Positions 1-35,103 of a stretch of 35,103 bases of DNA are shown one piece after another; the first letter of the stretch is position 1; the number at the start of each line of letters is the position of its first letter. The DNA comes from a virus. The stretch spans positions 1-35,103 of IMG/VR virus record IMGVR_UViG_3300027833_000125. One strand, 5' to 3'. Under the pieces are notes generated by a model. The model worked only from the letters and a program-made list of their open reading frames with translations. It was not told the DNA's origin and searched no databases. The translations under genes were made by a program, and so were the position numbers.

Positions 1-5
1 TCCTG

Positions 6-392
6 GTGATTACTATATGGAAAAAGCGGCTGAACAGGCACCTAACATATTTGGAGATTGGGATAGTGGATTATAGTCCAGACAGTTGGGTAGTATTAAA
101 GGTTAAAGAAGGTAAAGGCACATTCCCCTTTTACAAAGTATTGGCTGGCTGGAGTGGTAGTTATCTATACGGTGACAGTTGGAGAATGAATAGTGGTATT
201 ACATTGGTTTTTGAGAGAGAGAATACTGTAGACTTTTATGGTGAAAGTGGTTCGATGTATCACTGTCATAAAGTTGGATATGGGTTGTCAATGGCCACTG
301 TTGGTATCTACAACCAACTGAAAGAGAACGAGAAATTCAAAGGTCAGATTCAACTGATGCCAGAAGATACCGACTGGATGGAGTTGATATGA
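6..392 (+). CDS. Hypothetical protein, probably 5'-truncated by the window edge
   Basis: I do not recognise this protein. The reading frame is open to the left edge of the window, and the first available start is a GTG at position 6, so the true start may lie outside. The product has at least 128 residues, is rich in Trp, Tyr and Gly (for example AGWSGSYLYGDSW near residues 47-59) and has no obvious membrane segment or catalytic motif. Its last four bases, ATGA, overlap the start of the next gene, which implies translational coupling in one operon. No function can be assigned. Confidence 0.6.
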   Translation: MITIWKKRLNRHLTYLEIGIVDYSPDSWVVLKVKEGKGTFPFYKVLAGWSGSYLYGDSWRMNSGITLVFERENTVDFYGESGSMYHCHKVGYGLSMATVGIYNQLKENEKFKGQIQLMPEDTDWMELI

Positions 393-907
393 AAATTAAA
401 ATAGGCCCATATCCAACACATAGATGGTATCACAACTTTCTATATGAAAAGTTTGGTATCGGTAATGAGCCTAAAGTATCTGTGCATATAGATGACTTTG
501 ATACGTGGAGTATGGATCATACCCTAGCATATATTATTGAACCGATGTTAAAGCAACTCAAACTTACCAAGCATGGTGCTCCTAATGTTGATAATAAAGA
601 TGTTCCAAAAGAACTAAGGTCTGAACTAGTAGATGATAATATATGTCCTACTCACTTTGACAAGTGGGATTGGGTATTAGATGAAATGATTTTTGCCTTT
701 GAGAGTAAACATAATGATTGGGAAGAACAGTTCCATTCAGGTGAAGTTGATAGAGTATTTAAAGACCTAGAGAACGGCTATACCGAATGGCTAGAAGGGC
801 CCAACCACACCTTTAAAATAGATATGAAAGGCCGTAAAGCATATCAGAAAAGAATATCAAATGGTTTTAGATTATTTGGTAAATATTATGAAAATCTTTG
901 GGACTAA
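389..907 (+). CDS. Conserved hypothetical protein of T4-like marine phages
   Basis: This 172-residue protein opens with KIKIGPYPTHRWYHNF, then has an acidic segment with DDFDTWSMDHTLAYII (about residues 35-50), a WDWVLDEMIFAFE block (about 93-105), and ends in FRLFGKYYENLWD. From memory this architecture, including the 'W-x-M-D-x-TLA-x-II' and 'FGKYY' blocks, matches a family that is very common in cyanomyophages and relatives and has no known function. It starts inside the stop of the preceding gene (ATGA overlap). A late promoter for the next gene lies six bases after its stop. Family recognition is fairly confident, but function is unknown. Confidence 0.85.
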   Translation: MKIKIGPYPTHRWYHNFLYEKFGIGNEPKVSVHIDDFDTWSMDHTLAYIIEPMLKQLKLTKHGAPNVDNKDVPKELRSELVDDNICPTHFDKWDWVLDEMIFAFESKHNDWEEQFHSGEVDRVFKDLENGYTEWLEGPNHTFKIDMKGRKAYQKRISNGFRLFGKYYENLWD

Positions 908-912
908 GGAAG

Positions 913-920
913 TATAAATA
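913..920 (+). promoter_or_regulatory. T4-type late promoter (TATAAATA)
   Basis: Exact TATAAATA octamer between two genes. It ends 5 bases before the ATG at 926. In T4, the octamer spans about -13 to -6, so the predicted transcription start coincides with the A of the ATG, which would give a leaderless message. Confidence 0.7.
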
Positions 921-925
921 GATAC

Positions 926-1087
926 ATGAGAAATACATACTGGAGAATTTGGGCTAAAAGCCTAGGCGAGAAGGCAGGTTCCTCCAACAAAGAGGCAGAT
1001 GTAATTGCGGCGGTAAGAACCATAATAGTTTTGGTTAATTTTATCACATGCTTTTTCATAATGAGTGGAGTAATACACAATTGGTAA
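926..1087 (+). CDS. Small single-pass membrane protein conserved in marine T4-like phages
   Basis: This 53-residue protein begins MRNTYWRIWAKSLGEKAG. A hydrophobic helix covers roughly residues 28-50 (AAVRTIIVLVNFITCFFIM), and the end is VIHNW. The W-x-IWAK-x-x-GEKA block followed by one membrane segment is a pattern I remember from many cyanomyophage genomes, with no known function. The start is placed at the first ATG after the late promoter. No Shine-Dalgarno sequence sits at normal distance, and the promoter octamer is only 5 bases upstream. The next frame overlaps its 3' end. Confidence 0.8.
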   Translation: MRNTYWRIWAKSLGEKAGSSNKEADVIAAVRTIIVLVNFITCFFIMSGVIHNW

Positions 1088-1302
1088 CAAAGAATGATGT
1101 GACTGGAGATTCCATCCAGAGCAAGGGATCAAGTAAAGCATACTTAGATAACTATGATGCTATATTTGGTAGTAAGAATCAGAAGACTAAACAGAAGTCT
1201 GTTACAGAATTAAATTGGGACGGTAATGAAGACCGAGGCAGATACGGTGAAGATGAAAGCAATAAAGACGAGATACCATCGAATTCTTTTCGGCCAGGAT
1301 AG
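1048..1302 (+). CDS. Small conserved phage protein with KNDVTGD and NYDAIFG motifs
   Basis: This is a hydrophilic protein of up to 84 residues. The recognisable core is TKNDVTGDSIQSKG followed by NYDAIFG (within about residues 14-42), a combination I recall in small uncharacterised proteins of T4-like marine phages. The start is uncertain. The ATG at 1048 lies inside the previous gene with no ribosome-binding site, whereas a TTG at 1081 has a GGAG at 1067-1070, ten bases upstream, and begins just before the conserved core. The acidic tail overlaps the next small gene in another frame. Function is unknown. Confidence 0.6.
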   Translation: MLFHNEWSNTQLVTKNDVTGDSIQSKGSSKAYLDNYDAIFGSKNQKTKQKSVTELNWDGNEDRGRYGEDESNKDEIPSNSFRPG

Positions 1303-1393
1303 CCCGTATAAGCGGCATAATGTTGTGCCCGACAAAAAGAAGACCATTCCACGAAAGCGAAAGAATGGCAATATAAATAGTATAGAGGGTTAA
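1253..1393 (+). CDS. Very small basic protein conserved in marine T4-like phages
   Basis: This 46-residue frame starts at ATG 1253 and overlaps the end of the preceding frame by 50 bases. It begins MKAIKTRYHRILFGQDSPYK and continues with a strongly basic stretch (KKKTIPRKRK). The KTRYHR-[IV]-LF-x-x-DSP-[FY]-x pattern resembles tiny basic proteins I remember from cyanomyophages, which is the reason to call it rather than leave the gap empty. Its last codons run through the late promoter of the next gene, and it stops two bases before that gene's ATG. Function is unknown; nucleic-acid binding is only a guess from its charge. Confidence 0.55.
   Translation: MKAIKTRYHRILFGQDSPYKRHNVVPDKKKTIPRKRKNGNINSIEG
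1372..1379 (+). promoter_or_regulatory. T4-type late promoter (TATAAATA)
   Basis: Exact TATAAATA located 16 bases before the ATG at 1396. The predicted start would leave a leader of about 11 bases containing GAGGG (1385-1389), a good ribosome-binding site. Confidence 0.65.
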
Positions 1394-1395
1394 AT

Positions 1396-1659
1396 ATGGC
1401 AGATCTATTAGACTTTGATTTCGGTTTCACGGCCGTAGACGAGAATGAATTAGAAGCAGTACAGAAGGTGACTTCTCAAGCTTCTTCAGCTTCGGCTAAT
1501 GCTCATGAAGCAGAAGAGAAATTAAATAAGTTATATAATGCTATACTACCTCTGTTATCAAATTTAAAGAAAAATCCAGAGAAGGAATATATCCTTTGGC
1601 CAAACCGTGTCGAGAAGATCGAGCAGTTTGAGGATTTAATTACGGGAATTATAAAATAA
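1396..1659 (+). CDS. Conserved small coiled-coil protein of T4-like marine phages
   Basis: This 87-residue protein begins MADLLDFDFGFTAVDENEL, continues with a Ser/Ala/Glu-rich helical region (about residues 27-60, likely coiled coil) and ends with NPEKEYILWPNRVEKIEQF. The DFDFGFTAVDE start and the NPEKEYI-x-WPNR block are hallmarks of a family I recall in nearly all cyanomyophages, probably virion-associated but without an assigned role. It has its own late promoter and a GAGGG ribosome-binding site, so it is probably a late gene. Its stop overlaps the next start (TAATG). Confidence 0.85.
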   Translation: MADLLDFDFGFTAVDENELEAVQKVTSQASSASANAHEAEEKLNKLYNAILPLLSNLKKNPEKEYILWPNRVEKIEQFEDLITGIIK

Positions 1660-2252
1660 TGGCGATTTCATATCCTATTTCTCTTCTAGCTATCTCAGCC
1701 GAAAATACTGCAACTACAAGTAATTCGTTGACAACCTTATCAACTACTGCAGTTGAAGGTTTAAGTACTCTGAATGAAGCACCATATGCTATGTCAGAGT
1801 TTAATGGTTATACTCACCTTATAGAATCTGCAGTTGCTATTAATGGCGTCAACAGATATTGGGGTAAAGGCGCGCGTCAAAGAATTGGATATACCTCAGG
1901 TAATGACTCTTATATAGGTGATGCTCAAGGTAGTATCTCTTCTGGCAGCCCATTGTCATCATCTGACGGATGGGGTTTATCAATGTCCGTGCAGGTAGCG
2001 GCATGGATAGAAAAAGCTAATGGCGTGCACCACTTCGCTTTTGAAGCTACCACATCTTCCTCGACCGGTGCAGACCTGACATGGTGGAATAAAGTGACAA
2101 TATCCAGATCTGGACAAACAGATGTAGTACTTACCAGGGCCAATACCTCTAAGAATGAACATGCTAACTATAGAATGAACATTTGGTGGAATGCTAGCAC
2201 AGCCAACTACATAGGCAATGGTCTCGCAACTTGGACATTCTCAAGCTCTTAG
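1659..2252 (+). CDS. Hypothetical late protein, beta-rich, possibly virion-exposed
   Basis: This 197-residue protein is rich in Ser, Thr, Ala, Asn and Gly, with aromatic-rich stretches (DGWGLSMSVQVAAW, about residues 103-116; NIWWNAS near 174-180). It has no signal peptide or membrane helix. The composition suggests a beta-sandwich of the kind found in phage fibres or decoration proteins, but I do not recognise the family. It is translationally coupled to the 87-residue protein before it (TAATG). Its stop codon is part of the AGGAG ribosome-binding site of the next gene. Structural function is inference only. Confidence 0.7.
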   Translation: MAISYPISLLAISAENTATTSNSLTTLSTTAVEGLSTLNEAPYAMSEFNGYTHLIESAVAINGVNRYWGKGARQRIGYTSGNDSYIGDAQGSISSGSPLSSSDGWGLSMSVQVAAWIEKANGVHHFAFEATTSSSTGADLTWWNKVTISRSGQTDVVLTRANTSKNEHANYRMNIWWNASTANYIGNGLATWTFSSS

Positions 2253-2260
2253 GAGAAAAC

Positions 2261-3223
2261 ATGAAAATAATTCTTATAGCATATCCAACAACTCTCGAAT
2301 ATTTGGTTCCTCTTTTAGAGGCTGATAATCACGAGGTATTACTGCTCACAGGAAATGATACTATAAATTTAAGTAGAAGAGACGTTGACAACGTAAATTA
2401 CATAGTTACTTCTATTAATGCGTTTAATCCAGATTTAGTTATTAACGCAGTTACACATATATTTTTACTCGATTCTTCTGATTATATCTACATAGGTAAT
2501 ACAGAGTTAAGTGCTCAACTAGAGACTCATAAATGGACATCAAGAACAAAGGCGGGCGAATTAGGTTGGTCTTTACCTACTCTTTTAGAAGAGTGTAAAA
2601 TGAATGCAATATCGGACTATGATGATACCGTGTATGTAAAACCTAAAGGGCCGACTTCAATGCATCAAATTTATAAATTGACTACTGATTTAGCTCGTAG
2701 CGATGAGCATCATAATAAAAGTGCTAGTACTATATTTAATGAGATAATGGCTAACGAAGGATTAAGTGATATTGATGCATATGTTGAAGATTCTGTAGAC
2801 TATGAGATTGAAGCTTGGTGCTTCTTTACAGTATCTAATGGTAATTATTCTATTATAAGAACATTAGGTTGTACTGGATATGGAGACGATAAATTAGTAA
2901 ATGCAACAGGTAACTGGAGAGATGGAGATATAACTCTTGTAGACTTAACAGAGACTCAAAGAGCCGCATTTATTACTAAATGTGAAGCATGGTTAGACTA
3001 TGCTGTAACTCTTGGCGGCAACTACGAAGGGACATTAGGTGGAGCAATTACTGCTGATAATTCGGTGTATTGGTTTGAACAAAACAGTAGACCTGGAACA
3101 TATAATATTGGTATGTTACCTGGATCTGTACAAGATTGGATTGATGGTTTAACAACGGACTCAACAAAATCTATAAATCAAATATCTGCTGAAACTATAC
3201 GAAATGAGAAAGGATTTGGCTAG
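2261..3223 (+). CDS. ATP-grasp-like ligase domain protein
   Basis: This 320-residue protein starts at ATG 2261, which sits behind a clear AGGAG; a frame-extending TTG at 2231 lacks such a site. It has a Rossmann-like N-terminus (MKIILIAYP, residues 1-9), a YVKPKGP block (125-131) that could supply the nucleotide-binding lysine, an acidic YEIEAWCF segment (181-188), a Gly-rich region (250-261) and WFEQNSRPGT (271-280). The final E-x-N-x-RPG is the metal-binding signature of ATP-grasp enzymes, which make carboxylate-amine bonds (PurD, PurK and carboxylate-amine ligases). Substrate is unknown. It sits beside a SET-domain gene, suggesting a small modification cassette. Family call is good; reaction is inference. 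Confidence 0.65.
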   Translation: MKIILIAYPTTLEYLVPLLEADNHEVLLLTGNDTINLSRRDVDNVNYIVTSINAFNPDLVINAVTHIFLLDSSDYIYIGNTELSAQLETHKWTSRTKAGELGWSLPTLLEECKMNAISDYDDTVYVKPKGPTSMHQIYKLTTDLARSDEHHNKSASTIFNEIMANEGLSDIDAYVEDSVDYEIEAWCFFTVSNGNYSIIRTLGCTGYGDDKLVNATGNWRDGDITLVDLTETQRAAFITKCEAWLDYAVTLGGNYEGTLGGAITADNSVYWFEQNSRPGTYNIGMLPGSVQDWIDGLTTDSTKSINQISAETIRNEKGFG

Positions 3224-3225
3224 AT

Positions 3226-3549
3226 ATGAGTATAAATTTTAAAAATACTTGGAGACCATTACCAAGTTGCGTAACTATAAAAGAAAGTATAATAGATGGT
3301 TTAGGCCTATTTGCTGTTGAGGATATACCCATAGACACTGACTTGGGTTTAATGAGATTTATGTATCATGATACATTGATAAGAACAGCGTTAGGATCTT
3401 TTCCTAATCACTGCGAAGATCCTAACTGTGTAAACATAAGCAGTATTAATGAGCATGGAGACGAAGAATATAATTTAGTTACTAGTCAAGATATTAAAAT
3501 TGGAGATGAATTAACGCTTTGTTATCAAATGAAGCAGTATTATAAGTAA
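3226..3549 (+). CDS. SET-domain protein, putative lysine methyltransferase
   Basis: This 107-residue protein is a minimal SET fold. It contains SIIDGLGLFAVEDIP (residues 21-35), matching the first SET motif (S-x-x-x-G-x-GLFA), then FPNHCEDPNCVN (59-70), matching the NHSC-x-PN AdoMet-binding motif, and GDELTLCY (93-100), matching the final GDE-x-T-x-x-Y motif with the active-site tyrosine at 100. The length is close to the stand-alone viral SET proteins known from large viruses. SET enzymes methylate lysines on proteins using AdoMet; the target could be a host protein or a virion protein. It begins two bases after the ATP-grasp-like gene, so the pair is probably co-translated. The motif match is clear; activity is not shown. 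Confidence 0.75.
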   Translation: MSINFKNTWRPLPSCVTIKESIIDGLGLFAVEDIPIDTDLGLMRFMYHDTLIRTALGSFPNHCEDPNCVNISSINEHGDEEYNLVTSQDIKIGDELTLCYQMKQYYK

Positions 3550-3568
3550 AGAATACTAGGAGAATAAA

Positions 3569-4033
3569 ATGTTTTGGGATAAAGATACAGATATTGATGT
3601 AGATCAGTTAAGAGAGACACTAATCATTGACGAGGGTCAAGTAAATGAAATTTATGAAGACCATCTGGGCTACGCAACTTTCGGAATTGGACACTTGGTC
3701 CTTGAATCAGATCCGGAACACGGCCAAGCTGTTGGCACAGCCGTGTCAGAAGAAAGAACAATCGAATGCTTCGAGCACGATGTACAGTCAGTACTTAAAG
3801 ACTGTAAGAAGTTGCATGAAGGGTGGGACGGATACCCACAAGAAGTAAAACAAGTTATTGCGAACATGATGTTCAATATGGGACTTACGCGCTTGAGTAA
3901 ATTTAATAAGCACAATGCAGCGCTGCAGAGTGGTGATTGGAAAGGAGCTGCTGTAGAAGGCAGAGATAGTAGATGGCACAAACAAGTGACGAACAGAGCA
4001 GAAAGATTAATGGAACGATTAGAAAACCTTTAA
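3569..4033 (+). CDS. T4-type lysozyme (GH24 muramidase), probable endolysin
   Basis: This 154-residue protein is close in length to T4 lysozyme (164). The catalytic Glu-Asp-Thr triad is present with T4 spacing: E22 in IIDEG, D31 in YEDHLGY and T37 in YATFGIGHL. C-terminal blocks NMMFNMG and SRWHKQVTNRAERL match the T4 NMVFQMG and SRWYNQ-x-x-NRAKR regions. It cleaves the MurNAc-GlcNAc bond of peptidoglycan. There is no signal peptide, so release would need a holin; two small membrane proteins follow at 4460 and 4756. The gp5-like spike in this window lacks a lysozyme domain, so this gene may also supply that function. An AGGAG lies upstream of the ATG. Confidence 0.9.
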   Translation: MFWDKDTDIDVDQLRETLIIDEGQVNEIYEDHLGYATFGIGHLVLESDPEHGQAVGTAVSEERTIECFEHDVQSVLKDCKKLHEGWDGYPQEVKQVIANMMFNMGLTRLSKFNKHNAALQSGDWKGAAVEGRDSRWHKQVTNRAERLMERLENL

Positions 4034-4164
4034 AGGTTGAATCTAGCATTCCACAAGATAAACAGAAATATAAAGGTTGGTATTGGTGCAACGAAAAGAG
4101 AGGTCTTTTCAGATATTCAGACTGGCACAAAAGTTTAACCGAACTAAATATAATTAGTTCATAG
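3973..4164 (+). CDS. Small hypothetical protein overlapping the lysozyme 3' end
   Basis: This 63-residue frame overlaps the last 61 bases of the lysozyme gene and fills the gap to the next gene. The non-overlapping part (KYKGWYWCNEKRGLFRYSDW, about residues 32-51) is aromatic and charged in a way that looks like genuine coding sequence. There is no alternative in-frame ATG after the lysozyme stop and no clear ribosome-binding site for the ATG at 3973, so the start is uncertain. Function is unknown. Confidence 0.45.
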   Translation: MAQTSDEQSRKINGTIRKPLKVESSIPQDKQKYKGWYWCNEKRGLFRYSDWHKSLTELNIISS

Positions 4165-4173
4165 GAGAAAGAA

Positions 4174-4422
4174 ATGACGCAAGTAATAAATTTAAAAGGT
4201 GTTGAAGGTAATTTAGTCAGTGATAGTAATGTTGGTTTTGCCACATTAGTACGAGTGTTGAACAACAAAACAAGTGTTCAAGTTATCACTCAGAAGGCTG
4301 TAGGTGGAGCAGTACTAGCTAACGTAACCTTGGCCGCTGGTGAAGTACTATATATTAAGAAGGCACCATCAGATACTTTACTCGGTCTTGCAACTTCTTT
4401 GGCAGTAGCAGTAGCACAGTAA
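4174..4422 (+). CDS. Small beta-rich conserved phage protein
   Basis: This 82-residue protein has an AGGAG ribosome-binding site. It consists of alternating hydrophobic residues and small loops (VINLKGVEGNL; FATLVRVLNN; TLAAGEVLYIKKAPSD), typical of a small beta-sandwich. The IKK-x-PSD-x-L end resembles small uncharacterised proteins I recall in cyanomyophage structural regions. There is no signal peptide or membrane segment. It is the last gene before the late promoter of the curli-like cluster. A virion or decoration role is possible but unproven. Confidence 0.7.
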   Translation: MTQVINLKGVEGNLVSDSNVGFATLVRVLNNKTSVQVITQKAVGGAVLANVTLAAGEVLYIKKAPSDTLLGLATSLAVAVAQ

Positions 4423-4446
4423 TTACCTATCTTAGGTCATATATGT

Positions 4447-4454
4447 TATAAATA
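4447..4454 (+). promoter_or_regulatory. T4-type late promoter heading the curli-like gene cluster
   Basis: Exact TATAAATA in the only sizeable gap before the cluster (4423-4459). It ends 5 bases before the ATG at 4460, so by T4 geometry the first transcribed base is the A of that ATG. No other promoter or terminator was seen between here and the end of the cyclase gene, so this site could serve the whole 6.5-kb run. Confidence 0.7.
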
Positions 4455-4459
4455 ACTAT

Positions 4460-4756
4460 ATGGCCGAAATCTTTGAAATAATTGCACAGGTCGGGGCCCC
4501 CATTGCTGGGGCTTTCGCTATGGGTGCTTTTATCTTCCTAATAATACGACAAATTTTAGAAGGGCTAATCGACAAGATTAAGACCCTTACTATATTCTGT
4601 GAATCACTAGAAAACAGAGCTCGTACCATGGCCAACGAAATGATTAAGATTGATATGTTAGTCAGTAGCGCTTTAGAATTAAGACCAGATATAGAAAGAA
4701 TTGCTCGAGCAGAGAACTTTGTTGAAGATGGCAAAGTAGATGTACGGAGAGATTAA
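4460..4756 (+). CDS. Small single-pass membrane protein, first gene of the curli-like cluster (holin candidate)
   Basis: This 98-residue protein has one hydrophobic helix at about residues 12-31 (GAPIAGAFAMGAFIFLII) followed by an amphipathic, charged helical domain ending VRRD. It aligns by eye with the next protein: a Gly-Pro-Ile before the helix, the same spacing to an E/D-rich coiled region, then R-x-x-x-x-x-x-E/D-x-I/L and a valine-rich VSSALE or VNVVLE. The two therefore look like tandem paralogues. The order lysozyme, small membrane proteins, outer-membrane pore makes a holin or inner-membrane partner role thinkable. Similar small proteins occur in cyanomyophages. The stop overlaps the next start (TAATG). 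Confidence 0.75.
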   Translation: MAEIFEIIAQVGAPIAGAFAMGAFIFLIIRQILEGLIDKIKTLTIFCESLENRARTMANEMIKIDMLVSSALELRPDIERIARAENFVEDGKVDVRRD

Positions 4757-5019
4757 TGGAAGAAGCTAATATATTAATAGATGGTATACAAAAATATGGT
4801 TTTCCCATAGTTGCATGTATTGGTTTTGGATATTTTCTCTTCTATATTTGGAAATTCATTAGTGATAGAATAGAACCAGAATTGGATAAAATGCACTTTG
4901 CTTTAATAAGAGTAATTGATCGAACTAGAATGCTCGATCAGGACTTAATTAGATTACAGCAGAAAGTGAATGTGGTGTTAGAGTATAAAGAAAATGAGAA
5001 AATGAAAAATGAAAAATAG
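4756..5019 (+). CDS. Small single-pass membrane protein, YvrJ-like, paralogue of the preceding gene
   Basis: This 87-residue protein begins with IDGIQKYGFPIVACIGFGYF, leading into a hydrophobic helix at about residues 14-32, then a charged helical tail (RVIDRTRMLDQDLIRLQQKVNVVLE, split here as residues 50-75). The YGFP-I-V start is reminiscent of YvrJ-type small membrane proteins, and near relatives are common in cyanomyophages. The predicted topology puts the coiled tail in the cytoplasm. It shares the layout of the preceding protein and overlaps the CsgF start by 11 bases. Holin or secretion-partner functions are both possible; neither is shown. Confidence 0.75.
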   Translation: MEEANILIDGIQKYGFPIVACIGFGYFLFYIWKFISDRIEPELDKMHFALIRVIDRTRMLDQDLIRLQQKVNVVLEYKENEKMKNEK

Positions 5020-5497
5020 AATAACAGGAACCCATTTAGGAATATTAGTAATAGCACTATACTTTATAGCTCAGGGAGTTATGGCAGACTCTATAGTATT
5101 TAAGTTTAAGAGTCCGTCATTTAGCGGCCAGGGAACTTCTGCACATTACTTAACTATTGAGAACCAAGAGAAGTCCAGAAAAGAAAAGATACAAGAAGAC
5201 GTGCAAGCTGCTATAGAGAAAGCAGAAAGAGATGCTAATAATACCACCCAAGCTAAGTTTTTAAGAAACTTGGAGAGTAGAATATATGCACAGATTGCTA
5301 AACAGTTAGTAGATAATATGTTTGGTAACACCGAATCAGCTACATCTGGTTTCTTTGAGATTGAAGGTAACTCCATTACTTATGAAACTATTATTGGTGG
5401 TGGTCCAGATGGAACCGATATCATACGAATAACAGTTCTAAGTGAAGATGGAACTACTACGACACTCGATGTTCCTATCGGTGCAGGTTCGTTCTAA
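5009..5497 (+). CDS. csgF: CsgF-like curli assembly protein
   Basis: This 162-residue protein has a signal peptide (residues 1-26, hydrophobic core GILVIALYFIAQ, cleavage after VMA). The mature protein starts DSIVFKFKSPSFSG, matching the CsgF N-terminus pattern F-x-F-x-x-P-x-F-x-G, the part that in E. coli binds inside the CsgG pore. A helical region follows (45-105: Glu/Lys-rich, then LESRIYAQIAKQLVDNMFG, matching the CsgF 'AIQSQILGGLL' helix), and then a beta-rich C-terminus with TTTLDVPIGAGSF at the end. In bacteria CsgF sits at the outer face of the CsgG channel and couples curlin secretion to nucleation. The gene is directly upstream of csgG, ending on its start (TAATG). Confidence 0.85.
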   Translation: MKNRITGTHLGILVIALYFIAQGVMADSIVFKFKSPSFSGQGTSAHYLTIENQEKSRKEKIQEDVQAAIEKAERDANNTTQAKFLRNLESRIYAQIAKQLVDNMFGNTESATSGFFEIEGNSITYETIIGGGPDGTDIIRITVLSEDGTTTTLDVPIGAGSF

Positions 5498-6390
5498 TGA
5501 GGTTGTGGTGTGCACTATTTCTGTTAACACTGACAGGATGCGCTGGGATACCAAGTATAACAGATTCGTGCAGCACTGCATTCATGGCAGAGTTTGGTGA
5601 ATGTAGAGAAGAGGCAGTAGTTGTTACTTTACCAGCATCAGAGAGACTTGCTAATTTACCTCCGGCTTCAGAACGGCCGGTAGTCGCCGTATATAGTTTT
5701 AAAGATTTAACAGGTCAGAGAAAGAGTAGAGATAACCTTGCAGACTTCTCTACAGCAGTAACCCAAGGTGGTGAAGCATTTGTCATTGATGCCTTAAAGA
5801 CTGCGGGAAAGGGTAAGTGGTTCAGAGTAGTAGAAAGAACTGGATTAGAAAATTTAATTAAAGAAAGACAAATAATTAGATCAGCAAGAGAAGAGTTTGA
5901 AAAGAAAGACGAGGATAAGAAGTTACAACCTTTACTCTTTGCTGGTATTATAGTTGATGGTGGTATTATAGGATATGATTCCAACATTGAAAGTGGAGGA
6001 CGGGGAGCTAGATACTTAGGTATTGGTTCATCTGTTCAGTATAAGAGGGATTCGGTAATCGTGAGTTTAAGGGCAACCTCAACTCTCACGGGTGAGATTT
6101 TGTTGAACGTACAGACTAAAAAATCTATCTTGTCTGTAGGTGGTGGTTATGATGTGTTTAGGTTTGTCGATATGGACACTAAACTGGTAGAAATTGAAGA
6201 TGGTAATAGTTTCAACGAGAGTGTGACTTACGCAACGCGGGCCGCAATCGAAGAAGCGATACTAGAGTTAATATACCAAGGGCACGATAGAGGCTACTGG
6301 GTAATAAAGGATGGCCATCGTCACCCCCATCAACACGATGGAATAAACGAGAAACATCCGATAAAAGGAGAAGAAGATGAACATGAATAA
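5497..6390 (+). CDS. csgG: CsgG-like outer-membrane curli secretion lipoprotein
   Basis: This 297-residue lipoprotein has a short signal peptide with lipobox LTGC (lipidated Cys15). The CsgG core follows: PVVAVYSFKDLTGQ (61-74), FSTAVTQGGEAFVIDAL (84-100), WFRVVERTGLENLIKERQII (108-127), VDGGIIGYDSNIESGGRGAR (153-172) and the beta-hairpins around 173-213, then VFRFVDMDTKL. All blocks match E. coli CsgG, which forms a nonameric pore in the outer membrane. The conserved constriction Phe is present (F84), but the neighbours equivalent to Tyr51 and Asn55 are Asp by my alignment. A His- and Glu-rich tail (from 273, HRHPHQH) is extra. The first residue follows the csgF stop directly and the 3' end overlaps the next gene by 14 bases. 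Confidence 0.93.
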   Translation: MRLWCALFLLTLTGCAGIPSITDSCSTAFMAEFGECREEAVVVTLPASERLANLPPASERPVVAVYSFKDLTGQRKSRDNLADFSTAVTQGGEAFVIDALKTAGKGKWFRVVERTGLENLIKERQIIRSAREEFEKKDEDKKLQPLLFAGIIVDGGIIGYDSNIESGGRGARYLGIGSSVQYKRDSVIVSLRATSTLTGEILLNVQTKKSILSVGGGYDVFRFVDMDTKLVEIEDGNSFNESVTYATRAAIEEAILELIYQGHDRGYWVIKDGHRHPHQHDGINEKHPIKGEEDEHE

Positions 6391-7234
6391 AAGTTACATT
6401 TTTGTGATGTTTGGTCTTATATCAATGTCTAATGCAATTGCAGGAGACGCGAATGATAATGAAATATTTATTGAACAGACTGGTAACAATGTTGAGCTTA
6501 CTATTCAACAAATTGGTGCTGGTAACAAGTATGGCGGTGATAACTTTAGTGGAACTTCTATTGATATGACAATGACTGTTTCAGATTCATACTTGGATAT
6601 ATTACTTGATGGAGATTATAATAAAATGTTTGGTACTATTGCCACTACTGGTTCTACTATCAACAACTTTATTACTGGCGATTATAACTTGTGGAACCAA
6701 AAGATAGGTGTTGCCAATACGGCTGACACAATCACAATCGATTCTGCAATAACCGGTAGTACAAACAGCGTAGTATTTAGAGCAGGTAATGCTGACGATT
6801 CATATAATGTGGACACGCCGTTATGGAATAACACTGCAGCAGAATCTTTTTGGACTGTTTCAGGTAGTGTTTGGTCAAGAACTGCCACAGGCCAAACTGC
6901 ATATTGGGGTTCATGGACACCAACTGCTGGATCGGCTGATAGTTTAGATATGGATTTGGATGTAAATGGTTCAGATAACACCTTGAATGTATTTGTTAAC
7001 TCTACGAATGCTACATTTGATTGGGACATAACTGGTTCAGATAACTGGATTCAAACTACAATGGAAGATGGTGCTGATAACAGTCAAACTGTAGCAGTAA
7101 CCGGAGATTATAATTTCATCTTTGTAGGCCAGAATACTGGGTCAACAGTCGGAGTAACAAACAATGCGATACTTGATGCAACATTTACTACAACACATTC
7201 GGATATCAATATTATACAGTCTGACGCTAACTAG
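6377..7234 (+). CDS. Curlin-like secreted repeat protein 1
   Basis: This 285-residue protein has a signal peptide (1-22, cleavage after AIA). The mature start, NEIFIEQTGNNVELTIQQIG (28-47), carries two copies of the curlin strand pattern (hydrophobic-x-hydrophobic-x-Q-x-G-x-x-N). Repeated turns follow: DGDYN, TGDYN (three GDYN copies in total), NGSDN, TGSDN and ADNSQT. They are separated by alternating beta-strand residues, consistent with a beta-solenoid amyloid like CsgA or CsgB. It is longer than E. coli CsgA (151 aa) and the repeats are degenerate, with a Trp/Ser-rich insert near 140-185. A GGAGAAG ribosome-binding site precedes the ATG. Role as an exported fibre subunit is inferred from the adjoining CsgG and CsgF. 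Confidence 0.75.
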   Translation: MNMNKSYIFVMFGLISMSNAIAGDANDNEIFIEQTGNNVELTIQQIGAGNKYGGDNFSGTSIDMTMTVSDSYLDILLDGDYNKMFGTIATTGSTINNFITGDYNLWNQKIGVANTADTITIDSAITGSTNSVVFRAGNADDSYNVDTPLWNNTAAESFWTVSGSVWSRTATGQTAYWGSWTPTAGSADSLDMDLDVNGSDNTLNVFVNSTNATFDWDITGSDNWIQTTMEDGADNSQTVAVTGDYNFIFVGQNTGSTVGVTNNAILDATFTTTHSDINIIQSDAN

Positions 7235-8327
7235 TATATTTCTTATGGGTTCGGCCTCGGCCGAATCTATAGGAGGTATTACTGAACAGAAAGGTGTTGC
7301 TTCACTTGTCAGAAATGGGGGTGAAGAGATTACAGTATCGGGCACTTCGGTACCCGGTATTGAATTAAAGGATACTGCCGTTACTGGTAATGGTAGAATG
7401 CTGATTGAGTTCTTGGATGAAGAAGAACTGTCTATAATAGAACACACTCGGATCTATATAGATGAAGCATATTATGATCCAGACCCATCTAAATCTAAGA
7501 TGGCAATTCGTATGGTACAGGGAACTGCTAGGTTCACTTCAGGCCGTGGAAAAAGAATTAATAAATCCAATGTACAATTATCAACACCCACAGCTGAGAT
7601 AGCTATACTAGGTACGGACTTTACTACAACCATTGACGAGATAGGGCAATCGCTCATTATATTATTGCCGGATGAAAAGACTGGATTGTCTTCAGGTAAG
7701 ATTATAATAAGCAATGCTGGTGGTACTGTAACCCTAGAAGAAGCATATCAAGCGTCTACTATATCATCATACGATAAGAGTCCAAGTGCACCCGTAAAAT
7801 TGTCCGGTATAGATCCTAGTATGATTAGTAATATCTTTATCGTTTCGGAACCCCAAGAAATTAAAGAAGTTAAACAACAAGAGGGTCTTCTATCAGAGAA
7901 TGATAATGTTAATATACTAGACGTTGACTTCCTTGAATTTAATGAATTAGAGAAAGACTACTTAGAGTATGATGAACTAGAATTTAGTGAACTTGACATT
8001 GATTACTTAGCTGTAGATTTTCTGCAAGACGTATTAGATGTTCTTCAAGCATTAGATAAGGGTACTTCCTTAGATAGGAGTGCTTTAAGTTCAGGCATAG
8101 ACCTTCAAGGTACTATAGTTGGGTTTGATTCAGATACGCAATACAATAGTATAGTAGATAAAGGTGCAGATACCATTAAATTCTTTAGGGATGTTGATGG
8201 AGTTATAAGTATAAGTATGTTACTTTCACAATCGGCCACGATTAGAACAGTTTCAGATCAGAAAGAATCTGAAATAATATTAGGAGACGGACAGGGTATT
8301 ATAATTAATATCACGCAGGTACAATAA
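7164..8327 (+). CDS. Secreted FecR-domain protein with acidic C-terminal segment
   Basis: This 387-residue protein has an N-terminal signal sequence (about 12-33, cleavage after SASA). A FecR domain follows (about 38-170): IGGITEQKGVASLVR, TAVTGNGRMLIEFLDEEEL, a YDPDP loop, VQGTARFTSG, then LSTPTAEIAILGTDFTT, matching the FecR TP-x-A-x-I-x-x-x-GT-x-F signature. Residues 246-292 form a very acidic stretch with repeating FLE-F, YLEY-DE and YLAVDFL units. FecR domains act in the periplasm in signalling and often accompany CHASE2 cyclases in bacteria. The start overlaps curlin gene 1 by 71 bases; a GGAG at 7151-7154, nine bases upstream of ATG 7164, supports it. The stop overlaps the next start (TAATG). 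Confidence 0.85.
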   Translation: MRYLMQHLLQHIRISILYSLTLTSIFLMGSASAESIGGITEQKGVASLVRNGGEEITVSGTSVPGIELKDTAVTGNGRMLIEFLDEEELSIIEHTRIYIDEAYYDPDPSKSKMAIRMVQGTARFTSGRGKRINKSNVQLSTPTAEIAILGTDFTTTIDEIGQSLIILLPDEKTGLSSGKIIISNAGGTVTLEEAYQASTISSYDKSPSAPVKLSGIDPSMISNIFIVSEPQEIKEVKQQEGLLSENDNVNILDVDFLEFNELEKDYLEYDELEFSELDIDYLAVDFLQDVLDVLQALDKGTSLDRSALSSGIDLQGTIVGFDSDTQYNSIVDKGADTIKFFRDVDGVISISMLLSQSATIRTVSDQKESEIILGDGQGIIINITQVQ

Positions 8328-9100
8328 TGAATAAGTTTTTAAATTACACAGCACTATCCATTTGGGTACTATATCTGGTATTTGCATGTCAGCCCGCAAA
8401 GGCCGATAATGAAATCTATGTTACACAAACAGGTGATAACCTCAGATTAGAATACGAGCAACTAGGAGATAACAATAAGATAGATACAGTATTATCTGGT
8501 TATCAACTGGATACTGCAATACTTCAAGAAGGAAATAGAAACCAGGTATTAAATAAGTCCCAAGGAATTACTGGCGACTATAATCAAGTAGTAGTAGAAC
8601 AATGGAACAATACTAATAGTACTGATATTAATAAAATATGGATTGATATTGATGGTGATAGTAATGCGGTAGATGTAGGCCAAGGATGTAAATTTATATA
8701 TTCAAACAGCACATCTTGCGATAGAGATACTCACGAAGATGCCGGCCACGAAATGGAAATAAATATTACTGGAGATTATAATTGGGTACGTGGCGGCCAG
8801 AAATCAGGTACTGCAGATCCGGATCACACTTTAGTCATGGATATTAATAGTGATAATAATAGTGTATGGTTTACACAAGCAGGTTCTGGTGATAAAAATT
8901 TAGATTTAACTATTAACAACGATGGCAATTCGGTAAGTATACATCAACACTATGGCGCACATACTGCGACAGTTACCCTAGATGGAACATCACCGACTGA
9001 CTTAAACTTAATTCAAGCCGGCGGCCCAAGTCAGACATACAATCTTATGCAGAACTGTCTAACCATAGGCGGTTGCTCTGTCTCGGTAGTGCAGCAGTGA
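8327..9100 (+). CDS. Curlin-like secreted repeat protein 2
   Basis: This 257-residue protein has a signal peptide (1-26, cleavage after AKA). The mature start, NEIYVTQTGDNLRLEYEQLG (28-47), is nearly superimposable on that of curlin-like protein 1. Further repeats include DTAILQEGNRNQ, ITGDYNQVVVEQ, IDGDSNAVDVGQ, ITGDYNWVRGGQ, NSVWFTQAGSGD and NSVSIHQHYG, all of the curlin hydrophobic-x-hydrophobic-x-Q type spaced by G-D-x-N turns. Two Cys pairs are present, one in the middle (GQGCKF...TSCDRD) and one near the C-terminus (QNC...GGC). With two subunits of similar start, one could be the nucleator (CsgB role) and the other the main fibre (CsgA role); which is which cannot be told. It follows the FecR gene with a TAATG overlap. 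Confidence 0.78.
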   Translation: MNKFLNYTALSIWVLYLVFACQPAKADNEIYVTQTGDNLRLEYEQLGDNNKIDTVLSGYQLDTAILQEGNRNQVLNKSQGITGDYNQVVVEQWNNTNSTDINKIWIDIDGDSNAVDVGQGCKFIYSNSTSCDRDTHEDAGHEMEINITGDYNWVRGGQKSGTADPDHTLVMDINSDNNSVWFTQAGSGDKNLDLTINNDGNSVSIHQHYGAHTATVTLDGTSPTDLNLIQAGGPSQTYNLMQNCLTIGGCSVSVVQQ

Positions 9101-9112
9101 GTGTTAGAAACT

Positions 9113-9132
9113 ACGGATATTATATATTCCGT
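9113..9132 (+). other. Short inverted repeat between curlin-like gene 2 and the cyclase
   Basis: ACGGA and TCCGT arms flank a 10-base AT-only loop in the 78-base gap; a third ACGGA copy follows at about 9137. The stem is too short and lacks a T-run, so it is not a convincing terminator. It could be an operator or an RNA processing site. Confidence 0.25.
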
Positions 9133-9178
9133 AAATACGGATACAGAAACTCCAGAATAGGAACTAGAGTAGACATAT

Positions 9179-10993
9179 ATGTATAACTGGAAAGTAGTAT
9201 TACTGACCATTATCTTACTTGTTACGGTAAGAGTGCAAGACCCCAAATTAGTAGAACAGTTTCGTTTAAACTATTTTGATTCGTTACAGTCGTATCAAGA
9301 ACCGATCAAGGCAGATAATATAGTCATAGTAGATATAGATGAATCTGCTTTAAATAGGTATGGCCAGTTTCCCTTTAGTAGAGACCTATATGCAAACTGG
9401 TTAAATTCTAGCCCAGAAAATAATGCATATGTATTTAATATGGGATTCACGGAGAAAGATAGGTTCGGTAAAGACTCTGATCTTGCTGCAGCTATGGGAA
9501 CTAGAGATGTAATACTATCATCCTTTGTGAGTAATAAATCCCAGGGTGATAAGCCGCCTAGAGGCTTTGGTAAGCTTGGAAAGGGTGACCCGTCAGATTG
9601 GTTGTATTCATATAAGGGTATGCGTACTTCGGTCGTGGCTCAATATGCAGAAGGCGTAGGAGCTGTTACAGTTGCACCTTCGGTAGATGGTATAGTCAGA
9701 GAGTCACCCTTAGCTATCCTAGCTAATCAACACCTTTGGCCGGCCATAGCATTAGAGATATTACGAGTGTGGGAGTTTCAGCCTAACCTAGCAATTAAGA
9801 TTAAAGACGCTGGAGTAGAGTGGGTGAGAATGGGTACTTTACCTCCGATGTATACTACCCCGAATTCTAATGTTCAAATAGCATACTGGAACGAATACGA
9901 GCGTATATCATTTGGAGACCCACTACCCGATGAAAAGATAATCATACTAGGATTGAGTGCAGGTGGATTAGTCAACCCAGTACCGACTCCGACTGGTGCT
10001 ATGTTACCACACGACATTCAAGCACATCTAATATCTACTGTAGTAAATGGTATCCAAATTCAAAGACCGTGGTATGCCGATCAGCTTGAACTTCTACTGA
10101 TTATCGGACTATCATTAATGATATTACTTATTGTATATCAAACTCCAACTTATATGTCGGCTTGTATATCACTATGTACTCTGTTAGGTACAATGTGGGC
10201 CGGCTATCATGTTTGGATGACAGAACTTTTACTGATAGATGTTTTGTTCCCTACAGTGGCTGCCTTTATCGTATTCACTCATGCTACATTCAATAGGTTC
10301 TATGTCACATATAAGTTAAAAGAACTGATTAAAGGTCAATTCGGTACTTACCTATCTCCAGATATGGTCTATATGTTACAGAAAGATCCGTCACTATTAG
10401 CACTAGGAGGCGAAAGAAAAGAGATGTCCTTCTTGTTTATGGACATTTGTGGGTTCACCCCCATATCAGAGTACTACAAGAACAAAGACGACCCCGAAGG
10501 ATTAGTGGTATTGGTCAATGAATTCCTAGATGCCATGACCAAAATCATACTAGCCAATGGTGGTACTATAGACAAATATATGGGCGACTGTATTATGGCG
10601 TTCTGGAATGCTCCAATAGCATGTGAGAACCATGCAGAGATGGCAGTTAAATCATCAATAGAGATAGAGGCAAAGACTAATGAACTTAAAGCAGTATACA
10701 AAGAGAGAGGACTTCCAGATATTAATGTTGGTACTGGTGTCAATACCGGTGATTGCATTGTTGGGAATATGGGCAGTGAGTCGAGATTTGATTACTCTGT
10801 TATCGGAGACGCAGTCAACCTCGCAGCAAGATTGGAGGCTACCGCTGCTAGGGGTGATTACCTAGAGTACAAGACAATCATATCATCTTTCACTAGAGAC
10901 CAACTTCCAGAGAGCTATATCTGTGAGGAGATTGGTAATATCAAGGTGAAAGGCAAAGACGAACTTATAACCATATATTCTCCTAAGTTATAA
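9179..10993 (+). CDS. CHASE2-domain class III adenylate/guanylate cyclase, membrane receptor
   Basis: This 604-residue membrane protein has a helix near 5-18, then a periplasmic CHASE2 domain (about 25-300; IVIVDIDESALNRYGQFPFSRD at 48-69 is the CHASE2 signature, written here in part), three membrane helices (about 303-320, 325-345 and 350-368), then a class III cyclase domain (about 412-600). The catalytic set is complete: metal Asp422 (FMDICGF) and Asp470 (DKYMGD), purine-recognising Lys466, and Asn547 and Arg551 in GDAVNLAARLE. The second purine-contact position is Ser540 rather than Asp, close to the Thr of class IIIb enzymes such as cyanobacterial CyaC, so an adenylate cyclase of IIIb type is most likely. 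CHASE2 senses an external or periplasmic signal. It ends the curli-like cluster. Confidence 0.92.
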   Translation: MYNWKVVLLTIILLVTVRVQDPKLVEQFRLNYFDSLQSYQEPIKADNIVIVDIDESALNRYGQFPFSRDLYANWLNSSPENNAYVFNMGFTEKDRFGKDSDLAAAMGTRDVILSSFVSNKSQGDKPPRGFGKLGKGDPSDWLYSYKGMRTSVVAQYAEGVGAVTVAPSVDGIVRESPLAILANQHLWPAIALEILRVWEFQPNLAIKIKDAGVEWVRMGTLPPMYTTPNSNVQIAYWNEYERISFGDPLPDEKIIILGLSAGGLVNPVPTPTGAMLPHDIQAHLISTVVNGIQIQRPWYADQLELLLIIGLSLMILLIVYQTPTYMSACISLCTLLGTMWAGYHVWMTELLLIDVLFPTVAAFIVFTHATFNRFYVTYKLKELIKGQFGTYLSPDMVYMLQKDPSLLALGGERKEMSFLFMDICGFTPISEYYKNKDDPEGLVVLVNEFLDAMTKIILANGGTIDKYMGDCIMAFWNAPIACENHAEMAVKSSIEIEAKTNELKAVYKERGLPDINVGTGVNTGDCIVGNMGSESRFDYSVIGDAVNLAARLEATAARGDYLEYKTIISSFTRDQLPESYICEEIGNIKVKGKDELITIYSPKL

Positions 10994-10997
10994 CGTT

Positions 10998-11019
10998 ATT
11001 CCAAAATGTTCTAAGAAAT
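10998..11019 (+). repeat. 22-bp direct repeat, copy 1, upstream of early promoter 1
   Basis: The element begins ATTCCAAAATGTTCTAA and is repeated with one mismatch at 11520-11541, again upstream of a promoter. This copy ends 13 bases before the -35 box of early promoter 1. It could be a regulator-binding site. Confidence 0.6.
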
Positions 11020-11032
11020 CGTAAAATAAGTG

Positions 11033-11061
11033 TTGACAAAGGGCGTATATGGTAGTATAAT
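11033..11061 (+). promoter_or_regulatory. Early sigma70-type promoter 1
   Basis: TTGACA (11033-11038), a 17-base spacer, then TATAAT (11056-11061) extended by ATAC. Both boxes are perfect consensus. It drives the 83-residue gene at 11094 and is one of six near-identical promoters between 11.0 and 16.7 kb. Confidence 0.9.
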
Positions 11062-11093
11062 ATACACTTATTCATCGGAACAGAGACACCTTC

Positions 11094-11345
11094 ATGGCAT
11101 ACTATACTCATACAGAATCACCCATCGGAAACTTCATTGAGAAGGACTTCGGTAACAACTTTGAATACAGCGTTAACGAGACTGGTATGTTCCCAGAATA
11201 CCCCCACATTGTATGGGTCGGAAGTGCGGCTACTGACCAAGGGTTTCGGTTTGCCAAAGTCAAGAAGACTGTAGCGTATATTCTTACTGGAGAAGACACT
11301 CTGGAAAGATGGTTCTTAAAATCAAATCAGGAGTATGTAGTATGA
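11094..11345 (+). CDS. Hypothetical early protein (83 aa)
   Basis: The family is not recognised. It is a soluble 83-residue protein with an aromatic, charged N-terminus (MAYYTHTESPIGNFIEKDF), a central PHIVWVGS segment and FAKVKKTVAYILTGEDTLERW near the end. It is the first gene after early promoter 1, so it should be transcribed by host polymerase at the onset of infection. Such positions in T4-like phages are typical of small host-takeover proteins, but nothing in the sequence identifies a target. The stop codon overlaps the next ATG. Confidence 0.7.
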   Translation: MAYYTHTESPIGNFIEKDFGNNFEYSVNETGMFPEYPHIVWVGSAATDQGFRFAKVKKTVAYILTGEDTLERWFLKSNQEYVV

Positions 11346-11485
11346 TGTCAGTAAGTGATCAAATATCTATCCTCTGGAACGACCTAGTTATGCTCATAGA
11401 GGCTCAAGAGGCGTATAATGAAACGTACTATAACAGTGAATATAAGCGTATCTCAGAACGGCTTGAAGCCTTAGAGTGTCTATAG
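11342..11485 (+). CDS. Very small hypothetical early protein (47 aa)
   Basis: This 47-residue frame starts with two consecutive ATG codons that overlap the TGA of the previous gene. It is predicted to be almost entirely helical and amphipathic (MLIEAQEAYNETYYNSEYKR, then ISERLEALECL), suggesting a coiled coil. No family is recognised. It is co-transcribed with the preceding gene from early promoter 1. Confidence 0.5.
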   Translation: MMSVSDQISILWNDLVMLIEAQEAYNETYYNSEYKRISERLEALECL

Positions 11486-11519
11486 TACGACCAATCATAG
11501 ATCGGTTAGTTATATGCAT

Positions 11520-11541
11520 ATTCCAAAATGTTCTAAAAAAT
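11520..11541 (+). repeat. 22-bp direct repeat, copy 2, upstream of early promoter 2
   Basis: Second copy of the element at 10998-11019, with one mismatch. It ends 34 bases before the -35 box of early promoter 2; the difference from copy 1 (13 bases) is 21 bases, about two helical turns. Confidence 0.6.
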
Positions 11542-11575
11542 GTACGTTTTAATGCAACTATTTCGCGCCGAGGTG

Positions 11576-11604
11576 TTGACACATTGGCTATAACAAAGTA
11601 TAAT
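11576..11604 (+). promoter_or_regulatory. Early sigma70-type promoter 2
   Basis: TTGACA (11576-11581), a 17-base spacer, then TATAAT (11599-11604) followed by ATACAC. It drives the 58-residue gene at 11637 and the metallopeptidase. Confidence 0.9.
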
Positions 11605-11636
11605 ATACACATATTCAAAGATAAAGAAGAGAACAT

Positions 11637-11813
11637 ATGATACAATTAATTGAGAACATCCATACATACGAAGGTACTTATCCGACTGGCTACGACCTAG
11701 TAGAATATGAGAAAGGGACTTGTCCGATAGATGATGGATATGTTCTATATGGATTTGATGAAATTGGACTCATGGTTGAGACTAACGCTCAACACGCATT
11801 TGTAAAGATATAA
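11637..11813 (+). CDS. Small hypothetical early protein (58 aa)
   Basis: This 58-residue acidic protein begins MIQLIENIHTYEGTYPTGYD and ends QHAFVKI, with a single Cys (GTCPIDDGYVLYGF) in the middle. No family is recognised. The start follows an AGAAGAGA ribosome-binding site about 30 bases downstream of the promoter 2 -10 box. It is the first gene of that transcript, immediately before the zinc metallopeptidase. Confidence 0.6.
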   Translation: MIQLIENIHTYEGTYPTGYDLVEYEKGTCPIDDGYVLYGFDEIGLMVETNAQHAFVKI

Positions 11814-11823
11814 GGAAAAGACT

Positions 11824-12270
11824 ATGCCAATGGTATTATTAAACGGCCAGATTAAAGGTAAGAAAAGCGGCATCATAGACTTATATGTGTTTAACCTATG
11901 TAAAGAACTCGGCATAGGCCGTATGCATAGAAAACTCATTGAAATAGATTTTGTTACAGACCAAGAAGGCCAGTTAGGTAATGCTTGGGGTGATGAAAAA
12001 GAAGGGTATGCTCACATCAACATTGCCCGTAAATGCGAAGGTACAAAGGTAGAGTATGCTGATATGATGCAGACCCTAGCTCATGAAATGGTTCATGTGA
12101 AACAGTACTTCCGAAAAGAACTTGATGGATCCAATTGTAGATTCAAATGGAAGGGCCGCAACGCAGACGGTTACAAGTACGAGAACCAACCATGGGAACG
12201 AGAGGCATTCCGTAGAGAGGCTGAATTATACCAGAAATGTTGGCCCTTTGAAATTGCAGGACTGGTATAA
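11824..12270 (+). CDS. Zinc metallopeptidase-like protein (HEMVH)
   Basis: This 148-residue soluble protein carries an HExxH zinc motif (LAHEMVHVKQ; H87, E88, H91) and, downstream, QPWEREAFRREAEL with glutamates (E125, E127) that could be the third zinc ligand of a gluzincin or SprT-like enzyme. An upstream strand, GYAHINIARKCEG, resembles the edge strand before the active-site helix. It is expressed from early promoter 2 in an operon of host-takeover-type genes, so a cytoplasmic substrate is likely. Phages of this group often carry such small peptidase-like proteins of unknown target. An AAGGAAAAG sequence precedes the start. Family placement beyond metallopeptidase is uncertain. Confidence 0.7.
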   Translation: MPMVLLNGQIKGKKSGIIDLYVFNLCKELGIGRMHRKLIEIDFVTDQEGQLGNAWGDEKEGYAHINIARKCEGTKVEYADMMQTLAHEMVHVKQYFRKELDGSNCRFKWKGRNADGYKYENQPWEREAFRREAELYQKCWPFEIAGLV

Positions 12271-12314
12271 AGCTCAGTTATAGTCATTATAATGAAAATA
12301 AATGAAGAAAGGTG

Positions 12315-12343
12315 TTGACAAAAGGTATGAGCTGTAGTATAAT
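12315..12343 (+). promoter_or_regulatory. Early sigma70-type promoter 3
   Basis: TTGACA (12315-12320), a 17-base spacer, then TATAAT (12338-12343) followed by ATACCTATATTAA. The downstream leader, with AAGGA and AAATTATGAA, closely resembles that of promoter 4. Confidence 0.9.
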
Positions 12344-12380
12344 ATACCTATATTAAGAATTAATGATAAGGAATAAAATT

Positions 12381-12593
12381 ATGAAAATCATCGCCCAAAG
12401 AACATCACCGGTAACAGGTAAAGATAACCACATGGTAATATTTGCCACTAATGAGCAATTTATGGCTTGGCACGATGGCATGCTTATTCAGGACGCAATG
12501 CCTGATGCTACAGTGGATCAGAGAGAGTTTCTGATCTCTGGCTGTACGCCAGCGTGCTGGGAGTCAATGTTCGGTGCGGAGGATGCAGCATGA
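12381..12593 (+). CDS. Small conserved phage protein (REFL-x-SG-x-TP type)
   Basis: This 70-residue protein starts at ATG 12381, eight bases after AAGGA; an upstream in-frame ATG at 12363 overlaps the leader and has no such site. It contains IFATNEQFMAWHDG and then IQDAMPDATVDQREFLISGC and TPACWESMFG. The IQDAMP ... REFL-x-x-G-x-TP-x-x-W-x-x-x-F arrangement is one I recall in small proteins of several phage groups, with no function known. It is the first gene of the promoter 3 operon and overlaps the next start (ATGA). Confidence 0.75.
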   Translation: MKIIAQRTSPVTGKDNHMVIFATNEQFMAWHDGMLIQDAMPDATVDQREFLISGCTPACWESMFGAEDAA

Positions 12594-12802
12594 AGATTAA
12601 TATGAATGCAGTAAAGGGTATCACCATGGGAACTATCGCAGGAGTTGCATTAGGTACTGCAATATCATTTGCAACCGATATTCCAGAAGTTCAGACAAGT
12701 CATTCATCCGGACAGTGTGTTAAGGTTATTAACTTCACAGAGTCGGACACATTCACTTGCGAGAACTTACCAAGCCGTTACAGTCACGTATGGGTCAAAT
12801 AG
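12590..12802 (+). CDS. Small exported or membrane-anchored protein
   Basis: This 70-residue protein starts at ATG 12590, seven bases after GGAGG. An N-terminal hydrophobic helix (about 7-25, GITMGTIAGVALGTAISFA) acts as a signal peptide or anchor. The outer part holds a Cys pair (GQCVKVINF and FTCENLPSRY) and ends in SHVWVK, a pattern I recall from small cyanomyophage proteins. A disulfide-bonded periplasmic domain is likely. It is coupled to the preceding gene, and its stop is directly followed by the next start. Function is unknown; superinfection exclusion is a conjecture from its location and topology. Confidence 0.65.
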   Translation: MKINMNAVKGITMGTIAGVALGTAISFATDIPEVQTSHSSGQCVKVINFTESDTFTCENLPSRYSHVWVK

Positions 12803-13120
12803 ATGATTAGAATTCTTAAAGAGACAACCGATTGGGGTGCAGAGAAGATTTCAAACGGCACCTACTATGTTAACGAACATGGACACTTAGTTGCTTATAT
12901 GCCTCATCTCGGCGCGTATAAAGAATTCACCAAACCAATGAAACAGTTTTCTACATCACGTAGGAAGTTCAAAGAGCTAGGAGTCATTGATAATGGAGAC
13001 TCCGGCACCCCAGTAAAAGGTTCTAAGGGTAACACCTACTATGTCAAAGACGGTAAGTGTTCTTGCCCTGGGTTTAAATTCAGACAGAAATGCAAACACT
13101 TATTAGAGGTAGCAGCATGA
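12803..13120 (+). CDS. SWIM-type zinc-finger protein
   Basis: This 105-residue protein has C86-x-C88-x8-C97-x-H99 (KCSCPGFKFRQKCKHL), the CxC-x(n)-CxH signature of SWIM zinc domains, preceded by SKGNTYYVKDG as in other SWIM fingers. The N-terminal 70 residues hold a small basic domain (TSRRKFKELGV). SWIM domains bind DNA or proteins and are found in recombination mediators and transposases. As an early phage gene it may bind nucleic acid or a host protein. It starts on the base after the preceding stop and overlaps the next ATG by four bases. Confidence 0.75.
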   Translation: MIRILKETTDWGAEKISNGTYYVNEHGHLVAYMPHLGAYKEFTKPMKQFSTSRRKFKELGVIDNGDSGTPVKGSKGNTYYVKDGKCSCPGFKFRQKCKHLLEVAA

Positions 13121-13338
13121 ACAACAGTTTATCTTATTGCGATTATATCGCGCATACAGTAGTGAAACCCGCACTAGACGTTGATGTAAAAGACACTGGC
13201 GGCACTTTATCTGCAGTAAGTAAAATACACATGGATCTAGCTAAAGAAGGTTGGATGCAGACTACTAAGCGCTCTATTGAAGTGACTGATGTGAATGGTA
13301 GAGAGTATAAAATTACCATTGAAGACATCACAAAATAA
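13117..13338 (+). CDS. Small hypothetical early protein (73 aa)
   Basis: This 73-residue protein starts at ATG 13117 behind a GAGG site; the longer frame from 13090 lies inside the SWIM gene without one. It contains YCDYIAHTVVKPALDV, a central helix (AVSKIHMDLAKEGW) and a C-terminal beta pair (SIEVTDVNGREYKITIED). No family is recognised. It is the last gene of the promoter 3 operon; promoter 4 begins 13 bases after its stop. Confidence 0.65.
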   Translation: MNNSLSYCDYIAHTVVKPALDVDVKDTGGTLSAVSKIHMDLAKEGWMQTTKRSIEVTDVNGREYKITIEDITK

Positions 13339-13351
13339 TTGCAGAAAAGTG

Positions 13352-13380
13352 TTGACAAAGGTGTTCAGCCGTAGTATAAT
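13352..13380 (+). promoter_or_regulatory. Early sigma70-type promoter 4
   Basis: TTGACA (13352-13357), a 17-base spacer, then TATAAT (13375-13380) followed by ATACCTATATTAA. Together with its leader it is nearly a copy of the promoter 3 region. Confidence 0.9.
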
Positions 13381-13411
13381 ATACCTATATTAAATGATAA
13401 GGATTTAAATT

Positions 13412-13690
13412 ATGAATAGAATTGAGATGATCAAAGCGGCCGCAGAGAAAGGTCAAATTAAGAAAGCAATCGGAAACGTTGCTATTAGAAAGAAGTCGAT
13501 CAAAGAAGAAATGAAGCTTCACAAGAAATTGACTAAGTCAATGAAAAAAGCAGGCCATCAAGCTCCATCAAGTTTGGAGGCATTTACGCCAGAGAATATG
13601 TACTACACCGACAAAGAGACCCAAGAGTATTTGGCAGGTAGTTCCATAATGGAAACATATGAATCTATGAGAAGTCAAGATGACTACTAA
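13412..13690 (+). CDS. Small basic hypothetical early protein (92 aa)
   Basis: This 92-residue protein is strongly basic in its first 50 residues (KKSIKEEMKLHKKLTKSMKK), predicted helical and probably nucleic-acid or ribosome interacting. It ends in an acidic, Tyr-containing tail (ENMYYTDKETQEYL, then SQDDY). No family is recognised. AAGGA precedes the ATG. It is the first gene of the promoter 4 operon and overlaps the following small gene by 11 bases. Confidence 0.65.
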   Translation: MNRIEMIKAAAEKGQIKKAIGNVAIRKKSIKEEMKLHKKLTKSMKKAGHQAPSSLEAFTPENMYYTDKETQEYLAGSSIMETYESMRSQDDY

Positions 13691-13844
13691 AATAAAAGAC
13701 ACACCTCCCAAGATGCAGATTATTGTAAGATTAAATGCATTAAAACGTGCTGAGAAAGCAGCAAAGAATCCTGAATTTAAGAAGCTTTGGAAAGAGAAAA
13801 GGATTGCTCTTATAGCTAAAGATGTGGAGACACTAAGATGGTAA
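13680..13844 (+). CDS. Very small basic hypothetical protein (54 aa)
   Basis: This 54-residue Lys-rich frame lies between two better defined genes and overlaps both (11 bases before, 7 bases after). It reads MTTKIKDTPPKMQIIVRLNA, then a helical block with AEKAAKNPEFKKLWKEKRIA, ending TLRW. The tight packing and coding-like composition support it. No family is recognised. Confidence 0.55.
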   Translation: MTTKIKDTPPKMQIIVRLNALKRAEKAAKNPEFKKLWKEKRIALIAKDVETLRW

Positions 13845-14056
13845 TGGATATATTGCAGATATTGGCAGCAGTAGGTTTTATAACTGCTATGTTCTTGTTT
13901 GTTTATATTGGTCAACACATACAAGAAGAGAAACATCAAGGCAAAGGCCTTCCCATGATGTGGGAACCAGATGGACTTTGGTCTAGGTGTTTTAAAAAAA
14001 CAAGAAAGACATTTGACAAATCGGATATTAAATACCGAGATGGGGACAACACATGA
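13838..14056 (+). CDS. Small single-pass membrane protein (72 aa)
   Basis: This 72-residue protein has an N-terminal hydrophobic helix (about 5-25, LQILAAVGFITAMFLFVYIG) followed by a hydrophilic cytoplasmic-looking tail with PMMWEPDGLWSRCFKKTRK. ATG 13838 is chosen because GGAG at 13826-13829 is eight bases upstream; a second in-frame ATG at 13844 is possible. No family is recognised. It is an early gene of the promoter 4 operon, overlapping both neighbours. Confidence 0.6.
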   Translation: MVMDILQILAAVGFITAMFLFVYIGQHIQEEKHQGKGLPMMWEPDGLWSRCFKKTRKTFDKSDIKYRDGDNT

Positions 14057-14271
14057 AAACTAATTATATGGAACGGGTAACCTATCAAGGCCGTGAAGGT
14101 AGAAAGGCCACGGTGGTACGAACATCAGGCCTTGAGGATAACAGCTTCGGTTGTAAATTCTATATCGGAGACGACTATCTCGGCATTGAATGGTATGAAG
14201 ATAAGACAGAACTTTATGCCGAGAATGCTGCAGAGAATTTCATAAAGGGTATTAAAGAATACGCCCAATAA
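14053..14271 (+). CDS. Small hypothetical early protein (72 aa)
   Basis: This 72-residue protein has beta-type N-terminal strands (ERVTYQGREGRKATVVRT; CKFYIGDDYLGIEWY) and a C-terminal helix (AENAAENFIKGIKEYAQ). It looks like a compact alpha/beta domain, but I do not recognise it. It overlaps the membrane protein gene by four bases (ATGA) and ends the promoter 4 operon, just before an inverted repeat. Confidence 0.65.
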   Translation: MKTNYMERVTYQGREGRKATVVRTSGLEDNSFGCKFYIGDDYLGIEWYEDKTELYAENAAENFIKGIKEYAQ

Positions 14272-14276
14272 GTTTT

Positions 14277-14333
14277 GTCAACCCTCTGATGACGCAGTTC
14301 TACTCCTTATCAGAATGTCGTCAGGGGGTTGAC
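14277..14333 (+). repeat. Long imperfect inverted repeat overlapping the -35 box of early promoter 5
   Basis: The left arm GTCAACCCTCTGATGACG (14277-14294) pairs with the right arm CGTCAGGGGGTTGAC (14319-14333) with one mismatch and a three-base bulge, around a 24-base loop that itself holds short TTCT and AGAA arms. No T-run follows, so it is not a simple terminator. The right arm contains five of the six -35 bases of promoter 5. Confidence 0.65.
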
Positions 14334-14357
14334 ATATTAATAAAAATGTGTTATAAT
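14329..14357 (+). promoter_or_regulatory. Early sigma70-type promoter 5
   Basis: TTGACA (14329-14334), a 17-base spacer, then TATAAT (14352-14357) followed by ATACATAT. It drives the 391-residue gene and probably gp33, dsbA and gp59 behind it. The -35 box lies in an inverted repeat arm. Confidence 0.9.
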
Positions 14358-14384
14358 ATACATATATCACATAAGGAGTAAAGT

Positions 14385-15560
14385 ATGGTAAGTAAAACAT
14401 TAGAGAAGGCCCGAGTAAAGGGCCGCAAAAACAGAGTCACTATTGACGACAAGTACATGGGCCCAGAACCATGGTGGGATGAAAATACACCACCACCGAC
14501 AGATGAATCTGCTCGTAAATCAGCATGGGCACAAGGCGCTCAATGGTACAATTACTATTCAAAACCAAAAGACTATAGTGCGACTACTTTAAAGTATGCC
14601 AAAGAAGCATTGAACTTTGATAAAGAACAGATCAGTGCTCTCAAGGCAGTAAGTGATTGGGAACTAAACTATGGTGTAGGTGCCATGACCCGATTACACT
14701 ACCGTGGTTGGAATCATGAAGATGTCTACCTAGAAAGAGTTTCTAAACATTTAAATGCAATGGTCATTAAGGGTAGAGAAGTAACCGTAGAGAAGAAAGA
14801 AGTTGCAGCTGTTGCAGCACCCCTTATAAGTCCAGCACAAAGGTCCTACAATAACATGATGGATACTATTCATGCTGACTGGGATGATGTTGTAATTAAT
14901 GCTTGGATGGAAGGTAACTTCAAACCAGAATTTAATGTGTATGACCTATGGAAAAAGCATGGTCTTAAAAGTAACGTAGTGAATGCATTCAAAGCCAAGG
15001 TTCAATTTGAATATGACTTAGTGTCAGATGCTTACAATAAGAACTGTGAGCAAGCGGTTGAAGCATACTCTCATATATCACCAAGGCGGCAGAAGAAGAT
15101 GCTGAACTTAATGGATGTTATCTTTGCTGACCTAGAGAAGTTAAAGACCAGTTTCAAAGCTGTTAAGATACCTAGAGCTAAGAAACCTAAATCAACCGAT
15201 GCCCAAGTTGCTAAGTTACAGTACTTGCAGGAACACATCGAGTCCAAAGTCACTTCTATTAACCCAGTACTAATACCGACTAAAGAGATGTTATGGGTCT
15301 ACAACACTAAGCAGAAGGTGTTGACACAGTATGTAACTACGTCTACTAAGGGCTTTGAGGTAAGTGGAACTTCCATTAAGAACTTTGATGATAACCTATC
15401 CAAAACATCTAGGTTACGAAAGCCTCAGGATGTATTACCAGAAGTATTAAAACTCACCCCCAAACAGATGGACAAGAGAGTCTGGGATAAACTCACCACT
15501 AAGATAAGTGTGCCAAACGGTCGGATCAATAAAGACTGTGTACTACTTAGGGTAATATAA
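14385..15560 (+). CDS. Hypothetical early protein (391 aa)
   Basis: This 391-residue soluble, basic protein is preceded by AAGGAG. Its N-terminus is Lys/Arg-rich (KARVKGRKNRVTIDDKY) and then has PEPWWDENTPPPTDESARKS and WAQGAQWYNYYSKPKDY. Helical regions follow (YAKEALNFDKEQISALKAV), and a C-terminal half rich in Lys and Thr contains SPRRQKKMLNLMDVIFADLE. No known catalytic motif is apparent. Proteins opening with a similar WW-x-x-x-P and WYNYY arrangement occur in other marine T4-like phages as far as I remember, without function. Its position directly upstream of gp33-dsbA-gp59 suggests a nucleic-acid-related role, which is inference. Confidence 0.8.
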   Translation: MVSKTLEKARVKGRKNRVTIDDKYMGPEPWWDENTPPPTDESARKSAWAQGAQWYNYYSKPKDYSATTLKYAKEALNFDKEQISALKAVSDWELNYGVGAMTRLHYRGWNHEDVYLERVSKHLNAMVIKGREVTVEKKEVAAVAAPLISPAQRSYNNMMDTIHADWDDVVINAWMEGNFKPEFNVYDLWKKHGLKSNVVNAFKAKVQFEYDLVSDAYNKNCEQAVEAYSHISPRRQKKMLNLMDVIFADLEKLKTSFKAVKIPRAKKPKSTDAQVAKLQYLQEHIESKVTSINPVLIPTKEMLWVYNTKQKVLTQYVTTSTKGFEVSGTSIKNFDDNLSKTSRLRKPQDVLPEVLKLTPKQMDKRVWDKLTTKISVPNGRINKDCVLLRVI

Positions 15561-15567
15561 GGAATAT

Positions 15568-15804
15568 ATGATTGAACAAAAGATTATGACGAGGAAGAGG
15601 TTCTCTACTGCGGTAGAAGGACTTGTTGCAAAGAGTAGGGATCTGTCTTATATAGAGGCAGCTGCTTACATCATAGAAGAACGAGGGATGGATTTTAAAA
15701 GTTTAAACAGACTTTTATCTGACTCCCTTAAACAAAAGATCGAGGCAGAAGCTACCGATTTAAACTTGCTTAGAGTTAAGCAAACTAATAAACTACCAAT
15801 ATAG
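15568..15804 (+). CDS. 33: gp33-like late-transcription co-activator
   Basis: This 78-residue protein contains MTRKRFSTAVEGLVAKSRDL, then SYIEAAAYIIEERGMDF and an acidic-basic end with IEAEATDLNLL. The FS-x-x-VE-x-x-V ... SYIEA-x-x-x-I-x-EE ... I-x-x-EA-x-x-x-NLL pattern matches gp33 of marine T4-like phages as I recall it. gp33 binds the flap of host RNA polymerase and links it to the sliding clamp for late transcription from TATAAATA promoters. The gene order 33-dsbA next to 59 and 32 mirrors T4 (59-33-dsbA-32) and strengthens the call. It starts seven bases after the 391-residue gene. Confidence 0.75.
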   Translation: MIEQKIMTRKRFSTAVEGLVAKSRDLSYIEAAAYIIEERGMDFKSLNRLLSDSLKQKIEAEATDLNLLRVKQTNKLPI

Positions 15805-15813
15805 GAAAATATT

Positions 15814-16074
15814 ATGAGTAATGTGATTATACCTTCATCTCCCGAAGACAAGAAGCGCATCAAGGATTGTGTTATTGAGATCAGTAATGCAAAAACCCTA
15901 ATGGAAGCACAGCGTGACTTCATTAAAGAAGCCATTAATTCTTGTGCAGAGGATGTTGAAGTTGATAAGAAGCATCTTAAAAAGATGGCAGATATCTACC
16001 ACAAACAAAACTTACTAGAAGTAGTAGGTGCGGTAGAAGATGTTGAAGCCTTATATGAGAGTGTAATGGCGTAA
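15814..16074 (+). CDS. dsbA: DsbA-like double-stranded DNA-binding protein (T4 type)
   Basis: This 86-residue protein is the length of T4 DsbA (89). The second half, VDKKHLKKMADIYHKQN and then EDVEALYESVMA, aligns with T4 DsbA VDGKMFNRLLALYHKDN and EEVVELYDTVF. In T4 the protein binds double-stranded DNA and stimulates late transcription. This is not the unrelated bacterial disulfide oxidoreductase of the same name. It lies between gp33 and gp59, with nine bases before it and a TAATG overlap after it. Confidence 0.75.
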   Translation: MSNVIIPSSPEDKKRIKDCVIEISNAKTLMEAQRDFIKEAINSCAEDVEVDKKHLKKMADIYHKQNLLEVVGAVEDVEALYESVMA

Positions 16075-16661
16075 TGATAGACCCTTTTGATTCTTATAAG
16101 TTATATAACGCACTCAAGCTTCACTTTGAAACTGATGGGTACGATGCAATCAAATATAATTATAAATCAAATGTGTCTGCTCAATCCTTTTTTAAGAGAA
16201 GGGATAAGTACTTCTTTGCTAAAGTGGCAAAGAACTATGAGAAGGATTTGTTAACATACTTTGTATCCAACTTCAAAAATGGAGTTGGTTATGTAGGTGA
16301 TATGATTAATGAAGACGGACAAAAGAATTATTTAGATCATAAGAGAATACAAGAATCAATACATCGTGTGTTTTCAATTGATATAAATATAATTAATGAA
16401 CAGGGTTTAATGTTTGATCAGAACTTTAAGAGTGAAGACGGACAGCTACCCTTGGTCATTAAGTTATGGATGCAGGAAGAAATTAGTTTAGAGACTGTTG
16501 TTATTCTGAATTCCATATTTGGGTTTATTGGAAAGGAATCTGTGAAGATAACAGACACCATTGTGTGGCCTGATACTAAACGGAAGATTGAAAAGTACAC
16601 CCCATTTGTAAATTATAACAGAGATAAATGCATGAAGTTGTTGACAAATGTGTTTGTTTGA
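16074..16661 (+). CDS. 59: gp59-like replicative helicase loader
   Basis: This 195-residue protein is close to T4 gp59 (217). The N-terminal domain has YDAIKYNY (23-30) and KRRDKYFFAK (41-50), matching T4 YDVIKYNW and KRRDKYFF. Conserved later blocks are FVSNF, then LETVVILNSIFGFI and IVWPDTKRKIEKY, matching the T4 order FETFILLDSFL and NLVWNNYSIKLKAY. gp59 binds fork DNA and gp32 and loads the gp41 helicase for recombination-dependent replication. The gp32 promoter begins within its last codons (the -35 box overlaps the 3' end). Confidence 0.88.
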   Translation: MIDPFDSYKLYNALKLHFETDGYDAIKYNYKSNVSAQSFFKRRDKYFFAKVAKNYEKDLLTYFVSNFKNGVGYVGDMINEDGQKNYLDHKRIQESIHRVFSIDINIINEQGLMFDQNFKSEDGQLPLVIKLWMQEEISLETVVILNSIFGFIGKESVKITDTIVWPDTKRKIEKYTPFVNYNRDKCMKLLTNVFV

Positions 16662-16669
16662 TGTATAAT
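16641..16669 (+). promoter_or_regulatory. Early sigma70-type promoter 6 (gp32)
   Basis: TTGACA (16641-16646), a 17-base spacer, then TATAAT (16664-16669) followed by ATAC. The promoter overlaps the gp59 stop region, leaving a leader of about 80 bases before gp32, long enough for autogenous translational control as known for T4 gene 32. Confidence 0.88.
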
Positions 16670-16755
16670 ATACTTATAATTATGAATAAAGTGAAATACA
16701 ATAGAAACGGCAATACTGCCGTAATACAATGCATATACAACGGAGAAAATATACA

Positions 16756-17664
16756 ATGTCATTTGCAAACCTAAAGAGCTCACGAGGCTCGTCAATCGAC
16801 AAACTCGTAAAAGCTGCGGAAGCAGTATCTACTAAAACAGATTCAAAATCCGGTTACGGTGATGATAGGTTTTGGAAACCAACCAGAGATAAAGCAGGAA
16901 ACGGTTATGCCGTAGTCCGATTATTGCCCTGTCAAGAAGGCGAAGACCTTCCTTGGGTAAGATATTGGGATCACGGATTTAAAGGTCCTACTGGTCTTTG
17001 GTATATTGAAAACTCTTTAACTTCAATTGGTCAAGATGATCCTGTAAGTGAATCTAACGGTTTACTTTGGAACTCTGGACGTGATGAAGATAAGAACATT
17101 GCTAGAGATAGAAAGCGTAGGTTACACTATGTAAGTAATATCCTAGTTGTTTCAGATCCTAGTAATCCAGCGAATGAAGGTAAAGTATTCCTTTATAAGT
17201 TCGGTAAGAAAATCTTTGATAAGATTATGGAATCAATGCAGCCTGCATTTGAGGACGAGACTCCTATCAATCCTTACGACTTCTGGGAAGGTGCTGAGTT
17301 TAAAATTAAGATCCGTAAAGTAGAAGGATGGGTAAACTATGATAAGTCAGAGTTTGCTAAACAGTCCGCACTATATGATGGTGATGAAGAACGATTAGAA
17401 GAGGTATACGGTAAACTGTATTCTCTACAAGATTTCCTCAAGCCTGAGAACTACAAAACTTATGATGAACTTAAAGCTAAAATGAATAAAGTTCTAGGTG
17501 TTGATGCCGGTGCTCCTTCAATGGATATGCCAGCAATGAATGTGGTTAATGAAACTCCAATGGCACAGACGGCAACAGCTGCTCCTGTCATGGAATCATC
17601 AGCCTCAAGTGATGATGAAGATGATACTTTATCCTACTTTGCTAAGTTGGCTAAAGAGAACTAA
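16756..17664 (+). CDS. 32: gp32-like single-stranded DNA-binding protein
   Basis: This 302-residue protein matches T4 gp32 (301). The start is ATG 16756 with GGAG ten bases upstream; an upstream ATG at 16729 lies in the leader. The N-terminal basic LAST-like region is present (KSSRGSS), then the core: YAVVRLLPCQEG (51-62), DHGFKGPTGLWYIENS (72-87), a YVSNILVVSDPSNPANEGKV block, FGKKIFDKI and WEGAEFKIKI. The zinc site is not conserved: His73 remains but the three cysteines of T4 (77, 87, 90) are replaced (DDPVSESNG region), as in cyanomyophage relatives. The C-terminus is an acidic SSDDEDD tail for protein contacts. It ends at a strong terminator. Confidence 0.95.
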   Translation: MSFANLKSSRGSSIDKLVKAAEAVSTKTDSKSGYGDDRFWKPTRDKAGNGYAVVRLLPCQEGEDLPWVRYWDHGFKGPTGLWYIENSLTSIGQDDPVSESNGLLWNSGRDEDKNIARDRKRRLHYVSNILVVSDPSNPANEGKVFLYKFGKKIFDKIMESMQPAFEDETPINPYDFWEGAEFKIKIRKVEGWVNYDKSEFAKQSALYDGDEERLEEVYGKLYSLQDFLKPENYKTYDELKAKMNKVLGVDAGAPSMDMPAMNVVNETPMAQTATAAPVMESSASSDDEDDTLSYFAKLAKEN

Positions 17665-17702
17665 AGAATCCTTGCCTTAGGATAAACCTGTTATAGGTTA
17701 TA

Positions 17703-17729
17703 GGGGACTCTTCGGAGTCCCTTTTTTTT
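17703..17729 (+). terminator. Rho-independent terminator after gp32
   Basis: A 7-bp GC-rich stem GGGACTC/GAGTCCC closed by a stable TTCG tetraloop is followed by eight T residues. It terminates the + strand gp32 transcript. On the - strand no T-run follows the hairpin. The stop codon of the converging tape measure gene (17728-17730) lies in the end of the T-run. Confidence 0.95.
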
Positions 17730-19587
17730 ATCTACTGGCTAATGCTTCTCTACTTCTATTAGGTTTCTGTGGTACTATATTATATGTATCCCCACCCCTA
17801 GTACTAGAGTTATCTGATGATACAGCATTTACTGTTGAACCACCAGATTGATTTGCTGCACTTCTGAGCTCTACATTCTGTGCTGATACCGTCATTAACT
17901 CAACACCTACAGATTGTTTATCCGCAGCTACATCATTACCTCCAGCACTCATATTTAAAGAACCTTGTAGTTTAGTAATACTAGCAACGGCCGCATCTAT
18001 ATCGGATTCCATGTTCTTTAGGCCGACGTATTCTATCTTGGATCCAAATATTCCATTATCATCTGTTCCACCAACTATAGCATATTCCATTGCTTTTGTT
18101 GCCATAGTTAATTCTTCAGCAAACTTTTGAGCATTGAAATCTACAGATCCTATACTACCGAATCTTTCTAGTACATCGGCAAATCTTCCAAATGCTTCAG
18201 TACCTTTATCAATATCAGCAGATCTTTCTCCTACCTTTAGTGCTGCCTCTATAGGTGAATCATCGCCGCTAAAGAACCCTACAATAGCAGATGCTCCTGC
18301 ACCTAAAGCTCCTATGAATTGGCCAGCACCAAATGCCGCCAGGCCAGCACCAAGACTTGCCAGTGTAGCTACTGTTGCATCCATTTGATCTAGGTTACCC
18401 AAACCACCAATGTCTAGTAGAGAGGCGACTTCATTTTTAACGGATTCACCTGACATTACTGCATCACCAGTACCGGCAAAGAATGAACCTATACCAAATG
18501 CACCAAGGCCGGCGCCAAGAGCTGCAAGAGTACCTACTGCGGTCTTAACACCATCACCAGTAGCATTTGGATCTTCTGCTATAGAAAGTAAATGTCCTAC
18601 GGTGTCTAGTATTGCTTCACCCTGTCCTTCATGTGAACCTTTAGCAAAGAAAGAACCAACACCAAATGCACCAAGACCTAAACCTAAATCAACTAAATCA
18701 TCCTTAACTGCTTTACCCGAACCTATGTTTGGATCTTGGCCGATAGATAGTAGAGTTGACACCGAAGCCTTAACACTAGCAGCATTCTCGGCCGAAGAAG
18801 CCTTAGAGAAGAACTCACCAACACCAAATGCAAGAAGTCCAGCACCTAAAACACCTAGTGTTCCTCCAACCCTAAGCGCATCACCCTCTTCGCCTGGTAT
18901 TTGAGCTATACTTAGATATGTAGCTACTGCAGCTTTAACTTCTTTAGCAGTATCATCAGACGCGGCCTTGGCAAAGAATGCCCCGACTCCGAATGCCCCA
19001 AGGCCGATACCTATAGCAGTTAATGTACCAAACACTTGTGCTGCCGCAAATTCATCTGCTTCTAAATCTGCAATTCCTAATAGGTCTTCAACATTCTGGA
19101 CTATTTTCTTACCGTCCATATTCTCTATGGTCTTAATTAAGAATGCACTAGACGCAAATACAGCAGCGACACCTACAGCTGCAGCACCTACACCTAATCC
19201 AGCACCACCTAGCATTTTACCTATGCCGCCCATGGTTCCACCCGCAGATGAACCACTACTACTACCACTTGAATTTGGGATACCAGATGAACGCATTTCT
19301 TTTAATTCATCTCGGATTTCTTCAAAGATACTCGATCTTTCTTTTGATTCCTCTTGGTCACCTAGTTTATTGGCGTTCATTACTTCAAAGAAATTTTCAA
19401 AACCGGTATTAACACTATCACTCATATCCAAAGAAGCTTGTTGGATCTTTTTCATCTCCAATAAGTGTCTTCTAGTATTTCTACCATCACGTTCAATCTC
19501 TGCGGTAGAGGCGTTATTGGCCGTCATCAGTTCAACTAGTTGTTCTAAACTGGCGCCTTTCTCTGGTGGTGTAGGGTTATCTTTCAT
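17728..19587 (-). CDS. Tail tape measure protein with hydrophobic glycine repeats (gp29-like)
   Basis: This 619-residue protein is near the length of T4 gp29 (590). The N-terminal 100 residues are coiled-coil-like (HLLEMKKIQQ, EEIRDELKEM), followed by a Ser/Gly linker and a hydrophobic region. Five repeats of about 55 residues then carry LGAFGVGAFF-type motifs (196-205, 251-260, 304-313, 361-370, about 415-424), each followed by a hydrophilic helix and TYLSIAQ- or TLLSIGQ-like segments. Such repeated hydrophobic segments are typical of tape measure proteins that fill the tail tube and set its length. The position just downstream of gp26/gp51 and the EF-hand protein supports this. The C-terminal 150 residues are Ser/Asn-rich. 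Homology to gp29 itself is not visible by eye. Confidence 0.7.
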   Translation of the reverse strand: MKDNPTPPEKGASLEQLVELMTANNASTAEIERDGRNTRRHLLEMKKIQQASLDMSDSVNTGFENFFEVMNANKLGDQEESKERSSIFEEIRDELKEMRSSGIPNSSGSSSGSSAGGTMGGIGKMLGGAGLGVGAAAVGVAAVFASSAFLIKTIENMDGKKIVQNVEDLLGIADLEADEFAAAQVFGTLTAIGIGLGAFGVGAFFAKAASDDTAKEVKAAVATYLSIAQIPGEEGDALRVGGTLGVLGAGLLAFGVGEFFSKASSAENAASVKASVSTLLSIGQDPNIGSGKAVKDDLVDLGLGLGAFGVGSFFAKGSHEGQGEAILDTVGHLLSIAEDPNATGDGVKTAVGTLAALGAGLGAFGIGSFFAGTGDAVMSGESVKNEVASLLDIGGLGNLDQMDATVATLASLGAGLAAFGAGQFIGALGAGASAIVGFFSGDDSPIEAALKVGERSADIDKGTEAFGRFADVLERFGSIGSVDFNAQKFAEELTMATKAMEYAIVGGTDDNGIFGSKIEYVGLKNMESDIDAAVASITKLQGSLNMSAGGNDVAADKQSVGVELMTVSAQNVELRSAANQSGGSTVNAVSSDNSSTRGGDTYNIVPQKPNRSREALASR

Positions 19588-19596
19588 CGGTCATTC

Positions 19597-19911
19597 CTAT
19601 TTTTTAGTAAAGGCCTGTGCACCAAAGAAGGCTGCTACAATACCTGCTACGGCTACAAAGTATGTTGGTGCCATAGAACCCAGAGTTGACTGAGCTTCAT
19701 TCAATCCAGCAAATGATGCAAGAACGACTGCAAAGGGATATAACAATAGACCCCATAGGGCGAACCAAGTCATGTTCCTCTGCGCATCTCGCATAGCATC
19801 TTGGTCATCAAGTTCTTTACGCTTGAATTCCAAGTACATATCATGCTCTTCTTTAGATACTTTACCATCGCCATTAGTGTCTGCTGGATGAGTTTTATTT
19901 TCTTCTGTCAT
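19597..19911 (-). CDS. EF-hand membrane protein
   Basis: This 104-residue protein has a perfect EF-hand calcium loop at residues 11-22 (DTNGDGKVSKEE: D, N, D, K backbone position, S and E ligands in place), a charged helix (25-47) and two hydrophobic helices (about 48-68 and 82-101). A similar EF-hand plus two-helix gene is found near tail genes in cyanomyophages, as far as I recall. It could be a virion-associated calcium sensor or a tail-tip membrane component used at entry; both are conjecture. It sits between gp51 and the tape measure, nine bases before the latter. Confidence 0.8.
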   Translation of the reverse strand: MTEENKTHPADTNGDGKVSKEEHDMYLEFKRKELDDQDAMRDAQRNMTWFALWGLLLYPFAVVLASFAGLNEAQSTLGSMAPTYFVAVAGIVAAFFGAQAFTKK

Positions 19912-19929
19912 TACGTTCCTCTGTATCCA

Positions 19930-20061
19930 CTAAAGTTTGGATTTCTGTTTTTGTTTTAAATTTTCGTCTTCTATATACTGCTTCAATAGAGCAACATATA
20001 TCTGCCTCTCCCATGGTATCATATCTTCCAGTTCAGTTAAACTATAATGATGATGTTGCAT
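19930..20061 (-). CDS. 51: gp51-like baseplate hub assembly protein, probably expressed as a gp26-gp51 fusion
   Basis: This frame has no start until ATG at 20061-20059, giving 43 residues, MQHHHYSLTELEDMIPWERQ then IYVALLKQYIEDENL. But the frame is open back to 20124, adding HESLENFYQTNFAL, which looks like part of the same protein. The MQHH-x-YSLTELE-x-M-x-PWER-x-IYV pattern is characteristic of marine T4-like gp51. The extended frame begins at a run of eight U residues at the end of gp26, so a -1 frameshift product (about 299 residues) is more likely than independent initiation. The frame follows gp26 and precedes the EF-hand gene, as tail assembly chaperones precede tape measures. Confidence 0.7.
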   Translation of the reverse strand: MQHHHYSLTELEDMIPWERQIYVALLKQYIEDENLKQKQKSKL

Positions 20062-20082
20062 TAAAGCAAAGTTGGTTTGATA

Positions 20083-20099
20083 AAAGTTTTCTAAACTTT
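20083..20099 (-). other. Small AU-rich hairpin downstream of the slippery site
   Basis: On the - strand, AAAGTTT and AAACTTT form a perfect 7-bp stem with a three-base loop (AGA). It begins 18 bases after the U-run. It is weak thermodynamically and farther than the usual spacing for a frameshift stimulator, so its role is uncertain. Confidence 0.3.
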
Positions 20100-20111
20100 C
20101 ATGTGAGAGGC

Positions 20112-20828
20112 CTATGAAAAAAAACTATTAAGTCCTTTTAATTCAACCTCATTATCCAACTTACATTTCATACATACAAAATTAGTAGTATATGATACAC
20201 TCGGAGTGTCCTGGAAAAATGCTTGAACCAGTTTAAACTGTTCCGAGTTTAAACCTTCAATGAACTCTACCAAGTCTACTCTTTTCTCTGTCTTCGCACT
20301 ATACACATTATCGTTATCAAATATACTTTCTATACAATCAACTACGAGATCCATAATACCTTCAACTGAATTAAAGTGTTCTGGATTAATTTTAGCTATA
20401 ACATCAACAGATGGATAGCGCATCTTAACTCCAACACCATTCTCGTCACCGAATAGAATAACTCCATCTGAATCCGTTGGTTTAGTAACCTTAATATCAT
20501 CTATATTAATAGATAAAGGATTCATTGTAGTACACTCATCGCCTTTACATTTAATTTGTATTTTCATCTCTTCGCCGACAGATTTTGCTCTGAGCTGTAA
20601 GAATAAAAATTCAATATCAAATATAGTTAATTCATCAAGTGATTCAAGTTCATAGCAAGACCGTATAATACTTCTTACTGCTTCAGTGATTTGCTCTGGG
20701 TCATTCGACTCCAATGCTATCATTAAAACTTTTTCTTCTTTGACCAAATAAGGTCTCATGTTTAGCCTTTCTCCACTACTCGGTAATTCAACCGTATATC
20801 GTGGAACGCTCATCTTTGGTAATGCCAT
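20112..20828 (-). CDS. 26: gp26-like baseplate hub assembly protein / tail assembly chaperone
   Basis: This 238-residue protein is close to T4 gp26 (208). It begins MALPKMSVPRYTVELPSSG and RPYLVKEEKVLMIALES, and has SLDELTIFDIEFLFLQLRAKSVGE (residues 63-86, given in part), a block diagnostic of this family. The second half has two Cys pairs (CKGDEC and CMKCK) that might bind zinc. In T4, gp26 and gp51 act in baseplate hub assembly. The gene lies just before gp51, the EF-hand gene and the tape measure, and its end carries a slippery U-run. It starts 14 bases after the tail-tube-fold gene, with a GGAG site. Confidence 0.85.
   Translation of the reverse strand: MALPKMSVPRYTVELPSSGERLNMRPYLVKEEKVLMIALESNDPEQITEAVRSIIRSCYELESLDELTIFDIEFLFLQLRAKSVGEEMKIQIKCKGDECTTMNPLSINIDDIKVTKPTDSDGVILFGDENGVGVKMRYPSVDVIAKINPEHFNSVEGIMDLVVDCIESIFDNDNVYSAKTEKRVDLVEFIEGLNSEQFKLVQAFFQDTPSVSYTTNFVCMKCKLDNEVELKGLNSFFS
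20118..20124 (-). other. Candidate -1 ribosomal frameshift heptamer (U UUU UUU) in gp26
   Basis: In the gp26 frame the end reads AGU UUU UUU UCA UAG. The heptamer U UUU UUU has X-XXY-YYZ geometry and permits a -1 slip into the gp51 frame, which is open exactly from here because its preceding codon is UAG. The normal stop lies two codons later, typical of G/GT-type chaperone frameshifts. Confidence 0.65.
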
Positions 20829-20842
20829 TATAATCTCCTAAA

Positions 20843-21472
20843 TTATATAAGTCCGGAAGGTATCGCACTCCTGAATGCAGACATTGTCGAGGACAGCGGC
20901 CCTTCTGGTACATAGTTATCGTAACTAAATGTTACATTAATTTTCTGGACAGCACTCTCACTATTATTGTCCAGAGTAATTCCGGTAACTGTGGTGGGAA
21001 AGGCATTTTCTAACCTAATACCATATACTGGAATATTTTTTTCATTCAACTGCTGTATAACAACATCCGAAGTAAAATCTTTTTTGAATTTTGCACGATA
21101 TGATTCAGAATCAAATACTTGTTCTAACCATCCATCAAACATGGTTTTCATATAGTAATCATTGGTGAGTAAAAAGGAACACGTAACATCTTCATTTATA
21201 AAACCATATGGTATCTTTACTGATTGTTTATCTGCTATATAATCTAGTGTTGTTATCTGTCGGCCGGGAATAGTCACATTCTCACATAAGAGAGAAATAT
21301 CCCTAGGGTCATTAATCATAGATTTAAGACCACCTCCAGATGTGAGTGCTCCTAGGAGCCCTTTGGCACTTAATAGAGAACCTTGGGGTGGTGTAAAAAA
21401 AACTTGGAATCTATTTGTCTTTGCAAGTCCACCTCGTTTACCGATTGTGCTCTTTAAATTATCAATGGACAT
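20843..21472 (-). CDS. Tail-tube-fold baseplate protein (gp54/gp19 family)
   Basis: This 209-residue protein has TNRFQVFFTPP (19-29), LLCENVTIPGRQITTLDY (61-78), KIPYGFINEDVTCSFLLTND (85-104), YYMKTMFDGWLEQVF and NAFPTTVTGITLDN, ending in FSYDNYV. These blocks belong to the T4 tail-tube-like fold (gp19, gp54, gp48 share it) and resemble the short tube-initiator-like proteins of marine T4-like phages. It probably sits at the baseplate-tube junction, rather than being the major tube protein, since the main tail genes are not here. The 209-residue length is much shorter than T4 gp54 (320), so the exact homologue is uncertain. Its start overlaps the stop of the next upstream gene by one base. Confidence 0.75.
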   Translation of the reverse strand: MSIDNLKSTIGKRGGLAKTNRFQVFFTPPQGSLLSAKGLLGALTSGGGLKSMINDPRDISLLCENVTIPGRQITTLDYIADKQSVKIPYGFINEDVTCSFLLTNDYYMKTMFDGWLEQVFDSESYRAKFKKDFTSDVVIQQLNEKNIPVYGIRLENAFPTTVTGITLDNNSESAVQKINVTFSYDNYVPEGPLSSTMSAFRSAIPSGLI

Positions 21473-22065
21473 TATTTACCCCCTTGGTAAACTTTTCTGG
21501 AATCAGCCCAGGCAGATCTGGCACTCTTCTTCTTAAATTGTTGTATGGGTAGATATATTGCTGTCTCCCAATCTGTCATAGGTACTCTTGACATCTGAGA
21601 CTTGACGTGTGATACCAAATATCTTTTAAAGCATGGTTCAAACTCTTTGTACTTCTTAACACCATTTAATAAATCATATGTTAATCTTGCTAAACGAGTA
21701 TCTGGTTTTAAATCTTTAGGTGCAAGTTTAAATAATTCATTTAATAATCTTGCTCTAGCAACAGGGTTTACATAATGGAGATTTAATCCATAGAATCCGC
21801 CTGGTGCAGGCCCTACGATAATAGTTAATGGAAATTTATCATAGTACGGTAGTGTTTCTTTTGTCTTAGGGTCATAGAAATACATTATCATATCACCCAC
21901 ACGAATTTTAGTCTGTTTCTCTAGTGCATCATCCTTAAGAATTTTACCTCTTGCAGGAATAGCAAGCTCCTTTACCTTACTGGTAAACCATTCTTCTGAT
22001 TTAGGAGTCCTTGATTGGATTCCTGCTCGGAAAGCAGCTGCACTTAATTTATCGAATATAGACAT
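21472..22065 (-). CDS. Conserved structural or assembly protein of marine T4-like phages, function unknown
   Basis: This 197-residue protein is basic at both ends. Its central part has GDMIMYFYDPKTKETLPYYD, then FPLTIIVGPAPGGFYGLNLH and YVNPVARARLLNELF, and later SRVPMTDWETAIYLPIQQF. The MIMY-x-YDPKTK-x-x-LPYYD-x-FP ... GF-x-GLNLHY-[VL]-x-P-x-x-R pattern is one I remember as strongly conserved in cyanomyophages next to gp4 and the baseplate genes. Function is unknown. Its late promoter (22071-22078) ends five bases before the ATG. A one-base overlap with the tail-tube-fold gene follows. Confidence 0.78.
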   Translation of the reverse strand: MSIFDKLSAAAFRAGIQSRTPKSEEWFTSKVKELAIPARGKILKDDALEKQTKIRVGDMIMYFYDPKTKETLPYYDKFPLTIIVGPAPGGFYGLNLHYVNPVARARLLNELFKLAPKDLKPDTRLARLTYDLLNGVKKYKEFEPCFKRYLVSHVKSQMSRVPMTDWETAIYLPIQQFKKKSARSAWADSRKVYQGGK

Positions 22066-22070
22066 ATATG

Positions 22071-22078
22071 TATTTATA
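22071..22078 (-). promoter_or_regulatory. T4-type late promoter (- strand)
   Basis: TATAAATA on the - strand lies between gp4 and the 197-residue gene and ends five bases before the ATG at 22065. The predicted first base is the A of the ATG. It sits against the gp4 stop codon. Confidence 0.65.
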
Positions 22079-22525
22079 CTATCCCTTTATTAGTTTAATA
22101 CCAAGATTAGTTAAAGTGTCTTCTGTCCACACTTGAAACTTCCAACCCTTATGGTCTGCGTATTGTTGTGCAGCTTCCCACTTAGAGGTGTTCTTAATGT
22201 ATGATGTAACCTCATTAATATATCTTTTGGTTTTACGAGCACCTTTCTTGGGTGGCATAGTTTGACTCTTTGGTTTAATCTCAATTAATATAATCTCTCT
22301 GTTATCAAGTTCGATTAATAAGTCTACATAGTACCTATGAAGTTTATTGTCTGTTTTACACTTATATGGAACGACAACCTCTTCACTATTCCATTTCTTA
22401 ACTCTGGGGTTTGATTCACACCACCGAAATGCCTGTCTTTCCCATAACGAACGATAAACGACTTTACTGGCATCACCCATATACTTTCGTTTGTCTTTAA
22501 TTGTGTATTTCCCTTTGTAAGCCAT
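22079..22525 (-). CDS. 4: gp4-like head completion protein (nuclease-like fold)
   Basis: This 148-residue protein is the size of T4 gp4 (150). It matches along its length: VVYRSLWERQAFRW (22-35), KKWNSEEVVVPYKC, HRYYVDLLIEL, IILIEIKPKSQTMPPKKGAR, KTKRYINEV and KWEAAQQYADHKGWKFQ, with T4 VVYRSSWE, EEVVIPY, HRYFTDFLV, VEVKP and KWDAAVNYCREKGYEFK. The D-x(n)-E-[IV]-K arrangement is that of TnsA-like and other PD-(D/E)xK nucleases. gp4 completes DNA-filled heads before tail joining. The start lies 25 bases after a - strand late promoter. Confidence 0.92.
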   Translation of the reverse strand: MAYKGKYTIKDKRKYMGDASKVVYRSLWERQAFRWCESNPRVKKWNSEEVVVPYKCKTDNKLHRYYVDLLIELDNREIILIEIKPKSQTMPPKKGARKTKRYINEVTSYIKNTSKWEAAQQYADHKGWKFQVWTEDTLTNLGIKLIKG

Positions 22526-22533
22526 TATAAATA
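22526..22533 (+). promoter_or_regulatory. T4-type late promoter (+ strand) for the baseplate operon
   Basis: Exact TATAAATA starting directly against the gp4 ATG on the other strand. It lies 37 bases before the + strand ATG at 22571, predicting a start near 22539. It faces the - strand late promoter at 22551-22558. Confidence 0.7.
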
Positions 22534-22550
22534 CCTTTATAGTAAATTAT

Positions 22551-22558
22551 TATTTATA
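22551..22558 (-). promoter_or_regulatory. T4-type late promoter (- strand) for gp4 and the tail operon
   Basis: TATAAATA read on the - strand, 25 bases before the gp4 ATG, with a predicted start near 22545. The two divergent transcripts therefore start inside each other's promoter region. Confidence 0.7.
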
Positions 22559-22570
22559 AGGGTAATATAT

Positions 22571-23368
22571 ATGGCTGAAGATAAAGAAAACAGTGATGGC
22601 GATAAAGACGCAGAAGTTCCATTAGTATTTCCAGCATCTCTTAGAGCACAAGCAGACAAGGGCACTTCTCATGTTAGATTTAAAGTTCTTGGACCAGATG
22701 ATACTGGTGGTTCTTGTCATCTATTTATCCCTCAAGGGTTCTCTGTACCGGACTCTGCTTCATATACTAGCATTGAGTTAGGTATGGTAGGTGGTGCCGA
22801 AAGTGCTATGAAAGGTGAGGGTGTTGGGGCAATTACAATGGCCGACGTAACGGCCGCCGCAGCAAATGCAGGGGCTATTGTGGGTCAGCAACTGGGTTCT
22901 GCTGGCATCGGTGGTTCTCTAGGTAGTATATCTAACCTAAGAAAGGGACTTGCTTCAAACCCATACACCGAGACACAATATACTGGAAGTGGTATCAGGT
23001 CTTTCGGTTTTACATTTAAACTTGTAGCTGAGAGTAGTTCAGAGGCTGATACTGCATTAGCTATTGAAGAATTCTTTAGAGATAATATGTACCCAGAAGA
23101 ACAAGGAGCATTTACTTTAAAATATCCAAATAGATTTAAGATTGAATTTTATAACGGTGCCGATAAAAATAAATACATGCCTCTAATAAAAGAGTGTTAT
23201 CTATTAACCTTGCAAACAACATATAACTCTACTACTAATGCCTTTCATGATAAAGGACAACCAGTAGAGATTGATATAGCACTTACCTTCCAAGAAGTTA
23301 AAGCGTTGACACGTAATGACTTGCACGAAGAAGAAGAAATTTCGGAAGAAAAGGGAGCTGATGAATAA
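22571..23368 (+). CDS. Baseplate tail-tube junction protein (gp48-like)
   Basis: This 265-residue protein starts with an acidic tail (EDKENSDGDKDAEVP), then the predicted tube-like domain: VPLVFPASLRAQADKGTSH, a Gly/Ala-rich insert (75-125), GSGIRSFGFTFKLVAESS (136-153), AIEEFFRDNMYPEEQ and LKYPNRFKIEFY, and a final FQEVKALTRNDL. The F-x-FK-[LM]-VAES ... FR-x-x-MYPE ... YP-x-x-F-x-I-x-F arrangement is typical of the marine T4-like gp48-type tube cap. T4 gp48 is longer (364), so the exact homology is inferred. It is the first gene of the + strand baseplate operon and ends on the gp53 ATG (TAATG). Confidence 0.75.
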   Translation: MAEDKENSDGDKDAEVPLVFPASLRAQADKGTSHVRFKVLGPDDTGGSCHLFIPQGFSVPDSASYTSIELGMVGGAESAMKGEGVGAITMADVTAAAANAGAIVGQQLGSAGIGGSLGSISNLRKGLASNPYTETQYTGSGIRSFGFTFKLVAESSSEADTALAIEEFFRDNMYPEEQGAFTLKYPNRFKIEFYNGADKNKYMPLIKECYLLTLQTTYNSTTNAFHDKGQPVEIDIALTFQEVKALTRNDLHEEEEISEEKGADE

Positions 23369-24183
23369 TGGCATTTTTTAAATTATTTCCAAAAGTAGGA
23401 TACGACCTTAATAATACAGGTGTTTTACAAAACGTTGTTAATATATACAGATCGGTTAGGCCGCTTAGAGAATTTATTGATGATGTATCTGCATATACAT
23501 TTTACGAAATAAAAAATGGAGAACGGCCTGATATTATTTCTCAAAGATTGTACGGGACTCCTGATTACTATTGGACATTTTTTATTATTAATGAATATCT
23601 ACACGATGGCCTTGCATCCTGGCCTATGTCACAAGAAGATTTACAAGAGTATATGCGAACCGAATATAACGGGTTTGCCATTACAACCAAGCCTGTTATA
23701 AGAAGAAACACTGACCAATTAATTATCGACCACGAAAATTCTTTATCGGGTAGATTTAAATTAGGAGAAACACTTACAGGTTCTAGCAACTCTGCTACGG
23801 GAACTCTTACTAAAAAGAGCTCAGATTTAAACCAATTGATTGTACAAAACTGTACTGGTTCTTTTATTGGAGATCCCGATGCTGTTCCAAATACAACAGA
23901 AGTTGTTACTGGTGGTACAAGTGAAGATTCAGTGGATACATATAGAGTATATAAGTACATAGACGCTCCATATCATTACTTTGTAGAAGATGATATAGAA
24001 CAGAGAGTAGCAGATAATGGAATATTCATAAAAGGTGCAACGGCAGAAAGTAATTTAAGTTTTATTACTAACCGAGCTCATCTTGAAGCTTCTAATGACG
24101 AGAGGTCTCAAATGAGAGTTATCTCGCCAGAATACATAAGCCAATTCGTAGACAAATTTGAAGAACTATTAAACAATGAGTAG
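23368..24183 (+). CDS. 53: Baseplate wedge protein gp53 with a beta-domain insert
   Basis: This 271-residue protein is longer than T4 gp53 (196). The conserved core RPDIISQRLYGTPDYYWTFF (53-72), NEYLHDGLASWPMSQEDLQ, parallels T4 RPEELANAIYGNPQLYWVLL and YYGWITSQEA. Residues about 127-190 (GRFKLGETLTGSSNSATGTL and on) form an extra beta-rich module that accounts for the added length; related modules occur in gp8 and in the last gene of this window. The C-terminal RVISPEYISQFVDKFEELL matches the T4 end. gp53 joins wedges around the hub. It overlaps the next gene by eight bases. Confidence 0.9.
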   Translation: MAFFKLFPKVGYDLNNTGVLQNVVNIYRSVRPLREFIDDVSAYTFYEIKNGERPDIISQRLYGTPDYYWTFFIINEYLHDGLASWPMSQEDLQEYMRTEYNGFAITTKPVIRRNTDQLIIDHENSLSGRFKLGETLTGSSNSATGTLTKKSSDLNQLIVQNCTGSFIGDPDAVPNTTEVVTGGTSEDSVDTYRVYKYIDAPYHYFVEDDIEQRVADNGIFIKGATAESNLSFITNRAHLEASNDERSQMRVISPEYISQFVDKFEELLNNE

Positions 24184-25537
24184 AAACACTACAAGACTAA
24201 TAGGAACAGCAGGAGTAACACCCGGCTCATATATACTATCTTCCTGCGCGCTGACTGCTAGTGATGGTGCTGAGTTTGATATTAAAGCTCTAGTTACCGA
24301 AATTACCATTACCGAAAGTATATACTCTTCATGTATTGATGCGGAGATTGTTATTATGGATGGTGTTAATTTATTTGAATCGGCTAAACTCAATGGAGAT
24401 GAAAAGATCGAGCTTCTCATTAAAAGAAAAGAGCTTGATACAAAAGATACGGAAAAACATCAACACACATTCTATATTTCAGAGATACTTAATTTTGCTA
24501 GGAAAAAGAATGGGTCGTCTAGTTATGTTTTTAGATGTGTTTCTAAACATGCATATGTTAATAATAGTAAGACGGTAGATCAGTTTAAAGAGGGCACTAT
24601 TGGTTCTATTATTGAGGGTATATGCACATCAGACTTGAGAATACCACTCAAGGAATTAGATGTTAATACATCCACCTATAAGAATATCAAATGTATTATA
24701 CCTAAGTTGAGACCTCTTGCCGCTATTAAATGGTTAAATAGTAATTCATTCACTACTACCGGCGCTCCATTTTATTTTTATGAAACTTTAAAAGGTAAAG
24801 TAAAGTATAAATCATATGAAGATTTTGCAGATAGTGATGTAGTAGCAACATATATTCACTCTCCTGTTTTAAAATCTACTATCGGTAGTAAAGAATACTT
24901 TGCAGAAACTTCAAGGAGAATAAACAAACTATCTTCTGATCTTAATTTATCTAAGTATGTTGCGAGTGGAGAAGGTGCGTTTGCTTCTACTACTAGATCA
25001 ATTGATATTGCGACTAAGACTTATAATGTAAAGGGCCAGCAATATAATTATAAGGGAGTTAAGAAATTAAATGGTTTTGATCCATTCCCTAAGAGAAATA
25101 ATAATGATCAGTATGGTGGACAACCAATAGATAAAATAGCGGCAGGTAAGAATTATTTTATTTCTAGTAACTCCTTAGCATATGGAGACAAACAATTTAA
25201 TTTCCAAGACCCATCTATTGACAGTATGGGAAAGTGTCAAGCATATCTATCGACAGAAGATACTATTGTTCATGATATTGTGATTGCCGGAAATTTTAAT
25301 TTAGAATCAGGCCAGTTAATAAAAATACAGGTGAATAAAACATCCGCCTCGGATAATGAATCTGACCCTATAGATAAAATGCAGTCTGGTAAATATTTAG
25401 TTGCATCTATTATACATAAATTTGCAGACGAATATACATTACAAGTAGAAATAAAATCTAATTCATTCAATGCTGATTTAAATGATATTCTAACACTAGA
25501 AGGAACAAAGGGTTCGACAGAGGTAATAGAGACATGA
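24176..25537 (+). CDS. gp27-like baseplate hub protein
   Basis: This 453-residue protein has the domain pattern of contractile-tail hub proteins: KALVTEITITESIYSSCIDA (residues 38-57), then EIVIMDGVNLFESAKLNGDE (58-77) and IELLIKRK, followed by a long central region (PLAAIKWLNSNSF, APFYFYETLKGKVKYKSYED, about 183-215). The C-terminal domain contains HDIVIAGNFNLESGQLIKIQV and KYLVASIIHKFADEYTLQVEI. This arrangement of beta-barrels is that of T4 gp27 and phage Mu gpP-like proteins, trimers that carry the spike. T4 gp27 is 391 residues. It starts eight bases inside gp53 and overlaps gp5-like by four bases (ATGA). Confidence 0.8.
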   Translation: MSRNTTRLIGTAGVTPGSYILSSCALTASDGAEFDIKALVTEITITESIYSSCIDAEIVIMDGVNLFESAKLNGDEKIELLIKRKELDTKDTEKHQHTFYISEILNFARKKNGSSSYVFRCVSKHAYVNNSKTVDQFKEGTIGSIIEGICTSDLRIPLKELDVNTSTYKNIKCIIPKLRPLAAIKWLNSNSFTTTGAPFYFYETLKGKVKYKSYEDFADSDVVATYIHSPVLKSTIGSKEYFAETSRRINKLSSDLNLSKYVASGEGAFASTTRSIDIATKTYNVKGQQYNYKGVKKLNGFDPFPKRNNNDQYGGQPIDKIAAGKNYFISSNSLAYGDKQFNFQDPSIDSMGKCQAYLSTEDTIVHDIVIAGNFNLESGQLIKIQVNKTSASDNESDPIDKMQSGKYLVASIIHKFADEYTLQVEIKSNSFNADLNDILTLEGTKGSTEVIET

Positions 25538-26076
25538 AGGCTGATGAATTTATGGGTGGCCAGTTTGAATGGTTTACTGGTATAGTAAAAGAGATTAATG
25601 ACCCACTTAACTTAAACAGAGTAAAGGTACATTGTCTTGGGTTCTATGACGGTGTCACTGATACAGCTAAACTGCCTTGGGCAACAGTGGTCATGCCAGT
25701 TACCAATGCATCGATAAAAGGTAACGGTAGTAACCATCACTTGGAGATCGGATCCTGGGTTGTAGGGTTCTTTAGAGATGGTCCTTCTGCTCAAGATCCA
25801 ATGGTGTTGGGTTCAGTCGCTACACAAACCGATGGTGAACAAGATATTCCTACAGAATCATCCGTAGAGAATAAAGTATATAAGTCCAAAGCGGGACACT
25901 TAATTGAAATTGATAATACTGATGGGGCCGAAACTTTAAGAGTCACTCATGCTAAGGGTGCTGTTATAACTATTGATAAAGATAATAACTTGTCTATTAC
26001 AAATAGTGGTACTACTTCTATTAATTCAGCAGGTGCCATAACAATAACATCTGCCATTAAGACTACGATTGTATAA
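25534..26076 (+). CDS. gp5-like baseplate spike protein without a lysozyme domain
   Basis: This 180-residue protein has an OB-fold domain (about 10-100): FEWFTGIVKEINDPLNLNRV, KVHCLGFYD, KLPWATVVMP and GSWVVGFFRDGPSAQDPMVL. After this comes a short beta-prism (130-180) of SKAGHLIEIDNTDG, THAKGAVITIDKDNNLSI, TSINSAGAITIT repeats, as in phage spikes (T4 gp5C, VgrG). T4 gp5 (575 aa) carries a lysozyme domain between these parts; here it is absent. A free-standing GH24 lysozyme is encoded at 3569. The gene starts within the hub gene's end (ATGA) and ends at the next ATG (TAATG). Confidence 0.88.
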   Translation: MKADEFMGGQFEWFTGIVKEINDPLNLNRVKVHCLGFYDGVTDTAKLPWATVVMPVTNASIKGNGSNHHLEIGSWVVGFFRDGPSAQDPMVLGSVATQTDGEQDIPTESSVENKVYKSKAGHLIEIDNTDGAETLRVTHAKGAVITIDKDNNLSITNSGTTSINSAGAITITSAIKTTIV

Positions 26077-27326
26077 TGGCTGCCCCGGCCTTAACATTAC
26101 CTCCGTTTGAATGTGAAGCTACTTTATTACCGAAGCCAGCAAATCTTTCTAACTTTTTTGGTGGACTTGCAGCATACCCAGAAAAATTAAAAGCATTAGC
26201 AGTTACTACAGCGAAGGACGAAGCTGCAGAATATATTAAAATAGCAGAAGATATACAAGCGCAGTTGGATAGTATAAGACCATTACTTGATAAGTATGAC
26301 CCGAAGAATGTAAAGTTTAGGTCACCAGAGAAAGAATGGGATATTATGATGAATCGGTTAACTACCGAATATCCGATGTATGTACAGACTGAAATTCTAG
26401 CATTGATTAAAACTTTAGTACCGATTGATTTTAATATCACTGTTATGGGTATTACTTTTGATATAGTAGCAGTATTTACAGACCCGTCATCAATAAAAGA
26501 AACAATAAAAGAAGAAGCAGATAGACTATATGAAATGTTACCAGATGCATATAAGAATTATGAGAAGTTTGAAACAAAAGAATTAAAAGCTGATGCAGTA
26601 TGGAACTATATTAGAACAGAAATGAAAAAGAAAATGAATTTATTAATGCATGGTGGATTCGGTGCTCTTATTAGTGCCTTTCAGGAGATATGGGATACAT
26701 TAGGATTACCTGCTCTACCAGCTCTACAAGTAATTGATGTAGAAGCATTAGTAAAAGATAAGACTGCTGCAGAACTTAAAGCAGTATCAGTCTTTGGGTT
26801 TACTTTAGAAGATTTATTAGGGGGTGAAATAACTAATAATCTACAGATAGATGACTACGATAAAGAAAGATTAAAAGAAAAGGCCAGACAATTTGCAGAA
26901 GAGTGGCAAACATATTTACTTAAAGAGTGGATGCAGACTGTAACTAAATTCTTTTCAGCTATAGGACTAGGTGCATTAACACAGTGGACTTCATTTAATT
27001 TTTGTCAATTCTTAACACTAATAGGGTTTAACCCAATAACAATAACTCTACCAACGGCTGTATCTACAGTAGCTGCTAGTGCAGGAGTAACTTTACCAAC
27101 ACTAGAGGTAGTAAGTAACGATACTTCTGGTTTATATGAATTTACTACAGTATTAAATCAGAATAATATATTTACACCAGCAAGAGATTTTCCAGTTACT
27201 GGTGACCCAACTGTAATTTTGGATAATGTTGTACTTACAGAGACCACTGACTATCAATGGGCAGGTGTTGGTTTATCATTAATTGCTCAACCTTTACCTA
27301 GTAAGAAATTACTAATCATACAATAA
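26076..27326 (+). CDS. Conserved structural protein of the baseplate operon, function unknown
   Basis: This 416-residue mostly helical protein has charged helices (KDEAAEYIKIAEDIQAQLDS, residues 49-68; SIKETIKEEADRLYEML), a repeat-like Gly/Pro segment (GLPALPALQVIDVEALV) and a short beta-rich C-terminus (DPTVILDNVVLTETTDYQW). Proteins of this size and position, between gp5 and gp25, are regular in marine T4-like phages in my memory, and have been treated as virion proteins of unknown role. T4 has no obvious counterpart. It is coupled to gp5 (TAATG), and the gp25 late promoter begins five bases after its stop. Confidence 0.75.
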   Translation: MAAPALTLPPFECEATLLPKPANLSNFFGGLAAYPEKLKALAVTTAKDEAAEYIKIAEDIQAQLDSIRPLLDKYDPKNVKFRSPEKEWDIMMNRLTTEYPMYVQTEILALIKTLVPIDFNITVMGITFDIVAVFTDPSSIKETIKEEADRLYEMLPDAYKNYEKFETKELKADAVWNYIRTEMKKKMNLLMHGGFGALISAFQEIWDTLGLPALPALQVIDVEALVKDKTAAELKAVSVFGFTLEDLLGGEITNNLQIDDYDKERLKEKARQFAEEWQTYLLKEWMQTVTKFFSAIGLGALTQWTSFNFCQFLTLIGFNPITITLPTAVSTVAASAGVTLPTLEVVSNDTSGLYEFTTVLNQNNIFTPARDFPVTGDPTVILDNVVLTETTDYQWAGVGLSLIAQPLPSKKLLIIQ

Positions 27327-27331
27327 AAAGG

Positions 27332-27339
27332 TATAAATA
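27332..27339 (+). promoter_or_regulatory. T4-type late promoter (gp25)
   Basis: Exact TATAAATA, ending five bases before the gp25 ATG at 27345. The predicted first base is the A of the ATG. This is the only gap in the middle of the baseplate operon. Confidence 0.7.
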
Positions 27340-27344
27340 CTACT

Positions 27345-27800
27345 ATGGCCAGTTCACCCACAATACTATCCGATAGAAGTATAATCGGAGATTTAAAGAA
27401 AGCGAGAGTCACCTCCCGAGTAAAGGGCTGGAGAGATTTAGACTTGTCTTTAACCTTACATCCAATTAGAAAGGATATAATGCCACTAAAGGATGATAAC
27501 GCTATTAAGAATTCAGTAAAGAATTTGCTGATTAGCAACTTTTATGAAAGGCCCTTTAGTAGAGATGTGGGTGCAAATTTAAGAGCACTACTCTTTGAAC
27601 CAGCAGATTCAATTACTAAAATTGCACTGAAAGATAATATAAGAAGAGTTATACGAAAATATGAGCCAAGAGTGGTGTTAAGAGGTATACAAATTAATTA
27701 TCAAGACGACTCGAACGCATACAACATTACGGTAATATTTAAAATAAAAGAATTCGATACCAACGAATCAGTTGAAATCGTATTAAGAAGGTTGAGGTAA
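27345..27800 (+). CDS. 25: Baseplate wedge protein gp25
   Basis: This 151-residue protein belongs to the gp25/GPW family (T4 gp25 132). The conserved region runs INP-like DIMPLKDDNAIKNSVKNLL, then ERPFSRDVGANLRALLFEP (residues 66-84), and YEPRVVLRGIQINY (105-118), with the family EPR motif. gp25 trimerises with gp6 and gp53 in the inner wedge and is a sheath-assembly platform. It has its own late promoter and is followed after three bases by gp6. Confidence 0.95.
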   Translation: MASSPTILSDRSIIGDLKKARVTSRVKGWRDLDLSLTLHPIRKDIMPLKDDNAIKNSVKNLLISNFYERPFSRDVGANLRALLFEPADSITKIALKDNIRRVIRKYEPRVVLRGIQINYQDDSNAYNITVIFKIKEFDTNESVEIVLRRLR

Positions 27801-27803
27801 CCC

Positions 27804-29684
27804 ATGGCGAGTAACTTAAATGTAACGGAATTAGATTTTGACCAGATAAAACAGAATCTTAAAAATTATTTAAAAACCCAATCTGAGTTTAATGATTATA
27901 ACTTTGAAGGGTCTGGTCTTAGTACTCTACTTGATGTATTGGCATATAATACACATTATAATGCAATGGCTGCTCACTTCTCATTGAATGAAGCATTCTT
28001 GGACTCAGCACAGATTCGTGGTAACGTAGTCACAAGAGCTAAACTTCTGGGTTATGTACCACGTTCTATTCTTGCACCAAGAGCCAAAGTAAATATTGTT
28101 ATTGATGTTACTTCGGAAGTTGGAACTTTAACTGACAATTTAACTATGAATCGTGGTACTAAGTTGAGTACGACAGTGGCCCAGCAACAATACCAGTATG
28201 TTACCCTACAAACCCAAACTGCTAGTTTAGTAGTGAATACCTCAGTTACACCTAACACTAAAACATATACTTTTGAAAATGTAGATATTGCTCAAGGGTA
28301 TTATAAGTCACTTAAATATAGAGTAGACAATGATATTGAGAATCAGAAATTCCAGTTGTCTGATAACGATGCAGACACAAGTACATTAAGAGTAAGAGTA
28401 CAAGAGAACGAAGAGTCTACAGCATTCGATATTTATACTAGATTTGAAACTCTACTTGGAGTTGATTCTACTTCTAAGGTATATTACTTACAGGAAAATT
28501 CAGCTGAGTATTATGAAATTTATTTTGGAGATGGTGTTACTGGTAGAAAACCAAATAATAATAATATCGTTACATTAGATTATGTCTATACCGAGGGTGT
28601 AGAGTCTAATGGCGCTAATGCATTTACCATGTCAGATTCTGTCGGTGGTTTTGGAGATTCAACAGTAACTACTGTCACTGCATCAGGTGGTGGAGCCGAA
28701 CAAGAAACTGCTGAATCAATACGGTTCAATGCTCCTCTGACATTTACATCACAGAATAGAGCTGTTACATCAGATGATTATCGGTCTATTATCCAAAGAG
28801 AATTTACAAACATTGCATCTATCTCTTGTTGGGGTGGTGAAGACAATGATCCACCAGATTATGGTAAAGCATATATCTCTATTAAACCTATTCTTGCAGA
28901 AACTTTAACTCAGGCAGAAAAGGATGATATTACTGGTACCATTCTTAAAGGTAAAAGTGTAGTATCTATTACACCTATAATTGTAGATCCGAATTATACT
29001 TACTTGGAACTGGATGTGTTCTTTAAGTATAATCCTAATCTTACAGATAGAACCTCAGTGGAATTAACTTCTGTTGTGCGAGATACTATTTCGGATTATA
29101 ACTTTAATAACCTTAATAAGTTTGATGGTGTGTTTAGACACTCACAGCTTACTACTCTTATTGATGCAGCAGATCCGGCAATTCAGAACTCTACAGTAAG
29201 ACCGTATATGTTTATGAATATTACACCATCTACCACTGAAGGTTCTAATAACTTTTCATTGAAATTTACATCTGCGTTTTATAAGTCTGGTGCATCTACT
29301 GATTTTATTCTTGCATCAACTGCTTTTAAACTTGCATATTCGGGAACTATTGACCACTACTTTGGTGATATTCCTGTCGCAGCTTCGGTTAATAGGCAAG
29401 TAATTATTTATAAAATTGTAGATGGTAAGAATGTAACAGTAGTAAACGATGCAGGCTTAATAGATCCAGATAAAGGCACTATTACACTTAACAACTTTAC
29501 TGGTTATGATACTAATAATATTCGTGTTACTATAACACCCAATTCATTAGACTTGGCTCCTAAAAGAGACCAGTTAATTGCTATTGATGCCCTAAGAGTT
29601 AATATTACTCCAAGTGTTGATACTATATCAGTATCCGGCTCTACAGGAACTATTAATTATAATACACCGTCGAGATTAAGATAA
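27804..29684 (+). CDS. 6: Baseplate wedge protein gp6
   Basis: This 626-residue protein is near T4 gp6 (660). The N-terminus LNVTELDFDQIKQNLKNYLK, then SGLSTLLDVLAYNTHYNAM (residues 38-56), NEAFLDSAQIRGNVVTRAKL and LGYVPRS are the classical gp6/J-protein features. Later come TYEFGDGVTG-like YEIYFGDGVTGRKP, and DYRSIIQREFTNIASISCWGGE (about 326-347). The C-terminal domain ends in NTPSRLR. gp6 dimers form the ring around the hub. A TAATG overlap joins it to the next gene. Confidence 0.95.
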   Translation: MASNLNVTELDFDQIKQNLKNYLKTQSEFNDYNFEGSGLSTLLDVLAYNTHYNAMAAHFSLNEAFLDSAQIRGNVVTRAKLLGYVPRSILAPRAKVNIVIDVTSEVGTLTDNLTMNRGTKLSTTVAQQQYQYVTLQTQTASLVVNTSVTPNTKTYTFENVDIAQGYYKSLKYRVDNDIENQKFQLSDNDADTSTLRVRVQENEESTAFDIYTRFETLLGVDSTSKVYYLQENSAEYYEIYFGDGVTGRKPNNNNIVTLDYVYTEGVESNGANAFTMSDSVGGFGDSTVTTVTASGGGAEQETAESIRFNAPLTFTSQNRAVTSDDYRSIIQREFTNIASISCWGGEDNDPPDYGKAYISIKPILAETLTQAEKDDITGTILKGKSVVSITPIIVDPNYTYLELDVFFKYNPNLTDRTSVELTSVVRDTISDYNFNNLNKFDGVFRHSQLTTLIDAADPAIQNSTVRPYMFMNITPSTTEGSNNFSLKFTSAFYKSGASTDFILASTAFKLAYSGTIDHYFGDIPVAASVNRQVIIYKIVDGKNVTVVNDAGLIDPDKGTITLNNFTGYDTNNIRVTITPNSLDLAPKRDQLIAIDALRVNITPSVDTISVSGSTGTINYNTPSRLR

Positions 29685-32365
29685 TGGCTTCATCTACGAT
29701 AGATAGACAGTTTTATTCAAACGATATATCCTCTCCCGGATATATTGAGTCTACTGCGTCATCTACTAGAAAGAGTAAAGAAAAACTCAGAGTAGATTCA
29801 TTGATACCTTCAGAAATTTTAGAAAATTCTGCAGGCATGAAACAGCTGTTAGAAGCATACTACACATTTATGAACTTGGATGAGTTTATTTATGCAGAGA
29901 ATGAAGACTTCCAAGATGTTGTACTAGATGGTAAAGCAGTATTTAGAATATCTGATCCTAGAAATGAGAACGATGCATTCTTTACTGATGAGCAAGGTGC
30001 GGATTCTACAATGAGTGTGACAGATGCCGCAGGTACTGTTACTATTATACCACTGAATGATATAAATGTCAACATATCTAATGGTAATGAACTACCAGGT
30101 TCTCTTGCATTAGAAACATCTGAGATTGGTAAAACCTTTCAGGTTGATGGTTTAAGTGCTCATAATGCTTCTACTGCCAAATTAAATACACCCATTAAAA
30201 ATTGGGTAGGGCCCGGGCCTTCTCATGTTCTGAATAACATTGAACGTGCAATGGATATTGATAATAATTCGGTTCAATTCTTGGAGTTAATGCAGAAAGA
30301 AATTGCATCAGTAATACCAAGAAACATTACAGTTAATAAAAGAAACCTTTATAAGAACATTGTTGATTACTATAAAGTAAGAGGTTCTGCAGATTCTATT
30401 GAAATCTTTTTCAGACTCTTATTTAATGATGAAGTGGAAGTACAGTATCCATGGGATAAAACTTTAATTCCTTCTTCAGGTAACTGGGATGTTAATCCTT
30501 CTCTACCTAAAGGCGGCCAGTATCTTGATAATAAAGGCCAGTTATCTAACACAATTAAAATACAAGATTCTTTAAGATACCAAAAATTCTCATACCTAAT
30601 TAGAACAGGCCAGAACGTATCTACTTGGGAGAATGTATTTAACAGACTAGTACACCCGGCTGGATTTAAGTTCTTCGGCGAAATTCTTCTTATCATGGAA
30701 TTAACTAAGGCTGTTCTGGGTGAAGATGTTTCTGATGGCGATACTTTATATCGTAAAGTGTTATCCGCTATGCCAGAGAGACAACCTGGCGCCATCGGTA
30801 TTGAAGATTTGCCTCTATTGGTAGAGATGTTTGCTTCTACATTCTTGCCTGCTATTAAGTCAAGAATACACAGAGGCGGAACGATTAGTATACCTAACTC
30901 TAAACTAAAAAATGGAGTTATTAGTACTGTCACTGTAACCAATGCCGGTTCAGGGTATTTAACTCCTCCTGCGGTTACTACCGTTGATACAGGAACTCCT
31001 TCTGGACATACTGCAGGCACATTCACTCCTGTTATAACAGCCGGTGCCCTAGGATCAGTAACTATAGTAGATGGCGGCAAAGATTATAATATACCCGGAA
31101 TTTCCTTTGCACCACCAACGGCATTAACCTTTGATGGTAGCGATGATGAATCTGTCGGCGTGGGCATTATTAACCTAGTAGATAATACGATTAAATTAAC
31201 TGCAGCACAAGCAGCAGTACTACCAGTAGGAGCGCCTGTTACATATAGTTCAGGTGGTGGTACTTCTATCGGAGGGTTGACAAGTGGCGCTAGTTACTTT
31301 ATAATGACAAATGTAGCTAATGAAGTAACACTACAAAGTGTTCTTAATGGTACACAGACTGATATTACTAGTGTTGGTTCTGGTACTACTCATTCATTAA
31401 CTGGCCAAACAGCAGCTGCTACAGCTACTAAGTCCGATGGAATATTAACTGGATTAGAAATAAGTGATCCCGGATTTGGATACACATCGGCACCTAGTAT
31501 TACATTCAATGGTATTGCAGTGTCCGGACAGAGTTTAGTATCACCAGTAGTTACTATAGGCATTGATGCTCTTGGAAGATTGGACGTTGATAATATCACG
31601 ATCACTAGTGGTGGTAGCGGATATCAATCTATGTTCGGTTTTGTTGCAGCCAATCCTAACCATGGTAAACTTGCATATATTGATCTGGTAGGTACTGGTA
31701 ATAAAAATTATACTTCGCCCCCATCCATTGTAATACCAGAACCTACTGCAAAAGATGCTCTTGGTGTATTACTGTCTACTAACGTGCGAGCAACGGCAGA
31801 GTTTATTTTCTCGGCTTCTACTTTAAAGACTTTAGAGTTAACAAATGGTGGTTCGGGATATACTTCTAGCCCTACTGTAACAATTAGTGGAAACGCTACT
31901 GCTTTTGCCACAGTACAAGATGGCAGAATTGATAAAGTGAAGTTGATAAGTAAGGGCTCAGGTTATACTACAGTCCCTACTGTGACAATATCAGGTGGTG
32001 GAGGTAGTGGTGCCACCGCAAGAGCAAAAATAACTGAGGGTGAAATCTCAGGGTATAATATCACTAACCCAGGGTCAGGCTATACTCGTGATCCTATATT
32101 AAGAATTGATTCAGGCGGCCATAATGAAATTAGAGGCAAAGACATTAATCAAATTCTTATACTACTACTGAACCATGTATCTGATGCTACTAGAACTCAA
32201 CCGGCGAATAATTACTTTAATTTAAAAGGCGATACGTATTTAAACAGCAGTAAGAAGTTTGATTTCAATGAGAGAATAGAAGAATTTGGTACCGTACAAA
32301 TACAAAGTACTTCTACAACCAATATAAATAACTATAATGTGAATTCGTTTATTCATACCAATTAA
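29684..32365 (+). CDS. gp7-like baseplate wedge protein with GSGY beta-repeats
   Basis: This 893-residue protein lies between gp6 and gp8 like T4 gp7 (1032). The first 400 residues look like a wedge protein (AGMKQLLEAYYTFMN; DYYKVRGSADSIEIFFRLLF; NRLVHPAGFKFFGEILLIM). Residues about 415-800 consist of a repeat whose unit is (G)SGY-x-x-x-P-x-V-T-[IV], seen as NAGSGYLTPPAVT, DPGFGYTSAPSITF, NGGSGYTSSPTVTISG, SKGSGYTTVPTVTISGGG and NPGSGYTRDPILRID. The last 100 residues return to helical or unique sequence. Position and N-terminus support a gp7 role; homology to T4 gp7 is not visible in the repeats. Confidence 0.75.
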   Translation: MASSTIDRQFYSNDISSPGYIESTASSTRKSKEKLRVDSLIPSEILENSAGMKQLLEAYYTFMNLDEFIYAENEDFQDVVLDGKAVFRISDPRNENDAFFTDEQGADSTMSVTDAAGTVTIIPLNDINVNISNGNELPGSLALETSEIGKTFQVDGLSAHNASTAKLNTPIKNWVGPGPSHVLNNIERAMDIDNNSVQFLELMQKEIASVIPRNITVNKRNLYKNIVDYYKVRGSADSIEIFFRLLFNDEVEVQYPWDKTLIPSSGNWDVNPSLPKGGQYLDNKGQLSNTIKIQDSLRYQKFSYLIRTGQNVSTWENVFNRLVHPAGFKFFGEILLIMELTKAVLGEDVSDGDTLYRKVLSAMPERQPGAIGIEDLPLLVEMFASTFLPAIKSRIHRGGTISIPNSKLKNGVISTVTVTNAGSGYLTPPAVTTVDTGTPSGHTAGTFTPVITAGALGSVTIVDGGKDYNIPGISFAPPTALTFDGSDDESVGVGIINLVDNTIKLTAAQAAVLPVGAPVTYSSGGGTSIGGLTSGASYFIMTNVANEVTLQSVLNGTQTDITSVGSGTTHSLTGQTAAATATKSDGILTGLEISDPGFGYTSAPSITFNGIAVSGQSLVSPVVTIGIDALGRLDVDNITITSGGSGYQSMFGFVAANPNHGKLAYIDLVGTGNKNYTSPPSIVIPEPTAKDALGVLLSTNVRATAEFIFSASTLKTLELTNGGSGYTSSPTVTISGNATAFATVQDGRIDKVKLISKGSGYTTVPTVTISGGGGSGATARAKITEGEISGYNITNPGSGYTRDPILRIDSGGHNEIRGKDINQILILLLNHVSDATRTQPANNYFNLKGDTYLNSSKKFDFNERIEEFGTVQIQSTSTTNINNYNVNSFIHTN
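32323..32330 (+). promoter_or_regulatory. Possible T4-type late promoter for gp8
   Basis: Exact TATAAATA inside the last codons of the gp7-like gene, 49 bases before the gp8 ATG. Its predicted start near 32336 would give a leader of about 44 bases with a GGA site. Because it lies in coding sequence its significance is less sure. Confidence 0.45.
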
Positions 32366-32379
32366 TAGGAAATAAGAAA

Positions 32380-33762
32380 ATGACAGCAATCGTAACATCA
32401 AATTTTAGGGTAGTAAATGCCGAAAATTTTAAAGAAGATGTAGCTGATGCCGCAACTAGTGTATATGTAGGAATCGGAAAATCAGATGTATGGTCTTTAA
32501 CCACATCAGATACTACCGACACTACGCCTTTTACTCCAGTCGATGCATTAGACTCATTGGGTGAGGCGTACCAAAACATGATTGGTATGAAATTAATAGG
32601 AGCGGCAGATATCTCTCATGTTGTACCAAGAAATACTTGGGCATCAGATACTAGCTATTATGCTTGGGATTCGGATGACGGCGCGATCTTTGATAAAGCG
32701 TTCTACATTGTGACATCAGAATTTAAGGTATATAAGTGTATTAAAGCAGGTGGTTCAGTTTCTACTGTACAGCCTACACAAACACTTACCGATCCAACTG
32801 CAGAATCAGATGGTTACATTTGGAAATATATGTATACTATTTCAGTAGCAGATGCAGAGAAATTCTTAACCATATCATATATGCCAGTCAAGACTGTTTC
32901 CCTTGCATATGGTAGTGATGCGGCGGCAGAAGCTGCACTCTCTGAAGCAGACTATGCACAATATCTTAACCAAAAGGCTTCGATAAATTCTGCTACCGCT
33001 GCAGGTATTGAAAGAATTGAAGTGACTACTGGCGGAACACACTCAAGTACTCCAACTGTAGTTGTATCAGGAGATGGTACTGGTGCTACGGCTACTGCAG
33101 TTATGAGTGGTTCTGGTTCTAATCAAACTGTTGCTAGTATTACTGTAAATAATAAGGGTACCAACTACACTGTTGCTGATATTACTTTTAGTTCTGGTGA
33201 TGCCGCTGCACGTGCAGTTATCGCTCCAGAACTTGGCCATGGTGTACAACCTATTAAAGAACTCGGTGCATTCTTCATCGGTTTAAACAGTCAACTTACT
33301 GGAAACGAAGGTGGTGACCTTACAGTTGGTAACGACTTTAGACAAGTCACACTAATTAGAAATCCTAAACTGTATGGGCCCGGCGCAGTTGCTACGGCAG
33401 CTACTCTTAAAGCTCTTAAAGCTCTGGACTTTACTTCTGCTGTGACAGTAACTGATTATTTAGCAGATGAACTTATTGTCGGCCAAACAAGTGGAGCACA
33501 GGCATATGTAGTTGAAATTGATGCCGCAACAGGTTATATCTACTATCATCAGAATACTAAGACTGGTTATAAACCATTCCAAAATGGTGAAAATATTACT
33601 GGCCAGACAAGTTCTACCAGTGGAGCACTTGAGGCTTCATCGGCATTACGTACTCCAGAAGTTCATCCGGGTACTGGTGATATTATGTTCTTAGAAAATA
33701 GAAACCCTATTAATAGAACAACTACGCAGATCGAAGACATTAAAGTTATCATCGAATTCTAA
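32380..33762 (+). CDS. 8: Baseplate wedge protein gp8 with two extra beta-domain inserts
   Basis: This 460-residue protein compares with 334 for T4 gp8. The core is clear: AIVTSNFRVVNAENF (3-17), YVGIGKSDVWS (29-39), YQNMIGMKLI, HVVPRNTWASDTSYYAWD, DGYIWKYMYTISVAD, then FRQVTLIRNP (320-329) and GDIMFLENRNPINRTTTQ, IEDIKVIIEF at the end, matching T4 GEMIYMENRPPI and EEINILFTF. Two insertions explain the extra length: about 209-284 (IEVTTGGTHSSTPTVVVSGD, GSGY-like) and 364-425 (ELIVGQTSGAQAYVVEI, a GE-x-ITG-x-TS module). gp8 dimers form part of the outer wedge. Confidence 0.93.
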   Translation: MTAIVTSNFRVVNAENFKEDVADAATSVYVGIGKSDVWSLTTSDTTDTTPFTPVDALDSLGEAYQNMIGMKLIGAADISHVVPRNTWASDTSYYAWDSDDGAIFDKAFYIVTSEFKVYKCIKAGGSVSTVQPTQTLTDPTAESDGYIWKYMYTISVADAEKFLTISYMPVKTVSLAYGSDAAAEAALSEADYAQYLNQKASINSATAAGIERIEVTTGGTHSSTPTVVVSGDGTGATATAVMSGSGSNQTVASITVNNKGTNYTVADITFSSGDAAARAVIAPELGHGVQPIKELGAFFIGLNSQLTGNEGGDLTVGNDFRQVTLIRNPKLYGPGAVATAATLKALKALDFTSAVTVTDYLADELIVGQTSGAQAYVVEIDAATGYIYYHQNTKTGYKPFQNGENITGQTSSTSGALEASSALRTPEVHPGTGDIMFLENRNPINRTTTQIEDIKVIIEF

Positions 33763-33778
33763 TATACATAGTATATTA
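33760..33778 (+). other. AT-rich perfect hairpin at the gp8 stop codon
   Basis: TAATATAC and GTATATTA form a perfect 8-bp stem with a three-base loop. It includes the gp8 TAA. There is no GC or T-run to suggest a terminator; it could modulate RNA stability or readthrough. Confidence 0.4.
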
Positions 33779-33797
33779 AATAAAAGAGAAGGGACAT

Positions 33798-35103
33798 ATG
33801 AGCACAACCACAATTAAAAATTATTCTATAGCACCATACTATGACGACTTTGATGAAACAAAGAACTATCATAGGATTCTGTATCGCCCTGGTTATGCAG
33901 TTCAAGCTAGAGAACTTACTCAGATGCAGACGACACTACAGGCACAGCTTGATAGGTTTGGTCAATATGCATTTAAACATGGATCAAGAGTTGTTGGTGG
34001 TAAAGTTACTCTAAATACTGAATATGATTTTATTAAGATTGATTCATCATTTGTTCATTCCGTTGGTGGTACTTTAAATTCGGATGGTTATCTTTCATCT
34101 TTTGTCGGGACTACTATTACAGGTTCTGCAAACTCTGGCACTAACCTTACAGCTAAAGTACTCGCAGTTATACCTTCAGACGGCTCTGATCCTAATACTC
34201 TTTATATTAAATATAATAATACTGGTGGTGCTGCTAGAACAACTTCAACCTTTGCTGCTGGTGAAGAATTTTCATCAAGTGGTGCTACTACTTTTTACGG
34301 CCAAGTTCAATCAACTGGAACACCTACTGGTGTAGGTTCTAGTGTTAATATTGAAGAAGGTGTTTACTTTGTATCTGGTACATTTATTTACGTGCCAAAA
34401 GCATCTCTTACTTTAGATAAGTACACAAACACACCATCATATGTTATTGGACTTAATGTAATCGAAGAGATTATTGATACCGATTCCGATAATACACTAA
34501 AAGATAACGCGCAGGGAACTCCAAACGAAGCAGCGCCTGGTGCAACAAGATATAAAGTTTCCACTACTCTTGTAAAAGAATCCCTCACAAACCTTAATAG
34601 TGCTAATGCAAACTATGTTACACTATTAAGAATCGACGCGGGTAAGGTTCAAGTAGATGAAACTGATAGTATTAATCAAGGTGCAGAATTATCTAAAAGA
34701 CTTGCTAGAAGAACTTTTGAAGAATCTGGTAACTATTCAGTTAAACCATATCAGTTAGATATTAAAGAACATTTAGATGATACTACTAATAACGGTTACC
34801 TACTTGCAGGTTCTGGTGGAGATGCAGATAAACTTGCTATTGGTGTTGAACCTGGCACTTCTTATGTACAAGGATTTAGAAATGAAAACATTGCAACTAA
34901 ATACCTTGTAATTGATAAACCTAGAGATGCTTCAAATTCAATTAACATTGATGCTAATGCAAACGTGGCCACACCGGTAGGTAACTATGTGAGAGTCACT
35001 GAAGGTACTATTAAAGGTGCTCCAGATTTAACCAACTTTGCTACTATGAACCTATACAACGCTACTGGACAAGGTGGTTCGGTAGTGGGTACTGCTCGAG
35101 CAA
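33798..35103 (+). CDS. Virion structural protein (DUF4815-like), truncated by the right edge
   Basis: The frame starts at ATG 33798 behind GAAGGGA and stays open to the end of the window (435 residues seen). The N-terminus, MSTTTIKNYSIAPYYDDFD then YHRILYRPGYAVQARELTQM, is the signature of the large DUF4815-type baseplate or fibre-connecting proteins of marine T4-like phages. After it come a coiled block (QTTLQAQLDRFGQYAFKHGS) and beta-modules, including TTITGSANSGTNLTAKVLAV near 105-124, related to the inserts in gp53 and gp8. T4's gp9/gp10 occupy this position but are not clearly homologous. It is most likely the wedge component that carries tail fibres. Confidence 0.8.
   Translation, partial: MSTTTIKNYSIAPYYDDFDETKNYHRILYRPGYAVQARELTQMQTTLQAQLDRFGQYAFKHGSRVVGGKVTLNTEYDFIKIDSSFVHSVGGTLNSDGYLSSFVGTTITGSANSGTNLTAKVLAVIPSDGSDPNTLYIKYNNTGGAARTTSTFAAGEEFSSSGATTFYGQVQSTGTPTGVGSSVNIEEGVYFVSGTFIYVPKASLTLDKYTNTPSYVIGLNVIEEIIDTDSDNTLKDNAQGTPNEAAPGATRYKVSTTLVKESLTNLNSANANYVTLLRIDAGKVQVDETDSINQGAELSKRLARRTFEESGNYSVKPYQLDIKEHLDDTTNNGYLLAGSGGDADKLAIGVEPGTSYVQGFRNENIATKYLVIDKPRDASNSINIDANANVATPVGNYVRVTEGTIKGAPDLTNFATMNLYNATGQGGSVVGTARA

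Follow-up and report, generated by a model that had tools for sequence, protein, structure and literature searches.

A complete eight-gene kit in a marine T4-like phage probably serves to build curli-type fibres on the surface of the infected cell. The genes lie between positions 4447 and 10993 of the window (the whole 35,103-nt stretch analysed, IMG/VR record IMGVR_UViG_3300027833_000125) and add to a kind of module already published for pelagiphages (PMC7029224, PMC9004378, PMC9599517). The original prediction had described a curli-like module for secretion and signalling, headed by a late promoter, a description that our sequence comparisons support. The pelagimyophage curli clusters that it mentioned were confirmed in the literature (PMC7029224), and the functions it offered, from coating or aggregation of cells to blocked superinfection or lysis, are hypotheses already in print. 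The reason for an amyloid-fibre exporter in phages of abundant ocean bacteria has been a question since 2020.

Gene content of the module

All module features are encoded on the plus strand. TM1 (4460–4756; 98 aa, phage-specific, with a single hydrophobic segment close to the N-terminus) is followed by its relative TM2 (4756–5019; 87 aa); both were characterised by hydropathy and by matches to phrog_18771 (1.8e-23 and 2.4e-25, respectively). Next come CsgF, with a signal peptide (5009–5497; PF10614, E 7.8e-13), the outer-membrane pore lipoprotein CsgG (5497–6390; PF03783), curlin-like protein 1 (6377–7234), a FecR-domain protein predicted to be periplasmic (7164–8327; PF04773, E 5.3e-9; phrog_37870, 4.7e-58), curlin-like protein 2 (8327–9100), and a CHASE2 sensor with a class III adenylate cyclase (9179–10993; PF05226, E 6.8e-30; PF00211, Guanylate_cyc, E 6.4e-18). 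The Pfam matches for CsgF, CsgG, FecR, CHASE2, and Guanylate_cyc were all over the curated cut-off. Pfam and the relatives thus bore out the predicted run of CsgF, CsgG, two curlin-like proteins, FecR, and CHASE2 cyclase, and the CsgG, CsgF, FecR, and CHASE2 profiles named as a check on it all matched. The head of the unit had been overlooked, namely TM1 and TM2 at 4460–5019, as had a phage lysozyme with an intact catalytic triad just upstream (3569–4033). The tight gene overlaps are real, with the FecR start 71 nt within the first curlin gene. The lysozyme precedes the module and a consensus sigma-70 promoter marks its downstream end; zero Rfam families at gathering score and zero tRNAs were found in the window. 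In all eight module genes dN was far under dS, and these comparisons indicate purifying selection on the module.

CsgG was identified as the pore protein by a profile of its relatives against the solved CsgG (1e-66), by Pfam (2.7e-49), and by its lipobox (LTGC). A PDB sequence search with CsgF gave no credible match, and E. coli CsgF was therefore aligned directly. Compared with the published structure (PMC7304575), the phage CsgF conserves residues of the N-terminal segment that plugs CsgG: F26, P29, F31, and G33 (E. coli numbering) were invariant or nearly so across 11 aligned CsgF sequences. These positions fall inside or adjoin residues 20–31, which line the CsgG lumen in cryo-EM (PMC7304575), and curli assembly needs N-terminal phenylalanines (PMC10133297). 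As originally noted, CsgC, CsgD, and CsgE were missing; no phage ORF matched these enterobacterial-type proteins at E ≤ 0.01. CsgE was likewise not found in three bacterial operons described below (L091–L093), and its absence is therefore not peculiar to phages.

On their own, the two curlin-like proteins of the window (6377–7234 and 8327–9100) fell under the Pfam cut-off, and their assignment draws on their relatives. At E ≤ 0.001, Curlin_rpt was detected in 17 of 58 members at the second position (best 1.8e-13). At the first position it was detected in 32 of 60 members (best 3e-7), there with a more permissive threshold of E ≤ 0.05. A query with E. coli CsgB matched both window proteins weakly, with E-values of 0.0023 for the second, which has two conserved C-terminal cysteines, and 0.0085 for the first. 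Structures predicted from alignments without rows from the phage collection displayed stacked strand-turn-strand repeats (pLDDT 84 for the second and 78.5 for the first). Foldseek returned zero matches under E 0.001 for either model against the PDB, and the modelled repeats fall short of proving a curli fold.

The cyclase was assigned to class III by its metal-binding Asp, ATP-type Lys/Asp, and Asn/Arg residues, represented in the window by the putative catalytic motifs FMDICGFT, DKYMGD, and GDAVNLAAR. The three motifs occurred together in 51 of 65 distinct relatives.

Linkage of the genes and placement of the late-type promoter

The module genes were linked almost without exception in relatives, as the synteny check suggested with the original prediction had anticipated. 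In loci collected via similarity, and hence a non-random sample, CsgF was present in 95/95 flank-testable phage loci, TM1 plus TM2 in 85/86, FecR in 68/68, and the cyclase in 33/33. Alongside the pore, a first curlin was found in 79 of 82 testable loci and two curlins in 52 of 53. Searches seeded independently with CsgG, TM1, or TM2 all recovered this near-invariant linkage. One record labelled "Salmonella phage" (L003) was rejected as a case of phage curli; it is host chromosome, with a CsgG that reaches 584.6 bits against the E. coli protein.

The T4-type late-promoter motif TATAAATA (4447–4454) stands 5 nt ahead of the TM1 start codon. In the whole window TATAAATA was observed 11 times against 5.5 expected, and the copy at 4447 is weak by itself. 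Of 132 distinct relatives, 85 had TAAATA at most 30 nt from the first gene, 70 of these at exactly 5 nt, compared with at most 5% near other module genes (10% for the cyclase) and a background of 1.4%. This placement argues for a T4-type, TATAAATA-like element as the putative late promoter heading the unit, as originally proposed.

Comparison with known phage and bacterial systems

The published gene order, HK(1–2)-CsgF-CsgG-CsgA/B-FecR-CsgA/B-AC (PMC9599517), is that of a type VIII secretion module known from HTVC008M, pelagimyophages, and HTVC023P-type podophages (PMC7029224, PMC9599517); gene set and order in HTVC008M are as in the window. The position labelled "histidine kinase" in the published order is occupied here by membrane proteins of 87–98 aa with a single segment. 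We rejected histidine kinases as an identity for TM1 and TM2: the window proteins, of 98 and 87 aa, are single-segment membrane proteins lacking a kinase domain, and 20 members gave no Pfam match to HisKA or HATPase at E ≤ 10. From their sequences, the two genes seem to have been mislabelled in earlier work. No convincing Pfam family was found for them at E ≤ 10, and among phage records credible matches were limited to HTVC008M and Melnitz.

Melnitz, a phage of Methylophilales, carries eight genes identical in kind and order to those of the window. Although csgA and csgB were reported as missing from it (PMC9004378), we found Curlin_rpt over the cut-off in gp101 and gp103, in agreement with the deposited annotation. 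In the Melnitz cyclase the usual transition-state Asn is missing, and cultures infected with this phage did not clump under the conditions used (PMC9004378).

The likeness to the E. coli csgBAC-csgDEFG system comprises CsgG (matched by an E. coli CsgG query at E 6.8e-49), the CsgG-binding loop of CsgF, and probable curlin-type repeats. Unlike E. coli curli, the phage version lacks CsgC, CsgD, and CsgE, adds FecR, the CHASE2 cyclase, TM1, and TM2, and is arranged as one operon with a late-type promoter. FecR and the CHASE2 cyclase had been predicted to add to the known picture, but both were already reported in phages (PMC9599517), and an operon with this gene order exists in bacteria too. The pelagiphage reports deny FecR and cyclase in bacterial operons, whereas we found CsgF-CsgG-curlin-FecR-cyclase in chromosomal context in rare bacterial genomes (Hyphomonas and Caulobacteraceae MAGs; L093, L091, L092). 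These operons were detected in 1/299 genomes of the order, 2/249 of the family, and 1/385 of the class, all hits being already known. They share gene order and CsgG clade with the phages but are devoid of TM1 and TM2, and their cyclases retain a C-terminal tail that the window cyclase has lost. TM1 was also sought, without a positive control, in 289 genomes from the class to which L093's genome belongs, and none was found. The bacterial version isolates the extra parts of the phage version. In the CsgG tree the bacterial operons fell inside the phage rows, and since a constraint keeping the phages together was not rejected (p_AU 0.178), the tree cannot give the direction of transfer.

Proposed function and alternatives

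We consider it likely that the module is a complete phage operon for type VIII (curli) secretion, active late in infection, which places curlin fibres on the infected cell and senses through FecR and the cyclase. CsgG would form the outer-membrane pore, with CsgF plugging and capping it; both curlin-like proteins would be exported by Sec, pass through CsgG-CsgF, and assemble into amyloid-type fibres at the surface of the infected cell. FecR, in the periplasm, and the CHASE2 cyclase would act as a sensor pair that converts a periplasmic state, perhaps the load of fibres or subunits, to cAMP. TM1 and TM2, absent from the bacterial operons, may be phage-specific inner-membrane partners that tune the system to phage timing or to the host envelope. 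The most likely benefit, we infer, would be that, in dilute water, infected cells or debris become attached to hosts nearby, with shielding against superinfection as the main alternative. Points against a fibre reading are the lack of clumping with Melnitz (PMC9004378), the window curlins under the Pfam cut-off, their models unmatched in the PDB by Foldseek under E 0.001, and the lack of the periplasmic CsgE gate.

In a rival reading, put forward for Melnitz, CsgG with or without CsgF would have been repurposed as a regulated opening that sets off lysis or determines its timing. TM1 and TM2 would then be holin-like proteins next to the upstream lysozyme. The original prediction likewise entertained a CsgG pore opening the outer membrane. 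The late-type promoter, the small membrane proteins TM1 and TM2, the lysozyme with an intact triad upstream in the window and in 32 of 131 distinct loci, and the unclumped Melnitz cultures (PMC9004378) are all consistent with such a role, but we judge it improbable. In 99 of the 131 loci the module has no lysozyme nearby, TM1 and TM2 matched no holin family, and nearly all viral loci seeded with them contained the module rather than lysis cassettes apart from it. Curlins, FecR, and cyclase stay with the pore almost always, and Melnitz itself has two curlin-repeat proteins over the cut-off. A pore-only role is disfavoured because the curlin genes go with the pore (79/82 and 52/53 loci) and CsgF keeps its CsgG-binding loop. 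An open CsgG that admits larger nutrients or releases small molecules, possibly cAMP, during infection has also been put forward (PMC7029224, PMC9599517) and would suit phages without a CsgE gate. It is very unlikely in our estimation, as it leaves the conserved CsgF, the two curlins, and the sensor pair unexplained, and CsgE was not found in the bacterial L091–L093 either. Equally slim are the chances that the curlins are exported without forming cell-surface fibres, for example by coating released virions or debris or by acting as a sugar adhesin. In HTVC008M, gp018 combines curlin repeats and a PA14 domain, and the inferred late-type expression would coincide with virion production; PA14, however, was present in only 1 of 58 scanned relatives, and virion data are absent from PMC9599517 and PMC7029224.

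SAR11-order genomes contained neither a CRP-type cAMP receptor nor a class III cyclase belonging to the bacteria themselves, and no such receptor was encoded by the phages that were checked. As a group, the known hosts apparently cannot read the cAMP that the module would make. For a putatively cAMP-making phage operon, hosts that seem to have no CRP-type receptor turn the signalling half into a concrete puzzle, testable in the cultured pairs HTVC008M/HTCC1062 and Melnitz/H5P1. A variant that we regard as unlikely is a bacterial curli operon turned into a trans-envelope device of the phage, in which TM1 and TM2 would link the inner membrane to CsgG-CsgF. The cAMP would address another type of receptor, be exported as a signal by way of the pore, or report finished fibres to time lysis.

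Gene content and linkage of the curli module

The window, a virus record of 35,103 bases, belongs to a T4-like phage encoding a gp59 helicase loader, a T4 baseplate protein, a tail tube and a baseplate wedge. Positions 4460–10993 comprise eight genes in one direction: TM1, TM2, CsgF, CsgG, curlin-like 1, FecR, curlin-like 2 and a CHASE2 cyclase. Pfam profiles matched all four of the CsgF, CsgG, FecR and CHASE2 cyclase proteins that the original prediction had placed in one co-directional run, and by these sequence profiles their identities are beyond doubt. The six genes it named were all retained, but it had left out two small membrane-protein genes heading the module, TM1 (4460–4756) and TM2 (4756–5019). 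All eight genes were under purifying selection (dN 0.02–0.18 vs. dS mostly 0.2–2, with some dS values saturated). The module has already been published, and the window is a new member. A phage lysozyme (PF00959; 3569–4033) with an intact E-D-T triad lies directly upstream; TM1 and lysozyme were at most 1.6 kb apart in 32 of 131 distinct loci. Positions 3226–3549 encode a 107-aa phage protein that matches the SET domain (PF00856, 9.4e-9).

Viral loci were obtained from a CsgG-seeded scan (80 loci), with more from TM1- and TM2-seeded scans. Synteny extended across relatives almost without exception: among CsgG-seeded phage loci with enough flank, linkage was found for CsgF (95/95), TM1 and TM2 (85/86), a first curlin (79/82), two curlins (52/53), FecR (68/68) and the cyclase (33/33), counts which are not frequencies in nature since loci were sampled by similarity. 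The sole TM1/TM2 exception, L096, had CsgF, CsgG and a curlin with no TM1/TM2 in front; it is a phage-like contig of 6,931 b from a Pirellulales bin. Of 68 distinct TM1-/TM2-seeded loci with enough sequence behind TM2, 60 had CsgF and CsgG close behind it, six had both genes farther away than the distance set (a larger gap in five, and L260), and the remaining two (L231 and L284) had the operon reversed, with TM1/TM2 apart from it. In L170 the gap between TM2 and CsgF is filled by a radical-SAM-like gene (L170:6532–7377), and a comparable gap is seen in L169, L181, L183 and L186. The module also occurs on terminase-bearing contigs of jumbo-phage size (L171, 216,820 b; L173, 339,794 b; L224, 250,519 b), L171 and L173 having identical CsgG; as far as we found in the literature searched, its presence on such contigs of 217–340 kb is new. 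L003 (OR851715.1, named as a Salmonella phage) was rejected as a phage curli case, being host csgFG DNA whose CsgG scores 584.6 bits against that of E. coli.

Curlin-like proteins, TM1 and TM2

Searched alone, the two curlin-like proteins of the window fell short of the Pfam cut-off. Curlin_rpt exceeded the cut-off in a same-operon relative, gp018 of pelagiphage HTVC008M (5.2e-8, five stretches), and was found in 17 of 58 proteins at the second curlin position (E ≤ 0.001) and, at a looser threshold (E ≤ 0.05), in 32 of 60 at the first. E. coli CsgB as query matched both window proteins weakly, and repeats of the G-x-x-N type exceeded those in shuffled sequences (10 vs. 1.7 and 6 vs. 1.1). In the AlphaFold2 models (mean pLDDT 84 and 78.5), strand-turn-strand units recur; a PDB search with both models gave no match below E 0.001. 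Support for a curlin-type identity is thus good but not complete. HTVC008M gp018 (L001:10638–11963) has a PA14 domain beside its repeats, possibly a sugar-binding head on the fibre. In an alignment of curlin 2 relatives (A9; window 8327–9100), two C-terminal cysteines are invariant (QNCxTxGGCSVSVTQ) and may form a disulphide.

TM1 (98 aa) and TM2 (87 aa) each have a single hydrophobic stretch near the N-terminus, the rest of each protein being long, polar and apparently helical, and both match phrog_18771. The gene position they occupy has been labelled "HK, sometimes two" (PMC9599517), and from this position we infer that these are the same genes. A histidine kinase was rejected, as HisKA and HATPase profiles matched none of 20 members, even with the threshold relaxed to E ≤ 10; this correction is new relative to the literature searched. 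Among 50,697 phage records, TM1/TM2 were found only in HTVC008M (two records) and four records of Melnitz, a Methylophilales phage, with a single further TM2 match at E 0.4. The pair is the consistent phage possession that the three bacterial operons described below are without.

Bacterial operons and the FecR–cyclase pair

A genome scan with a phage CsgG profile gave, besides phage contigs binned in MAGs and ordinary alphaproteobacterial curli loci, three loci (L091–L093; Hyphomonas and Caulobacteraceae MAGs) with CsgF–CsgG–curlin(s)–FecR–cyclase and no TM1/TM2. On its Hyphomonas contig of 705 kb, L093 is placed among a TonB-dependent receptor and metabolic genes, and the neighbours of L091 are likewise chromosomal-looking; GC content was 52–57% in the bacterial loci vs. 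33–42% in the binned phage contigs checked. Though MAG-derived and rare (1/299 genomes of the order, 2/249 of the family and 1/385 of the class, always known loci), they contradict the published statement that FecR and cyclase are not in bacterial curli operons, and such operons are, as far as we found, new. In the CsgG tree, phages and L091–L093 formed one clade separate from other bacteria (100/99); the tree did not give the direction of transfer between them. Among 13 long cyclase matches from the same taxonomic order whose short retrieved stretch showed no curli gene, four had FecR adjoining a CHASE2 cyclase, so the two appear to form a separate sensor cassette.

ATP-type residues are present in the window cyclase. 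The Melnitz cyclase (L002:12613–14664) retains a C-terminal tail of bacterial type and is missing the usual transition-state Asn; it may be an inactive or replaced domain. PF00027, the cNMP-binding domain of CRP, was absent from ten module-bearing virus records (all of HTVC008M and Melnitz included) and from the Pelagibacter MAG behind phage contig L095. In the order of this MAG, which may not be that of the window phage's host, PF00027 occurred in 7 of 117 genomes and cyclase PF00211 in one, on L095 itself (controls positive in 10/14 and 5/14). In the one PF00027 case inspected, the domain is part of an 863-aa protein that resembles an acyltransferase/lipase-like enzyme rather than a CRP-type regulator. 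With no CsgD and no CRP-type receptor, the cAMP-to-CsgD route drawn from Gammaproteobacteria is without both parts here. cAMP readers of other types are possible; the missing reader is likewise new relative to the literature searched.

Proposed working and late promoter

Most likely, curlin fibres would be exported late in infection through CsgG–CsgF, with FecR–CHASE2 as the envelope sensor of the module. The Melnitz authors inferred an absence of csgA/csgB and a possible loss of CsgG binding by CsgF (PMC9004378). In contrast, both Melnitz curlins pass the Pfam cut-off for Curlin_rpt (gp101, 8.6e-6; gp103, 1.9e-4), and CsgF retains residues that line the CsgG lumen in E. coli. Clumping was not observed in Melnitz cultures under the conditions used (PMC9004378), which is evidence against aggregation in that culture.

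The late-promoter motif occurred 11 times in the window vs. 5.5 expected, which is not striking. Its fixed placement, new as far as we found, was seen at TM1: TAAATA lay within 30 nt upstream in 85 of 132 distinct sequences, at exactly 5 nt in 70, compared to at most 5% before other module genes, 10% before the cyclase and a background of 1.4%. The 5-nt class also precedes other genes of these phages. In the window, TATAAATA motifs stand exactly 5 nt before ATG at 4447, 22071–22078 (minus strand) and 27332, as they do in relatives; this spacing was found at 19 of 233 TATAAATA sites away from TM1 in viral loci and at 4 of 11 in the window. Presuming T4 promoter geometry, a T4-type transcript start would coincide with the ATG, and this class would yield nearly leaderless late transcripts. 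A perfect sigma-70 consensus promoter (TTGACA-17-TATAAT, 11033–11061) lies directly after the operon.

Follow-up and report, generated by a model that had tools for sequence, protein, structure and literature searches.

How is the C-terminal domain of gp51 produced from a reading frame that has no start codon ahead of it? The window analysed here, an IMG/VR virus record consisting of one 35,103-base fragment of a marine phage, carries such a frame in the −1 register at the end of a gp26-like gene. PMC3004832 lists the corresponding T4 proteins, gp26 and gp51, as hub assembly chaperones; gp51 is described there as required yet absent from the particle, and some work puts gp26 in the hub. PMC5009743 describes the G/GT frameshift as a conserved feature of long-tailed phages 'except T4'. 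The original prediction held that a G/GT-type frameshift joins gp26 and gp51 at this locus, and comparative tests of the heptamer and of the startless −1 frame support it. We put at about 0.88 the probability that a −1 frameshift makes a G/GT-like tail-chaperone pair and was replaced by gene duplication in the T4 lineage.

Junction of the gp26-like gene and the −1 frame

The gp26-like gene (20112..20828, minus strand) encodes a 238-residue protein, the 0-frame product and putative 'G'-like chaperone, which matches PF12322 (E 1.1e-59) and phrog_150 (E 6.5e-66). Its coding sequence ends ...GGA CTT AAT AGT TTT TTT TCA TAG, in which a run of eight T contains the heptamer T_TTT_TTT (20124..20118, minus strand). 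At the RNA level, the candidate slippery heptamer U_UUU_UUU is read in frame 0 as AGU UUU UUU and lies one codon 5' of the UAG, and it is conserved in relatives. The predicted gene end AGU UUU UUU UCA UAG, with a heptamer just before the stop, was thus confirmed on the minus strand.

The −1 frame (19930..20124, minus strand) is open from the first T of the heptamer at 20124 to 19930, spanning 64 codons from stop to stop, and its translation is FFFIGLSHESLENFYQTNFALMQHHHYSLTELEDMIPWERQIYVALLKQYIEDENLKQKQKSKL. By its phrog_634 match, pN/pS and a C-domain HMM, it is a probable gp51-type, 'T'-like C-domain without a usable start. It matches phrog_634, 'baseplate hub assembly catalyst' (gp51), with an E value of 2.9e-27, and in addition the C-terminal end of phrog_150, 'baseplate hub' (positions 231-278 of 282, E 4.4e-9). 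The first ATG of this frame in the window is the M of ...FALM, at codon index 19 after the heptamer, and no ATG, GTG or TTG lies upstream of it. A −1 slip on T_TTT_TTT would yield a predicted fusion of 299 residues, with LNSFFFIGLSHESLENFYQ as the predicted junction peptide in this phage. A gp51-like −1 frame, open from the U-run and startless ahead of its core, and a 299-residue fusion next to a 238-residue gp26 had all been predicted, and the present data agree on each point.

The chaperone pair adjoins a tail-tube-family gene directly upstream (20843..21472, minus strand; phrog_45, E 6.4e-33; HTVC008M 'tail tube protein', E 1e-27), whose PF06841 match is below the cut-off, and it precedes a large 619-residue ORF without a family match. 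This repetitive Gly/Ala-rich ORF (17728..19587, minus strand) is a candidate tape measure; the claim that the site lies upstream of the tape measure is therefore weaker than first stated, the ORF being so placed by position and composition only. No family in Pfam, PHROGs or NCBIfam matched it at E 0.01 or better, and BLASTP detected no similarity to the putative tape measure of HTVC008M (best E 0.20). The ORF contains several Gly-rich repeat copies of the LGAFGVGxFFAK type. Between it and the chaperone pair lies a gene for a 104-residue protein (19597..19911, minus strand) with a weak EF-hand match below the Pfam cut-off; an EF-hand-like motif, DTNGDGKVSKEE, and apparent hydrophobic segments are visible in this protein. 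For a 265-residue protein encoded elsewhere in the window (22571-23368, plus strand), the match to the tail tube cap profile phrog_230 is confined to profile positions 344-588 of 628; the protein may be a shortened cap.

Conservation of the heptamer among relatives

Relatives were collected from a scan of viral contigs as the best 80 of 335 loci, 79 of which reach the gp26 stop. In the window and these 79 (80/80 loci), TTTTTTT occurs at the same place and leads into an open −1 frame that encodes the same C-domain. To this set were added 20 frameshift-type phage records and further contigs in groups of 2, 18, 80 and 11, the 80 being the best 80 of at least 598; a query with SRB7757 found no relative. 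The collection is a sample: 931 phage records with a gp26 match were counted, and 20 frameshift-type and five T4-type records were opened. It comprises 212 loci including the window, some of them the same phage twice. Two (L019 and L225), on contigs that end before the gp26 stop, were dropped, leaving 210, and another (L199) begins within gp26. The in-frame heptamer T_TTT_TTN is found in 189 of the 210 loci, 20 Ackermannviridae-type loci carry a weaker site, and one (L218) has a truncated gp26. In the last of these, an HTVC008M-like contig, gp26 ends early at 162 residues without a heptamer at the early stop, close relatives are intact, and an assembly error is probable; it is counted in the 210 and not among the representatives described below.

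Removal of near-copies, down to gp26 DNA under 85% identical, from the 209 loci with a gp26 of more than 200 residues gave 108 representatives, 103 of them non-Ackermannviridae and five Ackermannviridae-type. An in-frame X_XXY_YYZ heptamer lies near the gp26 end in 103/103 of the former, including those with an ATG near the gp26 stop, and in 0/5 of the latter; this is the comparison of the junction across relatives for which the original prediction had called. The heptamer is TTTTTTC in 78, TTTTTTT in 24 and TTTTTTG in one, and its distance to the stop is 3 nt in 99, 0 nt in three and 6 nt in one. After thinning to under 60% nucleotide identity, all 17 remaining non-Ackermannviridae representatives retain T_TTT_TTN.

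Codon choice at the junction is equally uniform. TTT encodes the first heptamer Phe in 103/103 representatives, versus a TTT:TTC ratio of 782:386 elsewhere in the 108, and the codon 5' of it always ends in T (AGT 53, TCT 33, GAT 12, AAT 3, GGT 2), with 56% of the Ser codons elsewhere in the gp26 genes ending in T. Furthermore, T_TTT_TTN occurs in none of the 92 other in-frame Phe-Phe pairs of gp26, as compared with 103/103 at the junction. Calculated from each gene's own codon usage, the log10 probability is −20.9 for all first codons being TTT and −26.9 for all preceding codons ending in T, values that overstate the case because the genes are related. On this comparison, the conservation of the heptamer is not codon bias.

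Protein selection on the −1 frame and possible other routes to the C-domain

The −1 frame was analysed in 23 distinct sequences, including the window, that have no ATG, GTG or TTG in the first 17 −1 codons. Over −1 codons 3-16, beyond the gp26 stop, pN/pS is 0.425, as compared with 1.18 and 1.15 in the remaining frames, and by this measure the −1 frame is under protein selection ahead of any start in those 23 sequences. A separate gp51 made from an internal Met is disfavoured in those phages because −1 pN/pS is low before any start. By comparison, among the 103 representatives, 21 have no ATG, GTG or TTG at codon indices 0-8 after the heptamer and 82 have some start there, with an ATG at index 3 in 38, at index 2 in five and at index 6 in 20. 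As a start is absent from these positions in only 21 of 103, re-initiation could contribute free C-domain in the other phages. The predicted absence of a gp51 start thus holds for the window and the phages close to it, and for several distant ones, but not for the many relatives (82/103) with a possible start.

These starts raise the possibility that gp51 is produced separately, either by ribosomes that terminate and re-initiate or from a non-AUG start immediately 3' of the gp26 stop. Besides the ATGs counted above, an ATG overlaps the gp26 stop in VH1_2019, EniLVp02, AF3 and YX22, and annotators have used such starts in public records. However, ATG, GTG and TTG are all absent ahead of the conserved core in the window and its nearest relatives, the heptamer is retained with or without an ATG nearby, protein selection on the −1 frame precedes the first start, and T4 gp51 is a true fusion spanning the junction, all of which make separate production of gp51 highly improbable. 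A little less probable again is transcriptional slippage on the T-run, in which mRNAs that have gained or lost a base would give the fusion by normal decoding. Of 190 non-Ackermannviridae loci, 91 have runs of seven or eight T, with eight at the window site, but such slippage is disfavoured because 98 of the 190 have only six T, and six T is short for polymerase slippage; moreover, it is the X_XXY_YYZ phase that is conserved and not the run length. Finally, as the junction is a homopolymer and the window a single IMG/VR fragment, the frame break might stem from a sequencing or assembly error, the real gene being one in-frame ORF or two ordinary genes. This is excluded for practical purposes by the recurrence of the frame break in many independent isolate genomes and contigs, also with TTTTTTC, and the gp26 lengths reveal no in-frame fusion among 210 loci. 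A −1 ribosomal frameshift is our preferred reading of the junction.

Candidate stimulators near the heptamer

A purine-rich, Shine-Dalgarno-like AAAAGGA (20133..20139, minus strand) lies 8 nt 5' of the heptamer and is a possible, weak stimulator. GG is found at positions −11/−10 in 103/103 non-Ackermannviridae representatives, a conservation that is due to an invariant Gly. The Shine-Dalgarno-like purines were rejected as a specific signal, since similar purines occur in T4-type gp26 genes without the heptamer.

On the 3' side, a 5-bp hairpin with a tetraloop, separated from the heptamer by 10 nt, shows covariation among 63 cyanophage-clade representatives, with 33 double-change cells versus a shuffled mean of 11.8 and 0/500 shuffles as high, a count that is not a probability, the rows being related. 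RNAalifold predicted no pairs at this hairpin in the cyanophage set. Near the corresponding place, the window clade has a small hairpin site (20096..20109, minus strand), at which four of five pairs are possible, with one mismatch in the window. In 30 rows of this clade the hairpin pairs hardly vary, and RNAalifold yields a different, weak structure. The minimum-energy hairpin 3' of the stop in the window (20080..20102, minus strand; z −1.37, 15/200 shuffles as good) excludes the hairpin at 20096..20109. Across the 103 representatives, the 45 nt 3' of the heptamer fold modestly better than shuffles (mean z −1.4). A conserved downstream pseudoknot or stem was not adopted as a feature of the site, given that RNAalifold gave no support to the covarying hairpin and the window-clade pairs are nearly invariant. 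In Rfam, positions 19800-20400 gave only two chance-level matches, far below the gathering scores. A stimulator near the heptamer is possible.

Divergent junction in Ackermannviridae-type loci

The Ackermannviridae-type loci comprise EP75, YX22 and 18 others found with EP75 gp26 (L095, L098 and L102-L119). All 20 have the junction GA[A/G] ATT TTC AT[T/C] TAA, and their site, [A/G]_AUU_UUC, re-pairs poorly and is a poor tandem-slip site. The −1 C-domain is homologous in the loci tested with the C-domain HMM (L095, L098, L102, L112, L116 and L118), and 16 of the 20 have no ATG at the gp26 stop. These loci therefore fit the frameshift reading only partly.

Paralogy of gp26 and gp51 and a probable duplication in the T4 lineage

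T4 gp51 (249 residues) matches PF12322 over residues 1-201 with an E value of 3.9e-52, and T4 gp26 matches it with 8.8e-64. Against the curated cut-off of 24.5 bits of this family (T4_baseplate), the scores are 202 for window gp26, 216 for T4 gp26 and 178 for T4 gp51. As both T4 proteins match PF12322, they are paralogues. In addition, T4 gp51 runs in frame from its gp26-like part into the C-domain and is colinear with the predicted window fusion, ...GLNSFFFIGLSHESLENFYQTNFALMQHHHYSLTELEDMIPWERQ. The T4 and window proteins thus belong to one family and T4 gp51 shares the C-domain, whereas T4 has two separate, divergent genes and T4-type gp26 lacks the heptamer. Among 14 T4-type gp26 genes, none has the heptamer, and the Phe pair is kept as TTC TTT in nine. 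The T4-type set consists of 15 loci, 14 of them with a complete gp26 end, and several of the 14 are near-copies of T4; L122, in which gp26 is cut off, was dropped, and the gp26 of L127 is absent from the tree. In L128 (IMGVR_UViG_2974754850, 2001-2746), the T4-type gp51 is split over frames, probably by a sequence error; it was left out of the alignments and kept in the ORF search with the C-domain HMM.

The training set of this HMM was limited to 87 −1 ORFs from cyanophage-like and window-like loci, and the search covered 2,188 ORFs of 37 held-out loci. At E < 0.01, it recovered either the −1 ORF or the C-terminus of gp51 in 35 of the 37, with the best unrelated ORF at E 0.28; the two misses at that threshold were L096 (E 0.081) and L214 (no match). 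In a tree of 53 gp26 domains, which is unrooted and has long branches, including the T4-type gp26 of KP15 and 60AhydR15PP, 34 frameshift-type rows (three of them Ackermannviridae-type) are split from 19 T4-type rows with support of 99/95. Within the same tree, gp51 forms one group (100/100), and T4-type gp26 is weak as a group (60/15).

The frameshift type spans Kyanoviridae, Rhizobium/Sinorhizobium phages and Straboviridae (KVP40-like, Aeh1 and 65), with a divergent form in Ackermannviridae. According to the taxonomy lines, the frameshift-type Straboviridae outside the T4 branch include a KVP40-like phage, EniLVp02, Aeh1, 65, S13 and VmeM-32. Given that the frameshift type occurs in Straboviridae outside the T4 branch as well as in other families, the most economical history has one switch to duplication, which presumably ran from frameshift to duplication. 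We consider it probable that T4 is no exception to G/GT, with gp26 as G and gp51 as GT, the frameshift being ancestral in T4-superfamily myoviruses and one duplication having replaced it with loss of the heptamer. Such a duplication in the T4 lineage would explain the seeming exception of T4 among long-tailed phages. The original prediction had proposed a link between the T4 hub factors and the general chaperone scheme; the link found here goes further, with gp26 and gp51 as paralogues and gp51 as the in-frame equivalent of the fusion.

Short or missing gp51 in earlier records

In the main text of Sullivan et al. 2010 (PMC3037559), cyanophage gp51 is given as about 20% of the usual length, with the first ~200 residues absent, and gp51 is reported as missing only in Aeh1; the word 'frameshift' does not occur in that main text (count 0). 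The 'short gp51' of cyanophages described there corresponds to the same C-domain as the window −1 ORF, and the ~200 residues that it lacks would be gp26, joined by the predicted frameshift. In Aeh1, the C-domain is encoded in the −1 frame that follows GAT TTT TTC. None of the annotated frameshift-type records opened joins the C-domain to gp26. In the records of P-HM2, HTVC008M and S-H25, the C-domain is annotated as a short ORF from an internal ATG, in those of Aeh1, S13 and AsFcp_2 it is unannotated, and in that of VmeM-32 it is likewise unannotated or a short ORF from an internal ATG.

That gp51 belongs to the gp26 family is already implicit in Pfam and PHROGs. New here are the gp26-gp51 frameshift and its exchange for gene duplication: we found no earlier description of this frameshift or of gp26/gp51 paralogy in the literature searched, of which subscription journals formed a thin part.

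Proposed mechanism and implications

We propose that the gp26 mRNA bears a programmed −1 ribosomal frameshift site. Most ribosomes would read AGU UUU UUU UCA UAG and stop, giving the 238-residue gp26 ('G'), whereas a minority would move back by one base on U_UUU_UUU, tRNA-Phe occupying the P as well as the A site, and read UUC AUA GGC..., giving the 299-residue gp26::gp51C fusion ('GT'). The two products would most likely act in a set ratio during tail assembly, in which the tape measure is brought together with the hub and the tube start, a role argued from lambda gpG/gpGT and from the T4 hub chaperones gp26 and gp51. T4-type Straboviridae would obtain this pair of products from two paralogues: gp26, which has neither the C-domain nor the heptamer, and gp51, in which a gp26-like domain continues in frame into the C-domain. 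A duplication would thus have replaced the frameshift.

The comparisons strongly support a conserved programmed −1 frameshift that joins the gp51 C-domain to gp26: the heptamer is conserved, selection acts on the −1 frame as protein ahead of any start, the C-domains are homologous, and gp26 and gp51 are paralogues in T4. That the slippage is ribosomal, its rate, the functions of the two products and the direction of the switch are inferred.

If correct, this reading would make gp51, the long unexplained 'hub assembly catalyst', a low-copy tail-assembly adaptor, and a single scheme would cover both T4 and the G/GT phages, with the role of gp51 testable as GT. It would also explain why gp51 looked oddly short, truncated or 'missing' in cyanophages and Aeromonas phages, and a joined gp26-gp51 CDS would be needed in the records of these genomes. 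Furthermore, the T4 lineage would offer a clear case in which gene duplication replaces programmed recoding with both products kept.

Comparison with known tail chaperones

Sequence searches place window gp26 apart from the known tail assembly chaperone families. It had no Pfam match to TAC families up to E 1, where HK97 gp13 itself matches PF06222; hhalign against HK97 gp13 relatives (Phage_TAC_1) gave a probability of 0.2%, that is, no sequence link. A search of NCBIfam gave no family above its cut-off. In the PDB, sequence searches returned nothing for T4 gp51 and one chance-level match for gp26, and a profile search returned no chaperone.

An AlphaFold model of window gp26 (pLDDT 84) suggests a more distant likeness. 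Over its first ~90 residues, the best PDB matches are 3fgx_A (Z 7.6), 2ob9_A (Z 7.3) and 5ir0_B (Z 5.5), all below Z 8, the level that the tool calls safe, and the next row has Z 3.4; 2ob9_A, the HK97 tail chaperone, aligns over 82 residues with an rmsd of 3.6. Foldseek gave E 0.58 and a probability of 0.51 for the gp26 model, with no E under 0.001. A full-length gp51 model (L124) has a confident N-terminal part and a weaker C-domain, and no chaperone was among the matches listed for it. Among PF12322 phages, the Campylobacter CP220 and Bacillus SP-15 types came up as structural relatives. The likeness of the modelled gp26 fold to the HK97 tail chaperone is therefore only suggestive.

A frameshift at the end of a tail assembly chaperone gene is found not only in lambda and HK97 but also in P2, with E and E+E'. 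As in lambda gpG/gpGT and HK97 gp13/14, the predicted window site would direct a −1 frameshift from a slippery sequence at the 3' end of a small chaperone gene, and in lambda, HK97 and the window alike a tail-tube gene lies upstream of the chaperone gene. The HK97 annotation gives gp13-14 as a −1 frameshift that follows the major tail subunit and precedes the tape measure. By comparison, the tape measure gene is annotated for HK97 and a candidate only in the window, and the gp26 part is longer, at about 228-282 residues where complete, versus 128 for HK97 gp13. According to PMC5009743, the tape measure of lambda is bound by gpG as well as by gpGT, and the tail tube protein by GT; by analogy with this pair, it is well motivated that gp26 and its fusion to gp51C would work like G and GT.
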